In this document: piece by piece, positions 1-64,000 of the stretch | How positions within the stretch are numbered: position 1 is the first letter of the stretch | How the letters are laid out: each line of letters begins with the position of its first letter | Source: Bacteroidota bacterium | GTDB taxonomy: Bacteria > Bacteroidota > Bacteroidia > Chitinophagales > Chitinophagaceae | Direction: 5' to 3' | Assembly (NCBI GenBank): GCA_028876495.1 | Contig: JAGWRO010000091.1 | Coordinates: 1 to 64,000 of the forward strand | DNA: 64,000 nt | Made by a program: the position numbers and the translations under genes | The notes under the pieces: generated by a model | Databases searched by the model: none | The model's input: the letters and a program-made list of their open reading frames with translations, nothing else | Told to the model about the DNA's origin: nothing

Positions 1-2106
1 CCATAGAGTTGCTGCCCATATTTCACCAATAACATGCACTTCTCCCCCGGTTCCGGCCAATTGGCCATATGTCCATGGATTGATGCTGAGATCTGTAGAA
101 TAAGGATAAGTTCTTATCCCCGGATCTGTTGGCTGTTCGGCGAGCACATAAGTACCAAGTGAACGGGCTTTGGTTCCGTCAGATGATGAAGCAGTGGCCC
201 AATTGGTTGTCATCATTAACGCCATGTAATCACTCCAGCCTTCTCCTCCCTGTTCAGCGTTCGTAAGACAAGTAGCTGTAGAAGGGCCACCTGTTAACCT
301 GTTAGAAATTCCGTGCGTATATTCATGCGCCATTATTCCATTATCAAAATCGCCGTCCAGTTGAATACTATTAGCGCTTAATGTAGCATTTACTACCGTA
401 CTTGTTACAAGCAACGATTTAATGGTATTTCCATCGTTTTGGGTTATCATCACAGCTGGTATAGTAATGGTATTATCTGAGCCCCCCATTACAAGAATAG
501 AATCCCCTCCTGTATTGTTCACCATAATTACGGCAATAGCTCCAGCAAGTTGTGCATTTTTTATTTTGACAGTAAAATTACAGCCGCCTCTATCTATCAT
601 TGCAATTTTACCTGCGAGGGCACCTGCATTTGCAGCACTACCACAGGCAAGATGAGTAGTACCTGAAACATCATCATTATACAAGATAATGTCACCGGTA
701 ACAGGTCCAACATTCTTTAATAAATTGTTAATGCTTAATGAGCCTTCAAGCGAAGGCATTGGGCCTGCTATTGATGCAGGAGAATTAATATTTAAATTTT
801 TAGACTGATCAGGTGACCAAAGAAACATTTGCATTCTTGGATTTGATCCATCAGCAGGAGTAGAAAAATTAGCATTATTAGTGCCACTGCCGTCCTGCGC
901 ATCGGCATACACAAAATCATTTCCTGCACCACCTCTTCCCTGGTTATTATTTTGGAAATTACCGGAAGCCTCATCAAAACCATATTGGTAGCTTACGTCA
1001 TGCATCACATTATTCCAATAAAATAATTGTGTTATGGCAAAATTCATATCACTTCCTGTATCAGGCTCTTGATCAGCATAAAAAGGAAAATCAAAAGTAA
1101 GATAAGGCGCAGCAGAAGTGGAAGTAGCAGCAGCCCCCGTATTACTGTTAGTGCCCGCATGATCTTCTTTGGCCCATACATTATTTCCACGTGTATAAGA
1201 ATAATCGGTGGTTCCATCATTATGCCAACCCAAGGAAATTGCCTGATTTGAAGAACCCGATGAAAGCCACGGATTACTTACCAAAACGGGAGTGCCACCG
1301 GGAAAACTCATAGCCTCCTCTGGAAAAGGAATAACTTCGTAATCAGAAGATAGAATGGTTTGTGGCGAAAGTTTCAGTTTCTGTTGAAAGTTACTATTAG
1401 AGAGTAAATTATTTTTCGATAGGATTTGTTTCGCCTTATTAACCGGGTGACCCCAATTGTCGCTTAGTGTGAGGTTATCTTTTCCTAAAATAGTTTCATC
1501 ATTTGCATTTAAACGTACCAGCCAATAGGCGTTTGAATTATGTGGAACAATTTTTACCTGCCACCCAAGCCTTATCTTTCCATCATTACCAGCAACCCAC
1601 ATAAGATTTGAAGTGATATTTTCTTTTGAAATAGCGGAAGAAAATTCAACGTTTCGATTAGTATTATCTGTCCGCAATAATTTCAAAAAAGCAGGTCGCT
1701 GGATTTTTAATTCTCTCGCCGCCACTGATACCGCCTGAGTTGCAGAAACAACGGGAGCACCCTCTTTTGATCCAATAATTTTTTCCTCAATTTTAGCAAC
1801 CCGTTTTCCTTCAACTGAAACAGCGTGGTCATTCTTTAAAGCAATTACCTGAATAGAATGATAAACCGGAATTCCCCGGTAAGATTGCTGCAGGTAAATT
1901 AATTGTGTATTTGAGGTATGATCAAAGTAAGCATCTGAAATAATTGAATTATCAATATCATCGGAAGATAAATTTAGAAAGGAAGAATTCTGTTTAATAA
2001 GATAAAGTGCCTGTTTGGAGGGTATTTCCTGAGCGTATAATTGTTGGCAAATTACTAAAAGTATAAAAGTTTGAAATAAAAAAAACCTGTGTACAAATTT
2101 TTTCAT
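1..2106 (-). CDS. Secreted M36 (fungalysin-type) zinc metallopeptidase, 3' end beyond window
   Basis: The reading frame is open for 702 codons from an ATG at 2106 down to position 1, so the C-terminus is missing. It starts with a Sec signal peptide (MKKF, hydrophobic core, ending LYAQ). An FTP-like propeptide region follows, then the peptidase domain. A PA-type insert (GKIAMIDRGGCNFTVKI) lies before the zinc site HEYTH at about residues 594-598. The third ligand is the Glu in GGEGWSD near residue 622, which is the fungalysin arrangement. The last visible residues (GEIWAATLW) are also typical. The protein is expected to be exported and to digest external protein. Bacteroidetes members usually carry a C-terminal sorting domain, but it would lie outside the window. 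Family call is firm; substrate is unknown. Confidence 0.93.
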   Translation of the reverse strand, partial: MKKFVHRFFLFQTFILLVICQQLYAQEIPSKQALYLIKQNSSFLNLSSDDIDNSIISDAYFDHTSNTQLIYLQQSYRGIPVYHSIQVIALKNDHAVSVEGKRVAKIEEKIIGSKEGAPVVSATQAVSVAARELKIQRPAFLKLLRTDNTNRNVEFSSAISKENITSNLMWVAGNDGKIRLGWQVKIVPHNSNAYWLVRLNANDETILGKDNLTLSDNWGHPVNKAKQILSKNNLLSNSNFQQKLKLSPQTILSSDYEVIPFPEEAMSFPGGTPVLVSNPWLSSGSSNQAISLGWHNDGTTDYSYTRGNNVWAKEDHAGTNSNTGAAATSTSAAPYLTFDFPFYADQEPDTGSDMNFAITQLFYWNNVMHDVSYQYGFDEASGNFQNNNQGRGGAGNDFVYADAQDGSGTNNANFSTPADGSNPRMQMFLWSPDQSKNLNINSPASIAGPMPSLEGSLSINNLLKNVGPVTGDIILYNDDVSGTTHLACGSAANAGALAGKIAMIDRGGCNFTVKIKNAQLAGAIAVIMVNNTGGDSILVMGGSDNTITIPAVMITQNDGNTIKSLLVTSTVVNATLSANSIQLDGDFDNGIMAHEYTHGISNRLTGGPSTATCLTNAEQGGEGWSDYMALMMTTNWATASSSDGTKARSLGTYVLAEQPTDPGIRTYPYSTDLSINPWTYGQLAGTGGEVHVIGEIWAATLW

Positions 2107-2179
2107 TAGAGGTTAGTTAATTCTTATTAAAATTAATACATCAGAATAACAATTCGAAGAATAAATTTGTTTACTGTAA

Positions 2180-2216
2180 AAAATAAAACACCCGGAGAAA
2201 TCTGTTTCCCCGGGTG
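2180..2216 (-). terminator. Rho-independent terminator of the 2241-5657 gene
   Basis: An imperfect 12-bp stem (CACCCGG-a-GAAA with its complement, one mismatch) closes a four-base loop. Read on the minus strand it is followed by a T-rich tract, and it lies 25 bp past the stop codon. Confidence 0.8.
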
Positions 2217-2240
2217 CCTTTTATACGATTAAAACCATTT

Positions 2241-5200
2241 CTAAAAGTCTAGCCCCATACTAAAATAATAGATTGGTTTTCCGCGAAAGAAACCATTCAT
2301 TGGCCAACCGGCGTCAAATTTCAAAAAATATCCCAGTAAAGTGCTCCGTGCGCCAAAACCGTATCCACCAAGGAAAGGTCCGATACCCGGTGCTTTAAGA
2401 TTTACAGAAACGGTAGGATTTAAAGGATCCTGGTAGGTAATAGAAGGTCTTCCGATTTTATCGTAAGCTCCATTCCATGCGGTTCCCAGGTCAATAAATT
2501 GTATTAACTGAAAATTTCTTACAAATGCATTATTAATAGGTTTATTAAAGAAAGTAGTAAATACAGGCAACCTGAATTCACTATTAATAACTGTTGCATT
2601 ATTACCGTTTGCAGCGTTTTGAATAAAACCCCGAAGGTTTACTGCTAACGATTGAAAAGCATAATTCTGATCAGGAGCGGGTTGATTGGCAGGATTAAAA
2701 TACCGGTAAGAGGTTGCCCCATTCTTATCCGTCTTTTGATTACTGCCAAACATAAACCAGTTATCAATACCTCCCAGATAATAAATTAATTTCTGATTAC
2801 CCCAACTGAAATCCCCTGCTACCCTTCCTGCCCAAATAAAATTTCTATAAATCGGGTAATACGCTCTTGCATCAAATCCAAAATTAAAAGTACTGCGCCC
2901 CAACTGCCCGATTGGTAATTTATTAATTTGTGAGTTTATATCGATATAAGCCTTGTACCGGATACCATCCCATATATTTTGGGCAGGATTTAACGTGTTA
3001 TCATACACATATTCAAGGTGCATAAGACCATAAGTTTTTGACTGTCCGCCAGTAAAAAGTGATGATTGGTCTACTCCACTTATTATCACGTTATCCTTTC
3101 TTACTCCGATATTAAGGCGAAGACTGCGTATTTCATCAAATGGATAAGAAATGCTTCCCTGGTAAAGATTTGAAACTATTTTACCCGGATAATAACCGGT
3201 ACTATCACCAAAAGAAACTGACTGAACATTTCGATAATACATTAATCCCCAATCCAATCTTTTTCTAAGGTTAGAAAACTGGAACAGCCAATCATTGTCT
3301 TTTAAATTGGTTGATAAACGAACCCCTCCGGATATCTTAATATCTTCCATAATATCAGCAGTTCCCAGGTTAATAATTCCATTCAATCCATTATTGCTTG
3401 AGAGCGTTATAGGCCCGGAACCGCCCGTGTAAACCTGGTATTTTGTTCCTAACACATTATTATTAAAACCTGCCACCACATAATCAGCAGCAAACTTTAA
3501 TGGTTTATATGGGTATAGTCTTGCAGTCGCCAATACGAGTGACTGATCAGGCTGGGCCTGGTTATTTAATTCGGCTATCCTGGCACTATCTTTCTTCTCT
3601 GGCTTAAATTCATGCTGAAAAACATCTTCTTGCTGAGAAGCAGGTGGGGCTTCAATTTCTTCTCCGGAGCCAATCCTGCTTTTCGCCATTACTTCTTTCA
3701 TGTAAGTAGTTGCCCTGGCTGTAACATTTCTACGTCTTAAAGCATTTTCATCAATTCTTAATTTATAAAGAATTTTATCATCACTTTGGCGTGTCACTTC
3801 ACTTACCTGGTGATCCTCACCTGCTTCTTTTGTCTCCAAAATACTGCTGGCATAATTACTTAAAGGAAAAACATAGGCAGAATCTTTTGAAATTGCTACA
3901 ACCGCTATCGAATCAACGTCCTGCTTATGGTATACTTTTAAAGTAGAATCAATTTCTGGTATATCTGGATTTCTCAAAACTTCATTGCCGATAAGTACCA
4001 AAGTATCTACACCCGTGGTGCGTGTGGTAAAAAATCCTGCATACCTGTTTTGAATTCCACTCATATCACTCAAGAAGGTGAAATAAGCATCACTGTACGG
4101 CGTTGGATAACGGGCATTGCCAAATTTTAATTTTGTCAATTGAGTAATCTGGTTAAGCCCCGGCTTACCGGTTTCAAAATTGGTAACCAGGAAAATATTA
4201 AAGCGGTTATGCATTAAAGCCGTATCACCACCTTTTGCGTCGGGTGAAGGTCTATTACTGGAAAAAATAATTCCGCTTTTATTGGGCAGGTTAATATAGG
4301 ATGGATCAAGATCATCATAAACATCATCCGTTACCTGTTTTACCGTTCCATGTGCAACATCATAAGTATATATATCCGAATGGCCATTTTTGACTGCGCT
4401 AAAAAGTAACGTCTGGCTGGTTACCATATATTTCATATCCTGCACTTGGTCAAACACATCGGTAATATCTCTGTTAATAGACTTTATTTTCGTAATTACA
4501 TCATACACAAAAAGCATTAGCCTTCCGTTTTTTTCATAAAGCACCGAAAGCCTTTGTCCTTTAGGATCCCAGGCCATCATCGGGTAATTGGGATTTATTG
4601 AATTTTGTTGTGTTTTAACGCCAAATTTCAACAACGTTTTATCTTCACCATCCTCATCCAATATTAAACTGTATTTGCCTTTTTTATATTGAACTACTGC
4701 AAAAGATCCGTTTCGCTTATTCGGATTTACATTGAAATGAAAATAATTAACCCTTTTACCTACAGTATAATCAGTTATCTCACTTCCTTTAGGATAGTTT
4801 TTCCGACGCGAAATATCATTATCGTATTTCTCTTCCTCGTATTGCATAAAATTAGCAAGCACATCTTTAAACCTTCGTTGCTTAGTTACCTGCTGGGTGG
4901 CACGTTTCAAACTTTTATAAACCCTTGCGAGATACAATAAATAAGAAGTATTTTCTTTTTTATATTTTTCTTCGATATAATACCAAAATGCATGGCCCGC
5001 AAGCACAGGCCTGTCAAAAGCAAGCTGGTAAAAATTTGTGTATTTGCCACTAAGGATCTCATTTTTAAGATCATCATCAAGCTGTGGGCTCCAATTCTCA
5101 CCTACATAGGCGATATATCCGTCTATCAGCCATTGTGGAAGATCTAGCAAGGCCGCGTTTCCTGCCACTTCTCCCAGGTCTTCACCAAATAAAATATTCT

Positions 5201-5657
5201 GAACTAAAATTGAAGCAATCCCTTCACGTATCTGCCGGCGAAGGTCGGCGTGGTTTCCATTATAATATACGACCATTTTATTATTGACAAGCTTTGTAAC
5301 TCCGCCCGCATTTTGCCAATCCTGCCCAAGGCCAATATTACTTTGCTTCATCTCATCAAAAGTATTGTAGATGATAATATTCGCACGCCGCTGTAAATTA
5401 TAGTCTACAAATTTTTCAATACCCGGAAGTTCTTCTTCAGCCACCTGTGCTACATATTTTGCCAGTTCCTGGCCATTTTGATGGAAATAAGAATTAAAAT
5501 TTAATGTCTGGTAATATTGCCATTTGAATTTTTTAAATTGCAAACGGTTTTTACCAAATTGAACTGTACTCACTTGCGCATTTGCAAAACCTACCGCAAA
5601 TAAAAAAAGGGAAAACAGAATTATTTTTTTGTACTTTAGTTTCTTGTGATCTTGCAT
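2241..5657 (-). CDS. TolB-like beta-propeller protein with C-terminal outer-membrane barrel
   Basis: 1138 residues. A signal peptide of about 28 residues ends FANAQ. Residues about 60-260 resemble a gluzincin (peptidase MA-like) domain, but the usual HExxH is absent; the aligned stretch reads REGIASILVQ. Residues about 300-640 carry PD40/TolB-type blades (YSLILDEDGED, HSDIYTYDVAHG, GIIFSSNRPS). From about residue 720 the sequence alternates like a transmembrane beta-barrel and ends in aromatic FSMGLDF, as in Omp85/BamA-like surface antigens. It is therefore probably an outer-membrane protein with a large periplasmic propeller. Function is not known; the link to envelope assembly is inferred from architecture. 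It is a single gene closed by a strong terminator. Confidence 0.8.
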   Translation of the reverse strand: MQDHKKLKYKKIILFSLFLFAVGFANAQVSTVQFGKNRLQFKKFKWQYYQTLNFNSYFHQNGQELAKYVAQVAEEELPGIEKFVDYNLQRRANIIIYNTFDEMKQSNIGLGQDWQNAGGVTKLVNNKMVVYYNGNHADLRRQIREGIASILVQNILFGEDLGEVAGNAALLDLPQWLIDGYIAYVGENWSPQLDDDLKNEILSGKYTNFYQLAFDRPVLAGHAFWYYIEEKYKKENTSYLLYLARVYKSLKRATQQVTKQRRFKDVLANFMQYEEEKYDNDISRRKNYPKGSEITDYTVGKRVNYFHFNVNPNKRNGSFAVVQYKKGKYSLILDEDGEDKTLLKFGVKTQQNSINPNYPMMAWDPKGQRLSVLYEKNGRLMLFVYDVITKIKSINRDITDVFDQVQDMKYMVTSQTLLFSAVKNGHSDIYTYDVAHGTVKQVTDDVYDDLDPSYINLPNKSGIIFSSNRPSPDAKGGDTALMHNRFNIFLVTNFETGKPGLNQITQLTKLKFGNARYPTPYSDAYFTFLSDMSGIQNRYAGFFTTRTTGVDTLVLIGNEVLRNPDIPEIDSTLKVYHKQDVDSIAVVAISKDSAYVFPLSNYASSILETKEAGEDHQVSEVTRQSDDKILYKLRIDENALRRRNVTARATTYMKEVMAKSRIGSGEEIEAPPASQQEDVFQHEFKPEKKDSARIAELNNQAQPDQSLVLATARLYPYKPLKFAADYVVAGFNNNVLGTKYQVYTGGSGPITLSSNNGLNGIINLGTADIMEDIKISGGVRLSTNLKDNDWLFQFSNLRKRLDWGLMYYRNVQSVSFGDSTGYYPGKIVSNLYQGSISYPFDEIRSLRLNIGVRKDNVIISGVDQSSLFTGGQSKTYGLMHLEYVYDNTLNPAQNIWDGIRYKAYIDINSQINKLPIGQLGRSTFNFGFDARAYYPIYRNFIWAGRVAGDFSWGNQKLIYYLGGIDNWFMFGSNQKTDKNGATSYRYFNPANQPAPDQNYAFQSLAVNLRGFIQNAANGNNATVINSEFRLPVFTTFFNKPINNAFVRNFQLIQFIDLGTAWNGAYDKIGRPSITYQDPLNPTVSVNLKAPGIGPFLGGYGFGARSTLLGYFLKFDAGWPMNGFFRGKPIYYFSMGLDF

Positions 5658-5743
5658 GTGCTTTACATTAATAATCGCCCTAAAATTAAACGTTTCGTGT
5701 TAATCAATAAAATGAATTTATCGGCTACTTCAATAATACATTT

Positions 5744-6382
5744 ATGTTTCAAATAAAAGCTTTTACTTTCAATCCTGTGCAGGAAAATACCTATTTACTG
5801 TATAATGAACACAACGAATGTATTATAATTGATCCCGGTTGTTATTTTGATGCTGAAAAAGAAGAGCTGAAATCTTTTATTGTTGACTACAAATTACAAC
5901 CCAAAATTTTATTAAATACCCATTGTCATCTTGATCATGTATTTGGCAATAAATTTATTGCAGAAGAATTTAAATTAACGTTAAATACTCATCAACGGGA
6001 AAAAGAGATACTTGAAATGGCTCCGGCATCAGGTTTAATGTTCAATCTTCCTTTTGATAATTACCAGGGCGATGTAGTTTATTTAGAGGAAGGAGATTTT
6101 GTTACACTAAGAGATGATAAGCTTGAAGTAATCCATGCTCCGGGCCATTCGCCGGGAAGTATTTGTTTTTACTGTGAAAAACAACATTTTATTATTGGTG
6201 GTGATGTGCTTTTCCAAAACAGTATCGGCCGCACTGATCTCCCTTATGGAAGCCATGAAGACCTTTTGAAAAACATCAAAGAAAAACTTTTTAAACTTCC
6301 TGAAGACGTAAAAGTTTACCCTGGACATGGCCCTGAAACAACTATTGGGCAGGAGATGAAAGAAAATCCTTTTCTGCAATAA
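5744..6382 (+). CDS. MBL-fold metallo-hydrolase (glyoxalase II-like)
   Basis: 212 residues. The metal-binding motif THCHLDH lies near residue 60, followed by HAPGHSPGS, GGDVLF and YPGHGPETTIG, which supply the remaining His and Asp ligands of a binuclear metallo-beta-lactamase fold. Length fits the small YcbL-type glyoxalase II-like hydrolases, which act on thioesters or related substrates in the cytoplasm. The C-terminal substrate-binding domain of true glyoxalase II is missing, so the exact substrate is open. It is transcribed divergently from the TolB/barrel gene with an 86-bp spacer. Confidence 0.88.
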   Translation: MFQIKAFTFNPVQENTYLLYNEHNECIIIDPGCYFDAEKEELKSFIVDYKLQPKILLNTHCHLDHVFGNKFIAEEFKLTLNTHQREKEILEMAPASGLMFNLPFDNYQGDVVYLEEGDFVTLRDDKLEVIHAPGHSPGSICFYCEKQHFIIGGDVLFQNSIGRTDLPYGSHEDLLKNIKEKLFKLPEDVKVYPGHGPETTIGQEMKENPFLQ

Positions 6383-6435
6383 TTCTTACGGTTGCAAAAT
6401 TTTAATCATAGAAATCCAACAAATAAAGCAGATTC

Positions 6436-7812
6436 TTATTTATCAGCTGATAATTCAGCAAAGTATTTATGAAAATAAGGAATGGTTTCTATGCCTTTAT
6501 TAAAGTTTACGATTCCGTATTTTTCATTGGGCGAATGAAGATTATCACTGTCAAGTCCGAAACCCATAAAAATTATCTTTACGCCTAATTCTTTTTCAAG
6601 TATAGTACAAATAGGAATACTTCCTCCGCCACGAACAGGAACCGGAGTTTTGCCAAAAGTAGTTTCTATCGCTCTTGTAGCCGCCTGGTAACCTTTGCTG
6701 TCAATCGGTGTAAGATAGGGCTCACCACCATGATGACGAAAGGCTTTTACCGAAACAGAAGAAGGTGCAATTGAGGTAAAATAATCGATTAGTTTCTGGG
6801 TCATCTTATCGGAAGTCTGATTGGGAACCAGTCTTGCTGAAATTTTAGCAGTAGCTTTTGAAGGCAAAACAGTTTTTGCCCCTTCGCCCTGGTATCCACC
6901 CCAAATGCCATTCACTTCCAGCGTAGGCCGGATGCCGGTGCGTTCAATGGTTGTAAATCCTTTTTCTCCCCATAATTCTTTTGCACCGGTTTCTTTTTTA
7001 TATTCTTCTTCACTAAAAGGCGCTTCATTCATTAATGTCCTTTCTTCTGCAGAAACATCCAACACATCATCGTAAAAACCGGGAATTGTGATATGATTAT
7101 TTTCATCGTGGCAGCTTGCTATCATTTTTGCCAAAACAGTAATCGGATTAGCTACTGCCCCACCATATGTTCCGCTGTGTAAATCTCTTTCCGGACCGGT
7201 AACTTCAACTTCAATATATGACAAACCACGCACACCAATATCCAGTGATGGTGTTTCCAAACTTAGCATAGAACTATCGCTTATCAGAATCACATCTGCT
7301 TTTAAAAGCTCTTTATTTTGTTCTACAAACTTGCCAAGATTGGGCGAACCAACTTCTTCTTCTCCTTCAATAATAAATTTGATATTAGTAGGCAAAGTGT
7401 TTGTTTTTGCCATCACCTCCATTGCTTTTACATGCATAAAAAACTGGCCTTTATCATCGGCTGATCCACGCGCGTAAACTTTACCGTCTTTTATTACCGG
7501 CTCAAAAGGCTTACTATGCCATAGTTCCATCGGTTCTGGAGGCTGAACATCATAATGTCCGTATACTAAAACAGTGGGCTTATTTTTGTCAATTATTTTT
7601 TCTGCATACACTACCGGGAATCCGTCGGTTGGCATCACTTCGGCTTTATCTGCACCTGCTCCCAGTAAACTCTTCTTTACTGCATCAGCGCATTTTGCCA
7701 TATCATCTCTGTGTTCCTTTTTGGCGCTTACAGAGGGAATACGAAGCAATTCCATCATCTCATTTAAAAACCGGTCTTTATTTTTCTCTTGAAATTCTTT
7801 CCATTCTTCCAT
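6436..7812 (-). CDS. M20 family dipeptidase
   Basis: 458 residues, the usual length for the carnosinase/DapE-like dipeptidase branch of M20. Metal-binding and catalytic motifs are in order: GHYDVQPPEP near residue 85, ARGSADDKGQ, the IEGEEEVGS glutamate pair, the lid-domain SGTYGG, and a C-terminal GFGLDSDNLHSPNE carrying the last His ligand. There is no signal peptide, so it is cytosolic and cleaves small peptides, probably with two zinc or manganese ions. It stands alone on the minus strand, convergent with the MBL hydrolase gene (53 bp apart). Confidence 0.92.
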   Translation of the reverse strand: MEEWKEFQEKNKDRFLNEMMELLRIPSVSAKKEHRDDMAKCADAVKKSLLGAGADKAEVMPTDGFPVVYAEKIIDKNKPTVLVYGHYDVQPPEPMELWHSKPFEPVIKDGKVYARGSADDKGQFFMHVKAMEVMAKTNTLPTNIKFIIEGEEEVGSPNLGKFVEQNKELLKADVILISDSSMLSLETPSLDIGVRGLSYIEVEVTGPERDLHSGTYGGAVANPITVLAKMIASCHDENNHITIPGFYDDVLDVSAEERTLMNEAPFSEEEYKKETGAKELWGEKGFTTIERTGIRPTLEVNGIWGGYQGEGAKTVLPSKATAKISARLVPNQTSDKMTQKLIDYFTSIAPSSVSVKAFRHHGGEPYLTPIDSKGYQAATRAIETTFGKTPVPVRGGGSIPICTILEKELGVKIIFMGFGLDSDNLHSPNEKYGIVNFNKGIETIPYFHKYFAELSADK

Positions 7813-7922
7813 AACGATTAATAGGTATTTTTAAACTTGAAACAGAGCGAATATAAATCTTTTTAAAAGGATATGTTACAACAAACACAATTGACTAAAA
7901 TGAAAAAAATCTTCATGAAATA

Positions 7923-7955
7923 TTTGGATTTGAATGTCAGGATTCTTTACATTTG
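7923..7955 (+). promoter_or_regulatory. Orphan Bacteroidetes-type promoter on the plus strand
   Basis: TTTG (7923-7926), 21-bp spacer, TACATTTG (7948-7955). Both boxes match consensus, yet both flanking genes lie on the minus strand. The predicted start near 7961 precedes an inverted repeat (TCAGCCTTTG at 7978-7987, CAAAGGCTGA at 8021-8030). It may drive a short RNA; see findings. Confidence 0.45.
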
Positions 7956-8073
7956 CACCAGATTGCTTTTCAATTTATCAGCCTTTGTTTTAGTTGCTTC
8001 TTATTCAGTCGCTTCTTGAGCAAAGGCTGAGACAATTAAAGGAGAACCATTTCAACTTTTAGATAATTTTTTA

Positions 8074-9546
8074 TCAAACACTTCCATTTCCTGAAAAAAT
8101 TGTTATTGCACGATTTATCCCCAATCTTATCTTTTTAAAGAACCTATAATAATATTCCTTATTAAATAATTGAGAATCATGCATGGCTTTATAGGTAAGA
8201 AAAAAACCTACAGGCGAAAGAATGATCACCGGCAGCCACATTCCAACTATAGGAATAAGAACATGGTCTTTTGTAAACTTTTCACCGAAAATATTCAATA
8301 AATAAAAGATCATAAAAAATAACAACGCCATCACCAAAGGCATTCCCAGTCCTCCTTTCCGAATGATAGAACCCAAAGGAGCTCCGATAAAAAACAATAC
8401 CAGGCACGCTATAGAAACAGATAATTTTTTGTGCCATTCTATTTGATGAGCTGTTATATCGTCATTTTGAGCTTTATAATCAGCAACAACTACCTGCAGA
8501 AGATTACGTGCGTTGTTTACCTGGTTTAATGTTTGGTCGAAGACGGTTGTTTTCAGGCTATCAGGAATCAAAGAATCAAAAGTGTTTACTTTTTTTTCAG
8601 GAAACTTTTCTCTTACTACTGCTACTTCTTTTTTGGTAGCAATGGTGTCTTTGAATTTTGAATATCTTACATAAGAGGCGAGTTCGCTGTGGTTTCTTCT
8701 GTAAAGTGAATCCGGGGCATGTTTTAAAGAATCCAGGTCTACATTTAACTGGCGCATTGTTTTCATCCGTATGTTATTCATAAATAGACTGTCGGATGTT
8801 TTTTGAAGATTGAGCTGGCTCATATCAAAGAGTTTATTGTATTCTCTGAAACGTAAATCAATAAACTCATTGTTTTTATAATTAAAATTCCCATTTTCCT
8901 GGTATCTGTTACCATTTTCTAATTTAAGTTCAAGGAATTTTTTATCCTTACTTATCGACATTTTCCCACTTTCAGAAACAATTGTATTATCCTGAACACT
9001 GTTCGTTTGCTCATAGATCAACACCTTGTGCAACGTACTTCTGTCTTTATCTTTTTTATCTACCTTAATAGAAAACCCCCTGAATCCATTGTAAAAAACG
9101 CCATCCTTTAAATCAAAAGCAGGGCTTTTTGTATAAATATCATGATAGATAACCGCAAATTTTAAATTTGCTTTTGGTGCAATATAATTGGCAAATAAAA
9201 AGGCAACGCCTGAAAGAAGAACGGTTACAAGAAATAAAGGACGCATAAAGCGTAACAAAGAAATGCCTGAAGATTTAATGGCGACTAACTCAAAATTTTC
9301 ACCCAATTTTCCAAATGTCATTATGGAAGAAATAAGAATTGAAATTGGCATAGCAAGGGTTACCAATGTAGCACTCGCATAAATTAAAAATTTGATAAGT
9401 GTCCACATATCCAGCCCTTTCCCTACAAGATCATCAATATATTTCCACAATATTTGCATCATAAACACAAACAGTGTAATAAAAAAAGTAGCGATGAATG
9501 GCCACACAAAAGCTTTTAATATTAATTTGTCAAGTTTTTTGAACAT
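8074..9546 (-). CDS. LptF/LptG family permease (YjgP/YjgQ)
   Basis: 490 residues. Three or so transmembrane helices lie in the first 120 residues (FVWPFIATFFITLFVFMM and PLFLVTVLLSGVAFLFANY), followed by a soluble region of about 240 residues and a second helix block (LSVSIACLVLFFIGAPLGSIIRKGGLGMP, then FFMIFYLLNIFG). This is the LptF/LptG layout: the inner-membrane permease of the Lpt machine that lifts lipopolysaccharide toward the outer membrane. The periplasmic insert is longer than in E. coli, as is common in Bacteroidetes. Which of LptF or LptG it represents cannot be told from sequence alone. Confidence 0.9.
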   Translation of the reverse strand: MFKKLDKLILKAFVWPFIATFFITLFVFMMQILWKYIDDLVGKGLDMWTLIKFLIYASATLVTLAMPISILISSIMTFGKLGENFELVAIKSSGISLLRFMRPLFLVTVLLSGVAFLFANYIAPKANLKFAVIYHDIYTKSPAFDLKDGVFYNGFRGFSIKVDKKDKDRSTLHKVLIYEQTNSVQDNTIVSESGKMSISKDKKFLELKLENGNRYQENGNFNYKNNEFIDLRFREYNKLFDMSQLNLQKTSDSLFMNNIRMKTMRQLNVDLDSLKHAPDSLYRRNHSELASYVRYSKFKDTIATKKEVAVVREKFPEKKVNTFDSLIPDSLKTTVFDQTLNQVNNARNLLQVVVADYKAQNDDITAHQIEWHKKLSVSIACLVLFFIGAPLGSIIRKGGLGMPLVMALLFFMIFYLLNIFGEKFTKDHVLIPIVGMWLPVIILSPVGFFLTYKAMHDSQLFNKEYYYRFFKKIRLGINRAITIFSGNGSV

Positions 9547-9589
9547 CTAAAATTCGGTAGCGTTAACTCTTTTGTTGTAAATTTCAAAA

Positions 9590-10225
9590 ATGAACGAAGA
9601 AGCAAAAATACAGCTTTCATACCGCGAAATGGAATTGGTGAATAATACCGAATGGATTTTTACAAAACAATTAATAATAGAAAAAGTTTATCGGCTTTTA
9701 GGACAATTGCACAGCGATTTTAAAAAAATTGTCGATAAAGAAAAACGCTTTCTTCCTCCGGTATTACTAAATCCTGGAGGAAAAATTTCTAAAGGCGAAA
9801 ATTACCAGGGTCTTCCCTACGTCATACTTGACTATCCGGCGATTTTCAGTAAAGAAAAAAATTTCGCTATCAGAACGATGTTCTGGTGGGGAAATTTTTT
9901 TAGTATTTCTCTTCATCTTTCAGGTGAAAATTTTAAAAAGATCCCAAATTTTGCTGAGTCAATAGAATTTCTTAAAGAAAAAGACTTTGCAGTTTCAGTT
10001 AATGAAACTGAATGGCACCACCATTTTCATCCATCTAATTTTGTAAATGTTAATGAACTAAATGAGGATGAAATTAAAAGGCTGGCAGATAAAAACTTTT
10101 TAAAAATCGCAAAGAAAACAGAATTGACTGAATGGTATTCGGCCTCGAAATTTTTAAAAGAAACTTTTGAAGAGATTATTGAATTTATAAAACTTAGCTC
10201 CCCAGGCGGTGAAAAAGATCTTTAA
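9590..10225 (+). CDS. Uncharacterised cytosolic protein, 211 aa
   Basis: I do not recognise a family. The protein is rich in Lys and Glu, has no signal peptide or membrane segment, and has an aromatic centre (RTMFWWGNFF near residue 100) plus a TEWHHHFHP stretch with four His. An imperfect -7 box (TAAATTTC, 9578-9585) ends four bases before the ATG. The 3' end overlaps the convergent SRPBCC gene by 32 bp. Codon use looks like that of neighbouring genes, so it is likely real. Confidence 0.75.
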   Translation: MNEEAKIQLSYREMELVNNTEWIFTKQLIIEKVYRLLGQLHSDFKKIVDKEKRFLPPVLLNPGGKISKGENYQGLPYVILDYPAIFSKEKNFAIRTMFWWGNFFSISLHLSGENFKKIPNFAESIEFLKEKDFAVSVNETEWHHHFHPSNFVNVNELNEDEIKRLADKNFLKIAKKTELTEWYSASKFLKETFEEIIEFIKLSSPGGEKDL

Positions 10226-10574
10226 CCTGTGTTTCCCAAAGTTGGCTCTGATCTTTAATATCTTTCTTTTCTGCAAAATCATGAATCACCAAAATTGTTT
10301 GATTGGTTACTTCAGATCTTTCGATACTAAACTCAAAAAATTCATCTTTCGGGGAATTGAGCCAGTGAAATTTAATTGATTTATTTTCTTCCATTTCCAC
10401 TACCTGGGCTTCTTCTGCAGAACCAGACCATGAAAAACTGAAAACCCCATTTTCATCTTCTACCTTATCTGCAAACCATTCCTGTAGGCCGGAAGAAGTG
10501 GAAAGAAATTCAAACAAAATGGCAGGAGAACATCTTACCGGGTACTCAACAGTGTATTGTATTTTTTTACTCAT
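10194..10574 (-). CDS. SRPBCC/START-like domain protein (AHSA1-type)
   Basis: 126 residues, a single START-like domain. The opening YTVEYPVRCSPAILFEFLSTSSGLQEWFADKV and the later FSWSGSAEEAQVVEMEENKSIKFHW follow the AHSA1/SRPBCC pattern of a hydrophobic-cavity fold. Bacteroidetes genomes commonly hold this short form near rpoD. Ligand and function are unknown. The end overlaps the convergent 9590-10225 gene. Confidence 0.85.
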   Translation of the reverse strand: MSKKIQYTVEYPVRCSPAILFEFLSTSSGLQEWFADKVEDENGVFSFSWSGSAEEAQVVEMEENKSIKFHWLNSPKDEFFEFSIERSEVTNQTILVIHDFAEKKDIKDQSQLWETQVKDLFHRLGS

Positions 10575-10801
10575 CTTAATATTGATAAAGTCATTATCTG
10601 CAATAATAGAAAATAAATTAACTAACAGACCACATTTATCATTTTTTTTAGTAATTTATTTTAAAAAAAAGTATATTTTATACTTAAAAAGAAATAATAT
10701 TCTTTAACAACATACTTAAACCCGCCTAATTTACGTTTAGTACAGCATAAAACATTAAGAAGACAGAACTAACTCTTCGAACCACTTAAATTTATCTCTG
10801 T

Positions 10802-11677
10802 ATGAGTATGCGTCAATTAAGGATTTCTAAATCCATTACCAATCGTGAGAGTGAAAGTTTAGAAAAATATCTTCAGGAAATCGGAAGGGTTGAAATGATC
10901 AGCCCGGAAGAAGAAGTGCGATTAGCAAGACTGATTCGACAAGGCGATCAAAAAGCATTGGATAAACTTACCAAAGCTAATTTGCGTTTTGTGGTTTCTG
11001 TAGCCAAGCAATACCAAAACCAGGGGCTCACTCTTCCCGATCTTATCAATGAAGGAAACCTTGGGCTTATAAAAGCTGCACAACGTTTTGATGAAACACG
11101 TGGATTCAAATTTATTTCCTACGGAGTATGGTGGATAAGACAAAGTATTATGCAGGCGTTGGCAGAACAGGCCCGAATTGTAAGATTGCCTTTAAATAAA
11201 GTGGGATTAACGAAAAGGATCAGCCATGCATATTCCCACCTCGAACAGGAATTTGAACGGCCACCAAGTGTTGAAGAATTAGCAAGCTATCTTAATGTGG
11301 AAAGCGAAGAAGTAGCTGCTACAATGAATGTTGCGGCAAGGCACGTAAGTATGGATTCTCCATTAAGCGAAGGAGAAGAAAATACCCTGATGGATGTACT
11401 TGAAAACAGTAACGCTGATAGTGCCGATAAACAAATCATGTTCGATGATTCTTTGCGACAGGAAATTCAACGTTCATTATCGTTGCTTACGCCGCGTCAG
11501 AAAGAAGTGATCTGCTCTTTTTATGGAATAGGCATTGATGAACCGGTAAGCCTCGAAGATCTAGGATCAAGGTACGGCCTCACAAGAGAAAGAGTAAGAC
11601 AAATAAAAGATAAAGCCTTAAAAAAATTACAAACTTATTCAGGATCAAACCTGTTAAGAGATTACATGGGTGTGTAA
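10802..11677 (+). CDS. rpoD: RNA polymerase primary sigma factor (RpoD/SigA)
   Basis: 291 residues. Region 1.2 ([13 protein letters not shown]), region 2 with the core-binding and -10 recognition segment ([20 protein letters not shown], then [10 protein letters not shown]), region 3, and region 4 with its helix-turn-helix ([23 protein letters not shown]) are all present. The acidic region 1.1 of proteobacterial RpoD is missing, as is normal for the short Bacteroidetes primary sigma factor that reads TTTG/TAnnTTTG promoters. A near-consensus -7 box (TAAATTTA, 10787-10794) sits just before the ATG. Confidence 0.96.
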
Positions 11678-11711
11678 AAATAGTTTTCTCATAATTGAAA
11701 GTTTAAGTTGG

Positions 11712-11743
11712 AGTGAACGTCTTAATTGGCGTTCACTTTTTTT
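11712..11743 (+). terminator. Rho-independent terminator of rpoD
   Basis: Perfect 8-bp stem AGTGAACG/CGTTCACT around a 10-base loop, followed by six T residues, 34 bp after the rpoD stop. Confidence 0.9.
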
Positions 11744-11813
11744 ATGGCGAACTAAAAACCAGTAAAATTTGTTGCTTTACTGCTGTATAAAGCTTGTGCT
11801 GCTTTCTTTATTT

Positions 11814-11821
11814 TACTTTTG
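11814..11821 (+). promoter_or_regulatory. -7 box of rimM (leaderless start likely)
   Basis: TACTTTTG matches TAnnTTTG exactly and ends 6 bp before the rimM ATG at 11828, so transcription would begin at or next to the start codon. No good TTTG is found at the -33 position. Confidence 0.6.
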
Positions 11822-11827
11822 CACCAT

Positions 11828-12349
11828 ATGAATGAATATTTTAAAATAGGAAAAATAGCAGCAACATTTGGAGTTGAGGGACAAATGGTTCTTCAACATA
11901 ATTTGGGTAAAAAAACTTCACTAAAAGGATTGGAAACCATTTTTATCGAAGAAAAAAATGATTCTTTTCTACCCTATTTCATCAGTGGAACTAAAATAAA
12001 AAACGATAAAGAAATATTTATTTCGCTGGAAGGGATTGAATCAAAAGAAGATGCACGGTTGCTGATTAAAAAAGAAGTGTGGCTTTCAGAAAATGATTTC
12101 AAAAAATTTGCCGCAAGCGCAGCGCCGATTTCTTTTCTGGGATTTATGGTAATTGACCATAAAGAAGAACTTGGCGAAGTGTTGGAAGTGATTGAACAAC
12201 CTCACCAGGTACTTTGCAGAATTATGGTTGGCGGAAAAGAAGTCCTTATTCCTCTTCATGAGGATTCACTTGAAAAAATTGATAAAAAAAACAGGCGGTT
12301 GTACGTAAATCTGCCTGACGGATTATTGGATATTTATAAAGATGCCTGA
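11828..12349 (+). CDS. rimM: Ribosome maturation factor RimM
   Basis: 173 residues from the ATG at 11828. An in-frame TTG nine bases upstream was set aside because it falls inside the -7 box. The N-terminal RimM barrel (YFKIGKIAATFGVEGQMVL) and the C-terminal PRC-like half (LGEVLEVIEQPHQVLCRIMVGGKEVLIPLHEDSLEKID) are both present. RimM assists late 30S assembly around the 16S 3' domain and binds S19. It is not next to rpsP here (rpsP is at 27.9 kb), unlike in proteobacteria. dinB follows after 30 bp. Confidence 0.93.
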   Translation: MNEYFKIGKIAATFGVEGQMVLQHNLGKKTSLKGLETIFIEEKNDSFLPYFISGTKIKNDKEIFISLEGIESKEDARLLIKKEVWLSENDFKKFAASAAPISFLGFMVIDHKEELGEVLEVIEQPHQVLCRIMVGGKEVLIPLHEDSLEKIDKKNRRLYVNLPDGLLDIYKDA

Positions 12350-12379
12350 TGAAAGGTAATTTGTAAATTTACATTCCTT

Positions 12380-13528
12380 ATGCCCGCTCCGTCAAATATT
12401 ATCGCTCATTTCGATCTCGATTCTTTCTTCGTTTCGGTAGAGATTTTGAAAGATCCTTCATTGAAAGGCAAACCGGTAATTGTGGGCGGACAAAATGAAA
12501 GAGGAATTGTAACCACATGCACTTATGAAGCGAGAAAATTTGGCGTTCATTCTGCTATGCCGATGAAAACAGCGATGCGCCTTTGCCCACAAGCCATCGT
12601 TGTTTCAGGAACTTACAGTGAATATTCAAAATACTCGCAATGGGTAACAGATATTATTGCATCAAAAGCGCCTTTGTTTGAAAAAGCATCCGTTGATGAA
12701 TTTTATATTGACCTACAGGGGATGGATAAATTTTTCAATCCATTGAAATGGACAATTGACTTAAGAAAATTAATTATGGAAGAAACGGGCCTTCCTATTT
12801 CTTTTGGAATCGCAAAAAATAAAATGGTGGCAAAAATGGCTACCAATGAAGCAAAACCTAATGGTTTTTTACAAGTTCCGTTAGGAAAAGAAAAAGAATT
12901 TCTGGCGCCACTGGAAGTAAATAAAATTCCGGGAGTGGGTGAACAGACTAATAAAATTCTGGAATATCATAAGATAAAACTGATCAGCGATATTCACAAA
13001 AGCACAGCCGAAAATTTTGAAAAGTTGTTAGGCAAATGGGGATATGATCTGTGGCATAGAGCACAGGGAACGCACACATCTGTAATTGCACAATACCGGG
13101 AAACCAAATCTATTTCAAAAGAAAATACTTTTATGGAAAATGTCACTGATGTAGAATTCTTGATGGGGGAAATAGTAAGAATGACAGAAACGATTTGTTT
13201 CAAATTAAGAAAAGAAGCAAAATCTGCAGCGTGTGTTACTATCAAAATAAGATATCCTGATTTTGAAACCACTTCACAACAAACCACCATTCCATACACT
13301 TCTGCAGATGATGAAATCATTCCTGTTGCAAAAGCATTATTTAATAAATTGTATAAAAAAGGAAAACCAATACGCTTACTGGGTGTTCGACTCAGCGATT
13401 TCAGCAATCAATCGGTGCAGGCAGATTTGTTTAATGATACAGAAAGAAAAAATACTTTGTACAAAGCTGTAGATGAAGTGAAAAACCGTTTTGGAAAAAG
13501 CAGCGTGGTAAGAGCTTCAGGAAAATAA
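12380..13528 (+). CDS. dinB: DNA polymerase IV (Y-family)
   Basis: 382 residues. The catalytic carboxylates are visible in HFDLDSFFVSVE near residue 10 and SVDEFYID near residue 105. The helix-hairpin-helix (KIPGVGEQTNKIL) and little-finger domain follow. The C-terminus is short and lacks an obvious QxxLF-type clamp motif, although QADLF occurs near the end and may serve. It performs error-prone bypass synthesis past DNA lesions. An imperfect -7 box (TAAATTTA, 12364-12371) precedes the ATG, so it may have its own near-leaderless transcript besides any read-through from rimM. Confidence 0.94.
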   Translation: MPAPSNIIAHFDLDSFFVSVEILKDPSLKGKPVIVGGQNERGIVTTCTYEARKFGVHSAMPMKTAMRLCPQAIVVSGTYSEYSKYSQWVTDIIASKAPLFEKASVDEFYIDLQGMDKFFNPLKWTIDLRKLIMEETGLPISFGIAKNKMVAKMATNEAKPNGFLQVPLGKEKEFLAPLEVNKIPGVGEQTNKILEYHKIKLISDIHKSTAENFEKLLGKWGYDLWHRAQGTHTSVIAQYRETKSISKENTFMENVTDVEFLMGEIVRMTETICFKLRKEAKSAACVTIKIRYPDFETTSQQTTIPYTSADDEIIPVAKALFNKLYKKGKPIRLLGVRLSDFSNQSVQADLFNDTERKNTLYKAVDEVKNRFGKSSVVRASGK

Positions 13529-13588
13529 GAATTTGAATTATTGGTTCGTTCACTACATTATCACATCTTCAAATTTTCAAATTAAACA

Positions 13589-14008
13589 CTATTCATCCAT
13601 CATATCCTGCAGCGTTTTAGTTTCAAGCACTTTCAAAGTCGCGTCTCTGGCTATCAGCATCATCTTCCTCATACCGCAGGTTTTTTCATCACAATCAATA
13701 CACTTTTCGTAAAAATTTAAACTTACGCAAGGAAGTAAAGCGATTGGGCCGTTAATAATCCTAATGACTGTTGCAAGGTTTAAATTTTTAGGCGAGACCT
13801 TTAAAGTATAGCCTCCTCCTTTGCCTTTTTTACTTTCAAGCATATCCGCCTTTTTCAGGTCATTAAGTATATGTTCCAGGAATTTTAAAGGAATTTTTTG
13901 CTGAATTGAGATTGTGGAAATTTTTACCGGCTCCTTTCCATAATTCTCTGCAAGGTGAACAAGGGCCCTGAAAGCGTATTGAGTTTTTTTTGAAAGCATT
14001 ATTGGCAA
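13589..14008 (-). CDS. Rrf2 family transcriptional regulator
   Basis: 139 residues. An N-terminal winged helix (KTQYAFRALVHLAENYG) is followed by the wing KKGKGGGYTL and the three-cysteine cluster CIDCDEKTC near residues 97-107, spaced as in IscR-like members that bind an Fe-S cluster. It is divergent from a 1-Cys peroxiredoxin gene, and a dyad overlaps the peroxiredoxin promoter. This suggests it senses redox or cluster status and controls its neighbour; that link is inferred from position. Confidence 0.9.
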   Translation of the reverse strand: MPIMLSKKTQYAFRALVHLAENYGKEPVKISTISIQQKIPLKFLEHILNDLKKADMLESKKGKGGGYTLKVSPKNLNLATVIRIINGPIALLPCVSLNFYEKCIDCDEKTCGMRKMMLIARDATLKVLETKTLQDMMDE

Positions 14009-14064
14009 CTATTTTGATAGAAGTAAAAATAAACTGAACCTACGACAAATTTATAAAATTAAGT

Positions 14065-14079
14065 CTACTAATTTTGTAG
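14065..14079. promoter_or_regulatory. Candidate Rrf2 operator
   Basis: The dyad CTACTAATTTTGTAG lies 7 bp upstream of the peroxiredoxin -7 box, with a second CCTAC half-site at 14039-14043 facing the GTAGG at 14076-14080. Position fits repression of the peroxiredoxin and possibly autoregulation of the divergent regulator. Confidence 0.5.
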
Positions 14080-14086
14080 GATAAGT

Positions 14087-14094
14087 TATATTTG
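14087..14094 (+). promoter_or_regulatory. -7 box of the peroxiredoxin gene
   Basis: TATATTTG, an exact TAnnTTTG match, about 33 bp before the ATG at 14128. Confidence 0.6.
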
Positions 14095-14127
14095 CAAAAA
14101 ATTTTTAATAAAAACCAATCAATCATC

Positions 14128-14763
14128 ATGAGTTTACAATTAGGCGACACCGCTCCTGATTTTACAGCGGAAACAACAGAAGGAAAAATTAATTTTTACG
14201 ATTATCTTGGCGACAGTTGGGGTATTCTCTTTTCTCACCCTGCAGATTATACACCAGTGTGTACTACAGAATTAGGAAGAACGGCAGCATTAAAAAAAGA
14301 ATTTGAAAAAAGAAATACCAAAGTACTTGCAGTAAGTGTAGATCCATTAAATCAACACATGGGATGGAAAAATGACATCAATGAAACACAGAATGTAAAT
14401 GTTGATTTTCCTATCATTGCTGATGAAGATAAAACAGTAGCTAATCTTTACGGAATGCTTCATCCGAATGCTTCAGCAACCACCACCGTACGTTCATTAT
14501 TCATTATCGGGCCCGACAAAAAAGTTAAGTTGATGATTGTTTACCCGGCATCTACCGGAAGAAATTTTAATGAAGTATTAAGAGTTCTTGATTCATTACA
14601 ACTTACTTCAAATTACAGTGTATCAACTCCTGCAGACTGGAAGGAAGGCGAAGATGTAATTGTCGCAACAACCATAAGCACTGAAGATGCTAAGAAAAAA
14701 TTCCCGAAAGGTGTAAGAGAAGTGAAGTCGTATTTGCGGTATACGCCACAACCGAATTTATAA
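14128..14763 (+). CDS. 1-Cys peroxiredoxin (Prx6/AhpC-TSA family)
   Basis: 211 residues from the ATG at 14128; a TTG 36 bases upstream overlaps the -7 box and was rejected. The peroxidatic cysteine is C45 in HPADYTPVCTTELG. The long C-terminal domain (residues about 160-211, ending YLRYTPQPNL) and lack of a resolving Cys place it in the Prx6 branch. It reduces peroxides in the cytosol. The divergent Rrf2 gene and the dyad at 14065-14079 suggest oxidative or sulfur-linked control. Confidence 0.93.
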   Translation: MSLQLGDTAPDFTAETTEGKINFYDYLGDSWGILFSHPADYTPVCTTELGRTAALKKEFEKRNTKVLAVSVDPLNQHMGWKNDINETQNVNVDFPIIADEDKTVANLYGMLHPNASATTTVRSLFIIGPDKKVKLMIVYPASTGRNFNEVLRVLDSLQLTSNYSVSTPADWKEGEDVIVATTISTEDAKKKFPKGVREVKSYLRYTPQPNL

Positions 14764-14785
14764 AATAACTGCATTGATATGTTTT

Positions 14786-14819
14786 AAGGATATGGTGGTA
14801 ACCACTGTATCCTTTTTTT
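14786..14819 (+). terminator. Rho-independent terminator of the peroxiredoxin gene
   Basis: AAGGATA and TATCCTT arms (14786-14792, 14808-14814) enclose an inner GGTGG/CCAC pairing and are followed by seven T. It abuts the convergent pseudouridine synthase gene. Confidence 0.8.
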
Positions 14820-15546
14820 ATTCAACAGCTTTCCTGTTCTTTTTCAATTGCTGTAAAAGCGCTTTCATATCTTTTGGCAAAGGCGCTTCAATAAAAAAAT
14901 CCTTCTGGTTAATATCTTTAAAATGCAAACTAAATGAATGCAATGCCAGCCTGCTTACAATCGGTCGTTCTTCCAGTTCGTTCTGGCTTAGTTTATACTT
15001 TTTTTTGAATGAAGAAAGAAGAACTGGTTTGCCATCTCCATATACTTCATCACAAAGAATTGGATGACCAAGTGATTTTGTGTGAACCCTTATCTGGTGG
15101 GTTCTTCCGCTTTGTATTTCAAACTGAACCAGAGAATAAATCCCATAATCTTCCAGGACTTCATAATTCGTTAAGGATGGCTTTCCTTTTTTATTGATCG
15201 TCATCATTCCTTTTTTTACGGGATGCTCTGCTATCGGTTCATTTATCGAACCTTTTTTGTCAGGCATGCTACCCCGAACAATTCCTATATAGAGCTTTTT
15301 AATATTTCTTTGTTCAAATAGTTGAGAAAGATATTTATGAGTCGCTTCGTTTTTTGCAAAAAGGATTAAGCCACTCGTATCACGGTCGAGCCTGTGAACA
15401 ATAAAAACTTTCCCGTACTTCTGATTTAAAATTTTGTACAATGATAATTGTGTGTCATCATGCCTATCTGGGATGGTAAGCATTCCGGCTTCTTTGTTTA
15501 CTGCAATAAAATCATCATTTTCAAATACAATGGTAACTCCTTTCAA
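14818..15546 (-). CDS. RluA family pseudouridine synthase
   Basis: 242 residues, without an S4 domain. The catalytic motif HRLDRDTSGLILFAKN with its Asp lies near residue 55, followed by the RluA-type signatures SGRTHQIRVHTKSLGHPILCDEVYG. It isomerises specific uridines in rRNA or tRNA; the target base cannot be read from sequence. It starts 6 bp after the stop of the RsuA-type gene, so the two modification enzymes are probably co-transcribed. Confidence 0.92.
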   Translation of the reverse strand: MKGVTIVFENDDFIAVNKEAGMLTIPDRHDDTQLSLYKILNQKYGKVFIVHRLDRDTSGLILFAKNEATHKYLSQLFEQRNIKKLYIGIVRGSMPDKKGSINEPIAEHPVKKGMMTINKKGKPSLTNYEVLEDYGIYSLVQFEIQSGRTHQIRVHTKSLGHPILCDEVYGDGKPVLLSSFKKKYKLSQNELEERPIVSRLALHSFSLHFKDINQKDFFIEAPLPKDMKALLQQLKKNRKAVE

Positions 15547-15552
15547 AACAAA

Positions 15553-16608
15553 TTATTTTTTCTCCGAAGAATTAGGTTTGATAGCTTTTTTGTTATTCCC
15601 CGCGCCGCTTATGTTTTTCTGCTTATTCATGTATTTTAATAGCCGAATTTCCTTTTCACCCAGGTAACGCCATTTGCCGCGTTCCACATTTTTTTTGGTA
15701 AGATTTGCATACATCACCCGGTCAAGTCCTTTCACATCGTAACCCAAATGTTCAAATATTCTACGAACAATTCTGTTACGACCGCTGTGCAATTCAATGC
15801 CGATAACCGACTTATCTTTCGAATCTGCATATGCCAAAGAATCTGCAAAAATTTCACCGTCTTCCAGTTTTATTCCGTTCAATATCTTTTCAAAATCAAC
15901 TTTCGTTAACGGTTTATCCAATTTCACTTCATACACTTTTTTTACATTAAAACTGGGATGAGTTAATTCCTGCGTAAGCGCGCCGTCATTGGTTAAAAGC
16001 AAAACACCGGAGGTATTCCTGTCAAGCCTTCCAATAGGATAAATTCGTTGATCAGTAGCGTTTTTAGTAAGTTGTAAAACTGTTTTCCTGTTTTGGGGAT
16101 CATCTGTGGTGGTGATATAATCCTTCGGTTTGTTCAATAAAATGTAAACAAGATTTTTCGTGACAAATAATTTTTTACCATTATAAATCACCTCGTCTTT
16201 TTCATTCACTTTAAATGCAGGTTGTGTAACAATCTTTTTATTCACGGCAACTTTTCCATCGATAATTAATTGAACCGCGTCACGCCTTGACGTAACACCA
16301 CAATGAGCCAGGTATTTATTCAGAGGCATTTCTGCAAGAGCAGACTTAGTTTTAACTTCAGCAGTAAACGAACTTTTTTGAGGTGTTTCTGTTTTATGCT
16401 GAGGATATTTTTGTCTTTTATTGGATTTCTTTTCAGGTACCGGCTTGTTTTCAAAACCCTTTGTTCGTGCGGCACGTTTTTCCTGGAAATGTTTTTCTAT
16501 ATCCGCAGCTCTTTGTTTTTTGGCTTTTTTCTTATCCTGCTTATGCTTTTCTTTTATTGCAGCATTGTTTTTCGGATTAATAAATTTCTGGAAAGGTTGT
16601 TGGCTCAT
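15553..16608 (-). CDS. RsuA/RluB-type pseudouridine synthase with long basic N-terminal tail
   Basis: 351 residues. The first 90 or so are very rich in Lys, Arg, Gln and Glu (KHKQDKKKAKKQRAADIEKH) and look disordered. An S4 RNA-binding domain follows (LNKYLAHCGVTSRRDAVQLI), then the catalytic domain with GRLDRNTSGVLLLTNDG and HSGRNRIVRRIFEHLGY. The family modifies 16S or 23S rRNA uridines. The tail presumably adds non-specific RNA affinity. It is first in a two-gene operon with the RluA-type enzyme. Confidence 0.92.
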   Translation of the reverse strand: MSQQPFQKFINPKNNAAIKEKHKQDKKKAKKQRAADIEKHFQEKRAARTKGFENKPVPEKKSNKRQKYPQHKTETPQKSSFTAEVKTKSALAEMPLNKYLAHCGVTSRRDAVQLIIDGKVAVNKKIVTQPAFKVNEKDEVIYNGKKLFVTKNLVYILLNKPKDYITTTDDPQNRKTVLQLTKNATDQRIYPIGRLDRNTSGVLLLTNDGALTQELTHPSFNVKKVYEVKLDKPLTKVDFEKILNGIKLEDGEIFADSLAYADSKDKSVIGIELHSGRNRIVRRIFEHLGYDVKGLDRVMYANLTKKNVERGKWRYLGEKEIRLLKYMNKQKNISGAGNNKKAIKPNSSEKK

Positions 16609-16724
16609 TGAGAATTGATTTGCTGTTTTTTCAACAGTAATGAAATAATGGCGGCAAAGTTAAATCAAAAGAAATGACCATTACCTGATTTACAATTTTA
16701 TTATACTTAGTTGTTTTGTATCCC

Positions 16725-16732
16725 TAAATTTG
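16725..16732 (+). promoter_or_regulatory. -7 box of nagA
   Basis: TAAATTTG, exact TAnnTTTG match, 46 bp upstream of the chosen nagA ATG. The -33 element is not evident. Confidence 0.5.
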
Positions 16733-16778
16733 AAGGGAATAGATTTCAGTAACGAATTTGCTTAAAAAAGAAAGAAAC

Positions 16779-17888
16779 ATGTTAACGGCTTTTATCAATT
16801 CCACCATTTATACCGGCAAAGAAAAATTGGAGGGAAAAACGCTTGTAATAGAAGATGATAAAATAAAGGAAATCACGGAAAACGATGCCGTTCCGGCAAG
16901 CGTTGAGAAAATTGACTGTAACGGTTTAGTGATCGCGCCGGGCTTAATTGATTTACAGATTTACGGCGGTGGTGGATATTTGTTTTCCAATAAACCTTCT
17001 GCTGTAGCTTTAAAAGCAATGACAGAAGCTCTTTTGAAGGAAGGCACCACCGGTTTTTGTCCCACTCTTGCTACCAATTCAATGGAAATTTTTCATGAAG
17101 CAATAAAAGTGGTAAAAGAACATCCACATTCTGCGGTGCTGGGTTTACATTTGGAAGGGCCTTACATAAATCCCGTAAAACGAGGCGCGCATATAACGGA
17201 ATACATCAAACGGCCAGAGAAAAAGGAAGTTGAAGAATTATTAAAAAAAGCAGATGGTGTTATAAAAATCATGACGCTTGCACCGGAAATGTGTGACCCT
17301 GGAATTATTAAATTATTAAAAGATAACGGCGTGATTGTTTCTGCAGGTCACAGCAATGCCACTTTTGAAGAAGCGATAGAAAGTTACAAAAAAGGCATTA
17401 CCACCAACACGCATTTATTTAATGCAATGTCGTCTAACCATCACCGTGGTACAGGATTGCCGGGTGCCGTTTATCTTTCGAAAAATGTATATGCAAGCAT
17501 CATTGCTGATGGAATCCATGTGGATTTTAACACCTTAAAGATCAGCAAACAGATAATGAAAGAAAGATTGTTCCTGATAACAGACGCGGTAGAAGAAAAC
17601 AAGGAAGGTGCTTATGTTCATGTAAAACAAAAAGACCGCTTTACTTTGCCCGACGGAACATTATCCGGTTCGATGCTTACGATGCTTAGTGCTGTAAAAA
17701 ATTGTGTTGAACATGCTGAAATCCCCTTGGACGAAGCGCTGAGGATGGCTTCAACTTATCCGGCAAAAGTAATGAGCCTGGATGATCGCGGAAAAATAAA
17801 ACCCGGACTAAAAGCCAACCTGACCATCTTTTCTAAAGATTTTCAACCCAAATTTACCGTACTGGATGGCAAAATTATCAATGCATGA
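16779..17888 (+). CDS. nagA: N-acetylglucosamine-6-phosphate deacetylase
   Basis: 369 residues from the ATG at 16779, which has an A/G-rich leader; an in-frame TTG at 16758 is less likely. An amidohydrolase fold is shown by GLIDLQIYGGGGY, the metal-binding LHLEGPYINPVKRGAH, the two later His ligands in VSAGHSNA and NTHLFNAMSSNHHR, and catalytic Asp in LITDAVE. It removes acetate from GlcNAc-6-P in amino-sugar catabolism or wall recycling. Its stop codon overlaps the start of the GH9 gene (ATGA), so the two are translationally coupled. Confidence 0.94.
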   Translation: MLTAFINSTIYTGKEKLEGKTLVIEDDKIKEITENDAVPASVEKIDCNGLVIAPGLIDLQIYGGGGYLFSNKPSAVALKAMTEALLKEGTTGFCPTLATNSMEIFHEAIKVVKEHPHSAVLGLHLEGPYINPVKRGAHITEYIKRPEKKEVEELLKKADGVIKIMTLAPEMCDPGIIKLLKDNGVIVSAGHSNATFEEAIESYKKGITTNTHLFNAMSSNHHRGTGLPGAVYLSKNVYASIIADGIHVDFNTLKISKQIMKERLFLITDAVEENKEGAYVHVKQKDRFTLPDGTLSGSMLTMLSAVKNCVEHAEIPLDEALRMASTYPAKVMSLDDRGKIKPGLKANLTIFSKDFQPKFTVLDGKIINA

Positions 17889-19672
17889 GAAATACTTTAT
17901 TTATAATAATTATCGCTTTTATTTTTGCTTTTACGAAAAAAGAAAATCCTAATCAATGGATCAGAATTAACTGGCTGGGATATACACCAAGCGGTATAAA
18001 AGTTGCGGTTTGGTGTGCAAAAAATGAATCTGATATAACTTCATTTCAATTAATAGATTCTGCGTCCGGAAAAATTGTTCTTACAGGAAAAGCAGGGAAA
18101 TCTTTCGGTGCTTATGGACCTTTCAAAAACACGTATCGCCTTAATTTTTCTTCTTTCAAAAAACCCGGCACTTATTTTTTAAAAGCAGGAAAAGCAATCT
18201 CCCCTTCTTTTAGAATAAATAAAAATGTGTATAAAGGAACCGCGGATTTTTGTCTTTTTTATATGCGGCAGCAACAAAGCGGTTTCAATCCTTTTTTAAA
18301 AGATTCCTGCCACACGCATGATGGCTATACAATGTACGGTCCAATGCCGGACAGTACGCATATTGATGTGGTTGGCGGCTGGCACGACGCCTCCGACTAT
18401 TTGCAATACTCTACTACTTCAGCCAATGCAACCTGGCATTTATTGGCGGCCTATCGTGATTTTCCAAAAGTTTTTGCTGATAAGAAACAAGCCAACGGCC
18501 TTGATGGAAAAGATGGAATTCCTGACGTGCTTGATGAGGCAAAATGGGGACTCGACTGGCTGTTAAAAATGCATCCGCGGCCTGACTGGATGTTCAATCA
18601 ATTAGGCGATGACCGTGATCACCGGGGAATGCGCATTCCAAAAGAAGATACTTTTTACGGCAAAGGTTTTGAGCGCCCTGTCTATTTTATAAATGGAGAA
18701 CCGCAACAGCGGGGAAAATTTATGAATCACACTACGGGCACCAGTTCCACTGCTGCAAAATTTGCAAGCGCCTTTTCATTAGGTGCTTCTTTGTTTGAAA
18801 AATCAAATCCTTCTTATGCAAAGGATTTAACCAATCATGCAAAAAGTGCGATAAAATATGCATTGATAAAACCGGGAGTAACACAAACTGTTTCGGTGGT
18901 ATCGCCCTACATTTATGCAGAAGACAACTGGACGGATGATATGGAACTCGCTTTCGCGATGCTCGCAAAATCCGCAAACAATTATAATTTAAGCAAGGCT
19001 GAACTTTTGGATTCCTCCATAAAATATTCGCAGGAAGAAAAAGTAACTCCATGGTTTTACCGCGATACTGCCAACCATTACCAATATTATCCTTTCATTA
19101 ATCTTGGGCATTATGAATTGGCCAAACAATTAAAAGGAAGTGAAAAAGATTCAATTATAAGTTATTACAAACAAGGAATTGAAGATGTTTGGAAAAGGGC
19201 AAAAGAAAACGCTTTTTACCGCGGCGTTCCCTTTATTTGGTGCAGTAATAATCTTACAACTTCATTCGCCATTCAATGTATGTGGTATCAAAAGTTGTCA
19301 GGAGATGATTCTTTTTCTCAATTGGAACAGGCAAATATCGACTGGCTTTTTGGCTGCAATCCCTGGGGAACGAGCATGGTTTATGGATTGCCGTCGTGGG
19401 GCGACACTCCGGTCGATCCGCATTCTGCGTTTACACACATCGGACATTACCCGATTTATGGCGGGATGGTTGATGGCCCGGTTTATACTTCGATTTATAA
19501 AAACCTGATCGGCATTACACTATATAACGATGATGAATATGCGCAATTTCAAAGTGATCTTGCTGTTTACCATGATGACTATGGCGATTACAGCAGCAAC
19601 GAACCAACGATGGATGGAACAGCCTCGTTGATTTACTTGCTGGCGTCGCAGGAAGCTAAAGCAGAAAAATAA
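17885..19672 (+). CDS. Glycoside hydrolase family 9 protein with N-terminal Ig-like domain
   Basis: 595 residues. A short signal sequence (MRNTLFIIIIAFIFAF) leads into a CelD_N-type Ig-like domain (IRINWLGYTPSGIKVAVW). The (alpha/alpha)6 GH9 domain follows, with WHDASDYLQYS holding D168 and D171, and the acid Glu at about E573 in SNEPTMDG. Both catalytic positions are kept. GH9 covers endoglucanases and exo-glucosaminidases. The 4-bp overlap with nagA points to an amino-sugar substrate (chitin or chitosan oligomers, or wall fragments) rather than cellulose; that is inference. Confidence 0.9.
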   Translation: MRNTLFIIIIAFIFAFTKKENPNQWIRINWLGYTPSGIKVAVWCAKNESDITSFQLIDSASGKIVLTGKAGKSFGAYGPFKNTYRLNFSSFKKPGTYFLKAGKAISPSFRINKNVYKGTADFCLFYMRQQQSGFNPFLKDSCHTHDGYTMYGPMPDSTHIDVVGGWHDASDYLQYSTTSANATWHLLAAYRDFPKVFADKKQANGLDGKDGIPDVLDEAKWGLDWLLKMHPRPDWMFNQLGDDRDHRGMRIPKEDTFYGKGFERPVYFINGEPQQRGKFMNHTTGTSSTAAKFASAFSLGASLFEKSNPSYAKDLTNHAKSAIKYALIKPGVTQTVSVVSPYIYAEDNWTDDMELAFAMLAKSANNYNLSKAELLDSSIKYSQEEKVTPWFYRDTANHYQYYPFINLGHYELAKQLKGSEKDSIISYYKQGIEDVWKRAKENAFYRGVPFIWCSNNLTTSFAIQCMWYQKLSGDDSFSQLEQANIDWLFGCNPWGTSMVYGLPSWGDTPVDPHSAFTHIGHYPIYGGMVDGPVYTSIYKNLIGITLYNDDEYAQFQSDLAVYHDDYGDYSSNEPTMDGTASLIYLLASQEAKAEK

Positions 19673-19716
19673 AAAACGCTTCATTTTCATTTCTACAGGT
19701 TGATTATATTTGAATT

Positions 19717-19989
19717 ATGGAAACGGTTCATTTATTAATAAGTGGAAAAGTTCAAGGTGTTTTTTTCAGGGATTCGTCGAGAATGGCCGCACAAAAATTA
19801 AAAATCACCGGCTGGATAAAAAACAGGCAAGACGGTAAAGTAGAAGCAATGATTTCCGGGGAAGAAAAAAATGTAAAAGCCTTTGTTGATTGGTGCAAAT
19901 CGGGTCCCGAAAGAGCAAAAGTAGAAGAAGTAATTGTTTCAACAAAGGAAAAAACTTCTTTCGAAAAATTTGAAATTAAAAGACATTAA
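19717..19989 (+). CDS. acyP: Acylphosphatase
   Basis: 90 residues, normal family length. The catalytic Arg is in GKVQGVFFRDSSRMAA and the Asn in GWIKNRQDGKVEA, both in the acylphosphatase signatures. It hydrolyses carboxyl-phosphate bonds in small metabolites. It sits between the GH9 and lactonase genes with 44- and 47-bp gaps, so it may belong to the same transcript. Confidence 0.95.
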   Translation: METVHLLISGKVQGVFFRDSSRMAAQKLKITGWIKNRQDGKVEAMISGEEKNVKAFVDWCKSGPERAKVEEVIVSTKEKTSFEKFEIKRH

Positions 19990-20036
19990 TTATTAAAATA
20001 AAACACATCAATTTTTTACCACTTAACGCTCTAAAA

Positions 20037-21173
20037 ATGAAAAAATTAAATGCCTTGAAAACCGCAGTGCCTTTCTTACTCCTTTTTTTAATCAGTTCAT
20101 GTTCATCCAAAAAATATTATCTTTTTATCGGCACTTACACAAACACGACCAGTAAAGGCATTTATATTTATGATTTTGATTCTAATACCGGCGAAGCAAA
20201 ACCTTTATGGAATACAGACAGCGTTACCAACCCTTCTTACCTCACTATTTCAAAAGATCAAAAATATGTGTACGCAGTAAATGAAACCCATGGAGATAAT
20301 CCGGGCCGTGTAACCGCTTATTCATTCGACAAAAAAAACGTAAAGCTCAATTTTATTAATACTACCGCTTCCGGCGGAGATGATCCATGTTTTATTTCAA
20401 CAACTGATGATAATAAATGGCTTGCGGTAGCCAATTATACCAGTGGAACAGCAACACTATTTCCGATAAACGCAGATGGTTCTGTTCAACCTTATTCGCA
20501 ACTCATTAATGATACAATTTATAGAAATCCGGGAGTAATCAAAACGCCTCATGTACATGAAACTGTTTTTTCTCCTGATAAAAAATACATGATCACGCCG
20601 GATCTTGGTTTAGACAAACTGATCGTCTACAAATTCGATCCTTCAAGCAAAACTCCGCTTACAGTTCCGTCCACTTCCATTGCTCAATCGGCAGACAGTA
20701 CAGGCCCGCGGCACATCACTTTTTCAAAGGATGGAAAATTTGTGTACCTGATGCATGAAATGGGTGCGAATGTTACGGTTTATGGATGGAATGATGGCCA
20801 ACTCACACAGGTGCAAGACATCGGTACTTTTCCAAAAGGTTTTGCAGGTATAAAAGACGGCGCTGAAATAATGATTTCGCCCGACGGAAAATTTCTTTAT
20901 GCTTCTGCCCGCGGCGAGTTGAATCTTGTAGCCATTTTTTCGATTGATGAAACTTCAGGAAAATTAACTTTAAAAGGAACACAATCGTCTATGGGGCTCC
21001 ATCCTCGCAACTTTATCATTGATCCAACTGGAAATTATTTATTGGTAGCCAACCAGGATTCGGAAAATATTGTAATATTTAAAAGAGATAAAGAAACAGG
21101 CATGCTAACAAACACAGGGAAACAAATTCATATACCAAGGCCTGTGTGTTTACAAATGATTCCTGAAAATTAA
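20037..21173 (+). CDS. Lactonase family lipoprotein (6-phosphogluconolactonase-like, seven-bladed propeller)
   Basis: 378 residues. A lipoprotein signal peptide ends in LISSC with Cys at residue 22. The rest is a YbhE/Pgl-type seven-bladed propeller: YLFIGTYTNTTSKGIYIYDF, VANYTSGTATLFPI, GPRHITFSKDGKFVYLMHE, HPRNFIIDPTGNYLLVANQDS. Cytosolic homologues hydrolyse 6-phosphogluconolactone; a lipid-anchored, exported form such as this one probably acts on another sugar lactone in the periplasm or at the surface. A bidirectional terminator follows. Confidence 0.9.
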   Translation: MKKLNALKTAVPFLLLFLISSCSSKKYYLFIGTYTNTTSKGIYIYDFDSNTGEAKPLWNTDSVTNPSYLTISKDQKYVYAVNETHGDNPGRVTAYSFDKKNVKLNFINTTASGGDDPCFISTTDDNKWLAVANYTSGTATLFPINADGSVQPYSQLINDTIYRNPGVIKTPHVHETVFSPDKKYMITPDLGLDKLIVYKFDPSSKTPLTVPSTSIAQSADSTGPRHITFSKDGKFVYLMHEMGANVTVYGWNDGQLTQVQDIGTFPKGFAGIKDGAEIMISPDGKFLYASARGELNLVAIFSIDETSGKLTLKGTQSSMGLHPRNFIIDPTGNYLLVANQDSENIVIFKRDKETGMLTNTGKQIHIPRPVCLQMIPEN

Positions 21174-21201
21174 TTTTCATAAAAAACAAGCTATCAATTA
21201 A

Positions 21202-21231
21202 AAAAACTCCCGGATTTCTCCGGGAGTTTTT
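21202..21231. terminator. Bidirectional terminator shared by the lactonase gene and ncRNA copy 1
   Basis: A 13-bp perfect stem (AAAAACTCCCGGA with its complement) around TTTC. A-tract and T-tract on either side serve both strands. On the minus strand it closes the ncRNA; its stem differs in sequence from those of copies 2 and 3 but is equally paired. Confidence 0.9.
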
Positions 21232-21460
21232 AATAATTTAATCCTGGGGTTTCTTGGTTTTTCAGGCTTAAACTTTAGAATTTTTGAGGGTTAGTGTTCC
21301 TGAGATTCGGTTTTATCTTTAGATATTGGATATAAAAAAAGAAGTTGACTGATATCAGATTTTATTGGTTTTTCCGGGATTAATGGCAATTTTTTTCAAG
21401 GGGATATGGTTCCGATTGTTATCGGCAGATTAATGTTTGTTGAACATCAATCAACTTCTG
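21202..21460 (-). ncRNA. Candidate structured small RNA, copy 1
   Basis: About 259 nt on the minus strand. The first 32 nt are identical in all three copies and include AGAAGTTGATTGAT, which pairs perfectly (one G-U) with ATCAGTCAACTTCT at 21340-21353; a U-tract follows that arm. The middle is variable; here it can form its own CCGAT/ATCGG hairpin. A conserved GCCTGAAAAACC block and a CUCCCGGA-stem terminator close the RNA. Promoter boxes lie directly upstream. It has no coding potential that I can see. Class unknown; 6S-like is one possibility. Confidence 0.7.
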
Positions 21461-21463
21461 GAA

Positions 21464-21495
21464 CAAAGATAGAACCAATGGGTACGATCTGCAAT
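21464..21495 (-). promoter_or_regulatory. Promoter of ncRNA copy 1
   Basis: On the minus strand: ATTG (21492-21495), 20-bp spacer, TATCTTTG (21464-21471). The -7 box is identical in all three copies. Confidence 0.7.
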
Positions 21496-21579
21496 AGCAT
21501 TATTGCTGATTTTTCAGATTAAGGAAATACGGTTTCAATTCGTAAAAACCCTTTTCAAAATATAGAAATAATACGTTTC

Positions 21580-21687
21580 ATGGTGAAGATTAATAAAGAT
21601 AATCTGTATCGAATTAGAGAAACCAAAAGAAAAATCGATAAATTTATAAACCATGAGCTACTACTTCTTGAACAAAAATATTATTGA
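21580..21687 (+). CDS. Possible 35-residue basic peptide
   Basis: ATG to TGA frame encoding a Lys/Arg-rich helix-prone peptide (begins MVKINKDNLYRIRETKRKID). It ends 27 bp before the next small gene and is in the same direction. There is no recognisable homologue or promoter, so it may be chance. Confidence 0.25.
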   Translation: MVKINKDNLYRIRETKRKIDKFINHELLLLEQKYY

Positions 21688-21714
21688 ATAATAATCCTAA
21701 AATAAAAAATATTT

Positions 21715-21909
21715 ATGGCCCAGTTTATTAAGGTTACCCAAAAAGATGGTATTGAAATATTAATAAATACCAACATCATTGAAACTGTTTTTCCAGACCA
21801 CACTATGGCAAATTGTAATTCAATGATCAATTTTAACAAGGCTTCTGCTAAAAAAAGCTTTTACGCTCAACAAACCCTTGAAGAAATATGGAAAATGATA
21901 TTGCAATAA
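21715..21909 (+). CDS. Small uncharacterised protein, 64 aa
   Basis: The sequence FIKVTQKDGIEILINTNIIE followed by a variable turn and a C-terminal TLEEIWKMI has the rhythm of the short FlbD-like beta-rich fold, but similarity is weak and no motility genes of the flagellar type are nearby. It lacks a signal peptide. It is bounded by ncRNA copy 1 upstream and the convergent cupin gene downstream (18-bp gap). Confidence 0.55.
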   Translation: MAQFIKVTQKDGIEILINTNIIETVFPDHTMANCNSMINFNKASAKKSFYAQQTLEEIWKMILQ

Positions 21910-21927
21910 ATGAATGGCAAAAAATAA

Positions 21928-22431
21928 TCAGCATTCCCTGCTTAAACGGCTAACAACTTCTTTATACTTTGGAAAGGCTGCCAGGAGGTTTGTTTTATCT
22001 GCCATTTCAAAATCAGCAAAATCAAACCCAGGGGCCACAGTACAGCCAACAAGACTATACGAACTTTCCACAGCCGGTCCAGCAGCAAACCATGCCATGG
22101 CAGGCACCACAAACTGGAAAGTTTCACCTACATAAATATTTGAACCAAGTTTTATGCAATAATAATTTCCTCCAGGTTCAATTACATGAATCAGCAATTT
22201 ATCACCGGCATAAAAGTGCCAGCACTCATCGCTTTTAATACGATGAAAAAGAGAATGCTCCCCCTGCCGTAATAAATAATAAATGGCATTAGAAAAATTT
22301 CTTTCACCTTCAAACTGCGGGAATAATGCTTTTTTGGAAATACTTTCAGTAGCACGATAAGTTTCTTTAAAAAATCCTCCCTCGGGGTGAGATTCCAATT
22401 GAAGATGGCTTATAAAATAGTTCGCATTCAT
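21928..22431 (-). CDS. Cupin (DUF985/cupin_5) domain protein
   Basis: 167 residues. LESHPEGGFFKETYRA at the N-terminus, YLLRQGEHSLFHRIKSDECWHFYAGDKLLIHVI in the middle and VAPGFDFADFEMAD near the end define the DUF985 cupin barrel. Members bind a metal or sugar-like ligand; function is not established. It lies 50 bp downstream of the erythromycin-esterase-like gene on the same strand and is probably co-transcribed with it. Confidence 0.9.
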   Translation of the reverse strand: MNANYFISHLQLESHPEGGFFKETYRATESISKKALFPQFEGERNFSNAIYYLLRQGEHSLFHRIKSDECWHFYAGDKLLIHVIEPGGNYYCIKLGSNIYVGETFQFVVPAMAWFAAGPAVESSYSLVGCTVAPGFDFADFEMADKTNLLAAFPKYKEVVSRLSREC

Positions 22432-22481
22432 TTAGATTAATTTTGTATTGGTGATTCTGATTATAAAATTCCAGGAAAATA

Positions 22482-23738
22482 TTAAAAATCGAAAGGAAAA
22501 GTTTCGGGAACCTTTCTTCTGTCAGCATGTAAAGCAAGCGGATGCAATGCTTTGGTTTCATCAATAAAAATGAAAGCGTCATAACGTTGTGGAAGAAGTG
22601 ACGGAACATAATTTCCATATTTTTCTATAGCAGGATCGTATACCACTCCTATTGCCCTATGTCCTATTTTCTCAAAATATTCTTCAGGTATTTCATTATT
22701 AAAAAGTATATAACGGTCCTCATCACTTTGTTGATGTAAATGATATTCCACACTGCCCCTTTGTGCTTCAGGAACTTCCATTATTTCCATCGGGGCGCCC
22801 CACTCTGCACCGGCTATTACAGTGCCCTGGTACGTTGCAAAACCCGCGAGGTAAACTTTATTTTCACCGTATTCTTCTCTTGCCAGTTCGCCTATATTCA
22901 CCATCCCGGCTTTTGACATTCCTGTAGCTCTTGCATCACCAATGTGGGTGTTATGTTCCCACACAATTCCTTTGGCACTATTACCATGAAATTTCATGAG
23001 CCGGTTTAAAGTTTCCATCATGTGCCTGTCGCGTATATTCCAACTTTCATTATCAAACCCGATCATCGTACGATAATATTTTTCGGCATTTACCGCAATC
23101 AAAGCATTTTGCTCAGTATTAAATCCTGCTTCACGATCACCATCCATAAAATGGGCTTTTAGCCTTATCTCCTTTAAAAGCGCCAGCACTTCATCCCTGC
23201 AGCCGGATTCTCTTAAAGTATAACGCGCATATTGTTGCTCGTTTTCATTAAAGGGCTCAAAACATTGAATCGCTTTTTTCACTGAGTTAGCAGCATTTGG
23301 ATCCTCAGTTTCCAGATAATGCATCATCGCTTTCATCGAATCCCAAAGACTGTAGACATCCAATCCGTAAAAGCCAACTTTCTTATCTATTGCGTGGCCT
23401 TCATTATGTTCTCGCATCCATTCTGCAAGTCCGGCCACTTCCCAGTTTCCCCACATCCATGTTGGCCAACGATCAAAGGTTTTTAAAATATCTTCTATGC
23501 TATCTCCCGCATCTTTGTACCCCTTTATAAACCGGTTTATTTTATAACAATCAGGCCAGTCGCCTTCTACAGCAATAAAATTGAAGCCTTTTTCCTCTAT
23601 CAATCTTCTTGAAATAGCCGCACGCCATGTGTAGAATTCATGTGTACCATGCGAAGCTTCTCCCAGCATTACAATTGGACGGTCGCCAATATCCTCCAGC
23701 AACTGATCTAAATCTTTTGAATTATTTAATAGAAACAT
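22482..23738 (-). CDS. Erythromycin esterase-like hydrolase
   Basis: 418 residues. Family motifs are in order: IVMLGEASHGTHEFYTWRAAI near residue 20, FIAVEGDWPDCYKINRFI near residue 55, and KGIVWEHNTHIGDARATGM near residue 265. These hold the Glu and His residues of the EreA/EreB-type active site. Many chromosomal members do not give macrolide resistance and their natural substrate is unknown, so resistance should not be assumed. First gene of a probable two-gene unit with the cupin. Confidence 0.9.
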   Translation of the reverse strand: MFLLNNSKDLDQLLEDIGDRPIVMLGEASHGTHEFYTWRAAISRRLIEEKGFNFIAVEGDWPDCYKINRFIKGYKDAGDSIEDILKTFDRWPTWMWGNWEVAGLAEWMREHNEGHAIDKKVGFYGLDVYSLWDSMKAMMHYLETEDPNAANSVKKAIQCFEPFNENEQQYARYTLRESGCRDEVLALLKEIRLKAHFMDGDREAGFNTEQNALIAVNAEKYYRTMIGFDNESWNIRDRHMMETLNRLMKFHGNSAKGIVWEHNTHIGDARATGMSKAGMVNIGELAREEYGENKVYLAGFATYQGTVIAGAEWGAPMEIMEVPEAQRGSVEYHLHQQSDEDRYILFNNEIPEEYFEKIGHRAIGVVYDPAIEKYGNYVPSLLPQRYDAFIFIDETKALHPLALHADRRKVPETFPFDF

Positions 23739-23906
23739 AACAAACTATTTATGCTAAAAAGCCACAATTTACTTGCCAGAAGAAAGGTTTTCACCTTCTT
23801 TTCAAAATAAAAATTGCAATTAAAAGTTTGTTTACTGTTAAATGAAAAGTATGCTATTATTTAATTTTTTATACTTGCATTTTCCTTACCTTTTATAAAA
23901 AAAAAT

Positions 23907-24506
23907 TTGAACACTTCGCATTGGATATTGATAGGATTGTGGATCGTTTATTACTCACTTCATAGTGTATTTGCCTCAACGAGCGCAAAAGTATTTTTCA
24001 AAAAATATTTAGGAAAACACTTTCGGTATTATAGGTTGTGCTTCACGCTTTTTGCAACCATTACACTGGTTGGTTTATTATATTTTCAGTATTCTTTCTA
24101 TAGCCCGGTTTTAATTAAATCATTGATCATAAAATATTTATCTTTTATTTTTCTAATCATACCAGGAAGCATAATTATGATGATTTCTTTAAAAAAATAT
24201 TTCATGTTGCTGAGTGGAATAAGGTCAATATTTACATCTGTCTCCACTCCTGAATTAAAAATAGATGGCATACACAGATTTGTCCGCCATCCTTTATATT
24301 CAGGAACCATGGTTTTTGTGGCCGGCCTTTTTTTTATTTTACCTACGCTCAGCAATTTAATCGATGTCTTGTTATTAATCTTTTACATTTTAGTCGGAAT
24401 TATTTTTGAAGAAAAAAAATTAAAAAAAGAATTTGGGCCCGGTTACCTAGAGTACATGTCAAAAGTTCCGAAGTTGATACCCTCTTTTCGAAAACAAGAA
24501 AAGTGA
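23907..24506 (+). CDS. Isoprenylcysteine methyltransferase-like integral membrane protein
   Basis: 199 residues with about five hydrophobic helices. The C-terminal signature DGIHRFVRHPLYSGTMVFVAGLFF and FEEKKLKKEFGPGYLEYMSKVP match the ICMT/phospholipid methyltransferase family, where these segments bind S-adenosylmethionine. No ATG occurs before the first helix, so a TTG at 23907 is the start. A 7/8 match to the -7 box (TATACTTG, 23870-23877) lies upstream. Substrate is unknown. Confidence 0.85.
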   Translation: MNTSHWILIGLWIVYYSLHSVFASTSAKVFFKKYLGKHFRYYRLCFTLFATITLVGLLYFQYSFYSPVLIKSLIIKYLSFIFLIIPGSIIMMISLKKYFMLLSGIRSIFTSVSTPELKIDGIHRFVRHPLYSGTMVFVAGLFFILPTLSNLIDVLLLIFYILVGIIFEEKKLKKEFGPGYLEYMSKVPKLIPSFRKQEK

Positions 24507-24542
24507 ACTCAGTAGAAAATGAAACAAAAGTATCTTTGAAAA

Positions 24543-25553
24543 ATGAAATACCAGTTAGGCGATACGGTTTTGATGTTGCATTCGCAGGAAGAAGGTGAAA
24601 TAGTGGAAATTATCAGTAAAGAATTGGTAATGGTAGAAGTGAAAGGCGTTCGTTTTCCTGTTTACACAGACCAGATCGATTTTCCTTATTTTAAAAGATT
24701 CTCAGAGAAAAAAATAGTGGTTCCCAAAAAAGAAAAGGTGTACATAGATAATTTAAAAAAAGAAACGGTTTCTAAAAAATATCATATTCATTCAGGAGTT
24801 TGGTTGTCTTTTTTACCGGTTTTTGATAAAGATATTTTTGATGATGATGTGGTTGAAAAATTCAAAATTTACCTACTCAATCAAACAAATGACACTTATC
24901 ATTTTTCTTACGAGATAAAATTTAAAGTATCTCCTGATTTTCATTTAAGCAATACAGCTTTGCCTTTCAATGAATTTTATCTTCACGATATTCCTTTTGA
25001 AGAAATGAATGATGCTCCAAAATTTGAATTCGATTTTGAATTGGCTCCAAAAAATAAAAAGAAAGTTGATCATTATGAAACAAGTTTTAAAATAAAAGCC
25101 AAACAATTATTTAAAAAGATAGAAGAGATGAAATTGAAAAATGAGCCTACTTTTTCATTTCTGCTTTTTGAAAATTATCCGGATAAAATTGATGAAGTAA
25201 TTCCGGACTACTATAATGCCGGAGGTAAAATCTATAATATTTCCGAAGCAAGACAAAAACTGGAACCGGCCCGCTCCGTGGTTGACCTTCATATTGAAAA
25301 GTTAACCGATAACTGGAAAGGCTTGAGCAATTTTGAAATACTCACGATCCAGTTAAGCAATTTCGAAAAATATTATCAATTAGCTGTGGCTCACCATCAG
25401 CCTAACCTGATAGTGATTCATGGAGTAGGAACCGGCAAACTGCGTAATGAGATTCATGAAATACTAAAAACAAAAAAAGAAGTACGCACATTCGCCAATC
25501 AGTACCATGAAAATTTCGGGTTTGGGGCTACAGAAATCTATTTTCAATATTAA
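24543..25553 (+). CDS. DUF2027 and Smr domain protein (MutS2 C-terminus-like)
   Basis: 336 residues. A short N-terminal barrel (YQLGDTVLMLHSQEEGEIVEI) is followed by the DUF2027 domain. The last 85 residues form an Smr domain with VVDLHIEKL, LIVIHGVGTGKLRNEI and a tail ending GATEIYFQY. Smr domains nick or bind branched DNA or RNA; in MutS2 they are endonucleases. DUF2027/Smr fusions are typical of Bacteroidetes and their role is not established. RNase P RNA lies immediately downstream. Confidence 0.9.
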   Translation: MKYQLGDTVLMLHSQEEGEIVEIISKELVMVEVKGVRFPVYTDQIDFPYFKRFSEKKIVVPKKEKVYIDNLKKETVSKKYHIHSGVWLSFLPVFDKDIFDDDVVEKFKIYLLNQTNDTYHFSYEIKFKVSPDFHLSNTALPFNEFYLHDIPFEEMNDAPKFEFDFELAPKNKKKVDHYETSFKIKAKQLFKKIEEMKLKNEPTFSFLLFENYPDKIDEVIPDYYNAGGKIYNISEARQKLEPARSVVDLHIEKLTDNWKGLSNFEILTIQLSNFEKYYQLAVAHHQPNLIVIHGVGTGKLRNEIHEILKTKKEVRTFANQYHENFGFGATEIYFQY

Positions 25554-25579
25554 TAGCTGTATTATAAAATCGTAACTTA

Positions 25580-25962
25580 GCAGACGCTGCAAACCGGGTT
25601 ATCGTTCCAATGAAAATTGGGAAGGAAAGTCCGGACAGTATAGAGCAACACACCGGTTAATAGCCGGTCCTGATCCTGAGCTTGTCGAAGGGTTGGGAAG
25701 AAAGTGCCACAGAAAATTACCGTCCCGATTAAAATCGGGATAAGGGTGAAAACGTGAGGTAAGAGCTCACGATCGTTGCAAGTAATTGTAACAATGGGTA
25801 AACCTTGTGTACTGCAATGCCACGTATATCAGCGCCTGAAGGCGGCTCGCCTGATGCTGAAGGGTAGGCAGCAAGATTGTTGCAGTAATGCAACAGCCAG
25901 ATAAATGATAACCGTCCGCCGCCTGGCGGAACACAGAATCCGGCTTATAGGTTTGCAGTAAT
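25580..25962 (+). ncRNA. rnpB: RNase P RNA (bacterial type A)
   Basis: The catalytic RNA that trims tRNA 5' ends. Conserved blocks are present in order: GGAAGGAAAGTCCGGACA near 25620, AAGTGCCACAGAAA near 25705, GGGTGAAAACGTGAGGTAAG near 25746, and CAGAATCCGGCTTAT near 25935. Helix P1 is closed by CTGCAAACC (25587-25595) and GGTTTGCAG (25950-25958). Variable helices carry palindromic mini-repeats: CCTGAGCTTGTCGAAGG, TCCCGATTAAAATCGGGA and CCGCCGCCTGGCGG. Exact ends are uncertain by several bases. Confidence 0.95.
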
Positions 25963-25970
25963 TGAATTTA

Positions 25971-26001
25971 AAAAGGCAGTCGAAACGGCTGCCTTTTTTT
26001 T
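25971..26001 (+). terminator. Terminator of rnpB
   Basis: AAGGCAGTCG/CGGCTGCCTT stem with AAA loop followed by eight T, about 12 bp after the P1 helix. Confidence 0.9.
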
Positions 26002-26020
26002 ACAGCAAACAAACAAATAA
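26002..26020 (-). repeat. Recurrent intergenic motif, variant with GCTGT end
   Basis: Minus strand TTATTTGTTTGTTTGCTGT. One base differs from the TTTACTGT ending seen in the other copies. Confidence 0.4.
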
Positions 26021-26045
26021 GCTATAAAATAATTTTCTTTAAAAT

Positions 26046-26079
26046 AAAAAACTTCCGCATTTTACAACGGAAGTTTTTT
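26046..26079 (-). terminator. Terminator of ncRNA copy 2
   Basis: ACTTCCG/CGGAAGT stem extended by A-T pairs, T-tract on the minus strand. Confidence 0.85.
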
Positions 26080-26303
26080 AATTTTTTAATCCTGTGGGTT
26101 TTCGGTTTTTCAGGATAAATGTAAGGCTGGATTAAAGCCTGGTTTTCATCGGGATAAATATTTTTCTAAGGACTTGAATTCAAAAAAAAAGAAGTTGACT
26201 GATATCAGATTTTATTTTTGGTTTTTCCGGGATTAGTGGAAAAGGCTCTTTTCAATGGATTTGGATTTTTGATTAATGTTTGTTGAACATCAATCAACTT
26301 CTG
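26046..26303 (-). ncRNA. Candidate structured small RNA, copy 2
   Basis: About 258 nt. It shares the 32-nt 5' block, the 14-bp closing stem (26190-26203 with 26289-26302) followed by nine U, the CCCGGAAAAACC and ATCCTGAAAAACC blocks, and a terminator hairpin with copies 1 and 3. The apical loop pairs GAAAAG with CUUUUC, whereas copy 3 pairs GAAA with UUUC there with different flanks. It is the downstream member of a tandem duplication of about 345 bp offset by about 390 bp. Downstream lies rnpB on the opposite strand, so no mRNA follows it. Confidence 0.72.
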
Positions 26304-26306
26304 GAA

Positions 26307-26338
26307 CAAAGATACACTGGCATCATTAGCTGCGCAAG
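26307..26338 (-). promoter_or_regulatory. Promoter of ncRNA copy 2
   Basis: Minus strand CTTG (26335-26338), 20-bp spacer, TATCTTTG (26307-26314). Confidence 0.72.
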
Positions 26339-26434
26339 CGCATTACTGCCTGTTTTTACATCTACTGAATTTACTGTCGCAATCGTGAATTTACCTGAAA
26401 TGGTTTTGCGTTATTTACTTATTCTTTAAGTAAC

Positions 26435-26468
26435 AAAAAAACTTCCGCATTTTTCAACGGAAGCTTTT
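26435..26468 (-). terminator. Terminator of ncRNA copy 3
   Basis: CTTCCG/CGGAAG stem, T-tract on the minus strand; slightly degenerate compared with copy 2. Confidence 0.8.
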
Positions 26469-26689
26469 AATTTTTTAACCTGTGGGTTTCAGCTTTTCAG
26501 GGATAATTGTGAGGCTGGATTAAAGCCTGGTTTTCATCGGGATAAATATTTTTCTAAGGACTTGAATTCAAAAAAAAGAAGTTGACTGATATCGGATTTA
26601 TTGTTGGTTTTTCCGGGATTAGTGGAAACTGATATTTTCAATGGATTTGGATTTTTGATTAATGTTTGTTGAACATCAATCAACTTCTG
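26435..26689 (-). ncRNA. Candidate structured small RNA, copy 3
   Basis: About 255 nt. The same 5' block and 14-bp closing stem (26577-26590 with 26675-26688) are present. Most differences from copy 2 fall in loops and in the linker before the terminator. The A inserted beside the TSS-proximal CTGG and the 19-bp promoter spacer are the only promoter-region changes. The copy lies upstream of copy 2 and in the same orientation; each has its own promoter and terminator. Confidence 0.72.
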
Positions 26690-26693
26690 AGAA

Positions 26694-26724
26694 CAAAGAT
26701 AGCATTGCTCCATTGCTGCGCAAG
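26694..26724 (-). promoter_or_regulatory. Promoter of ncRNA copy 3
   Basis: Minus strand CTTG (26721-26724), 19-bp spacer, TATCTTTG (26694-26701). Confidence 0.72.
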
Positions 26725-27010
26725 CGCATTAGTGCCTGTTTTTACATCTACTGAATTTACTGTTGAAATAGTAAATTAACGATGCTCTATAATCGCAAAA
26801 CCACCTTTCGCCTGTAGTATAAAATGACCAGAAAATTCAGAATACAAATCGGGTTTACGGTATATTCAGTAATGAATAAGAAAAAATCTGCTATTCAAAT
26901 TAAAAAAATTATTATGAAGGTAAAATTGGTTTAAAGTCATTTTTTTCGGATTAACCAACCCACTAAAGACTGACAGGCAAATATGGCTAATTTTTATTTT
27001 GCTAATGGTA
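26725..27010. other. Non-coding stretch upstream of ncRNA copy 3
   Basis: The first 55 bp are duplicated from the flank of copy 2 (about 26339-26391). Beyond 26780 I see no gene, hairpin or promoter that can be supported. Confidence 0.6.
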
Positions 27011-27697
27011 TTATTGATACATATTTTTCAGTACTTCTTTCAACTGTTGTAAAGATTGAGATGTAGAAGTAGTATTGGAAAATAAGGTTTTAGTACTTTC
27101 ATCTTCACCATAAAAAGCATTATTGGCGTTTTCATCGATAGCGATAACAGAACCACCCAAACTGATTCCTGCAAATAGTCCTTTACTTCTGGAATAAGAA
27201 TAAACTTCAGCTTCAAATTTCGTATCAGTGCTTGCGGTTGAGTTTCTTCCCATTGGGCCCGCTGTAATAGACACATCACCTCCAAGGGTAACGCTATTCT
27301 TGTTTATATTTTGGAGGGTTTCCCTGTTTTTAAAAACTAAAACAAGATCCACTGCCTGAACACCGATCTGAAACCCTACACTTCCACCAGTAATTGTTAC
27401 AAATACAGGATCGCTCCATGTTCCATCTTCCAATTTTACCATCGCAATTCCCTTTCCTCTTTTGCCGCCTACCACAAATCCGGCATTAATTAATTTCGGA
27501 ACTATGATAATTCCCTGCGTCATTTCCATAAGTTCTTTGGGGATTTTTTCCTTCATCTGTCCGAAATCCTGCAAAACCTTAATACTTGCATCTATTTTCT
27601 CCTGGTCCTTTTGTTTGATCTGGCTTTTTACCGAAGTAAACGAAAATGACAGAACCAGTAGCGAAAACAAAAAAGGGAACATTTTTGAGGCCTTCAT
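27011..27697 (-). CDS. SYLF (Ysc84) lipid-binding domain protein, secreted
   Basis: 228 residues. The signal peptide ends SVKSQ. The SYLF domain follows: GIIIVPKLINAGFVVGGKRGKGIAMVK, WSDPVFVTITGGSVGFQIGVQAVDLVLVF and YSYSRSKGLFAGISLGGSVIAIDENAN. This module binds phosphoinositides in eukaryotes and acidic lipids in general; bacterial roles are poorly known. It is likely periplasmic. It stands alone between the ncRNA copies and rpsP. Confidence 0.92.
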   Translation of the reverse strand: MKASKMFPFLFSLLVLSFSFTSVKSQIKQKDQEKIDASIKVLQDFGQMKEKIPKELMEMTQGIIIVPKLINAGFVVGGKRGKGIAMVKLEDGTWSDPVFVTITGGSVGFQIGVQAVDLVLVFKNRETLQNINKNSVTLGGDVSITAGPMGRNSTASTDTKFEAEVYSYSRSKGLFAGISLGGSVIAIDENANNAFYGEDESTKTLFSNTTSTSQSLQQLKEVLKNMYQ

Positions 27698-27830
27698 AAC
27701 TTAGGTATTTGAAAAGATTTAATAATAATTGATACAACATTAATGCCCTTTTATGAATTAAACTTTCCTCCACTATTTATTTATCTATTTTTTAAGGAAT
27801 AAATTAAGGTTAGCGAGTTACGTACATAAA

Positions 27831-27861
27831 AAAAAGCCGCCTCACAAGGAGACAGCTTTTT
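27831..27861 (-). terminator. Terminator of rpsP
   Basis: Thirteen-pair stem including G-U pairs around CTTGT, then an uninterrupted T-tract on the minus strand; 26 bp past the stop. Confidence 0.85.
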
Positions 27862-27886
27862 AAAGCTTCTTTATTTTTACTTAAAG

Positions 27887-28360
27887 TTATTCGCCGGGAG
27901 TTCCAGCTTTAGGAGCTTCACCAGATTCTGATGCTGCAGCTTTAGGCGCTTCTGCTCTTTTTACAAATGCAGGGCGGGTTGCAGCTTTTGCTTTCTTATG
28001 ATTCTCCTGTCTTTTTGCAAATTCAGAATCGTGTTCACTGCTCCATTTGGTAAATTTTTCCATAGCAGCAGCTTCATCAAATAAGCCGAGTGATACACCA
28101 CGAAGCAAATGCTTGAGGTATAATACTCCTTTAAAACTTAAAATACGACGAACTGTATCGGTTGGCTGTGCACCTTTGTGCAGCCATTCCAATGCCTTCT
28201 GACGATCTACCTGAATTGTTGCAGGAACCGTTAGAGGATTGTAAGAACCAAGTTTCTGAATAAATTTGCCATCGCGTGGACTACGGGAATCTGCAACTAC
28301 GATAAAGTAAAATGGCCTCTTTTTCGAGCCATGTCGTTGCAATCTCATTTTTACAGCCAT
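27887..28360 (-). CDS. rpsP: 30S ribosomal protein S16
   Basis: 157 residues. The first 80 are standard S16 ([40 protein letters not shown]), a 30S assembly protein. The remaining 75 or so are a Lys/Ala/Glu-rich extension ending [10 protein letters not shown], as is common in Bacteroidetes. The gene is monocistronic here, with its own consensus promoter and terminator, and is not joined to rimM or trmD. Confidence 0.97.
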
Positions 28361-28414
28361 AAAAAATAGAAATTTTTTTGGGTTGTGAATAAATTGGGTT
28401 TCTAAAAAGGACAG

Positions 28415-28446
28415 CGAAGATACACTGTGTGTTTTAAAAATACAAA
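28415..28446 (-). promoter_or_regulatory. Promoter of rpsP
   Basis: Minus strand TTTG (28443-28446), 20-bp spacer, TATCTTCG (28415-28422; one mismatch). The predicted leader is about 48 nt. Confidence 0.7.
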
Positions 28447-28521
28447 AGATAATGCTCCTTTTCGAAAAAAAATTACGATTTCTTAATATACAGTTGATTT
28501 TTTACAATATTTTCGATAAAA

Positions 28522-29844
28522 TCACCTCTTGCCCAGGCCAGCCATTTTTCCCATAGGCATTTTGTTCATCATCTTCATCATGTTTTTCATCTGATCAAAC
28601 TGCTTTAGGAACTGGTTTACTTCTGCAATATCTTTTCCACTTCCATTGGCAATCCGTTGTTTACGACTCGGGGTTATTACATCGGGATTTCTGCGTTCTT
28701 CTAATGTCATTGAGTTGATCATTGCTTCAATTCCTTTAAAAGCATCATCATTGATATCAATATCTTTTATTTGTTTGCCTACACCAGGTATCATTCCCAT
28801 CAGATCTTTCAGGTTACCCATTTTTTTTATCTGCTGAAGTTGTGTCTTAAAATCTTCAAAGTCAAACTGATTTTTCCTGATCTTCTTTTCCAGTTTCGCG
28901 GCTTGCGCTTCATCAAATTGTTCCTGCGCTTTCTCTACCAGGCTCACAATATCTCCCATGCCCAAAATCCTTTGCGCCATACGCTCAGGATAAAACACAT
29001 CAAGTGTGTCCAATTTTTCACCGCTGCTTACGAACTTGATCGGCTTATTTACCGTGTATTTTATGGAAATTGCCGCACCACCGCGGGTGTCACCATCCAA
29101 TTTTGTAAGAACAACACCTGTATAATTCAGGCGCTGGTTAAATGCGGCGGCAGTATTCACCGCATCCTGCCCGGTCATGCTATCTACTACAAATAAAATC
29201 TCTTTCGGGTTTAAAGCATTTTTGATATTGGCGACTTCCGTCATCATCACTTCGTCAATCGCAAGCCGGCCGGCGGTATCTATTATTACAACATTTTTAT
29301 TTTTAGATTTTGCTTCTTTTAGTGCGTTCTGAGCAATTTCAACCACATTTTTATTTTCCGCCTCACTGTATACTTCAACATCTATTTGCGAACCAAGAAC
29401 TTTTAACTGTTCAATGGCCGCAGGGCGATAAACGTCGCCGGCGACAAGCAAAGGCGATTTTCCTTTTTTAGTTTTTAGATAATTAGCAAGTTTTCCACTA
29501 AAAGTTGTCTTACCGCTACCCTGTAAACCAGCGATCAAAATAATAGCCGGGTTACCACTCAGATCCAAATCCGTTTCAACACCGCCCATTAAATCGGTTA
29601 ATTCGTCCTTTACAATCTTAACCATCAACTGCCCAGGGCTTACGGCATTAATTACTTTTTCACCCGTAGCTTTTTCTTTGATAGAATCGGTAAATTCCTT
29701 GGCTATCTTATAGTTCACATCTGCATCCACAAGGGCACGGCGTATATCTTTTATCGTAGAAGCAATATTGAGTTCTGTGATTCTTCCCTGTCCTTTTAAG
29801 TTCTTAAACGCGGTATCGAGGCGGTCGCTTAAAGAGTCAAACAT
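28522..29844 (-). CDS. ffh: Signal recognition particle protein Ffh
   Basis: 440 residues. The N domain is followed by the GTPase G domain with GLQGSGKTTFSGKLA near residue 105, DTAGR near 190 and TKLDGDTRGG near 245. The methionine-rich M domain at the C-terminus (FDQMKNMMKMMNKMPMGKM) binds SRP RNA and signal sequences. It targets nascent membrane proteins to FtsY and SecYEG. A short leader with a hairpin and a consensus -7 box lies upstream. Confidence 0.97.
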   Translation of the reverse strand: MFDSLSDRLDTAFKNLKGQGRITELNIASTIKDIRRALVDADVNYKIAKEFTDSIKEKATGEKVINAVSPGQLMVKIVKDELTDLMGGVETDLDLSGNPAIILIAGLQGSGKTTFSGKLANYLKTKKGKSPLLVAGDVYRPAAIEQLKVLGSQIDVEVYSEAENKNVVEIAQNALKEAKSKNKNVVIIDTAGRLAIDEVMMTEVANIKNALNPKEILFVVDSMTGQDAVNTAAAFNQRLNYTGVVLTKLDGDTRGGAAISIKYTVNKPIKFVSSGEKLDTLDVFYPERMAQRILGMGDIVSLVEKAQEQFDEAQAAKLEKKIRKNQFDFEDFKTQLQQIKKMGNLKDLMGMIPGVGKQIKDIDINDDAFKGIEAMINSMTLEERRNPDVITPSRKQRIANGSGKDIAEVNQFLKQFDQMKNMMKMMNKMPMGKMAGLGKR

Positions 29845-29876
29845 ATTATTGAGTATTCAGTTTTAATTAAAATGAT

Positions 29877-29906
29877 AAAAAAAGTGAACATAAAATATAT
29901 TCACTT
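29877..29906 (-). terminator. Hairpin with T-tract between ribD and ffh
   Basis: AAGTGAA/TTCACTT, seven pairs, followed on the minus strand by seven T. It could end ribD transcripts, but it lies just downstream of the ffh -7 box, so it would also form at the very 5' end of an ffh transcript. Confidence 0.6.
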
Positions 29907-29914
29907 CATGGATG

Positions 29915-29922
29915 CAAATTTA
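29915..29922 (-). promoter_or_regulatory. -7 box upstream of ffh
   Basis: Minus strand TAAATTTG, exact consensus; -33 element not evident. Confidence 0.5.
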
Positions 29923-29976
29923 CAAAAAGTTCATTTTATTTTTTAAGAAGAAATGTTACGCCCAGAGCTGACAAAC

Positions 29977-29996
29977 ACAGTAAACAAACAAATTTG
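29977..29996 (-). repeat. Recurrent intergenic motif ending TTTACTGT
   Basis: Minus strand CAAATTTGTTTGTTTACTGT, just past the ribD stop codon. Related copies occur in at least eight other intergenic gaps; see findings. Confidence 0.5.
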
Positions 29997-30004
29997 AAAG
30001 ATTT

Positions 30005-31042
30005 TTATTTTCTGCTGAAATAAGAGATTTCATCTGAAAAAAGCTTTTCCTGTTGAACCAAATCGAAATTTTTCATTGCCGGCGCATCCACTCCTTCTTC
30101 AATGATTATTCCGGCATTAGTAATTACTCTTGCCTCATCCCACAAATTTTGATCGATAAAAGATTGCAATGTTTTTGCGCCGCCTTCCACCAATATGCTT
30201 TGAATATCATTCTCATAAAGTGAAGAAAGCAACGATTCCAATAAATTTTCAGGCTTTAGTTGAATGTATTCAATATTTTTTCCAGGAGAATTCTTTAATA
30301 AATTATAAATGATCGTTTTGGATTCATCATCAAAAATTTTCAACGAAGCAGGTAATTTTAATTGCGGATCAATCACAATTCTTACCGGGTTTTCCCCTTT
30401 CCATAACCTGGTAGTTAATGAAGGATCATCTTTTAAAGCCGTATTTTCCCCCACTAAAATTCCGGCTTCTTCGCTGCGCCATTTATGAACCAGCCGGTTG
30501 CTGAACCCGTTGCTGATAAGAACTCTTTCTCCGTTTTTGCTTCCGATTTTTGCATTCGCACTTTGCGCCCATTTCAAAATTATATAAGGCCGCTTTTGCT
30601 GATGGAAAGTAAAAAAACGTTTGTTTAAATCTTTGCTTTCATTCTCCAAAACTCCTGTAACTACTTCCACGCCTGCATTTTGTAACTTTTCTATTCCTTT
30701 CCCGGCAACTTGTTCATAAACATCCTGGCAACCAATCACTACTTTATTGATTTTGTTTTTGACAATTAAATCAGCGCATGGCGGCGTTTTTCCATGATGC
30801 GCGCAGGGCTCCAGTGAAACATACAAAGTGCTTTTTTCAATCAACGATTTTTGTTCAGCGGGAACACTGTTGATACAATTTACCTCTGCATGCGCTTCGC
30901 CATATTTTTGATGAAAACCTTCGCCTATAATTTTATTTTCATAAACGAGCACCGCGCCAACCATCGGGTTAGGCGCCACATTTCCAGCACCTGATTTTGC
31001 CAATTGGATACAACGGCTCATATATTTTTCATCACTGTTCAA
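30005..31042 (-). CDS. ribD: Bifunctional riboflavin deaminase/reductase RibD
   Basis: 345 residues. The N-terminal deaminase domain has the zinc site HAEVNCI near residue 53 and EPCAHHGKTPPC near residue 78. The C-terminal reductase domain binds NADPH (ILVEGGAKTLQSFIDQ). It carries out steps two and three of riboflavin synthesis from GTP. It is divergent from prmC with 49 bp between start codons. No FMN riboswitch fits in that gap. Confidence 0.96.
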   Translation of the reverse strand: MNSDEKYMSRCIQLAKSGAGNVAPNPMVGAVLVYENKIIGEGFHQKYGEAHAEVNCINSVPAEQKSLIEKSTLYVSLEPCAHHGKTPPCADLIVKNKINKVVIGCQDVYEQVAGKGIEKLQNAGVEVVTGVLENESKDLNKRFFTFHQQKRPYIILKWAQSANAKIGSKNGERVLISNGFSNRLVHKWRSEEAGILVGENTALKDDPSLTTRLWKGENPVRIVIDPQLKLPASLKIFDDESKTIIYNLLKNSPGKNIEYIQLKPENLLESLLSSLYENDIQSILVEGGAKTLQSFIDQNLWDEARVITNAGIIIEEGVDAPAMKNFDLVQQEKLFSDEISYFSRK

Positions 31043-31078
31043 ATGAATTATTTTAAAATGATTGCTTCACAAAATAAT

Positions 31079-31086
31079 TAAGTTTG
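31079..31086 (+). promoter_or_regulatory. -7 box of prmC (leaderless start likely)
   Basis: TAAGTTTG, exact consensus, ends 5 bp before the ATG at 31092. Confidence 0.6.
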
Positions 31087-31091
31087 TGCTA

Positions 31092-31931
31092 ATGACAACA
31101 GAGAAGGCTTATATAGATTTTGTAAAAAGCTTAAAAACTATTTATGATAAACGCGAAGCGGATAATATTGCCGATTGGATTTTTGAGAAAATTACCGGTT
31201 CAAAAAGATTAGAGAGAAGATTCAAAAGAAATAATGAACTTAAAGAAAGTGAGATTTGGCAATTGCAAAATTATTTAAAAGAACTGCTGCAACACAAGCC
31301 TGTTCAATATGTTTTGCAGGAAGCCTGGTTTTACAAAATGAAATTTTTTGTAAATGGAAATGTATTAATTCCCAGGCCTGAAACCGAGGAATTAGTTGAA
31401 TGGATTATTAACGATGCCAGTAAACCAACAAATATTATAGATATTGGAACAGGCAGCGGTTGCATTGGCATTGCATTAAAAAAAGAATTGCCAAGGGCAA
31501 ATGTAACAGCGATTGATAGGAGTGAAAAAGCATTGGAAGTCGCGAAAATAAATTCGATAGAATTGAATGCAGAAATAAATTTTCTTCAAATCAATTTTTT
31601 AAAAGAAGAAGAGTGGAAATCTTTGCAGAAATATGATCTGATTGTTAGCAATCCGCCTTATATTCCAATAAAAGAAAAAGAAAAATTGGCTAAAAATGTA
31701 ACAGAGTATGAACCTGGACTGGCCTTGTTTGTAGAAAATAATGATCCTTATATTTTTTATAAAAAAATCGCAGAATTTTCAAAAACTCATTTAAAATCCA
31801 ATGGAAAAATCTATGTTGAAGTGCATGAAGATTTTGCAAAAGAAGTAAAAACCATTTTTGTAAATGCAGGATTTGAAGTTGAAATAAAAAAAGACATTTA
31901 CGGCAAAGAGAGAATGATAAAAGTTTTTTAA
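31092..31931 (+). CDS. prmC: Release factor glutamine methyltransferase PrmC
   Basis: 279 residues from the ATG at 31092; an upstream TTG at 31062 is excluded because a consensus -7 box lies between. The N-terminal helical domain is followed by the SAM-binding DIGTGSGCIGIALKKEL and the catalytic NPPYIPIKEKEKL. It methylates the Gln of the GGQ motif in release factors 1 and 2. The end is 4 bp from the convergent exbD gene. Confidence 0.95.
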   Translation: MTTEKAYIDFVKSLKTIYDKREADNIADWIFEKITGSKRLERRFKRNNELKESEIWQLQNYLKELLQHKPVQYVLQEAWFYKMKFFVNGNVLIPRPETEELVEWIINDASKPTNIIDIGTGSGCIGIALKKELPRANVTAIDRSEKALEVAKINSIELNAEINFLQINFLKEEEWKSLQKYDLIVSNPPYIPIKEKEKLAKNVTEYEPGLALFVENNDPYIFYKKIAEFSKTHLKSNGKIYVEVHEDFAKEVKTIFVNAGFEVEIKKDIYGKERMIKVF

Positions 31932-31935
31932 GCCA

Positions 31936-32337
31936 CTATTTTTTTACAGAGGCGGAAGTAGTTGCGCCTAATTTTTTGGCAACTTCCATAATTTTTACAA
32001 TATCGCCCCAACTCACCAAAGAATCAGCATTGATCACCACTGCAGGTTTTGTTAATGAATCGGCTATTGGCAACCTCTCTCTCAACCTGGGTTCCAAAGA
32101 ATCAAAAGGAATTTCATCCTGCCCTATATAAACCTGCTTATTCTTATTAATACTTACAATCACGCTTTGCTTCGCTTTGGTATCGCTACTCGCGCGCGGG
32201 TTGTTCATTTTAATCACATTAGGATTGGCCATGGTGGAAATGATCAAAAAGAAAAACATAAGAATAAACAGAATATCATTCAGGGGACCTGTGTCCAGTT
32301 CCGCGTCATCGTCTTTAAATCTTCTCCTGATGCTCAT
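31936..32337 (-). CDS. exbD: ExbD/TolR family biopolymer transport protein
   Basis: 133 residues. One N-terminal transmembrane helix contains the conserved Asp (DTGPLNDILFILMFFFLII), with a periplasmic domain after it. Together with ExbB it uses the proton gradient to energise TonB- or Tol-type outer-membrane processes. Only one exbD copy follows exbB, and neither a tonB nor further tol genes adjoin it. Confidence 0.93.
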   Translation of the reverse strand: MSIRRRFKDDDAELDTGPLNDILFILMFFFLIISTMANPNVIKMNNPRASSDTKAKQSVIVSINKNKQVYIGQDEIPFDSLEPRLRERLPIADSLTKPAVVINADSLVSWGDIVKIMEVAKKLGATTSASVKK

Positions 32338-32363
32338 TTAATTGGTTTCTTAATTCTGAATGA

Positions 32364-33038
32364 TTAATGGGTTGGCTCCTGCAAAATATCAACAAATTCG
32401 GCGCTGGCAATTTCCATTTTATTTTCAATCCTGTTGATTTGTGTAACAAGGTAACTGTGACCGATATACGCTAATATACCTATAATAAGCCCTGTAGCCG
32501 AAGTTATCATTTTAATATAAATTCCATCGGCAATGGTGTTTGCGGTATATTCTGTGCTTGCGGCTATTCCTTTAAATAATGCCAGCATCCCGATGATTGT
32601 TCCAAGAAACCCGAACAACGGCGCAATGCGGGCTACAATAGAAATGATAGAAAGGTTTTTTTCCAATTTATACAATTCCAATGCACCCACATTATCCATA
32701 CTTTTTTCAATTGCATCAATGGGTTTGCCTATTCGTTGTATTCCTTTGTCAATAATTCTTGCTACAGGGTTTTCATTGTTTTTGGAAAAACTTCTTGCTG
32801 CAGTAACATTACCACTTACGATATGATCGCGGATAATGCGCATGAAGTTATCATCAATTTTTGCTCCTTTTCTAATGGCGATAAGTCTTTCAAAAAAGAA
32901 ATAAACAGCCGCCAAAAAAAGAATTCCAAGTGGAATCATCAGGACACCTCCTCTTTCGAGAGTTTCCCATAAATTTTGTGTTTGGGGGGTGGTGTGCGTT
33001 ATTGCGGTTGAGTCAATCTGCAGAAAAAATAAATCCAT
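32364..33038 (-). CDS. exbB: MotA/TolQ/ExbB proton channel protein
   Basis: 224 residues. Three transmembrane helices: one near residues 30-50 (VLMIPLGILFLAAVYFFFERLI) and two in the conserved channel block (IVARIAPLFGFLGTIIGMLALF and MITSATGLIIGILAYIGHSY). This is the pentameric stator partner of ExbD, 26 bp downstream. A consensus -7 box precedes the gene. Confidence 0.94.
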   Translation of the reverse strand: MDLFFLQIDSTAITHTTPQTQNLWETLERGGVLMIPLGILFLAAVYFFFERLIAIRKGAKIDDNFMRIIRDHIVSGNVTAARSFSKNNENPVARIIDKGIQRIGKPIDAIEKSMDNVGALELYKLEKNLSIISIVARIAPLFGFLGTIIGMLALFKGIAASTEYTANTIADGIYIKMITSATGLIIGILAYIGHSYLVTQINRIENKMEIASAEFVDILQEPTH

Positions 33039-33055
33039 TTAAATTGGTTTAGTAA

Positions 33056-33063
33056 CAAATGTA
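33056..33063 (-). promoter_or_regulatory. -7 box of exbB
   Basis: Minus strand TACATTTG, exact consensus, 17 bp upstream of the exbB start. Confidence 0.5.
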
Positions 33064-33128
33064 AAAAGTAATTTCAAATTTGTAAGATGTATAAAATCTT
33101 ATTGCAAACTTTAACTAATTTGTTAACG

Positions 33129-33488
33129 CTATTGTTCGCGATGCACTTTATCTATTGAGAAAGCGGGAATGCATACACTCCAGTATTCACAAGGTTCTTC
33201 AAATGGGTTGGAATATTGAACCCTGCTTCCTTTTTTTATTAAAATACTTTCGCCTGCATTCACCACAATCTTTTCCCCATCCACATCAAACAATTTTTTT
33301 CCACGGCTCACTAAAGTATATTCATCAAATTCAGGATTTTGATAAGGCTCGCTCCAGCCAGAAGGTGCTACCATGTGCGCAATACTTAAATCGCCGGTTT
33401 TTGTTGAAGCAAGTCCAAAATGTTCTTCAATTAGTTTTCCATCCGTTGTCGGAACTAAAAACGGTTTATCCTGTTTAAAATACGGCAT
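33129..33488 (-). CDS. Small cupin domain protein
   Basis: 119 residues, a single cupin barrel. The motifs are partly degenerate: SEPYQNPEFDEYTLVSRGKKLFDVDG in place of the first HxH-type motif and YSNPFEEPCEYWSVCIPAF for the second. Function unknown. It lies 28 bp after pepT on the same strand, so it is probably co-transcribed. Confidence 0.85.
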   Translation of the reverse strand: MPYFKQDKPFLVPTTDGKLIEEHFGLASTKTGDLSIAHMVAPSGWSEPYQNPEFDEYTLVSRGKKLFDVDGEKIVVNAGESILIKKGSRVQYSNPFEEPCEYWSVCIPAFSIDKVHREQ

Positions 33489-33516
33489 TTGAATAAATTA
33501 TTTTTTTTCTTCCCAT

Positions 33517-34776
33517 TTAAAAGTTAGTTTTTTCTTCCCAAATCATTGATAAATGCACGATCGTTTCTGCTGCTTTGGCCATATCGTTTACTCCTATCCA
33601 TTCAAGTTTAGAATGAATTCCCTGCATTCCTGTAAAAATATTCGGACAAGGTAATCCCATATAACTAAGTTTGCTTCCGTCTGTTCCGCCGCGTATACTT
33701 TCGGTTTTCACTTTAAGTCCTGAACGTTTTATGGCTTCTGCGGCATAATCAGCAACTTCAGGATTTTCATCAAGTACCTTTTTCATATTGCGATACTGTT
33801 CTTCAATATGAAATTCAATGGAAGCGCCGTGATAATGATTGACCACATTTTCAGCGATCTCTTTTAACCTTTCACCCGACTGTTTTAATTTTTCATCGTC
33901 AAAATCGCGTATAATAAATTCTAAAGTAGCTCGCTCTGCAATCCCGTCAAAATGCACCGGGTGAACAAATCCTTCTTTCTTCTCTGTGGTTTCGGGCGAC
34001 CATTCATTTTGAGGCAACGCATGCAAAATTTCTCCGGCGATTTTCAAGGCATTCACCAGTTTATTTTTGCCATACCCCGGATGAGAAATAACTCCGTTAA
34101 TAATAATTGTTGCCGCATCCGCACTAAAGGTTTCATCTTCAAGGCTACCTGCTTCGCCACCGTCCATCGTATAACCAAATTGAGCACCAAGCTTTTTAAT
34201 ATCCAACTTTTGGGTTCCCTGCCCTATTTCTTCATCAGGCGTAAATAATATTTTTATTTTTCCATGTTTAAGAGAAGGATTTTCAATTATATATTTTGCC
34301 GCTTCCATAATTGCGGCAACTCCGCTTTTATCATCCGCTCCCAGCAAAGTATTTCCGCTGGCAGTAATAATATCACTGCCAATATGATTATTTAAATACG
34401 GAAATACAACTGTAGATAAAACCTGTGAAGAATCATCGGGAAGCGTAATATCTTCACCCTGGTAATTTTTATGAAGCATCGGTTTTACATCAGTTCCGCT
34501 ACAATCCGGTGCGGTATCTATATGGCTACAAAAGAAAATTACAGGCACATTCAATTTTTCAGAATTAGAGGGAATAGTACCATATACATATCCGTATTCA
34601 TCCATTTCCGCATCAACAATTCCGATTTGCTTTAAATCATCAACCAATATTTTGCTTAAGTTTTTTTGCTTTTGGGTTGATGGATGCTTTCCGCTTTTAG
34701 GATCACTTTGGGTATCTACCTGCACATAACGCATAAATCGTTCGGCGATAGAAACTTTATTTATTTCAATTGACAT
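33517..34776 (-). CDS. pepT: Peptidase T (tripeptide aminopeptidase)
   Basis: 419 residues. M20B motifs are all visible: FCSHIDTAPDCSGTDVKP near residue 85, LGADDKSGVAAIMEA near 145, FTPDEEIGQG near 180, YTMDGGEAG near 200, and FTGMQGIHSKLEW near the C-terminus with the last zinc ligand. It removes the N-terminal residue from tripeptides in the cytosol. Confidence 0.96.
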   Translation of the reverse strand: MSIEINKVSIAERFMRYVQVDTQSDPKSGKHPSTQKQKNLSKILVDDLKQIGIVDAEMDEYGYVYGTIPSNSEKLNVPVIFFCSHIDTAPDCSGTDVKPMLHKNYQGEDITLPDDSSQVLSTVVFPYLNNHIGSDIITASGNTLLGADDKSGVAAIMEAAKYIIENPSLKHGKIKILFTPDEEIGQGTQKLDIKKLGAQFGYTMDGGEAGSLEDETFSADAATIIINGVISHPGYGKNKLVNALKIAGEILHALPQNEWSPETTEKKEGFVHPVHFDGIAERATLEFIIRDFDDEKLKQSGERLKEIAENVVNHYHGASIEFHIEEQYRNMKKVLDENPEVADYAAEAIKRSGLKVKTESIRGGTDGSKLSYMGLPCPNIFTGMQGIHSKLEWIGVNDMAKAAETIVHLSMIWEEKTNF

Positions 34777-34830
34777 GAATGGTAAAAATTTGAAGATGTG
34801 AAAATAGGAAAATTAGCTCATTGCCTTTTG

Positions 34831-34849
34831 CAGTAAACCAACAATTCTT
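34831..34849 (-). repeat. Recurrent intergenic motif ending TTTACTG
   Basis: Minus strand AAGAATTGTTGGTTTACTG in the gap upstream of pepT. Confidence 0.45.
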
Positions 34850-34862
34850 TGCGATTTTTATT

Positions 34863-35366
34863 TTAAGTCCCTCCTTTGGAGGGGTTTGGGGAGGCTGCCA
34901 GCTTTTCCAATACGTAATAAACGATCGGGCAAAAGGTAGAATTTTTTAAAGTGATGGCAGGCCTTTTTATAAATACATCCTCATCCGTATAAGGAAACCG
35001 ATGGCAATCGGAAGGACGGTTGTCATAAATATTGCAATAATTATCGTCTCCCAGAAACGGACAAGGAGAACTTTTAGTTACATAATCACCATCTTCATCT
35101 ACACGGAGATAGGTTTCGATAAAAGCCCCTTCTTTCATTTTTAAATGTTTGGAAATCCGCTTTATATCAGGCGTTTTAAACCGCGGCGAATAATTTCGGC
35201 AACAATTGGCACATTGCAAACAATCAATCTTTTCAAAGGCTTCTTCATTCAATGCAGGCAATTGTTTCAGCACTTTATTTTTATCGGCACGTTTTAAAAA
35301 ATTTGCATATTTTTTCTGTTTTTCGGCTGATTTTTTCTCCCAATTTTGCAAAACATCTTCATTCAT
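34863..35366 (-). CDS. YkgJ-type cysteine-cluster protein
   Basis: 167 residues from the ATG at 35366. An upstream in-frame ATG at 35381 would add five residues, but a 7/8 -7 box (TATCTTTA) lies between the two, so the shorter form is preferred. Eight Cys occur in the order CLQCANCC, SPCPFLGDDNYCNIYDNRPSDC, typical of the YkgJ metal- or Fe-S-binding family. Function is unknown. The N-terminus is a Lys/Glu-rich helix. Confidence 0.85.
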   Translation of the reverse strand: MNEDVLQNWEKKSAEKQKKYANFLKRADKNKVLKQLPALNEEAFEKIDCLQCANCCRNYSPRFKTPDIKRISKHLKMKEGAFIETYLRVDEDGDYVTKSSPCPFLGDDNYCNIYDNRPSDCHRFPYTDEDVFIKRPAITLKNSTFCPIVYYVLEKLAASPNPSKGGT

Positions 35367-35474
35367 CCGGTAAAGATACATTTTGGGTGAAACTTGTTAA
35401 TCCTCTTCAACTTTTAATAACATTTTCAATTGTAACTTCGCGCCGTCATTTTCAGAGTAAAATAAAAAACTTCC

Positions 35475-35493
35475 TTATTTGTTGGTTTACTGT
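35475..35493 (+). repeat. Recurrent intergenic motif ending TTTACTGT
   Basis: TTATTTGTTGGTTTACTGT, 24 bp before the gcvP ATG. Confidence 0.5.
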
Positions 35494-35517
35494 GAGAATA
35501 AAAAGCAATAATTTTTT

Positions 35518-38385
35518 ATGAATCTGTTTGAAAAACAATCCGCTGAATTTGCTGCAAGACATATTGGTCCTGATGAAAAAGAAACGGCTGAAATGCTTGA
35601 TAGCATTGGAATTGATACATTAACCGAGTTAATCGACAAAACCATTCCAAAAGGAATAAGGCTACCCAAAAAACTGGAAATTAGCGAACCGATGAGCGAG
35701 TTTGAATATTTGACTGAACTGAAAAAAATCGCAGATAAAAACAAGCTTTTAAAATCTTACATCGGGCAGGGATATTATGATACCATTACTCCTTCAGTTA
35801 TTTTAAGGAATCTTTTTGAAAATCCGGGATGGTATACACAATACACACCCTACCAGGCAGAAATTGCACAGGGAAGGCTAGAAAGTTTACTGAATTTTCA
35901 AACAATGGTAAGTGATCTTACTGCTTTACCTATTGCCAATGCAAGTTTGCTGGATGAAGGAACTGCAGCAGCGGAAGCAATGGCCATGCTCTTTAATCAC
36001 AAAAATAAAGACCACGACCACATAACTGCAGGCAAATTTTTTGTGGATGAAAAAATATTCGGGCAGACAAAAGATATACTAATTACAAGAGCAAAACCTG
36101 TAGGAATTGAAATTGTATTTGGAGATTTTAGAACGGTACAGGTTGATGAAACTTATTTCGGTGCTATTGTACAATATCCAAACAGCGAAGGAAGCATTGA
36201 AGATTACAGGAGTTTCATTGAAACCGTTCATGGCGCAAACGCGCAGGTAATTATGGCTACGGATTTATTGGCACTCACCCTACTTACTCCTCCAGGCGAA
36301 TTGGGCGCTGATGTTGCCATTGGTTCTTCACAACGTTTTGGTGTGCCGATGGGATACGGCGGGCCACATGCTGCTTTTTTTGCAACGAAAGATGAATTTA
36401 AACGGAATATTCCGGGAAGAATAATCGGTGTGAGTATTGACGCGCAAAATAATCGTGCGCTGCGTATGGCTTTGCAGACAAGAGAACAACATATTCGCCG
36501 TGAAAAAGCAACTTCTAACATTTGCACCGCCCAGGCTTTGCTGGCAAATATGGCAGCCATGTATGCGGTTTATCATGGCCCGGAAGGATTAAAAAATATT
36601 GCTAAAAGAATTACTTTGTTAACTTCTTCTCTTGCTGAAAAGCTGGAAGAAAACGGCTATGAACTGGTGAACAAAAATTATTTTGATACCCTCACTCTTA
36701 AAATTGACAACCACAAAAAATTAAATGAAATTTCTAAGCTCTATGAAATGAATTTTCATTTCGGCACTGATGATTCAGTTACACTTTCTCTCGATGAAAC
36801 CACAACGCAAAGAGATGTTCTGAATATCTTAAGCGTTTTTAATTCTGCAAAAGATATCGATACTTCAATTGTCACTTTTGATCATGAAACTAACCTGGGA
36901 AATATTCCGGCTTCTTTGCAAAGAACTTCAGCTTTTTTAACTCATCCTGTTTTCAATAAATACCACAGCGAAACAGAGATGATGCGTTATATAAAGTTGC
37001 TGGAAAATAAAGATCTTTCTCTTACTCACTCTATGATTGCGTTGGGATCATGCACCATGAAATTAAATGCAGCTACTGAATTGATCCCGGTAAGTTGGCC
37101 GCAATTTAGCAGGATTCACCCTTTTGCACCGGCAGATCAAACCAAAGGGTACGATTACATCATAAAAGATCTTGAAAAATTATTGAGCATTATTACAGGC
37201 TTTAGTGCATGTAGTTTGCAGCCCAACAGTGGGGCGCAAGGCGAATTTGCCGGGTTAATGGCGATCAGGAGATATCATGAAAGTAAAACTGAAACCAACC
37301 GAAATGTGATCTTAATTCCTGTTTCTGCTCATGGAACCAATCCTGCTTCCGCAGTGATGGCTGGTTTTAATGTAGTGGTTACTAAATGTGACGAAGAAGG
37401 AAATATTGATATTGAAGACCTGAAAGCGCAGGCAGAAAAACATAAAGATTCGCTCGCCGGCCTGATGGTAACTTATCCTTCCACTCACGGCGTTTTTGAG
37501 GAAGGCATCAGGGAAATTTGTAACATCATTCATGATAATGGCGGCCTGGTTTATATGGATGGCGCGAACATGAATGCGCAAGTAGGATTAACCTCTCCGG
37601 GTTTTATTGGTGCCGATGTTTGTCATTTAAATCTTCACAAAACCTTTGCCATTCCACATGGCGGTGGTGGTCCGGGAATGGGACCGATTTGCGTAAATGA
37701 AAAATTAGCGCCTTTTTTACCGGGAAGCGAGAATGCGGGTTCTGTTAGCGCTGCACCATTTGGCTCTGCAAGTATTTTATTAATAAGCTATGCTTACATA
37801 AAATTATTAGGCGAAAGCGGGTTGAAAAAAGCGACAGAATACGCGATCCTCAATGCCAATTACATGAAATCGAAATTAAAAAACAACTTTAAAGTTTTGT
37901 TTACTGGCAAAGAGGGAACATGTGCACATGAATTTATAGTTGACCTGCGGCCTTTTAAAAACAGCGCAGGCATTGAAGCAGAAGATGTTGCCAAAAGGTT
38001 GATGGATTATGGTTTTCATGCACCAACTCTTAGTTTCCCGGTTGCGGGCACTATCATGATAGAACCTACAGAAAGTGAAAATAAAGAAGAACTTGACCGG
38101 TTTTGCGATGCCTTGAATTCAATTTATGAGGAAATAAAAAGCATAGAAACCGGCGAAGCCGATAAGAAAGATAATGTGTTGAAAAATGCGCCACATACGC
38201 TTGCTGTAATTACTGCCGATGATTGGAATCACTCGTACTCACGAAGCAAAGCTGCATTTCCATTGTCTTATTTAAAAGAAAATAAATTCTGGCCAACGAT
38301 CAGCAGGGTTAATAATACCTACGGAGACAGAAATTTAATTTGCACCTGCGAACCAGTTGAGAGTTATATGGAAGTTGAAGGATAA
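35518..38385 (+). CDS. gcvP: Glycine dehydrogenase (decarboxylating), P-protein
   Basis: 955 residues, the single-chain fused form. The N-terminal half starts [17 protein letters not shown]; the catalytic C-terminal half has the PLP lysine in [21 protein letters not shown] near residue 705. It decarboxylates glycine and passes the aminomethyl group to the H-protein lipoyl arm in the glycine cleavage system. gcvT and gcvH are not adjacent. Confidence 0.97.
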
Positions 38386-38432
38386 GATTTTAATTTTGAA
38401 TATTAATTATTGAGGTTCGCATTAATATCATT

Positions 38433-38467
38433 TACGTAACTAAAAATTAATCAGTTACGTATATTTG
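38433..38467 (+). promoter_or_regulatory. MscS-gene promoter overlapped by a perfect inverted repeat
   Basis: TACGTAACT (38433-38441) and AGTTACGTA (38453-38461) form a 9-bp perfect dyad with an 11-bp centre. The -7 box TATATTTG (38460-38467) overlaps its right arm by two bases, and the dyad takes the place of a -33 box. A regulator-binding site is likely. Confidence 0.6.
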
Positions 38468-38542
38468 AGATTGCAAGTCATTTTAAAAGACGCGATACCA
38501 GCATGACCAGTAATTAATAACAATCAGGAATGATCTCAGGAA

Positions 38543-39391
38543 ATGATTAAAACATTCTTTATAGATTTTCGAACAGCCTTTACTGTAGGAATAATAATTG
38601 GAGTTACAATTGCCATCGGTTTAATCTTCAAACATTTTACTGGTAAATTTATTCGCAAGCACGTGATGTCCAAACGTATGGACCCGACAAGTTATGTGTT
38701 TGCCAAAAAAATTATTACGGCAATAATCTATATAGTTGGATTTTCATTTGCGCTGGATCAAATACCTGAATTTCAAATTGTAGGGCATTCTTTATTGGCC
38801 GGTGCAGGTATTTTATCTTTGGTTGCAGGCTTAGCTTCACAACAAGCATTAAGCAATATAATAAGCGGATTTTTGATTGTACTATTTAAGCCATTCAAAA
38901 TAAATGACAGAATAACTTTTAAAGGAACTTTTACGGGTATAGTTGAAGAAATAAATTTAAGGCAAGTAGTTATAAGAGATTTTGAAAATAATCGGGTTAT
39001 TGTTCCAAATTCAGTAATCAGCAATGAAGTAGTTGTTAATGCAGATTTAAATGAAACTAAAGTTTGCAAAATGATTGAAATAGGAATTGGTTACGATTCT
39101 GATATTGGCAAAGCGCTTAAAATCATGGAAGAAGAGATTTTAAAACACCCATTGCATATTGATAACCGCACACCGGAAGATTTGCGCAATAATGTACCCG
39201 AAGTAATTTCAAGGGTTATCGCTTTAGGTAATTCTTCAGTCATGCTCAAAGCATGGGCGTATTCGGAAAATGCAGCAAATGGTTTTAGTATGTATTGCGA
39301 TTTACTTAGAAGTATCAAAGAGCGGTTTGACGAAGAAAAAATTGAAATACCTTATAATTATCAAAATATAGTAATAAAAAATAACGGCTAA
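38543..39391 (+). CDS. Small-conductance mechanosensitive channel (MscS family)
   Basis: 282 residues. Three transmembrane segments: FRTAFTVGIIIGVTIAIGLIF, KKIITAIIYIVGFSFAL and the pore-lining GHSLLAGAGILSLVAGLASQQALSNIISG. The cytoplasmic beta domain follows (FKINDRITFKGTFTGIVEEINLRQVVIRDFENNRVIVPNS). It opens on membrane tension to release solutes. The dyad over its promoter suggests regulation, perhaps by osmotic or envelope state. Confidence 0.94.
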   Translation: MIKTFFIDFRTAFTVGIIIGVTIAIGLIFKHFTGKFIRKHVMSKRMDPTSYVFAKKIITAIIYIVGFSFALDQIPEFQIVGHSLLAGAGILSLVAGLASQQALSNIISGFLIVLFKPFKINDRITFKGTFTGIVEEINLRQVVIRDFENNRVIVPNSVISNEVVVNADLNETKVCKMIEIGIGYDSDIGKALKIMEEEILKHPLHIDNRTPEDLRNNVPEVISRVIALGNSSVMLKAWAYSENAANGFSMYCDLLRSIKERFDEEKIEIPYNYQNIVIKNNG

Positions 39392-39406
39392 AATTATAAG
39401 CGCTTT

Positions 39407-40045
39407 CTATTTCCATTTTAAGGTATTGATCAGATGCTTCATATCCTGCTGCAAAAAGGCATTTACAGGCCGAAGAGAATCTTCATTAGGGGTAGCATCA
39501 AAATACAAAGCGCCTCGCAAAAAATGACGTGTTGTGTCGGTAAGAAAAAATTGTTTTGCAGTAGCAACATTTCCTGACACTTTAAAGAAAACTCCTGTAA
39601 TATCATTAGGCGTATGCATTACACTGTCTTCAATTGAATAGGCTTTTACATCGTTCTTATAAGTAAGATTGTAAGAATCATCCACCATCTTATGGAAATC
39701 ATTCACACCAACAGAATCGCGATAAGTTATTCCATCAGGGTTTTTTTCTTTATAAACCGAAGTGCCGCCTATTTTTTTGTAGCTTACAAATATGGTTCCG
39801 TTGAAAGATGGAAATTCAATATTAATCCAATAAGGATTTTTAGCACCTTCAGCAAAATAGGATGAATCCTTTGCTATCCGGGCATATACAGGATATTCAA
39901 ATGTGTAAGGGTAACCCGGCTCATTAAAAGTTGTGTACTGCTTTTTAGGAAAATCTATTTTAAAATATCCTTCTTTTTTAGAAGTGTAATTTGAATTGCA
40001 ACTAATCATCATTAAAATAAAAAGGAAATAAAATATCCGCTGCAT
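39407..40045 (-). CDS. gldD: Gliding motility lipoprotein GldD
   Basis: 212 residues from the ATG at 40045, which places a good lipoprotein signal (FILMMISC, Cys at 16) at the N-terminus; an ATG at 40063 would add six polar residues. YFKIDFPKKQYTTFNEPGYPYTFEYPVYA is the GldD hallmark. GldD is needed for gliding and type IX secretion in Flavobacterium johnsoniae, but non-gliding Bacteroidetes also have it. It follows gldE after a 29-bp gap. Confidence 0.92.
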   Translation of the reverse strand: MQRIFYFLFILMMISCNSNYTSKKEGYFKIDFPKKQYTTFNEPGYPYTFEYPVYARIAKDSSYFAEGAKNPYWINIEFPSFNGTIFVSYKKIGGTSVYKEKNPDGITYRDSVGVNDFHKMVDDSYNLTYKNDVKAYSIEDSVMHTPNDITGVFFKVSGNVATAKQFFLTDTTRHFLRGALYFDATPNEDSLRPVNAFLQQDMKHLINTLKWK

Positions 40046-40074
40046 TTGCCAATTTTCGTTCAAGATAAGGAGAT

Positions 40075-41376
40075 TTATTTTTCCTGTTTTTGTTTTAAAG
40101 TAAGTTTCACTTTTTCGATGCGGTTTTTATTAATTTCCAAAACCGTAAAAATATAATGTTGAGTTTCGAACTGTTCATTCACTTTCGGAAACTCCCCTGC
40201 AATTTCCAGGATCAGCCCGGCCAGTGAATCGCTTTCTCCCCGAAGCAAATCAAAGCTATGAGTTGGAATATTTAATATCCTGCATAGATCGTTGATCATT
40301 GTTTTTCCCTCAAATACATAATTAAAGTCATCTATTTTTTTATTAATGCTTTCCTCATCATCAAATTCATCCTGGATGTCTCCAATAATTTCCTCCATAA
40401 TATCTTCCAGAGTGATAATACCTGAAGTACCGCCAAACTCGTCAACTACAACGGCCATATGTTTACGCTTATTTCTGAAATCCTGTAAAAGATCTTCTAT
40501 TAATTTTTGTTCATGCACATAAAACACAGGACGCATTAAAGGATGCCAGTCCAGTTCTTCCTTATCCAGATGAGGCAATAAATCTTTTGTGTGAAGAATC
40601 CCGACGATTTCGTCAAGATTATTTTTATAAACAGGCAATCTTGAATAAGAATATTCTTTCACTTTATTTAACACCGTACCAAAAGAAACAGAAGCTTCTA
40701 TCCCACTCACATCCAGGCGCGGTCGCATGGTTTGCTTTACAGTTGTATTGCTGAACTTTCGGATCCCTTTTAAAATTTGCTTTTCTTCGCTGGAGGCTTT
40801 ATTGTCCGGCAGCTGGTCAATGGCGCTATCAAGCTGAGATTCTTCTTTTGTAGTGCTTCCTGAATGAAAGACCCTTTCAACAGAAGTATTGAACGCCACC
40901 AGCCGCAAACTTATTTTATAAAGAATACGGTTAAAGATACCAACGATCAAAGACGCTGTAGAAGCAAACCATATCTTGTGATGTGTAGCCCATACTTTCG
41001 GAAGCACTTCACAAAACAAAACCAACACACTGGTAATAACAACCACTTTAATAATAAAGTTTATAATAAAATGCAGCCCCAGCGTTTCAATCCATTGATC
41101 TAAAAGCAAGTTGGAAATTAGAATAATACCGATGTTTACAAAAGAATGGGCAATCAACAGCGATGCCATCAAAGCTTTAGGGGTTTCCAGTAAAGTTACT
41201 ATTCTTTTATAGGAAGGCTGCTGACGGGTTTTAAGCATATTAATATCCTTGAGTGTCAGTGAAAAAAATGCCATTTCAGATCCTGAAAAAAGAAAAGATA
41301 AAACAAAAAGTACCAGTAGTATAAAAAACAGGATGGTAGTAGTAGATGCAGGTGTAATGGCTATAATTGTAAGCAA
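40075..41376 (-). CDS. gldE: GldE: CNNM/CBS/CorC-type membrane protein
   Basis: 433 residues. The N-terminal DUF21/CNNM membrane domain starts LFFILLVLFVLSFLFSGSEMAFFSL. A CBS pair follows (MRPRLDVSGIEASVSFG, VGILHTKDLLPHL, VVDEFGGTSGIITLEDIMEEIIGDI), then a CorC_HlyC transporter-associated domain. The family resembles magnesium/cobalt efflux proteins; GldE in F. johnsoniae acts with GldD. Position in the mutY-ssb-gldE-gldD cluster supports the name. Confidence 0.92.
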   Translation of the reverse strand: MLTIIAITPASTTTILFFILLVLFVLSFLFSGSEMAFFSLTLKDINMLKTRQQPSYKRIVTLLETPKALMASLLIAHSFVNIGIILISNLLLDQWIETLGLHFIINFIIKVVVITSVLVLFCEVLPKVWATHHKIWFASTASLIVGIFNRILYKISLRLVAFNTSVERVFHSGSTTKEESQLDSAIDQLPDNKASSEEKQILKGIRKFSNTTVKQTMRPRLDVSGIEASVSFGTVLNKVKEYSYSRLPVYKNNLDEIVGILHTKDLLPHLDKEELDWHPLMRPVFYVHEQKLIEDLLQDFRNKRKHMAVVVDEFGGTSGIITLEDIMEEIIGDIQDEFDDEESINKKIDDFNYVFEGKTMINDLCRILNIPTHSFDLLRGESDSLAGLILEIAGEFPKVNEQFETQHYIFTVLEINKNRIEKVKLTLKQKQEK

Positions 41377-41431
41377 TTGATAACTATTTAGTGACCGAAT
41401 TATAAAGATTTAATTAAAAATAAATGGTCCA

Positions 41432-41875
41432 TCATGAAGCGCCTTCCGGATTTTTTTCTGAATTTTCATCCTCAGTAGTTTCATGATCACTCAACGGTTC
41501 ATGCGTTTCTTCAGGGTGCATATCAGATCGTTTGTCAAGCATAATAAGATTGTCTGCAACAATTTCTGTTGCTGCCTTTTTATTATGATCTCTGTCTTCC
41601 CAATACCTTGTCTTTAAACGTCCTTCAATATAAACCAGGCTGCTTTTATGCAAATATTTTTGCGCCAGTTCTGCAAGTCCTCGCCAAAGCACAATATTAT
41701 GCCATTCTGTTTGAGAAATTAATTTGCCATTTTTGTCTTTATAGGTTTCTGTGGTGGCTAATGGAAATTTTGATACAGGTATATTGCCCTCAAGATATTG
41801 AATGTCAGGATCTTTTCCGAGGTTACCAATTAACATCACTTTATTTACTCCGCGCATAACACTATTTTGCTCCAT
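41432..41875 (-). CDS. ssb: Single-stranded DNA-binding protein, paralogue without acidic-Phe tip
   Basis: 147 residues. The OB fold is clear (VNKVMLIGNLGKDPDIQYLEGNIPVSKFPLATTETY, EWHNIVLWRGLAELAQKYLHKSSLVYIEGRLKTR). The tail is acidic but ends NPEGAS, without the DDIPF-type tip that recruits partner proteins. It is 12 bp after mutY and upstream of gldE, as in other Bacteroidetes. A second, canonical SSB elsewhere in the genome is expected. Confidence 0.93.
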   Translation of the reverse strand: MEQNSVMRGVNKVMLIGNLGKDPDIQYLEGNIPVSKFPLATTETYKDKNGKLISQTEWHNIVLWRGLAELAQKYLHKSSLVYIEGRLKTRYWEDRDHNKKAATEIVADNLIMLDKRSDMHPEETHEPLSDHETTEDENSEKNPEGAS

Positions 41876-41887
41876 TAAAAACTAAAT

Positions 41888-42958
41888 TCAATTTAAAGAT
41901 ACATTTTTATCTGCTAAATAAGATGCTATAAATTTTGGAAACGGCAACGCTTTTAATTCCTTCCGGTTTACCGTGAAGTATTCATTATTGAGCCATGGTT
42001 TCTTTAACTCTATATGAATAAATCTGCCTGTAATAAGTTGATGGGTAAGTTTTTGAGAAATTTTTGATGAAATTAAATTTACTGTAAAATCAGGCTGGTT
42101 TAAAATCTTGATAATTTCTTCGTTTACTATCAACTTACTTTCATCAAGCCAATCTTTTGTTTCAATTAATACGAATTCATAAAGATTTTGCCAGATATCT
42201 TTTCCTGTTCTTTTACGTACGTAAAATTTATTCTTATATTCAACGACCAGGTAATTAAAAAACCTTTCTTTTTGCCTTATGGTTTTTGTGTTTACGGGCA
42301 AAACAGCTACTTTATTTTTTAAAAAAGCAAAACATTTTTTTTGGAGAGGACATTGTAAACATAAAGGGGCAGCGGGTTTGCAAATTACAGCCCCAAAATC
42401 CATTAATGCCTGGTTGTATTTTCCGGGAGTTATTTTACTTAGAAGTGATTGAGAAAGTTCGCCGTAAAACCTTTTTCCTTCAGTGGTATTTATCGGAATT
42501 TCTTTTCCAAAAAATCTTGACAATACCCGAAAAACATTCCCATCTAAAACTGCATAAGGAAGGTTGAAGGCAAATGAAGCAATTGCCGATGCAGTATAAG
42601 TTCCAATACCTTTTAAAGCAAGAATATCTTCATATTTTTCAGGAAAATTTCCGTTTAATTCTTCTTGAATAAATTTAGCAGAAGCTATTAAATTTTTACA
42701 TCTTGAATAATAGCCAAGACCTTCCCATAATTTGTAAACTTCCTTTTCAGAAGCCATTGCAAGTGTTTCTATATCAGGAAATGCTGCAATAAAACGATTG
42801 TAATATTCCATTCCCTGTTGCACTCTTGTTTGTTGCAAAATAATTTCACTAATCCAAATCCTGTAGGGGTTGCTTTCTCCTTTCCAGGGCATTTGTCTTT
42901 TATTTTCAGTTTCGTTCCAATCCAGGAGTGTGTTAGAAAAGAATTTTTGATTTTGCAT
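41888..42958 (-). CDS. mutY: A/G-specific adenine glycosylase
   Basis: 356 residues. Catalytic core: MPWKGESNPYRIWISEIILQQTRVQQ, helix-hairpin-helix LKGIGTYTASAIASFAF, catalytic Asp in VLDGNVFRVLSR, and the 4Fe-4S loop CKPAAPLCLQCPLQKKC. The C-terminal NUDIX-like domain senses 8-oxoG. It removes A mispaired with 8-oxoG. It heads the ssb-gldE-gldD unit. Confidence 0.96.
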   Translation of the reverse strand: MQNQKFFSNTLLDWNETENKRQMPWKGESNPYRIWISEIILQQTRVQQGMEYYNRFIAAFPDIETLAMASEKEVYKLWEGLGYYSRCKNLIASAKFIQEELNGNFPEKYEDILALKGIGTYTASAIASFAFNLPYAVLDGNVFRVLSRFFGKEIPINTTEGKRFYGELSQSLLSKITPGKYNQALMDFGAVICKPAAPLCLQCPLQKKCFAFLKNKVAVLPVNTKTIRQKERFFNYLVVEYKNKFYVRKRTGKDIWQNLYEFVLIETKDWLDESKLIVNEEIIKILNQPDFTVNLISSKISQKLTHQLITGRFIHIELKKPWLNNEYFTVNRKELKALPFPKFIASYLADKNVSLN

Positions 42959-43080
42959 TTAAAGCGAAATAACTAATATTTTAATTGATTTTAATCATTA
43001 TAAATCAAAATTTGAGGTAAAATCAAAAAAAAAAAACATACACAAAAGATATTATAGCAGGTTATTACAATAAAGAATGC

Positions 43081-43088
43081 TAAATTTG
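43081..43088 (+). promoter_or_regulatory. -7 box of the HU gene
   Basis: TAAATTTG, exact consensus; predicted leader about 60 nt. Confidence 0.55.
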
Positions 43089-43153
43089 TCATGCCTGGTT
43101 GAAACATCTTTGGAACACATTTTAATTTTCATCTAACTAAAAAAGAGTTTAAA

Positions 43154-43441
43154 ATGAGAAAAGCAGATTTAATTAACCGGATATCAGAAAATACGGGGAT
43201 AGCAAAAGTAGATGTTCTCGTAACACTTGAAAATTTATTTAAGGAAGTAAAGAAATCACTTGGCGAGGGTGAAAATATTTACATCAGGGGCTTTGGCAGT
43301 TTCATAACTAAAAAAAGAGCCGCCAAGATAGGCCGAAATATTAAAAAAAATACAGCAGTAGAAATTCCTGAGCATTATATCCCGGCTTTCAAGCCTTCAA
43401 AGGAATTTGTTGAGCAAATTAAAGAAAAGAACCTCACCTAA
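43154..43441 (+). CDS. HU/IHF family DNA-binding protein
   Basis: 95 residues, one HU fold. MRKADLINRISENTGIAKVD, RGFGSFITKKRAAKIGRNIKKN and IPAFKPSKEFVEQI are conserved. It bends and compacts DNA. It opens a rightward run that continues with a TPR protein, a tiny basic protein and rng. Confidence 0.95.
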   Translation: MRKADLINRISENTGIAKVDVLVTLENLFKEVKKSLGEGENIYIRGFGSFITKKRAAKIGRNIKKNTAVEIPEHYIPAFKPSKEFVEQIKEKNLT

Positions 43442-43456
43442 AAGTCCATAATGCAT

Positions 43457-43464
43457 TAACTTTG
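43457..43464 (+). promoter_or_regulatory. -7 box of the TPR protein gene
   Basis: TAACTTTG, exact consensus, 29 bp before the TTG start, supporting that start. Confidence 0.5.
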
Positions 43465-43493
43465 CAGCCTGATAAAAAATCCAGATTTAGATT

Positions 43494-44348
43494 TTGAATA
43501 AAAGAATCATTTTAGCAGGAGCAGGTGTTGTTTTGGTATTTGTATTTTTTTTCTTCGGAAAAACAGCCACTACAAAAAAGGAGATGCCTGCTATGGCAAA
43601 GGCTGAAACTCCACAATTTAATATTAAAGATACACTTAGCGCCGATAAGCAGCAGTTGTCTGCGGATCAATTGGTTTATGTTACCAAAATAGAAAACGAT
43701 ATTACCAGGGGCGACCTGAAACACCAGGGTGTAAATCAGTATACCAATCTTGCCAATTTTTGGAAAGACTCTGCCGGAAAATTCATTCCTTATGCATATT
43801 ATTTGAGTGAAGCAGCCAAGTTGGATAATTCAGAAAAAAAACTCACCTTTGCAGCCCGATTGATTTTAGAGAACATGAAAAGGGAGGACAATCCGGCCCA
43901 AAAAGTGTGGGAAGCGCAAACAGCAGCCTCGCTTTTTGAAAAAGCACTTAAACTGGATCCGGATAATGATGATTTAAAAGTAGGGTTGGGAAGTTGTTAT
44001 GTTTACGGTGAAGGAATGATTGGTAATCCTGAACAGACTATGAAAGGAATACAACAATTACTCCAGGTGGTGAAGAAAGATTCCAACAATATGCAGGCTC
44101 AGTTGGTTTTAGGAATCGGAGGGGTGATATCAAATCAATACGACAAAGCCATTGAAAGGTTAAAAAAGGTAGTGAGTTTTGACCCACAGAATCTTGAAGC
44201 AGTTTCCTGGCTTGCCGATGCTTATGCTGCTGCAGGCGATAAGAAAAATGCGATAAAATGGTACGAGCAAAGTGAGCATTTGGTAAATAATCCGGCGTTC
44301 ACTAAAGAAATTGACGCGCGAATAAAAGTTTTGAAAGAAAACCAGTAA
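43494..44348 (+). CDS. Membrane-anchored tetratricopeptide repeat protein
   Basis: 284 residues starting at a TTG; no ATG lies before the N-terminal hydrophobic anchor (IILAGAGVVLVFVFFFFG). Three to four TPR units follow in the second half (AASLFEKALKLDPDNDDLKVGLGSCY, AIERLKKVVSFDPQNLEAVSWLADAYAAAGDKKNAIKWYEQ). It is presumably a periplasm-facing scaffold. Conserved position between HU and rng in Bacteroidetes suggests a general role that is not known. Confidence 0.88.
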   Translation: MNKRIILAGAGVVLVFVFFFFGKTATTKKEMPAMAKAETPQFNIKDTLSADKQQLSADQLVYVTKIENDITRGDLKHQGVNQYTNLANFWKDSAGKFIPYAYYLSEAAKLDNSEKKLTFAARLILENMKREDNPAQKVWEAQTAASLFEKALKLDPDNDDLKVGLGSCYVYGEGMIGNPEQTMKGIQQLLQVVKKDSNNMQAQLVLGIGGVISNQYDKAIERLKKVVSFDPQNLEAVSWLADAYAAAGDKKNAIKWYEQSEHLVNNPAFTKEIDARIKVLKENQ

Positions 44349-44427
44349 TCTTTATCCGAGCAACAATGACAAATAAAATAAAATTTATTATTTGTCTTTT
44401 ATTATAAATTATTAAAAAAAACTATTT

Positions 44428-44517
44428 ATGCCTTGCGGTAAAAAAAGAAAACGCCATAAGATCGCTACTCATAAGCGTAAAAAGCGTTTAAGAAAGAATC
44501 GTCATAAGAAGAGGTAA
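44428..44517 (+). CDS. 29-residue highly basic AURKAIP1/COX24-type protein
   Basis: ATG to TAA, 30 codons, too short for usual gene callers. It starts MPCGKKRKRHKIATHKRKKR and ends RHKKR; over half of the residues are Lys or Arg. The core KKRKRHKxxTHKRKKRxRxNR is the AURKAIP1/COX24 motif known from mitoribosomal small-subunit protein mS38. Bacteroidetes carry near-identical copies just upstream of rng, so it is most likely a small ribosome-associated protein. Function is inferred from the family. Confidence 0.85.
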   Translation: MPCGKKRKRHKIATHKRKKRLRKNRHKKR

Positions 44518-44602
44518 TTACTTGCTTACTTCTACTTTCGCACGCCGGTATATCCGGCTTTATCCTTTTCCTTCTGTTTTGTTTTAAAACTGATTAAAGA
44601 AT

Positions 44603-46162
44603 TTGAGTTTGAATAAGGAACTTATTATAAATGCTGCCCCTCAGGCAGTTGAAATAGCCTTACTTGAGGATAAAAAGCTAGTGGAAATGCATAATGAAAA
44701 TGCAAATTCAAGCTTTGGCGTTGGCGATTTGTATTTAGGAAAAGTAAAAAAATTAATCCCTGGACTTAATGCCGCTTTTATTGATGTGGGTTTTGAAAAA
44801 GATGCTTTTTTGCATTACTCAGATTTAAGCCCTTACATCCGTTCTATCTTAAAGTTTACAAAAGCAGCAATAAATGAGAATTCCCCTTCAGGAATTAATT
44901 TTGAAAATTTCCAAGTAGAACCTGAAATTGTAAAGACCGGAAAGATCGCTGAAGTTTTAAGCGGTAAACCCAATGTTCTTGTTCAGATTCTAAAAGAACC
45001 AATCGCCGCAAAAGGCCCACGCCTTAGTTGTGAAATTTCACTACCGGGTCGATACGTTGTTCTAACTCCTTTCAATGATATCATTGCTGTTTCCAGAAAG
45101 ATTCATTCTTCAGATGAAAGAAAAAGGTTGCAGAAAATCATTGAATCAGTGAAACCCAAAAACTTTGGAGTAATTGTGCGTACAGCAGCTGAAGGTAAAC
45201 CGGCTAATGAACTCCATGAAGATTTATTAGGATTGATCAATACCTGGAAAAACATACAGAATAATCTTAAAGACGCTGTTCCTCCTACAAAAATTTTGAG
45301 CGAAGAAGGGAAAACGAACAGCATTCTCCGCGATTTACTTACTGAAGATTTTAATAAAATTGTTGTAAATGATAAAAACATTTACAATGATACCAAAACC
45401 TATCTTCAGCGTATTGCACCTGAAAAAATAGATATCCTTTCTTTTCATAGTAATGGCTCGCCTATTTTTGATACTTACGGGGTTACCCGGCAGGTGAAAG
45501 CCTCTTTTGGTAAAACCGTCAACTTGCCAAGTGGCGCGTATCTTATTATTGAGCATACAGAAGCATTACACGTAATTGATGTAAATAGCGGCTACAAAAG
45601 TGTGGGAAACAACCAGGAGCAAAATGCTTTGGAAACCAACCTTGAAGCAGCAGCAGAAATTGCCAGGCAACTAAGGCTAAGAGATATTGGAGGAATCATT
45701 GTTGTGGATTTCATCGATATGAAACTTCCTGAAAACAAAAAGAAACTTGCTGAACAGATGGATTTGTTTATGCGTAAAGACAGAGCAAAGCATGCTGTAC
45801 TGGCCATTAGCAAATTTGGATTAATGCAGATTACCCGGCAACGGATGAAGCCTGAAACCAACATCAATACGATGGAGTTGTGCCCAAGTTGCGGGGGTAC
45901 CGGTAAAGTATCATCAACTTTGGTTCTTGAAGATGAGATCGAAAAAAACCTCAGCTACCTCATCATGCAAAAGCATACAGGATTAACTATTGAAGTTCAT
46001 CCTATAATGTACGCATATCTCACCAAAGGCTTTATTTCCAGGCGTATGAAATGGAGCATGAAGTTTAAAGAAAAGATAAAAGTGCGTTCCAACTCTAATT
46101 ACCATCTTACCGAATTTCACTTTTTTGATAAAAGCAATGAAGAAATAAAATTGCAATTGTAA
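44603..46162 (+). CDS. rng: Ribonuclease G (RNase E/G family)
   Basis: 519 residues from a TTG start (MSLNKELIINAAPQAVEIAL). The S1-like domain (GVGDLYLGKVKKLIPGLNAAFIDVG) precedes the catalytic DNase I-like region with metal-binding Asp residues in LHVIDVNSGYKS and IIVVDFIDM, and the zinc-link CPSCGGTGKV. There is no degradosome scaffold, so it is the short RNase G type. It processes 16S rRNA 5' ends and decays mRNA. A 7/8 -7 box (TACTTTCG, 44533-44540) lies upstream. Confidence 0.95.
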   Translation: MSLNKELIINAAPQAVEIALLEDKKLVEMHNENANSSFGVGDLYLGKVKKLIPGLNAAFIDVGFEKDAFLHYSDLSPYIRSILKFTKAAINENSPSGINFENFQVEPEIVKTGKIAEVLSGKPNVLVQILKEPIAAKGPRLSCEISLPGRYVVLTPFNDIIAVSRKIHSSDERKRLQKIIESVKPKNFGVIVRTAAEGKPANELHEDLLGLINTWKNIQNNLKDAVPPTKILSEEGKTNSILRDLLTEDFNKIVVNDKNIYNDTKTYLQRIAPEKIDILSFHSNGSPIFDTYGVTRQVKASFGKTVNLPSGAYLIIEHTEALHVIDVNSGYKSVGNNQEQNALETNLEAAAEIARQLRLRDIGGIIVVDFIDMKLPENKKKLAEQMDLFMRKDRAKHAVLAISKFGLMQITRQRMKPETNINTMELCPSCGGTGKVSSTLVLEDEIEKNLSYLIMQKHTGLTIEVHPIMYAYLTKGFISRRMKWSMKFKEKIKVRSNSNYHLTEFHFFDKSNEEIKLQL

Positions 46163-46261
46163 TCTGCAACTCTTTCGCCCTTTCTTTACAAAATTTTTGT
46201 TCTTCCCGCTCAGGAATCCGTTTGCATTTTCTCTCTATAATTTTTTCATTCTCATATTTAC

Positions 46262-46293
46262 TTTGCCTGTTAATATTTCAGTCATTAGTTTTG
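46262..46293 (+). promoter_or_regulatory. Consensus promoter of the aldo/keto reductase gene
   Basis: TTTG (46262-46265), 20-bp spacer, TAGTTTTG (46286-46293): a perfect match at both elements with ideal spacing. It is the clearest mRNA promoter in the window. Confidence 0.75.
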
Positions 46294-46337
46294 TACAAAT
46301 CGATTTTATCATTTTATCACATTATTAAGTAAAAACT

Positions 46338-47336
46338 ATGGCTTATCAAGCAGATGCAAACAGGTATAAAAAAACCAATTACCGCCGTTGTGGAAACAGT
46401 GGAATAAAGTTGCCTTTAATTTCACTCGGCCTTTGGCACAACTTTGGTGAAATTGATGATTATGAAAATTGCCGAAATATTTTACATACTGCCTTTGATA
46501 ACGGTATTACCCATTTTGATTTAGCGAATAATTACGGACCTCCCGCAGGCGCAGCGGAATCAACCTTTGGTAAAATTTTTAAGCAGGATTTTAAAAGCTA
46601 CCGAGATGAATTAATTATTTCGTCCAAAGCCGGGTATTTTATGTGGGACGGGCCTTATGGCGATTGGGGTTCAAAAAAATATTTAGTAGCAAGCCTGGAT
46701 CAAAGTTTAAAAAGAATGGGCCTGGAATACGTAGATATTTTTTATCATCATCGCCCTGATCCTGAAACACCTCTTGAAGAAACAATGACAGCCCTGGACC
46801 TGATCGTTCGTCAGGGAAAGGCTTTATATGTAGGCATCTCCAGTTATCAGCCACACGAAGCAAAAAAAGCAATTGACATGCTACGGCAATTAGGCACTCC
46901 ATGTCTTATTGTACAACCTCGATATTCTATGTTTGACCGCTGGGTTGAAGATGGATTATTAGATGTTTTAGAAAAAGAAAAAGTAGGCTGTATTACTTTT
47001 TCATCTTTAGCTCAAGGGCTTCTCACCAATAAATACCTTAAAGGAATTCCTGAAGATTCCAGAATAGGACGCCACCTTGAAAACGGGGCCATTACTGCAT
47101 CGCAAATAACGGATGCAACCATCAGCAAAGTAAAACAGCTTAATAAAATTGCTGAAAACAGGAATCAATCCCTGGCTCAAATGGCTCTGGCATGGGTTTT
47201 AAAAGATGAGCGAATTACTTCAGTTATTCTTGGAGCAAGTAAAGCAAAGCAAGTAACAGAAGGAATTGAAGCAGCGAAAAATACAAACTTTAATAAAGAA
47301 GAACTCCACAAAATTGAATTTATTTTGAGACAATAA
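46338..47336 (+). CDS. Aldo/keto reductase, L-glyceraldehyde-3-phosphate reductase type (YghZ-like)
   Basis: 332 residues, TIM barrel. The opening YRRCGNSGIKLPLISLGLWHNFG, the catalytic Asp-Tyr pair in HFDLANNYGPPAG, the Lys in ISSKAG, and the His in IFYHHRPDPETPLEE are conserved. The NADPH-binding segment VILGASKAKQVTEGI is near the end. The closest named relatives are YghZ/Gpr, which detoxify methylglyoxal and L-GAP. It has its own strong promoter. Confidence 0.92.
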   Translation: MAYQADANRYKKTNYRRCGNSGIKLPLISLGLWHNFGEIDDYENCRNILHTAFDNGITHFDLANNYGPPAGAAESTFGKIFKQDFKSYRDELIISSKAGYFMWDGPYGDWGSKKYLVASLDQSLKRMGLEYVDIFYHHRPDPETPLEETMTALDLIVRQGKALYVGISSYQPHEAKKAIDMLRQLGTPCLIVQPRYSMFDRWVEDGLLDVLEKEKVGCITFSSLAQGLLTNKYLKGIPEDSRIGRHLENGAITASQITDATISKVKQLNKIAENRNQSLAQMALAWVLKDERITSVILGASKAKQVTEGIEAAKNTNFNKEELHKIEFILRQ

Positions 47337-47372
47337 TTGCGGATAGGCGCTTTACTGTTATAAAATAAAATA

Positions 47373-48098
47373 ATGGCTTCAAAAAAGATCCTTGCGTTTA
47401 GTAGTTCACGTTCAGGCAATTCAGCCTTTCTTGAAATTCCTTCTTTAATTATTAATGACTTTATTGGCAGCAAACCAACAATTATTGCATTTATTCCTTT
47501 TGCTGATGCAGGTAATAAATATGAAGAATATGCGCTAGCAGTTCAGGAGGGATTAAAAAATGTGGCATTAAAAATTAAGGTTGCTTTACCTTCAAATGCA
47601 GCTTCTGTTATTGAAAATTGCGATGCTATATTAGTTGGCGGCGGTAATACTTTTAAATTACTTTACGATTTGTATGAACTGAATTTGTTAAACTTGATTC
47701 GTGAGAAAGTCAACAATGGTTCTCCGTATATTGGCTGGAGTGCTGGTTCTAATATTTTAGCTCCAAAGATTTCTACAACGAATGACATGCCTATTATTGA
47801 ACCAAAATCTTTCAAAGCTCTTGGATTATTTCCTTTTCAAATTAATCCGCATTATTACAATAAAAATATAGCGGGTTTTAATGGCGAAACGCGTGATGAC
47901 CGATTGGAAGAATTTTTAAAAATGAATCCGGGAGTCTCGGTTGTAGGCTTGCCTGAAGGAAGTTATTTAAAACTTAAAGAAGAAAAGTTCGAATATTTTG
48001 GTGAGGAAGAAGGCGCATTATTTACTTCCGGAGAAAATGAAGAAGGCTTCAGAAAAAAGAAAATACATTCTGCAGAAAATATTTCTTTTCTTTTATAA
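47373..48098 (+). CDS. pepE: Peptidase E (alpha-aspartyl dipeptidase)
   Basis: 241 residues, S51 family. Catalytic Ser in GWSAGSN near residue 125, with AILVGGGNTFKLLYDLYE before it and INPHYYN after it supplying the His. It cleaves N-terminal Asp-Xaa dipeptides. It follows the aldo/keto reductase after 36 bp. Confidence 0.94.
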   Translation: MASKKILAFSSSRSGNSAFLEIPSLIINDFIGSKPTIIAFIPFADAGNKYEEYALAVQEGLKNVALKIKVALPSNAASVIENCDAILVGGGNTFKLLYDLYELNLLNLIREKVNNGSPYIGWSAGSNILAPKISTTNDMPIIEPKSFKALGLFPFQINPHYYNKNIAGFNGETRDDRLEEFLKMNPGVSVVGLPEGSYLKLKEEKFEYFGEEEGALFTSGENEEGFRKKKIHSAENISFLL

Positions 48099-48142
48099 GC
48101 ACTTATGCAACTGCACCTCGGCAGTTGGAACCTGCGGTAAAC

Positions 48143-48195
48143 GGCGGCAAGATTCGAACTTGCGACCTTTCCGATCGAATCGGAACACGATGACC
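48143..48195 (-). pseudogene. tRNA remnant (T arm and anticodon arm only)
   Basis: On the minus strand the T arm and flanks match the adjacent tRNA-Pro almost base for base, from GGTCATCG to TTGCCGCC. The anticodon stem is a different but fully paired TTCCG/CGGAA with loop ATTCGAT (anticodon TCG if read as a tRNA). No 5' acceptor strand or D stem can be formed, so it cannot be a working tRNA. It lies 43 bp from tRNA-Pro. Confidence 0.65.
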
Positions 48196-48237
48196 AATTT
48201 AAAAACCATTCATCTCTGAATGGCTCTTAAATTTTTG

Positions 48238-48312
48238 TCGGGGCGGCAAGATTCGAACTTGCGACCTCCACATCCCAAATGTGGCGCGATGACCGGGCTA
48301 CGCTACGCCCCG
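48238..48312 (-). tRNA. tRNA-Pro (TGG)
   Basis: A complete cloverleaf of 75 nt. Acceptor CGGGGCG/CGCCCCG, anticodon loop TTTGGGA with anticodon TGG at plus-strand 48275-48277, T loop TTCGAAT. CCA is not encoded. It is 24 bp downstream of tRNA-Ser, so the two are likely one transcript. Confidence 0.96.
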
Positions 48313-48335
48313 AACTCCTCGTATTAAAAAAGGGT

Positions 48336-48425
<90 letters not shown>

Positions 48426-48448
48426 TCTTTTCTGATAATTGAGGGCTG

Positions 48449-48456
48449 CAAAAGTA
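48449..48456 (-). promoter_or_regulatory. -7 box of the tRNA-Ser/tRNA-Pro unit
   Basis: Minus strand TACTTTTG, exact consensus. Confidence 0.6.
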
Positions 48457-48606
48457 GCATTCAAAATTCAAAAAAGAAAATAAAAACTTCAGTATTTAAA
48501 ATTTATTATAAATACCTTTTTTCAGGAAAACAATACCGCAGTTTTGTGAATGAATTCATGGAAAAAGATACCGGTGTTTCAGTGGGCAAACAAATAAAAG
48601 TAATTT

Positions 48607-50415
48607 TTAATTTGCCATTTGCGGATGTGTACCTAATTTTTTTCTTTCGCCAATCTGCTGGCGCCACATTGCGTAATACAAGCCCATTTTTCCCAACAAT
48701 TCCTCATGATTGCCGGTTTCAATAATTTCTCCTTTTTCCAAAACATAAATCCTGTCTGCATGCATTATGGTGCTCAGCCTGTGCGCGATCAAAATCGTGA
48801 TCTGTTCTTTTTTCGAAGAAACTTCCTTTATGGTATTGGTAATTTCTTCTTCTGTCAGCGAATCAAGAGAAGAAGTGGCTTCGTCAAAAATCAATAAATA
48901 CGGATGCCGGAGCAATGCTCTTGCTATTGACAAACGTTGTTTTTCTCCGCCGGAAACTTTTACACCTCCTTCGCCTATTAAAGTGTCAAGTCCGTTATCA
49001 GCACGCGCCAAAAGACTATTGCAGGCAGCCTTTGTTAATGCATCAAGAATTTCTGCATCTGTCGCCGAGGGATTTACAAAAAGTAAGTTTTCACGTATCG
49101 TTCCTGCAAATAATTGCGTGTCCTGGGTTACAAAGCCAATTTGAGTTCTCAATACATCAAAGTCTATATTTTCCCTGTTGATTTTATTGTATAAAATTTC
49201 TCCCTGTTGTGGAATGTACAATCCTACCAAAAGCTTTACCAACGTGGTTTTTCCAGAGCCGGACGGACCCACAAATGCAATGGTTTCACCTTTTCTTACA
49301 TCAAAACTAATATCAACCAGCGCCGGCTGTTGCGCCGAAAGATGTTTGAATTTAACGTTAATGAATTCCAGTTCTGTTATTGTATCTATCGTTTTTGGTT
49401 TTGCAGGTTTTACTTCCGGAGCTTTAGACATCAGCTCATGAAAATTTCCTAATGAAGCTTCAGCTTCGCGGTAAGAAATAATGATGTTTCCTATTTCCTG
49501 CATCGGGCCAAAAAGAAAAAAACCATAAAACGTAAGCGAAAGATATTGACCGGGAGAAATGGCATTCCTGAATATCAGCCATAGCAAAGTGAAGGTGATT
49601 AGCTGTTGCAAAAAATTAACCATTGTACCCTGGATGAAACTTAACGTACGGATGCTTTTTACTTTCCGTAATTCAAGTTTTAATATTTTAAAAGTATTGT
49701 TATTGAGCCGGGTAACTTCCTGGTTGGTTAAGCCAAGACTTTTAACCAGTTCAATATTTCGTAAAGATTCAGTGGTGGTTCCCGCCAATGCATTGGTTTC
49801 TGTAACAATCGTCTTTTGAATTATTTTTATTTTTTTACTTAGCAAACTGGTAACGATGGCGATTGCCAAAATTCCAATAACATACACAGGCATTATCATC
49901 CAGTTGAGCCTGAAAGCATAAATGGAAATAAAAATAATACTTACGATGATGACGAAAAATACATTGATAAAGTTGGTGATAAACTTTTCTGTATCGGCTC
50001 TTACTTTGGTTATTATGGATAAAGTTTCGCCGCTGCTTTGATCTTCAAAATCCTGGTAAGGCAGTCTCATGCTATGTTTAAGCCCGTCAGTAAAAATGGT
50101 AGCACCAAATTTTTGCACCAATACATTTCCAAAATAATCCTGGAAAGCTTTGGCAATCCGGCTCACCATCGCAGTACCAATCAACAACATCAGGAAAAAT
50201 AACAAACCATGATATTGCCCCTGCCCGAAAAAAAACTGGTGTTCGGTTCTCGGCGTTTTATCGGGAAAAACATGGGGATGATTAGCAAATAAATCCAGGA
50301 TTCTTCCGGCAATCCATGGAGAAAAAAGAGAAAAAACCTGGTTGACCGCTGCTAAAAAAAGTGCTAAACCAATCAGCCATTTATAAGGTTTTAAATATGA
50401 TAATAATATTTTCAT
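48607..50415 (-). CDS. ABC exporter, fused permease and ATPase (MsbA/MDR-like)
   Basis: 602 residues. Six transmembrane helices span residues about 10-310. The nucleotide-binding domain has Walker A GPSGSGKTTLVKLL, signature VSGGEKQRLSIARALL, Walker B LLIFDEATSSLD and the H-loop IAHRLST. It functions as a dimer and exports lipids or hydrophobic compounds; lipid A flipping is possible but not shown by sequence. Confidence 0.93.
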   Translation of the reverse strand: MKILLSYLKPYKWLIGLALFLAAVNQVFSLFSPWIAGRILDLFANHPHVFPDKTPRTEHQFFFGQGQYHGLLFFLMLLIGTAMVSRIAKAFQDYFGNVLVQKFGATIFTDGLKHSMRLPYQDFEDQSSGETLSIITKVRADTEKFITNFINVFFVIIVSIIFISIYAFRLNWMIMPVYVIGILAIAIVTSLLSKKIKIIQKTIVTETNALAGTTTESLRNIELVKSLGLTNQEVTRLNNNTFKILKLELRKVKSIRTLSFIQGTMVNFLQQLITFTLLWLIFRNAISPGQYLSLTFYGFFLFGPMQEIGNIIISYREAEASLGNFHELMSKAPEVKPAKPKTIDTITELEFINVKFKHLSAQQPALVDISFDVRKGETIAFVGPSGSGKTTLVKLLVGLYIPQQGEILYNKINRENIDFDVLRTQIGFVTQDTQLFAGTIRENLLFVNPSATDAEILDALTKAACNSLLARADNGLDTLIGEGGVKVSGGEKQRLSIARALLRHPYLLIFDEATSSLDSLTEEEITNTIKEVSSKKEQITILIAHRLSTIMHADRIYVLEKGEIIETGNHEELLGKMGLYYAMWRQQIGERKKLGTHPQMAN

Positions 50416-50597
50416 CCGGCAAAAATAAATTTAATAGAACGAATTATTTAATATCAGGTGTTTCTTATGATATCAAAGCATGAATGAAATTTCCAATTAA
50501 TCGAAAACACTTACATAATAAAGCAAAAAAATTTATTAAAAGTAATAATGCCTGTTTAAAACGTTTTAGCTTTACATTTTTTATAAAACATTTCTTT

Positions 50598-53525
50598 ATG
50601 AAGGACCGCTTGAAAGAATTATCAGGGCAGTTAGAAGGAGAATTATTTGCGGATGATGGGATGCGGATGCTGTATGCAACCGACGCTTCGGCTTACCAGG
50701 AAATGCCTTTGGCAGTTGCAATTCCAAAATCGGTTGATGACATCAAAAAATTAATTGCTTTTGCAAAATCAAATCATACTTCATTAATTCCAAGAACCGC
50801 CGGCACCTCTCTTGCGGGACAGGTGGTGGGCAGCGGAATTGTTGTAGATGTTTCAAAATATTTTACCAATATTATTGAAGCAAATAAGGAAGAAAATTGG
50901 GTACGTGTGCAGCCGGGCGTCATCAGAGATGAGCTTAATATGTTTTTAAAACCTTATGGTTTATACTTTGGTCCTGAAACTTCCACAGCAAACCGCGCAA
51001 TGATCGGTGGCATGGTAGGCAATAATTCCTGCGGTTCCAATTCAGTCGTTTACAGAAGCACGAGGGAACATTTGCTTGAGGTGAAAGCATTATTGAGCGA
51101 TGGCAGCGAAGCAATTTTTAAAACCGTAAGCCTGGATGAATTCCATCAAAAATGTGAAGGAGATACCCTGGAAGCTGCTATTTACAAAAATATAAGAAGC
51201 CTTTTAAGTAACTATGACTACCAATTAGAAATAAGAAAAGAGTTCCCAAAGAAAAGTGTTGAGAGAAGAAATACAGGTTATGCCCTGGATGCTTTGCTGG
51301 AGACAGCCCCGTTTGTTGCCGGCAAAGAAGATTTTAATTTTTGCAAATTAATTGCAGGATCTGAAGGAACGCTTGCGTTTATTACAGAAATCAAATTAAA
51401 TGTGGTTCCACTGCCACCAAAAGAGATAGGATTATTATGTGTTCATTTTAATTCCATAGATGAAGCATTGCGTGCGAATCTTATCGCCTTAAAATATAAA
51501 CCACGCGCGAGCGAGTTGATTGATCACTACATTTTGGAATGCACCAAAGGCAACATCGAACAAAGTAAAAATCGCTTTTTTGTAAAAGGAGATCCTGAAG
51601 CAATTTTGGTGATCGAGTATTCTGGTTCCACCCGCGAAGAAATTACACAAATTGCAATTGAATGTGAAAATGAAATGCGCGAAGCGGGACTTGGTTATCA
51701 TTTCCCGTTACTATTTGGCGATGACACCAAAAAAATATGGACATTAAGAAAAGCGGGCCTTGGTTTGTTGGGGAATATGCCTGGCGATGAAAAAGCGGTT
51801 CCTGTCATTGAAGATACGGCCGTTGACACTGCAGATTTGCCTGCCTACATCGAAGAGTTCAATAACATTTTGAAAAAATATGATTTGCATGCGGTTCATT
51901 ATGCACATGCCGGTTCAGGCGAGTTGCATTTACGTCCTATTCTCAATTTGAAAACTGCAGAAGGCAATCATCTTTTCAGAATTATAGCAGAGGAAATCGC
52001 TACGCTGGTGAAGAAATACAAAGGCTCTTTAAGTGGAGAACATGGCGATGGCAGGCTTCGTGGTGAATTTATCAAGCAAATGGTGGGCGAAAAGAATTAC
52101 GGGTTATTTAAAGATATTAAGCACACATGGGATCCCGATAATATTTTCAATCCGAATAAAATCGTGGATACGCCCCCGATGAATACGATGTTGAGATACA
52201 CGCCTGGGCAAAAAACGCCTGTTTTCAACACGGTTTTCAGGTACCACAACCAGGACGTACTGCAACATGCGGAGCAATGCAACGGAACAGGGGATTGCCG
52301 TAAAACCCATTTATCCGGCGGAACGATGTGCCCATCCTATATGGCTACCAAAAACGAAAAAGATACCACAAGAGCACGTGCTAATATTTTAAGAGAATTT
52401 CTTACCAGTTCAACAAAAATGAACCGTTTTGATCATAAAGAAATTTATGAAGTAATGGATTTGTGTCTGAGTTGCAAAGGGTGTAAATCAGAATGCCCGT
52501 CCAATGTAGATATGGCGAAATTAAAAGCCGAATTTTTGCAACATTATTACGATGCCAACGGCGTTCCTTTTCGTTCCAAACTAATCGCCAATTTTAATAA
52601 ATCGGCAAAATTGGGTGCCATAGCCCCGGGTATTTATAATTTTATGATGACCGCACCGGGAGTAAGCAATATGGTAAAGAAAACCTCAGGATTTGCAACA
52701 AAGAGATCTATGCCAACTCTCTATAAAACCACATTAAAAAAATGGTACTCAAAAAGAAAAAAAGGAAGTAACGGAAATGAACAAACGCAAAAAATAAAAG
52801 TTTATTTATTCTGTGACGAATTCACCAATTTTAATGATACTGAGATAGGAATTAAAGCCATTCTTTTATTGGAAAAACTAGGTTATGAAGTAATCATACC
52901 AGATCATGAAGAAAGTGGAAGAGCATGGTTATCGAAAGGTTTGCTAAGAGATGCAAAAAAAATCGCCAATAAAAATATTGTTGCTTTAAGTAAAATTGTT
53001 ACCGCAGAAACACCTTTAATTGGAATAGAACCAAGCGCCATACTTACTTTCAGAGATGAATATATTGATTTAGCAGATGATGAAAATTTTGCAGCAGCAA
53101 AAGAATTGTCGAAAAATGTTTTTATTATCGATGAATTTATTGCCAAAGAAATCGAAAAAGGAAACATCAAAAAAAGTTCGTTCACTATCGAAAAACGCCA
53201 CATCAAACTTCATGGGCATTGTCAGCAAAAAGCATTGTCTTCAGTAGCGCCATCTGTAAAGATGATGTCGCTTCCCGAAAATTATTCAGTAGAAACTATT
53301 CCTTCAGGATGCTGCGGAATGGCAGGTTCTTTTGGTTATGAAAAAGAACATTATGATTTATCGATGAAGATTGGCGAACTGGTTTTATTTCCTGCTGTTA
53401 GAAATAAAGAAAAAGAGGTGATCATTGCGGCACCCGGAACAAGTTGCCGCCACCAGGTAAAAGACGGAACAGGTGAAAAGGCTTTGCACACCGTGGAGGT
53501 TTTGTATGAGGCGTTAATTGTCTGA
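50598..53525 (+). CDS. Fused FAD-linked oxidase and Fe-S protein (D-lactate/glycolate/2-hydroxyacid dehydrogenase-like)
   Basis: 975 residues from the ATG at 50598. An upstream ATG at 50484 gives a 38-residue basic tail that looks non-coding. The PCMH FAD domain (IPRTAGTSLAGQVVGSGIVVDVS, IGGMVGNNSCGSNSV) is followed by the FAD-oxidase C domain (HYAHAGSGELHLRP, SGEHGDGRLRGEF). A 4Fe-4S cluster CLSCKGCKSECP lies near residue 620, and CCG-type motifs such as GCCGMAGSFGYE near 900. It joins GlcD- and GlcF-like parts in one chain and likely feeds electrons from a D-2-hydroxyacid into the respiratory chain. The stop codon lies inside the left repeat end of the GxxExxY region. Confidence 0.92.
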   Translation: MKDRLKELSGQLEGELFADDGMRMLYATDASAYQEMPLAVAIPKSVDDIKKLIAFAKSNHTSLIPRTAGTSLAGQVVGSGIVVDVSKYFTNIIEANKEENWVRVQPGVIRDELNMFLKPYGLYFGPETSTANRAMIGGMVGNNSCGSNSVVYRSTREHLLEVKALLSDGSEAIFKTVSLDEFHQKCEGDTLEAAIYKNIRSLLSNYDYQLEIRKEFPKKSVERRNTGYALDALLETAPFVAGKEDFNFCKLIAGSEGTLAFITEIKLNVVPLPPKEIGLLCVHFNSIDEALRANLIALKYKPRASELIDHYILECTKGNIEQSKNRFFVKGDPEAILVIEYSGSTREEITQIAIECENEMREAGLGYHFPLLFGDDTKKIWTLRKAGLGLLGNMPGDEKAVPVIEDTAVDTADLPAYIEEFNNILKKYDLHAVHYAHAGSGELHLRPILNLKTAEGNHLFRIIAEEIATLVKKYKGSLSGEHGDGRLRGEFIKQMVGEKNYGLFKDIKHTWDPDNIFNPNKIVDTPPMNTMLRYTPGQKTPVFNTVFRYHNQDVLQHAEQCNGTGDCRKTHLSGGTMCPSYMATKNEKDTTRARANILREFLTSSTKMNRFDHKEIYEVMDLCLSCKGCKSECPSNVDMAKLKAEFLQHYYDANGVPFRSKLIANFNKSAKLGAIAPGIYNFMMTAPGVSNMVKKTSGFATKRSMPTLYKTTLKKWYSKRKKGSNGNEQTQKIKVYLFCDEFTNFNDTEIGIKAILLLEKLGYEVIIPDHEESGRAWLSKGLLRDAKKIANKNIVALSKIVTAETPLIGIEPSAILTFRDEYIDLADDENFAAAKELSKNVFIIDEFIAKEIEKGNIKKSSFTIEKRHIKLHGHCQQKALSSVAPSVKMMSLPENYSVETIPSGCCGMAGSFGYEKEHYDLSMKIGELVLFPAVRNKEKEVIIAAPGTSCRHQVKDGTGEKALHTVEVLYEALIV

Positions 53526-53605
53526 ATTAGGATTTTTAAGATTAGTTGATTTTAGGATTTTACATGGTGTCTCATAATCCTAAATTCTTTAAATCTCAAT
53601 TCAGA
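53521..53605. repeat. Short palindromic element with TCTGAATT/AATTCAGA ends
   Basis: 85 bp starting TCTGAATTAGGATTTTTA and ending AATTCAGA. Internal AGGATT/AATCCT runs make it an extended imperfect palindrome. Its left end supplies the stop codon of the FAD/Fe-S gene. Confidence 0.6.
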
Positions 53606-53740
53606 CTTTTATTTTAGGATTAATCGTTCTTCTAATAATCTTAAACACTTTAAATCCTACAAATCTTAATCAGGATTTTGCTTTTTATATTCTTTATTTT
53701 CAGGATGCGTTAAATTATAAACCCTCTTAAAATTGGAGAC
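53606..53740. repeat. AGGATT/AATCCT-rich spacer
   Basis: Degenerate units of AGGATTTWWA in both orientations between the left palindrome and the GxxExxY remnant. No gene seen. Confidence 0.5.
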
Positions 53741-53904
53741 TTAATAAATTATCATCTCCATTTCCCGCTTAAATCCGAGTCCTTGTTTTTCCATTTCAAT
53801 AGCCAGGGCTCGCTGATAATCACTTCCTGAAAGCCATTGCCTAACGTGCTCTGGACTTTCATGGCACAGCCAATTATTTTATGAGTCAATTGTTCGTATT
53901 TCAT
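53741..53904 (-). pseudogene. GxxExxY protein gene, frameshifted and truncated
   Basis: From the ATG at 53904: MKYEQLTHKIIGCAMKVQST followed by LGNGFQEVI, the family N-terminus. One T is missing after EVI; restoring it gives YQRALAIEMEKQGLGFKRE, the expected continuation, down to a TAA after MIIY. With the base restored the frame is 55 codons, well below the usual 120 or so. So it carries both a 1-nt deletion and loss of the C-terminal half. It is flanked on both sides by AGGATT repeats. Confidence 0.8.
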
Positions 53905-53943
53905 AATCCTAATATCTTTAAATCCTAAAAATCCTAATTCAGA
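53905..53943. repeat. Right end of the repeat-bounded cassette
   Basis: Reads AATCCTAAAAATCCTAATTCAGA at its end, the inverse of the left end at 53521 (TCTGAATTAGGATTTTTA). It stops 6 bp before the comM stop codon. Confidence 0.6.
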
Positions 53944-53948
53944 CCTTT

Positions 53949-55490
53949 TTATCCTGCCCACCCTTCTCTGTCCAAACTCCTGTATTGAATCGCTTCGGCA
54001 AGATGCTCGGGTTTTATTTCATCACTTCCAGCCAGATCAGCAATGGTGCGGCTCACTTTTAAAATACGGTCGTACGCGCGCGCTGAAAGATTCAATTTCT
54101 CCATTGCAATTTTCAAAAGATTAGAACCCGCTTGAGAGATCACGCAAATTTCTTTCAACATTTTGCTGCTCATCTGAGCATTGCAATAAACGCCCGGGTT
54201 ATCTTTATAACGCTCTGCCTGTTTTTCTCTTGCACGTATAACACGTTCACGAATGCTTTCACTTTTTTCAAAATTTTGGGTAGAGGATAATTCACTAAAG
54301 GCAACAGGAGTAACTTCTACATGAAGATCAATCCGATCGAGCAAAGGCCCTGAAATTTTATTCAGATATTTTTGAACAGCGCCCGGCGGGCAACTGCATT
54401 CTTTTTCCGGATGATTGTAATAGCCACACGGGCAAGGATTCATTGAAGCAATCAACATAAAACTGGATGGAAAATCCAGCGCCACTTTCGCCCTCGAAAT
54501 AGTAACTCTTCTTTCTTCCATGGGCTGGCGCATTACCTCCAAAACTGTTCTTTTAAATTCAGGCAATTCATCTAAAAATAAAACCCCGTTATGCGCCAAA
54601 GAAATTTCTCCCGGCTGCGGCATGCCTCCTCCACCAACTAATGCTACATCTGAAATAGTATGATGCGGCGAACGAAACGGGCGTTTTGAAATTAAAGTGG
54701 CATTTTCAGGAAGCTTGCCGGCAACACTGTGAATTTTAGTGGTCTCCAATGCTTCCTGCAAAGTGAGTGGTGGAAGAATGGTTGGCAAACGCTTTGCCAG
54801 CATAGTTTTTCCTGCACCTGGCGGACCAATCAGAATGGCATTATGTCCGCCTGCCGCTGCTATTTCCAGTGCACGTTTTATATTTTCCTGCCCTTTTACA
54901 TCACAAAAATCTATTTCAAAATCGCTTTGTGCATTTGCAAATTCTTCCCGTGTATTTACAATTGTTGGCTGAATAGAATTTTCATCAATAAAAAAATCAA
55001 TCACTTCGTTAATATGGCCTACGCCATACACATTCAACTTGTTTACCATTGCTGCTTCCCGCGCATTTTCCTTCGGAAGTATGAATCCTTTAAAATTTTC
55101 CTTTCTTGCCTGTATTGCGATGGGAAGTGCGCCTTTAATAGGACGAACCGCTCCGTCTAAACTCAACTCACCCATTATCACATAATCAGTCAGCTTTTCT
55201 GCATTTTCTAATTGTTCACTTGCGCCCAGTGTGGCCATCGCAATAGGAAGATCAAAAGCAGTCCCGCTTTTACGGATGTCTGCAGGTGCAAGATTAACCA
55301 CAACTTTTGTTCTTGGAAAATGATAGCCATTGGCTTTAATAGCGCTTTCCATTCGTTCAAGGCTTTCCTTCACGGCATTATCAGCAAGGCCAACAATGGT
55401 GGTATATTTACCGGCGCTCACATTTACTTCAACAGTAATTGTGATCGCTTCAACTCCATAAACAGCACTGCCGAAAGTTTTGACTAACAT
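53949..55490 (-). CDS. comM: YifB/ComM-type Mg-chelatase-like AAA+ ATPase
   Basis: 513 residues from the ATG at 55490; an in-frame ATG at 55511 adds seven hydrophobic residues that are not part of the family. The N-terminal ChlI-like domain starts MLVKTFGSAVYGVEA. Walker A is GPPGAGKTMLAKRLP, Walker B VLFLDELPEF, and the insert CPCGYYNHPEKECSC is typical. ComM is a hexameric helicase that drives branch migration during natural transformation in Vibrio; homologues are widespread also in non-competent species. Confidence 0.93.
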   Translation of the reverse strand: MLVKTFGSAVYGVEAITITVEVNVSAGKYTTIVGLADNAVKESLERMESAIKANGYHFPRTKVVVNLAPADIRKSGTAFDLPIAMATLGASEQLENAEKLTDYVIMGELSLDGAVRPIKGALPIAIQARKENFKGFILPKENAREAAMVNKLNVYGVGHINEVIDFFIDENSIQPTIVNTREEFANAQSDFEIDFCDVKGQENIKRALEIAAAGGHNAILIGPPGAGKTMLAKRLPTILPPLTLQEALETTKIHSVAGKLPENATLISKRPFRSPHHTISDVALVGGGGMPQPGEISLAHNGVLFLDELPEFKRTVLEVMRQPMEERRVTISRAKVALDFPSSFMLIASMNPCPCGYYNHPEKECSCPPGAVQKYLNKISGPLLDRIDLHVEVTPVAFSELSSTQNFEKSESIRERVIRAREKQAERYKDNPGVYCNAQMSSKMLKEICVISQAGSNLLKIAMEKLNLSARAYDRILKVSRTIADLAGSDEIKPEHLAEAIQYRSLDREGWAG

Positions 55491-55564
55491 AGATAAAACA
55501 ATTAACAGCAATGAAATTAAGGAAAATATTATGTGATCAGTGCCTGAGAATAAAAAAAGAAGAA

Positions 55565-56881
55565 TTAAAGATTGTTAAGCAAGTCAATTACTTTTTCTTT
55601 TTTTAAAATTAAATATCCAAGACGATCGTTACTTACACCTTCTTTCAGTTGATAATTAAAGATGAGTTTATCACCGGTTACTTCAGTTTCAAAATATTTG
55701 AAATCGATATTAGGATAGCCTTTTAAATTTTCACTAATCTCATAAAGGTGAGTGGATAAAATAAACAAAGACCGTTTTATTTTAATAAGCCCTTCGATCA
55801 CAACTGTACTGCATTTCATGGCATCTTCCACATTGGTTCCTTTAAATAATTCATCAATGAGAATCAGCCATTTTCTTTTATCATTTACTTTGATAATGGT
55901 ATTTTTAACGCGTTGTACTTCATTGTAAAAAAAACTTTCTCCTTTTGATATATTATCCACCACATTGATGTTACTGAGCAAGCCGTCAAACAAAGAAAGC
56001 TCCAATGATTGTGCAGGAACGCCCATACCGATATGCGCCAGAAAAACAGCGCTGCCTACCGCTTTTATAAAAGTACTTTTACCAGCCATGTTGGCGCCTG
56101 TCAAAAAAATAAAATTGTTACTCTGATTCAGTTTAACATCGTAAGCTACGGGATCTTTTAATAAAATATGATATAATTGTTTTGCCCTTAACTCAGGTTC
56201 TTCAGAAGAATTAAAAACAGGAAAAGACAATTTAAATTCATTTACTGCCATCGCCATTCCGTACCAGGCGTCTAATTGCGAATAAATATCAATAAGTTCA
56301 AAGAAATATTGCTTGTAATGGTAACGAATATAATAGGCGAATGAAAGCATTTCACTATTAGAAAGATCTTCCGCTTTTTCATGGTTGTAAACAATCTGAA
56401 ACTGGTGCCTTTCAATTAATACACTTGCCTTTTCCAAAGCCTTTTTTAAATTCAATGGTGCTTTATCGTTTAAAAAAGCAGAAACTAATTGTTTCATTCC
56501 TTTTATAAAATCAAAAGCATGGCCTACAGAATATTTTATCAGGGAAAAATCAGGTCCATGAAATAATTTGTACAAATAAGCAGAAAAGGGAGTCGGCCGT
56601 GATGGCGGTTCATCAATAGAACTTTCATAAAATTTATAGATCATCATTACAGTCCCGTTACTCACTAAAAGTGGCCACTGTTCTTGTTTTTGAATGACTA
56701 GCTTTAAAGTGTCCTGAACATTTTTTATCGAATCTATATCGCTCAAAGAGTGATTAAAAATTTGACGAAGCTTTTCGCGGCCACCTGTGGTTCGCGTAAG
56801 ATTTAATTTATCGAAAACAGAAAATTCATCCTCATGATTAAAAACCGAAAGGTCATTTAACGTCGTTTTATCTGTTTCCAT
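55565..56881 (-). CDS. MutS-like ATPase lacking mismatch-recognition domain
   Basis: 438 residues. The core/lever domain is followed by the ATPase: Walker A GANMAGKSTFIKAVG, Walker B WLILIDELFKGTN, and STHLYEIS. The N-terminal mismatch-binding domain I with its Phe-x-Glu is missing, and there is no Smr domain. Bacteroidetes have several such short MutS relatives whose role is unknown. It lies between comM and dihydroorotase genes on the same strand. Confidence 0.88.
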   Translation of the reverse strand: METDKTTLNDLSVFNHEDEFSVFDKLNLTRTTGGREKLRQIFNHSLSDIDSIKNVQDTLKLVIQKQEQWPLLVSNGTVMMIYKFYESSIDEPPSRPTPFSAYLYKLFHGPDFSLIKYSVGHAFDFIKGMKQLVSAFLNDKAPLNLKKALEKASVLIERHQFQIVYNHEKAEDLSNSEMLSFAYYIRYHYKQYFFELIDIYSQLDAWYGMAMAVNEFKLSFPVFNSSEEPELRAKQLYHILLKDPVAYDVKLNQSNNFIFLTGANMAGKSTFIKAVGSAVFLAHIGMGVPAQSLELSLFDGLLSNINVVDNISKGESFFYNEVQRVKNTIIKVNDKRKWLILIDELFKGTNVEDAMKCSTVVIEGLIKIKRSLFILSTHLYEISENLKGYPNIDFKYFETEVTGDKLIFNYQLKEGVSNDRLGYLILKKEKVIDLLNNL

Positions 56882-56932
56882 CTATGTAGAAAGTTAACTG
56901 GTTATTGGTTAAATCTTTAATTAGAAATCCCG

Positions 56933-56952
56933 TTTATTTGTTGATTTACTGT
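56933..56952 (+). repeat. Recurrent intergenic motif ending TTTACTGT
   Basis: TTTATTTGTTGATTTACTGT in the gap between the MutS-like and dihydroorotase genes. Confidence 0.5.
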
Positions 56953-56976
56953 ATAAGTTAATAAATTAATGACCGT

Positions 56977-58320
56977 TCAGTTGGTTTTAAATAACATTCT
57001 TTCTCCTTTTAAAGATTCATCAAAAGCTGAGTTTCCATAAACACAATGTCCGTTTACAAAAGTATTTGTTATGGCTGCAGGAAAAGTAACGCCTTCCAAC
57101 GGACTCCAGCCACATTTATACAGAAGATTTTCTTTTTTTACCGTTGTTGATTTATTCATATCAACTATAACCACATCCGCAAAATATCCTTCCCGTATGT
57201 AACCACGATCTTTTATTTTAAAACATTCCGCAACTGCATGGCTCATTTTTTCAGCAATTTTTTCCAAAGAAATCCGCCCTTGTTTGTAATAAGAAAACAT
57301 CAGCAACATCGGGTGTTGTACCAATGGCAACCCTGAATGCGCATGCTCATAAGGCCCTTGCTTTTCTTCTAAAGTGTGCGGTGCATGGTCGGTTGCTATC
57401 ACGTCCAACCGATCATCCAGCAAGCCTTTCCACAAAGCTTCTTTATTTTCTGCCGCTTTTATTGCAGGATTACATTTTATTAAATAACCCAGCTTTTCAT
57501 AATCATCAGCCGTAAAATGAAGATGATGTAAACATACTTCAGCCGTTATCCTTTTTTCTTTCAGTGGAATTTCGTTGGTAAATAATTCCAGTTCTTTTTC
57601 GGTAGTTATATGAAGAATATGCAAGCGGCTATTGTATTTTTTTGCAAGCAAAACAGCAAACGAAGAAGAAGTGTAACATGCATTTACATCTCTTATTACA
57701 GGATGATCTGAAGGTGAAAGAATCGGTTTTATACTTTTCAGATTCTTGTAATTTTCTTTAATTATTTTTTCATCTTCACAATGAGTGGCAATCAGCAATT
57801 CGCTTTCACTGAAAATTTTATGTAACGCCGGTTCACTATCCACCAACATATTTCCGGTACTTGAACCCATAAAAATTTTCACGCCGCAAACATCACTTTT
57901 CCTTTTGTTCATTTTTAAAACCTCCTCGGCGTTATCATTGCTCACGCCCATAAAAAAAGAATAATTAGCCAACGAATTTTGTTTGGCAATTAAATATTTA
58001 TCTTCCAATAAATCGCCTGTAAGCGCGTTCGGTATGGTGTTTGGCATTTCCATAAACGAGGTAACACCGCCGGCAACTGCGGCTTTGCTCTCTGTATAAA
58101 TATCAGCTTTGTGAGTTAGTCCCGGCTCACGAAAATGAACCTGGTCGTCAATAGCGCCGGGAAATAAATGTTTTCCTGCACCATTTATTTCCATGACTCT
58201 TTCTTTTACATCAAGATGATTTCCTATTCTTTCAATCCGCCCGTTTTTAATATAAACATCCTTTTCAGAAATATTATTTTCATTAACGACAGATATCTGT
58301 TTTAAAAGATAATTTTGCAT
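56977..58320 (-). CDS. pyrC: Dihydroorotase
   Basis: 447 residues. Metal-binding DQVHFREPGLTHKADI near residue 60, MEMPNTIPN, VKIFMGSSTGN with the expected Lys, later His residues in HCEDEKII and LHILHITTEKE, and catalytic ATDHAPHTLEEK near residue 310. It closes carbamoyl-aspartate to dihydroorotate in pyrimidine synthesis. The gene is divergent from the porin gene with only 32 bp between start codons. Confidence 0.93.
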   Translation of the reverse strand: MQNYLLKQISVVNENNISEKDVYIKNGRIERIGNHLDVKERVMEINGAGKHLFPGAIDDQVHFREPGLTHKADIYTESKAAVAGGVTSFMEMPNTIPNALTGDLLEDKYLIAKQNSLANYSFFMGVSNDNAEEVLKMNKRKSDVCGVKIFMGSSTGNMLVDSEPALHKIFSESELLIATHCEDEKIIKENYKNLKSIKPILSPSDHPVIRDVNACYTSSSFAVLLAKKYNSRLHILHITTEKELELFTNEIPLKEKRITAEVCLHHLHFTADDYEKLGYLIKCNPAIKAAENKEALWKGLLDDRLDVIATDHAPHTLEEKQGPYEHAHSGLPLVQHPMLLMFSYYKQGRISLEKIAEKMSHAVAECFKIKDRGYIREGYFADVVIVDMNKSTTVKKENLLYKCGWSPLEGVTFPAAITNTFVNGHCVYGNSAFDESLKGERMLFKTN

Positions 58321-58352
58321 ATCTTGAAATTTAATAATTAATATCCAACTCG

Positions 58353-60023
58353 ATGCAAAATATAAAAAGAGTTATAACTCTCCTCGTATTTTTTTACCCC
58401 ATTTCTATTTTTGCCCAAACCACTTACCTTCCGGAAGGTTCCAAAGAATACCATATTATTGACCGGCTGGAAATAAAGCAAGGTCAAAATACTGAACTTA
58501 ATTTTAGTACCCAAAAACCTTACAGTCGCAGGTCAGTTGTAGAAGAAGCCCAATATATCGATAGTGTAAACAAACAACCTGAGTCTAAAACCAATTTAAC
58601 TTCACTTGACGAATACAATCTACATTCAATTTTGATGGATAATTCTGAATGGGTTACCGGGCCTAAAGAAAGTTTTTTGAGCAAGAAATCAATCTGGAAT
58701 ACTTTTTATGTCACCAAACCCAATCTTTTGGAAGTAAACACGAAAGATTTTTTTCTCGCTCTAAATCCTGTTTTGGATTTGCAGGTTGGCGGAGAATCCG
58801 GGAATTCTCAAAGCCTTTATTATAACAAACGCGGAGTTACTTTAAGGGGACGAATTGCCAATAAAATAGGGTTTTCAACAACGATTACCGACAACCAGGA
58901 AAGGGGGCCTTCATTTTTTGAAAATCGTGTGGGTGAATTTAGGGCGGTTCCCGGTGTAGGTTTTTACAAGCCATTTAAAAGCCACGGTTTCGATTATTTT
59001 GATGGAAGAGGTTACTTTACTTTTAATGTTACCAAATACATTGATGTACAATTCGGGTATGATAAAAATTTCCTGGGCAATGGTTACAGAAGCCTTTTCC
59101 TGAGTGATTTTGGCGATAGCTATTTATTTCTAAAACTGAATACTAAGATCTGGAAGTTTGATTACGAAAACCTCTTCATGGAACTAATGCCTCAATATAC
59201 TAAAACGGGTGATAATTTGCTAGACCGGAAATACGCGGCCATGCATCATTTAAGCATGAATATCGGAAAATCATTGAACGTAGGTTTATTTGAGGGCGTA
59301 ATTTTTGGAAGGAAAAACAGGTTTGATTTTGAGTACCTGAATCCTGTAATTTTCTTACGGCATGTTGAAGGCACACTCGGAAGCCCGGATAATGCTGTTG
59401 CAGGAATTGATTTTAAAGCCAATGCTGCTCACCATTTCCAGTTTTACGGGCAATTACTTTTAGATGAATTTCATGCAAATGAAATTTTGAAAAACAATGG
59501 TTATTGGGCCAATAAGTATGGATACCAACTTGGTGCAAAATATGTGGATGCATTTAGCATAAAAAATCTTGATCTTCAACTTGAAAACAACCGCGTAAGG
59601 CCTTTTACTTATTCGCATAATGATTCTATAGCCAATTATACGCATTATAACCAGCCATTGGCCCATCCATTGGGAGCCGGTTTCCAGGAATGGGTAGGAA
59701 TTTTAAAGTATCAGCCTGCGCCAAAATGGTATGTGGATGCACGGGCAATTTATTATAAACAGGGGCTTGATTCTGCCGGTATTAATTTTGGGAGCAATCC
59801 ATTTGAATTGTATACTACACGCACCAATAATTTCGGTTATTTTATCGGCACAGGCCATGAGGTAAAATGCCTCAATGCTTCACTTACATTATCTTATGAG
59901 TTGAGAGAAAATCTCTTCATAGAAGGCAATGCTCTTTTTCGTAAATACACTGCTTTGCCCAATTCAAGTTCTTTTAACATTGGGATAAGATGGAATGCGG
60001 CAAGAAGAGAGTATAATTATTAA
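58353..60023 (+). CDS. Outer-membrane beta-barrel protein, Wzi/RemB-like
   Basis: 556 residues. Signal peptide ends SIFAQ. Much of the remainder shows alternating aromatic beta-strands (YFDGRGYFTFNVTKYIDVQFGYDKNFLGNGYRSLFLSDFG). This is the pattern of the capsule-assembly Wzi family and the related gliding protein RemB in Flavobacterium. It is expected to sit in the outer membrane and interact with surface polysaccharide. Assignment rests on overall pattern, so moderate confidence. Confidence 0.75.
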   Translation: MQNIKRVITLLVFFYPISIFAQTTYLPEGSKEYHIIDRLEIKQGQNTELNFSTQKPYSRRSVVEEAQYIDSVNKQPESKTNLTSLDEYNLHSILMDNSEWVTGPKESFLSKKSIWNTFYVTKPNLLEVNTKDFFLALNPVLDLQVGGESGNSQSLYYNKRGVTLRGRIANKIGFSTTITDNQERGPSFFENRVGEFRAVPGVGFYKPFKSHGFDYFDGRGYFTFNVTKYIDVQFGYDKNFLGNGYRSLFLSDFGDSYLFLKLNTKIWKFDYENLFMELMPQYTKTGDNLLDRKYAAMHHLSMNIGKSLNVGLFEGVIFGRKNRFDFEYLNPVIFLRHVEGTLGSPDNAVAGIDFKANAAHHFQFYGQLLLDEFHANEILKNNGYWANKYGYQLGAKYVDAFSIKNLDLQLENNRVRPFTYSHNDSIANYTHYNQPLAHPLGAGFQEWVGILKYQPAPKWYVDARAIYYKQGLDSAGINFGSNPFELYTTRTNNFGYFIGTGHEVKCLNASLTLSYELRENLFIEGNALFRKYTALPNSSSFNIGIRWNAARREYNY

Positions 60024-60064
60024 CGAATCAGTAAACGAAAAAATAATAAAAGTTTTTATTTAGC

Positions 60065-60095
60065 AAAAAGCCCGGGCATGAAGTCCGGGCTTTTT
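60065..60095. terminator. Bidirectional terminator between convergent genes
   Basis: AAAAAGCCCGG/CCGGGCTTTTT stem with 9-base loop; T-tracts on both strands. Confidence 0.92.
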
Positions 60096-60119
60096 GTATG
60101 CATTAGAAATATAGCTCAG

Positions 60120-61670
60120 TTAATAAGATGACGTAATAAACTTTGCTACATTATCATGTAGTTTTTTGAGAGACTCAGGATGCAAATAAACCATGTGCCC
60201 TGAATAATAATAATCGAATTCAATATTTTTTTGCAAAGATGAAGGCATAGGCAGATGTTGCATTTCAAATACTCCCTCGTAAAAAGGTGTTCCTAAATCA
60301 AAATAGCCCATGTTCAACATTACTTTTAGATCAGGGTTGTAAATCATTGCATGCGCCAGGTCATTCATTACATTAGGATAACTAGTTCCTCCGCCTCTCT
60401 TATAATCCCAGGGGCTCACATTTCCAAAATTTTTGTATTTCATCCCTTTACCAAACTTGAGTTGTGCTCTTACGTAATTATTAAAAGTGGCAGTGAAAGC
60501 CGCGTCAATATAAGAATCCATCGGGTCATACTCAGGAGTTTCACTTAATGGATTGTAGGCGCTTCCCGAATATCTTGAATCCAGACGGCCTGTAACTTTA
60601 CTCTCATCTCCCAGAAGGGTCTTTTCAAATTCCGGGCCGGTTATGCGTAAGTTAGCTTTTCGTATGTACGATACCGGTAGTCCGGTGTAATTATGTAATT
60701 TTTCAGCAACTGCATTAAAAGAATTTGAATCAATTGTTGCACCCTTATTGAGCGCAAGTGTATATTCATTCATCGCAAAATGTTCTACTTCTTTTAAAAA
60801 AGGCTCCAGTTTTTCGGGTTGATCAGGAAGCTTGTGGTGGTACCAAGCTGTAGCTGCATACGATGGTAAGGCCAGAATATAAGGATTGTCATTACCCGGG
60901 TGGCTGTGTGCTTCATCGGACATATTCTCATAAGTTAATAGTTGAGAAAGCAAAATGACGCCATTAAGGCCTACGCCGCCGCTTTGGAGTAGATTAGCTA
61001 TCACGGCTGACCTGAAAGTTCCGTAGCTTTCGCCAAATAAATATTTTGGTGAATTCCAACGATTGTAGTCAGTAATAAACTGTGTAATAAAATCTCTAAA
61101 AGCCCGCGCATCCTGGTCTATTCCAAAGAAATCTTTCCTGTCGCCTGCTCCGCCCCTTTCCTTGGTGATCACTTCTCCAAAACCGGTTCCTGGCGCATCA
61201 ATAAAAACAAGATCGCTTACATCCAAAAGGCTGTAATCATTATTAACTGTTTTGTAAGGCGCTTTGGTGCGGGAGGTATCATTGATAAAAACTCTTTGAG
61301 GGCCCCAGGCGCCCATGTGCAACCAGATAGTAGAACTTCCGGGCCCCCCATTATAAATAAAAGTAACTGGTCTTTGCGAATTGTCTTTTTGATCGTTTTT
61401 GAAATAAGCTACATAAGACATACTTAATGTTGGGGTATCAAGAGAATTCTTTAAAATCAAAGTCCCTGCTACAGCTTCGTAATTGATACGCTTCCCTTCA
61501 ACAGTTACAGAGCCTTCAGTTATGGAGTTTTGCGGCTTTTTATAATTGATAACCGTGTCTTTTTCAATATTAATCTTTACAGTTGTGTTTTCTTTCTTCA
61601 TTTGGGCAAATGATGAAAACCCGGTCGTAAAGACTAACACCAAACATGCTATCATTTTTTTTGATATCAT
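60120..61670 (-). CDS. Secreted S10 serine carboxypeptidase-like peptidase
   Basis: 516 residues. Signal peptide ends FSSFAQ. Oxyanion and nucleophile motifs YNGGPGSSTIWLHMGAWGPQ near residue 105 and FGESYGTFRSAVIANLL near residue 215; Asp and His lie in MLNMGYFDLGTPFYEG and YYYSGHMVYLHP. The alpha/beta-hydrolase cleaves C-terminal residues and should act in the periplasm or outside the cell. Confidence 0.93.
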   Translation of the reverse strand: MISKKMIACLVLVFTTGFSSFAQMKKENTTVKINIEKDTVINYKKPQNSITEGSVTVEGKRINYEAVAGTLILKNSLDTPTLSMSYVAYFKNDQKDNSQRPVTFIYNGGPGSSTIWLHMGAWGPQRVFINDTSRTKAPYKTVNNDYSLLDVSDLVFIDAPGTGFGEVITKERGGAGDRKDFFGIDQDARAFRDFITQFITDYNRWNSPKYLFGESYGTFRSAVIANLLQSGGVGLNGVILLSQLLTYENMSDEAHSHPGNDNPYILALPSYAATAWYHHKLPDQPEKLEPFLKEVEHFAMNEYTLALNKGATIDSNSFNAVAEKLHNYTGLPVSYIRKANLRITGPEFEKTLLGDESKVTGRLDSRYSGSAYNPLSETPEYDPMDSYIDAAFTATFNNYVRAQLKFGKGMKYKNFGNVSPWDYKRGGGTSYPNVMNDLAHAMIYNPDLKVMLNMGYFDLGTPFYEGVFEMQHLPMPSSLQKNIEFDYYYSGHMVYLHPESLKKLHDNVAKFITSSY

Positions 61671-61733
61671 AGTGTGTGTGTTTATAAATTATGAGATATA
61701 AAGAAACAGGAGAAATGAAAAAGTAACCGCTCT

Positions 61734-61753
61734 ACAGTAAACAAGCGAATAAA
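61734..61753 (-). repeat. Recurrent intergenic motif ending TTTACTGT
   Basis: Minus strand TTTATTCGCTTGTTTACTGT between dnaA and the S10 peptidase gene. Confidence 0.5.
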
Positions 61754-61818
61754 GGCAATTCTTATTTTATTGTAAAACATAAAAAAAGTTAGCAGAAAAA
61801 GTTTGGTCAAAAATATTT

Positions 61819-63252
61819 TTACATGGCTGCCAATTGAACTTTCTGCTGAAGTTCAATCACACTTTCTTTAAATAAAACGTCAGTGTCCATAAGGTCTTTC
61901 ACTGTTTGGCAACTGTGAATTACGGTAGTATGGTCGCGGCCCCCAAAATGTTCACCAATGGTTTTCAAGGAATTTTTGGTAAAAGCCTTGGCTAAAAACA
62001 TGGTGATCTGCCTGGCCTGAACAATTTCGCGTTTCCTGGTTTTTTGAAGCAATTTTTCGTAAGGCACATCAAAATAATCACACACCATTTTTTGAATGGT
62101 ATCGATGGTAATCTCTTTTGAAGAAGATTTGATGAAATTCCTTAGAACTTTTTTAGCCAACTCGAGGTCAATTTCTCTCTTATTCAGCGAAGATTGTGCC
62201 AAGAGGGAAATTAATGCACCTTCAAGTTCTCGTATATTATTTTGAATATTATAAGCAATATATTTTACTACCTCTTTGGGCATCTCAAGGCCATCATTCT
62301 TCATTTTCCTCTCAAGAATTTCAATCTTGGTCTCATAATCAGGTACTTGCAGGTCTGCACTTAATCCCCAACGAAAACGACTAAGCAATCTTTCTTGAAC
62401 ACCTTCCAGGTCTTTTGGTGGCTTATCGGTAGTTAATATTAATTGTTTGCCGCTTTGATGAAGATGATTAAAGATGGCAAAAAATGCATCCTGTGATTTT
62501 TCTGCCCGGTTAAAAAACTGAACATCATCAATAATAAGAACATCAATGAGCTGGTAAAAATGAATAAAATCATTGATCGCATTATTTCTTCCATGATCCA
62601 CAAACTGGTTAATGAATTTTTCGGAGCTCACATACAATACCACTTTATTGTTGTGCAAGTTCTTTACCTCGTTTCCAATCGCTTGTGCCAAATGAGTTTT
62701 TCCCAAACCAACGCCACCATAAATTACCAAAGGATTAAAAGAAGTAGAACCGGGTTTTTCAGCCACTGTTTTCCCGGCACGACGGGCAACGCGGTTGCAA
62801 TTGCCTTCTATGTATGAATCGAATGTATAAGATGGATTTAGCTGCGGATCAATCTGCATCTTTTTAAGTCCCGGTATTACGAAAGGGTTCTTAACTGGAT
62901 TGGTTATAACTAAAGGAAAATCCATTTCATTGTTTGAATACGATTTGTAACCATGCCCCGGCACATCCATCGTTACCGGTTTATTTTCACTATTTCCACT
63001 ATCCATCATTATCCGGTATTCCAGCCTTGCATTTTTTCCCAATTCTCTTTTAAGTGTCTTCGCAAGCAGGTTTACATAATGCTCCTCAATATACTCATAA
63101 AAAAATTGACTGGGAACCTGGATGGTCAAAATATTTTCCTTAAGCTGCACTGGCTTGATAGGCTCAAACCAAGTCTTGTAATGCTGCCACTCAACTATAT
63201 CTTTTATAATATTGAGACAATTACTCCAAACTGTTTCGCAAGCATTATCCAT
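61819..63252 (-). CDS. dnaA: Chromosomal replication initiator DnaA
   Basis: 477 residues. Domain I (CLNIIKDIVEWQHYKTWFEPI), a short linker, the AAA+ domain with Walker A GGVGLGKTHLAQAIGNEV and Walker B LIIDDVQFF, and the DNA-binding domain IV with GGRDHTTVIHSC. It binds DnaA boxes at oriC and opens the origin. The upstream gap is AT-rich but shows no convincing DnaA box. Confidence 0.97.
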   Translation of the reverse strand: MDNACETVWSNCLNIIKDIVEWQHYKTWFEPIKPVQLKENILTIQVPSQFFYEYIEEHYVNLLAKTLKRELGKNARLEYRIMMDSGNSENKPVTMDVPGHGYKSYSNNEMDFPLVITNPVKNPFVIPGLKKMQIDPQLNPSYTFDSYIEGNCNRVARRAGKTVAEKPGSTSFNPLVIYGGVGLGKTHLAQAIGNEVKNLHNNKVVLYVSSEKFINQFVDHGRNNAINDFIHFYQLIDVLIIDDVQFFNRAEKSQDAFFAIFNHLHQSGKQLILTTDKPPKDLEGVQERLLSRFRWGLSADLQVPDYETKIEILERKMKNDGLEMPKEVVKYIAYNIQNNIRELEGALISLLAQSSLNKREIDLELAKKVLRNFIKSSSKEITIDTIQKMVCDYFDVPYEKLLQKTRKREIVQARQITMFLAKAFTKNSLKTIGEHFGGRDHTTVIHSCQTVKDLMDTDVLFKESVIELQQKVQLAAM

Positions 63253-63670
63253 TATTTTATCTTAAGCCGTTTATATGTTTTAGAAAAGTTCTTCTGTGGG
63301 ATGGTTAAAAATTAATACAAAAAGAATTTGTAAAAATTTTCATCAACAACAAAGCGAATATCAAAAGAATTTGTTGAAAAAAAAATTTTTTATTCTATGT
63401 TTTTTTACAGTGAAAATTAATTTCCTTTTTAAAAAAATGAAATAATATTCATTTCAAAATGATGCCGGATTTTAAAAGGCACAACTGCATTGATTCGAAA
63501 CACAAACCGCCATTTTTTTGAGGATTTAAAAAATGATTTTAATCATGTGGTACAACTCAAAAAATAATTTTAAAATTTTTATTTAAATGTGCAAAACATT
63601 TTTTGATATTCTGCCTCAATACATCATCTTTACCGCGAATGGATTTACCTTTAAAAAAAATTGAATTACT
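63253..63670. other. AT-rich gap upstream of dnaA
   Basis: 418 bp without a gene. It holds A/T runs and two short palindromes (TGAAATAATATTCATTTCA near 63439-63457, ATGATTTTAATCAT near 63532). I find no TTATCCACA-type box with fewer than two mismatches, so an origin is not supported. Confidence 0.5.
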
Positions 63671-64000
63671 ATGAGCTATGAATTAACAGGAAAACTACTA
63701 ATAAAATTTGATACTACCCAACGAACTGAATCTTTTAAAACACGCGAGTTTGTGGTAGAAAAATCTGAAGACATAAATGGCAAGCTAATTACCAACTATA
63801 TTAAGTTCCAATGTGTGCAAGACCGCACCAATATTATCGATCGCGTAAATGAGGGCGATGAAATAAAAGTTCATTTCAACATCCGTGGCAGCAAATGGGA
63901 AAAAGACGGGCGCGTATCCTATTTCAACAACCTGGATGCATGGCGTATTGAACAAATATTAAAACCAGGTAAAGAACCCGATTCTGATAACGAGTATTTT
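63671..64000 (+). CDS. DUF3127 domain protein, cut by window end
   Basis: 110 codons are open to the end of the window from the ATG at 63671. MSYELTGKLLIKFDTTQRTE, REFVVEKSEDINGKLITNYI, and FNIRGSKWEKDGRVSYFNNLDAWRI are the DUF3127 pattern, a small OB-like fold found in Bacteroidetes. Function is unknown. It is divergent from dnaA. Confidence 0.88.
   Translation, partial: MSYELTGKLLIKFDTTQRTESFKTREFVVEKSEDINGKLITNYIKFQCVQDRTNIIDRVNEGDEIKVHFNIRGSKWEKDGRVSYFNNLDAWRIEQILKPGKEPDSDNEYF

Follow-up and report, generated by a model that had tools for sequence, protein, structure and literature searches.

A 64,000-nt stretch of a Chitinophagaceae genome (here called the window) carries three similar intergenic segments on its minus strand, two of them close to the RNase P RNA gene, which raises the question of what they encode and what the product might do. 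The host genome, from the genus of Ginsengibacter hankyongi, comprises 4.70 Mb in 99 contigs and is 99.96% complete. A sequence-only reading had taken the segments for three copies of a structured small RNA, each with its own promoter and terminator, and this proved correct as to number, strand, place, and the presence of all named elements. Four further copies in the genome, a competing 5′ hairpin, RUCC repeats, an inverted-repeat promoter box, and the genomic contexts go beyond that reading.

Three intergenic copies of one element

BLASTN, models R1 and R2, and fold prediction delimited copy a as a predicted transcript from a CAGAAG start to the final terminator at positions 21201 to 21460 (minus strand, as for all RNA features below), with a first domain at 21340 to 21460. 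Copies b and c were placed by BLASTN, covariance model, and folding at 26046 to 26303 (first domain, 26190 to 26303) and 26435 to 26689 (first domain, 26577 to 26689). The invariant 5′ block (CAGAAGTTGATTGATGTTCAACAAACATTAATC) is present in them, at 33 nt rather than the 32 nt first counted. It pairs with a distal block in the predicted folds, forming a long-range stem that extends over 17 bp instead of the 14 bp previously given and runs directly into a run of U's. In copy b, this stem, located by folding and from 84 homologues, has its 5′ arm at 26286 to 26302 and its distal arm at 26190 to 26206, with the U-tract just below 26190. A downstream module bearing the motifs UAUCC and GAAAACC follows at 26081 to 26181 (sequence and motif counts), and the predicted final terminator hairpin with its U-tract occupies 26046 to 26080; terminator hairpins are present in the copies, as had been described. 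Both CC..GAAAAACC blocks were also recovered, except that the second has drifted to GAAAAGC in copy c.

The segments are noncoding, as proposed earlier: no open reading frame (ORF) of at least 80 amino acids overlaps the window copies, and several indels among them are not multiples of three. A five-codon frame in their 5′ block was rejected as coding since it is interrupted in copies L004 and L007. No gene lies downstream of the window copies on the same strand. The RNase P RNA gene is at 25586 to 25963 on the plus strand, with copies b and c situated immediately past it and directed toward it. This convergent layout (25586 to 26689) may be a chance neighborhood or an antisense arrangement and was not seen as a general feature. 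A BLASTN search with copy b found seven copies in the genome, namely, three in the window, two on contig C82, and one each on C27 and C5; one of the two C82 copies (L006) lacks the distal stem arm.

The window promoters conform to TTG-N19/20-TATCTTTG, as the sequence-only reading had it, and belong to a shared plan of a GTAAAT box, an inverted repeat (GAGCAATAnTGCTC), and TAnnTTTG. In copy a, a pattern match with 2 mismatches covers 21464 to 21508, with TAnnTTTG at 21464 to 21471 and the inverted-repeat box at 21492 to 21508. Sequence and pattern place the promoter of copy b at 26307 to 26374 (TAnnTTTG, 26307 to 26314; inverted-repeat box, 26335 to 26351; GTAAAT box, 26369 to 26374) and, from its sequence, that of copy c at 26694 to 26737 (TAnnTTTG, 26694 to 26701; inverted-repeat box, 26721 to 26737; spacing, 19). 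For wider comparison, a set of 134 copies was chosen by a pattern that demands GAAGTTGATTG, TTTG immediately upstream, and a distal arm close to consensus; these three features are built into that set and are not findings in it. The pattern does not include the local hairpin, the U-tract, or the remaining promoter boxes, and the copies are mutually related. Among the 132 promoters with enough upstream sequence, TAnnTTTG was present in 108 and TTG at the right distance in 95. The inverted repeat occurred in 96 of 132 versus 19 of 397 control windows and a GTAWWT box in 110 of 132 versus 14 of 397, the controls being taken 300 to 700 nt upstream and unaligned to any promoter. A strict inverted repeat plus TAnnTTTG pattern (at most 2 mismatches) had four matches in the host genome, all four at RNA copies; the other three copies were missed.

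Distribution and genomic context

The RNA family is uncatalogued in the sense that Rfam 15 does not contain it. The window copies had no Rfam match, and Bacteroidales-1 (RF01693) and Flavo-1 (RF01705) were absent both from the matches at the gathering score and from those at E values up to 10 for positions 21180 to 26800; ten further RNA loci were without a match at E 0.05. Rfam families, 6S among them, were rejected as identities for lack of model matches. A literature search, which lacked subscription journals and is weak evidence, found no title describing this RNA and, for most of the Chitinophagaceae, no RNA-level study. The GUCCY-hairpin appears as a Bacteroidetes motif without an Rfam number in a table within the accessible part of PMC2864571.

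Model R1 matched 86 of 294 sampled Chitinophagaceae genomes at an E value of 0.01 per genome, at which about 3 false genomes are expected among 294; the matches spread over 33 of 101 sampled genera, about a third. Matching genomes hold 1 to 10 copies, some in tandem. In the sample of the host's own genus, 18 of 20 genomes were matched by R1, the two misses being 79% and 59% complete. Model R2 matched 24 of 248 genomes sampled from the order and 3 of 295 from the class, all of them Chitinophagaceae, under stricter filters, so that distant relatives could be missed. An exact pattern was found in 55 stretches of a genome contig collection, with carriers including Ferruginibacter paludis, Flavisolibacter ginsengisoli, Niastella soli, Terrimonas ferruginea, and Paracnuella aquatica. 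In one genome (G246), near-identical copies L097, L098, and L099 are spaced about 408 to 413 bp apart, and because two of them sit at contig ends, a longer tandem array may have been interrupted in the assembly.

Gene context was compared at loci L014 to L037, taken from 24 of the 80 matching genomes from other genera. At 20 of these, a cystathionine-beta-synthase-like gene (so named from a query score under that model's cutoff) and/or a TroA-like metal receptor gene surrounds the RNA on the RNA's strand; L014, L015, L018, and L026 have neither. The host's own C5 copy (L007) is flanked by both genes and is therefore probably ancestral, the other host copies probably being later duplicates.

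A second context, seen in several genera, consists of two NarL/LuxR-type response regulators (Response_reg plus GerE), with an RNA divergent from each. One of them, RR-A, scores E 3.1e-35 against the NCBIfam UvrY/SirA/GacA model, below that model's cutoff. Half of the 30 fetched RR-A loci (15) have an RNA model match divergent from and upstream of RR-A, three (L176, L187, and L188) have one elsewhere, probably beside RR-B, and 12 have no counted match, including L193 with a match at E 0.012. The host genome encodes an RR-A homologue (75% identity) with a divergent element built on the RNA's own plan: it has motifs, a terminator, and a closing helix that is likewise long (z = −3.95); since its model score is 17.2 bits (E 0.09), it is a candidate RNA copy only. 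Over 147 genomes, RNA and RR-A were found together in 35, the RNA alone in 5, RR-A alone in 17, and neither in 90 (Fisher P = 8e-16, kinship ignored and the RR-A threshold fixed after the host's own score was seen).

Further reading frames accompany these regulators. At L182, L183, L187, L189, L190, L191, L195, and L197, ORFs of 17 to 23 codons (e.g., MKKVSRIIWNDNEIVTTWEE and MKRLTSAGTKAPISWEE) lie upstream of RR-A and follow a conserved ACTTAC/GTTACTGTT leader; they are possible signal peptides. A protein of about 120 to 136 amino acids takes the place of this short ORF at L107 (2865 to 3215), L168, L169, L171, L172, L173, L178, L180, L181, and L188, and the L107 protein had no Pfam or NCBIfam match. 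At L087 (2970 to 4867; genome G175), the stretch separating the two regulators encodes a further response regulator, the third at this locus, along with a HisKA_3 histidine kinase and a barstar-like protein.

Competing helices and repeated motifs

Compared with dinucleotide shuffles, the predicted fold of the 5′ domain is more stable in all three window copies (z = −5.3, −4.9, and −6.1), and the same holds for the six complete host copies (z = −3.0 to −6.1). As a feature shared across the family, the two ends of the first domain can pair in a closing helix of 15 to 17 bp that leads into a U-tract. In an alignment of 150 rows from 160 matches, reduced to 84 distinct sequences by dropping reverse-strand shadows, short matches, and repeats, long-stem pairs 2 to 13 were formed in 97.9% of cells versus 17 to 49% in other registers, a count that leans toward the model because the stem arms are the ends of the model matches. 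Covariation, whose absence from homologues had been named as a ground for doubt, was found but is limited: pair 14 varies on both sides (U-A, 62; C-G, 14), and most other pairs hardly vary. Together with homologues in many genera and shared promoters, the conserved closing stem with its one compensatory pair gives good support to the earlier proposal of a structured, multicopy family of trans-acting type.

The 5′ strand of the long stem is also used by a local hairpin, GATTGATGTT-CAACA-AACATTAATC (26271 to 26295 in copy b), with a predicted energy of −7.5 kcal/mol on its own. The two helices are mutually exclusive, and both are conserved: at least seven contiguous local pairs, GATTG included, can form in 88% of 130 distinct copies, compared with 21% when the downstream part is shuffled. 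The six rows shown with the fewest local pairs (L064, L068, L069 twice, L071, and L134) come from loci with the regulator or its small-protein neighbor. At the level of conserved predicted helices, the RNA thus has the mutually exclusive terminator and competing hairpin of an attenuator. Competing helices and a U-tract suggest, as a model, that either a short or a long product is selected during transcription.

The linkers are rich in A and C and poor in G (A, 0.46; C, 0.22; G, 0.10; 126 sequences), and their enriched k-mers include TATCC, ATCCA, GAAAAAC, and similar words. RUCC, frequently in the arrangement RUCC-N2/3-RUCC, and GAAAACC recur both in the loop closed by the stem and downstream of it, where they are mainly predicted to be unpaired. 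Motifs were counted in 18 transcripts (three from the window and 15 from the conserved locus) with ends set by hand. RUCC followed by A, G, or T occurred 218 times, versus 57.7 in dinucleotide shuffles, with up to 29 per RNA, and GA+CC occurred 75 times versus 36.8. Window copies b and c have five RUCC motifs each (1.5 and 1.8 expected), and copy a is not enriched (2 versus 2.0). Motif bases were predicted to be more unpaired than the rest in all 18 transcripts (means, 0.69 versus 0.48). In the fifteen conserved-locus transcripts, UCC is preceded by A in 165 cases, G in 54, U in 28, and C in 17. Successive motifs lie 6 to 7 nt apart in 50 of 204 gaps, compared with 17.4 (SD, 3.9) under random placement, a preference that, judged from sequence, would suit a factor with two sites. 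Since neither of the enriched contexts, TATCCAA and ATCCAAT, lengthens a possible pairing of AUCCAA with the 16S rRNA 3′ end, that reading was set aside. A GCCTATGCYGTAAAAAGCGATGATGGC-type hairpin occurs in the downstream module of L065, L121, L123, and L146, where each RNA has between one and three of them; its place in other genera is taken by CCTCCTGCTAAA..TTTAGCAGGAGG.

Possible modes of action and candidate partners

The RNA is probably regulatory and of a decoy type built of new parts. It probably acts in trans, because the copies adjoin many different genes and those in the window have no downstream gene on their strand. From the recurrence of unpaired motifs, the amplified copy number, and the response regulator, we arrive at titration of an RNA-binding factor, and with somewhat less than even confidence, we favor a family-specific trans-acting decoy with Gac/Rsm-like logic, one that does without CsrA and uses a different motif. 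NarL-type response regulators, as encoded beside some copies, would control the promoters. The 5′ hairpin would fold first and be displaced by the distal arm once this is made; long-stem formation would yield a short terminated RNA of about 115 to 125 nt, and read-through would yield a longer RNA with more motifs. These motifs would titrate a putative RNA-binding factor away from its mRNAs, with copy number setting the decoy dose. A fuller version, which we consider rather unlikely to hold as a whole, would be a CsrA-less global switch of the Chitinophagaceae in which a NarL-type two-component system drives a dosage-amplified RUCC decoy for a two-site factor and a strand-exchanging 5′ end selects the short or long form. 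The weak RR-A neighbor in the host genome, the unenriched copy a, and the 12 of 30 RR-A loci without a counted RNA weigh against the decoy, as does the position of the conserved-locus RNA on the same strand as the downstream gene, which is compatible with a cis-acting leader too. So do the lack of CsrA in all 20 genomes examined and, by eye, the lack of the motif in RRM mRNA leaders.

RsmX/Y/Z and CsrB offer the closest working likeness, going by the accessible parts of PMC2375449 and PMC7911923. The Gac/Rsm and Csr decoys (RsmX/Y/Z and CsrB/C) likewise occur in several copies with repeated unpaired motifs and have an inverted repeat upstream of the promoter as well as a link to a NarL-type response regulator, which for the present RNA is a putative one. 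In contrast, the Chitinophagaceae RNA is G-poor and carries RUCC in place of repeated unpaired GGA motifs, has a competing 5′ hairpin in addition to the closing stem, and adjoins the regulator in those relatives that have it. CsrA (PF02599) was found in none of 20 genomes, 10 of them RNA carrying, and was rejected as the partner. With both CsrA and the GGA repeats absent, we do not file the RNA as a Csr/Rsm member. The family offers a defined motif together with a promoter box and a regulator candidate, which provide a handle on which RNA-binding factor replaces CsrA or Hfq in this part of the Bacteroidota and make that question directly testable by pull-down.

Among the alternatives to a decoy, we regard as unlikely, yet deserving of attention, a family of base-pairing RNAs whose unpaired repeats are mRNA seeds, with targets shared or divided among copies. 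Multiple copies and conserved unpaired blocks would suit it, and the Bacteroidota provide precedents for multicopy base-pairing RNAs in FopS of Bacteroides thetaiotaomicron, which, in the accessible part of its description, has 14 members bound by RbpB (PMC11697453). By that description rather than by sequence, FopS is alike in being multicopy and intergenic with its own promoters; the present RNA differs in its occurrence, within the samples searched, only in Chitinophagaceae and in its repetition of a short motif, and many short degenerate repeats at a preferred spacing are less like one extended seed. A cis-acting leader in which the 5′ hairpin and the terminator-like stem govern read-through, ancestrally into the metal receptor gene, is quite improbable. 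The receptor does lie on the RNA's strand at the conserved locus, and attenuators and riboswitches likewise contain two helices that exclude each other, with a U-tract after one of them. However, the downstream gene is constant at the conserved locus but missing for the window copies, which stand alone, and copies occur at many other sites. Of 17 RNA-to-receptor intervals, 7 (6 distinct; transcript ends set by hand) contain one more predicted terminator at least as stable as −8 kcal/mol and the other 10 have none, leaving a cis role conceivable at the conserved locus.

Rho prefers C-rich, G-poor RNA, and the linker composition (C, 0.22, versus G, 0.10) would fit a decoy or loading site for Rho or another general factor favoring such single strands, a reading that we find more doubtful still given that a defined motif at 6- to 7-nt spacing is more specific than bulk composition. 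A 6S-like RNA binding RNA polymerase, raised as a possibility by the sequence-only reading, now seems highly implausible. Its long closing stem recalls the terminal helix of 6S and 6S-Flavo, and no other place in the host genome gave a 6S match, but neither model (RF00013 and RF01685) matched the copies or any other host sequence at E 1; the sensitivity of 6S-Flavo is unproven here, with no Bacteroidota genome above the cutoff among 14 controls. Moreover, there are several copies per genome, and the stem encloses one large, mostly unpaired motif-repeat loop rather than a helix with a central bubble. We give equally little credence to mobile DNA or a mere repeat, for which the copy number and tandem arrays might speak. 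The site beside the cystathionine-synthase-like gene is conserved in many genera, as are the promoter and stem; viral contigs (exact pattern), plasmids, and phages gave no match, on which ground this candidate was rejected, and no transposase was recognized by eye among the 25 recurrent neighbor clusters shown. Nothing points to the transposable-element origin that had been named as an objection.

As for the putative factor bound by the decoy, RRM proteins were considered. Their copy number averages 5.0 in 10 RNA-positive and 1.7 in 10 RNA-negative chosen genomes (P = 0.015), a comparison uncontrolled for genome size and kinship that neither supports nor excludes them. By eye, the RUCC motif is absent from RRM mRNA leaders at 50 starts passing a start-motif filter, three of which are repeats of one gene in overlapping loci. 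Across L203 to L249, the leaders of many RRM mRNAs share a conserved stretch around TTAATTTGAGCCTCGCAT whose end is rich in pyrimidines, perhaps reflecting autoregulation. In Ginsengibacter hankyongi (L214; G045:C2:81900-84600), about 1 kb separates two RNA copies from an RRM protein gene downstream of them.
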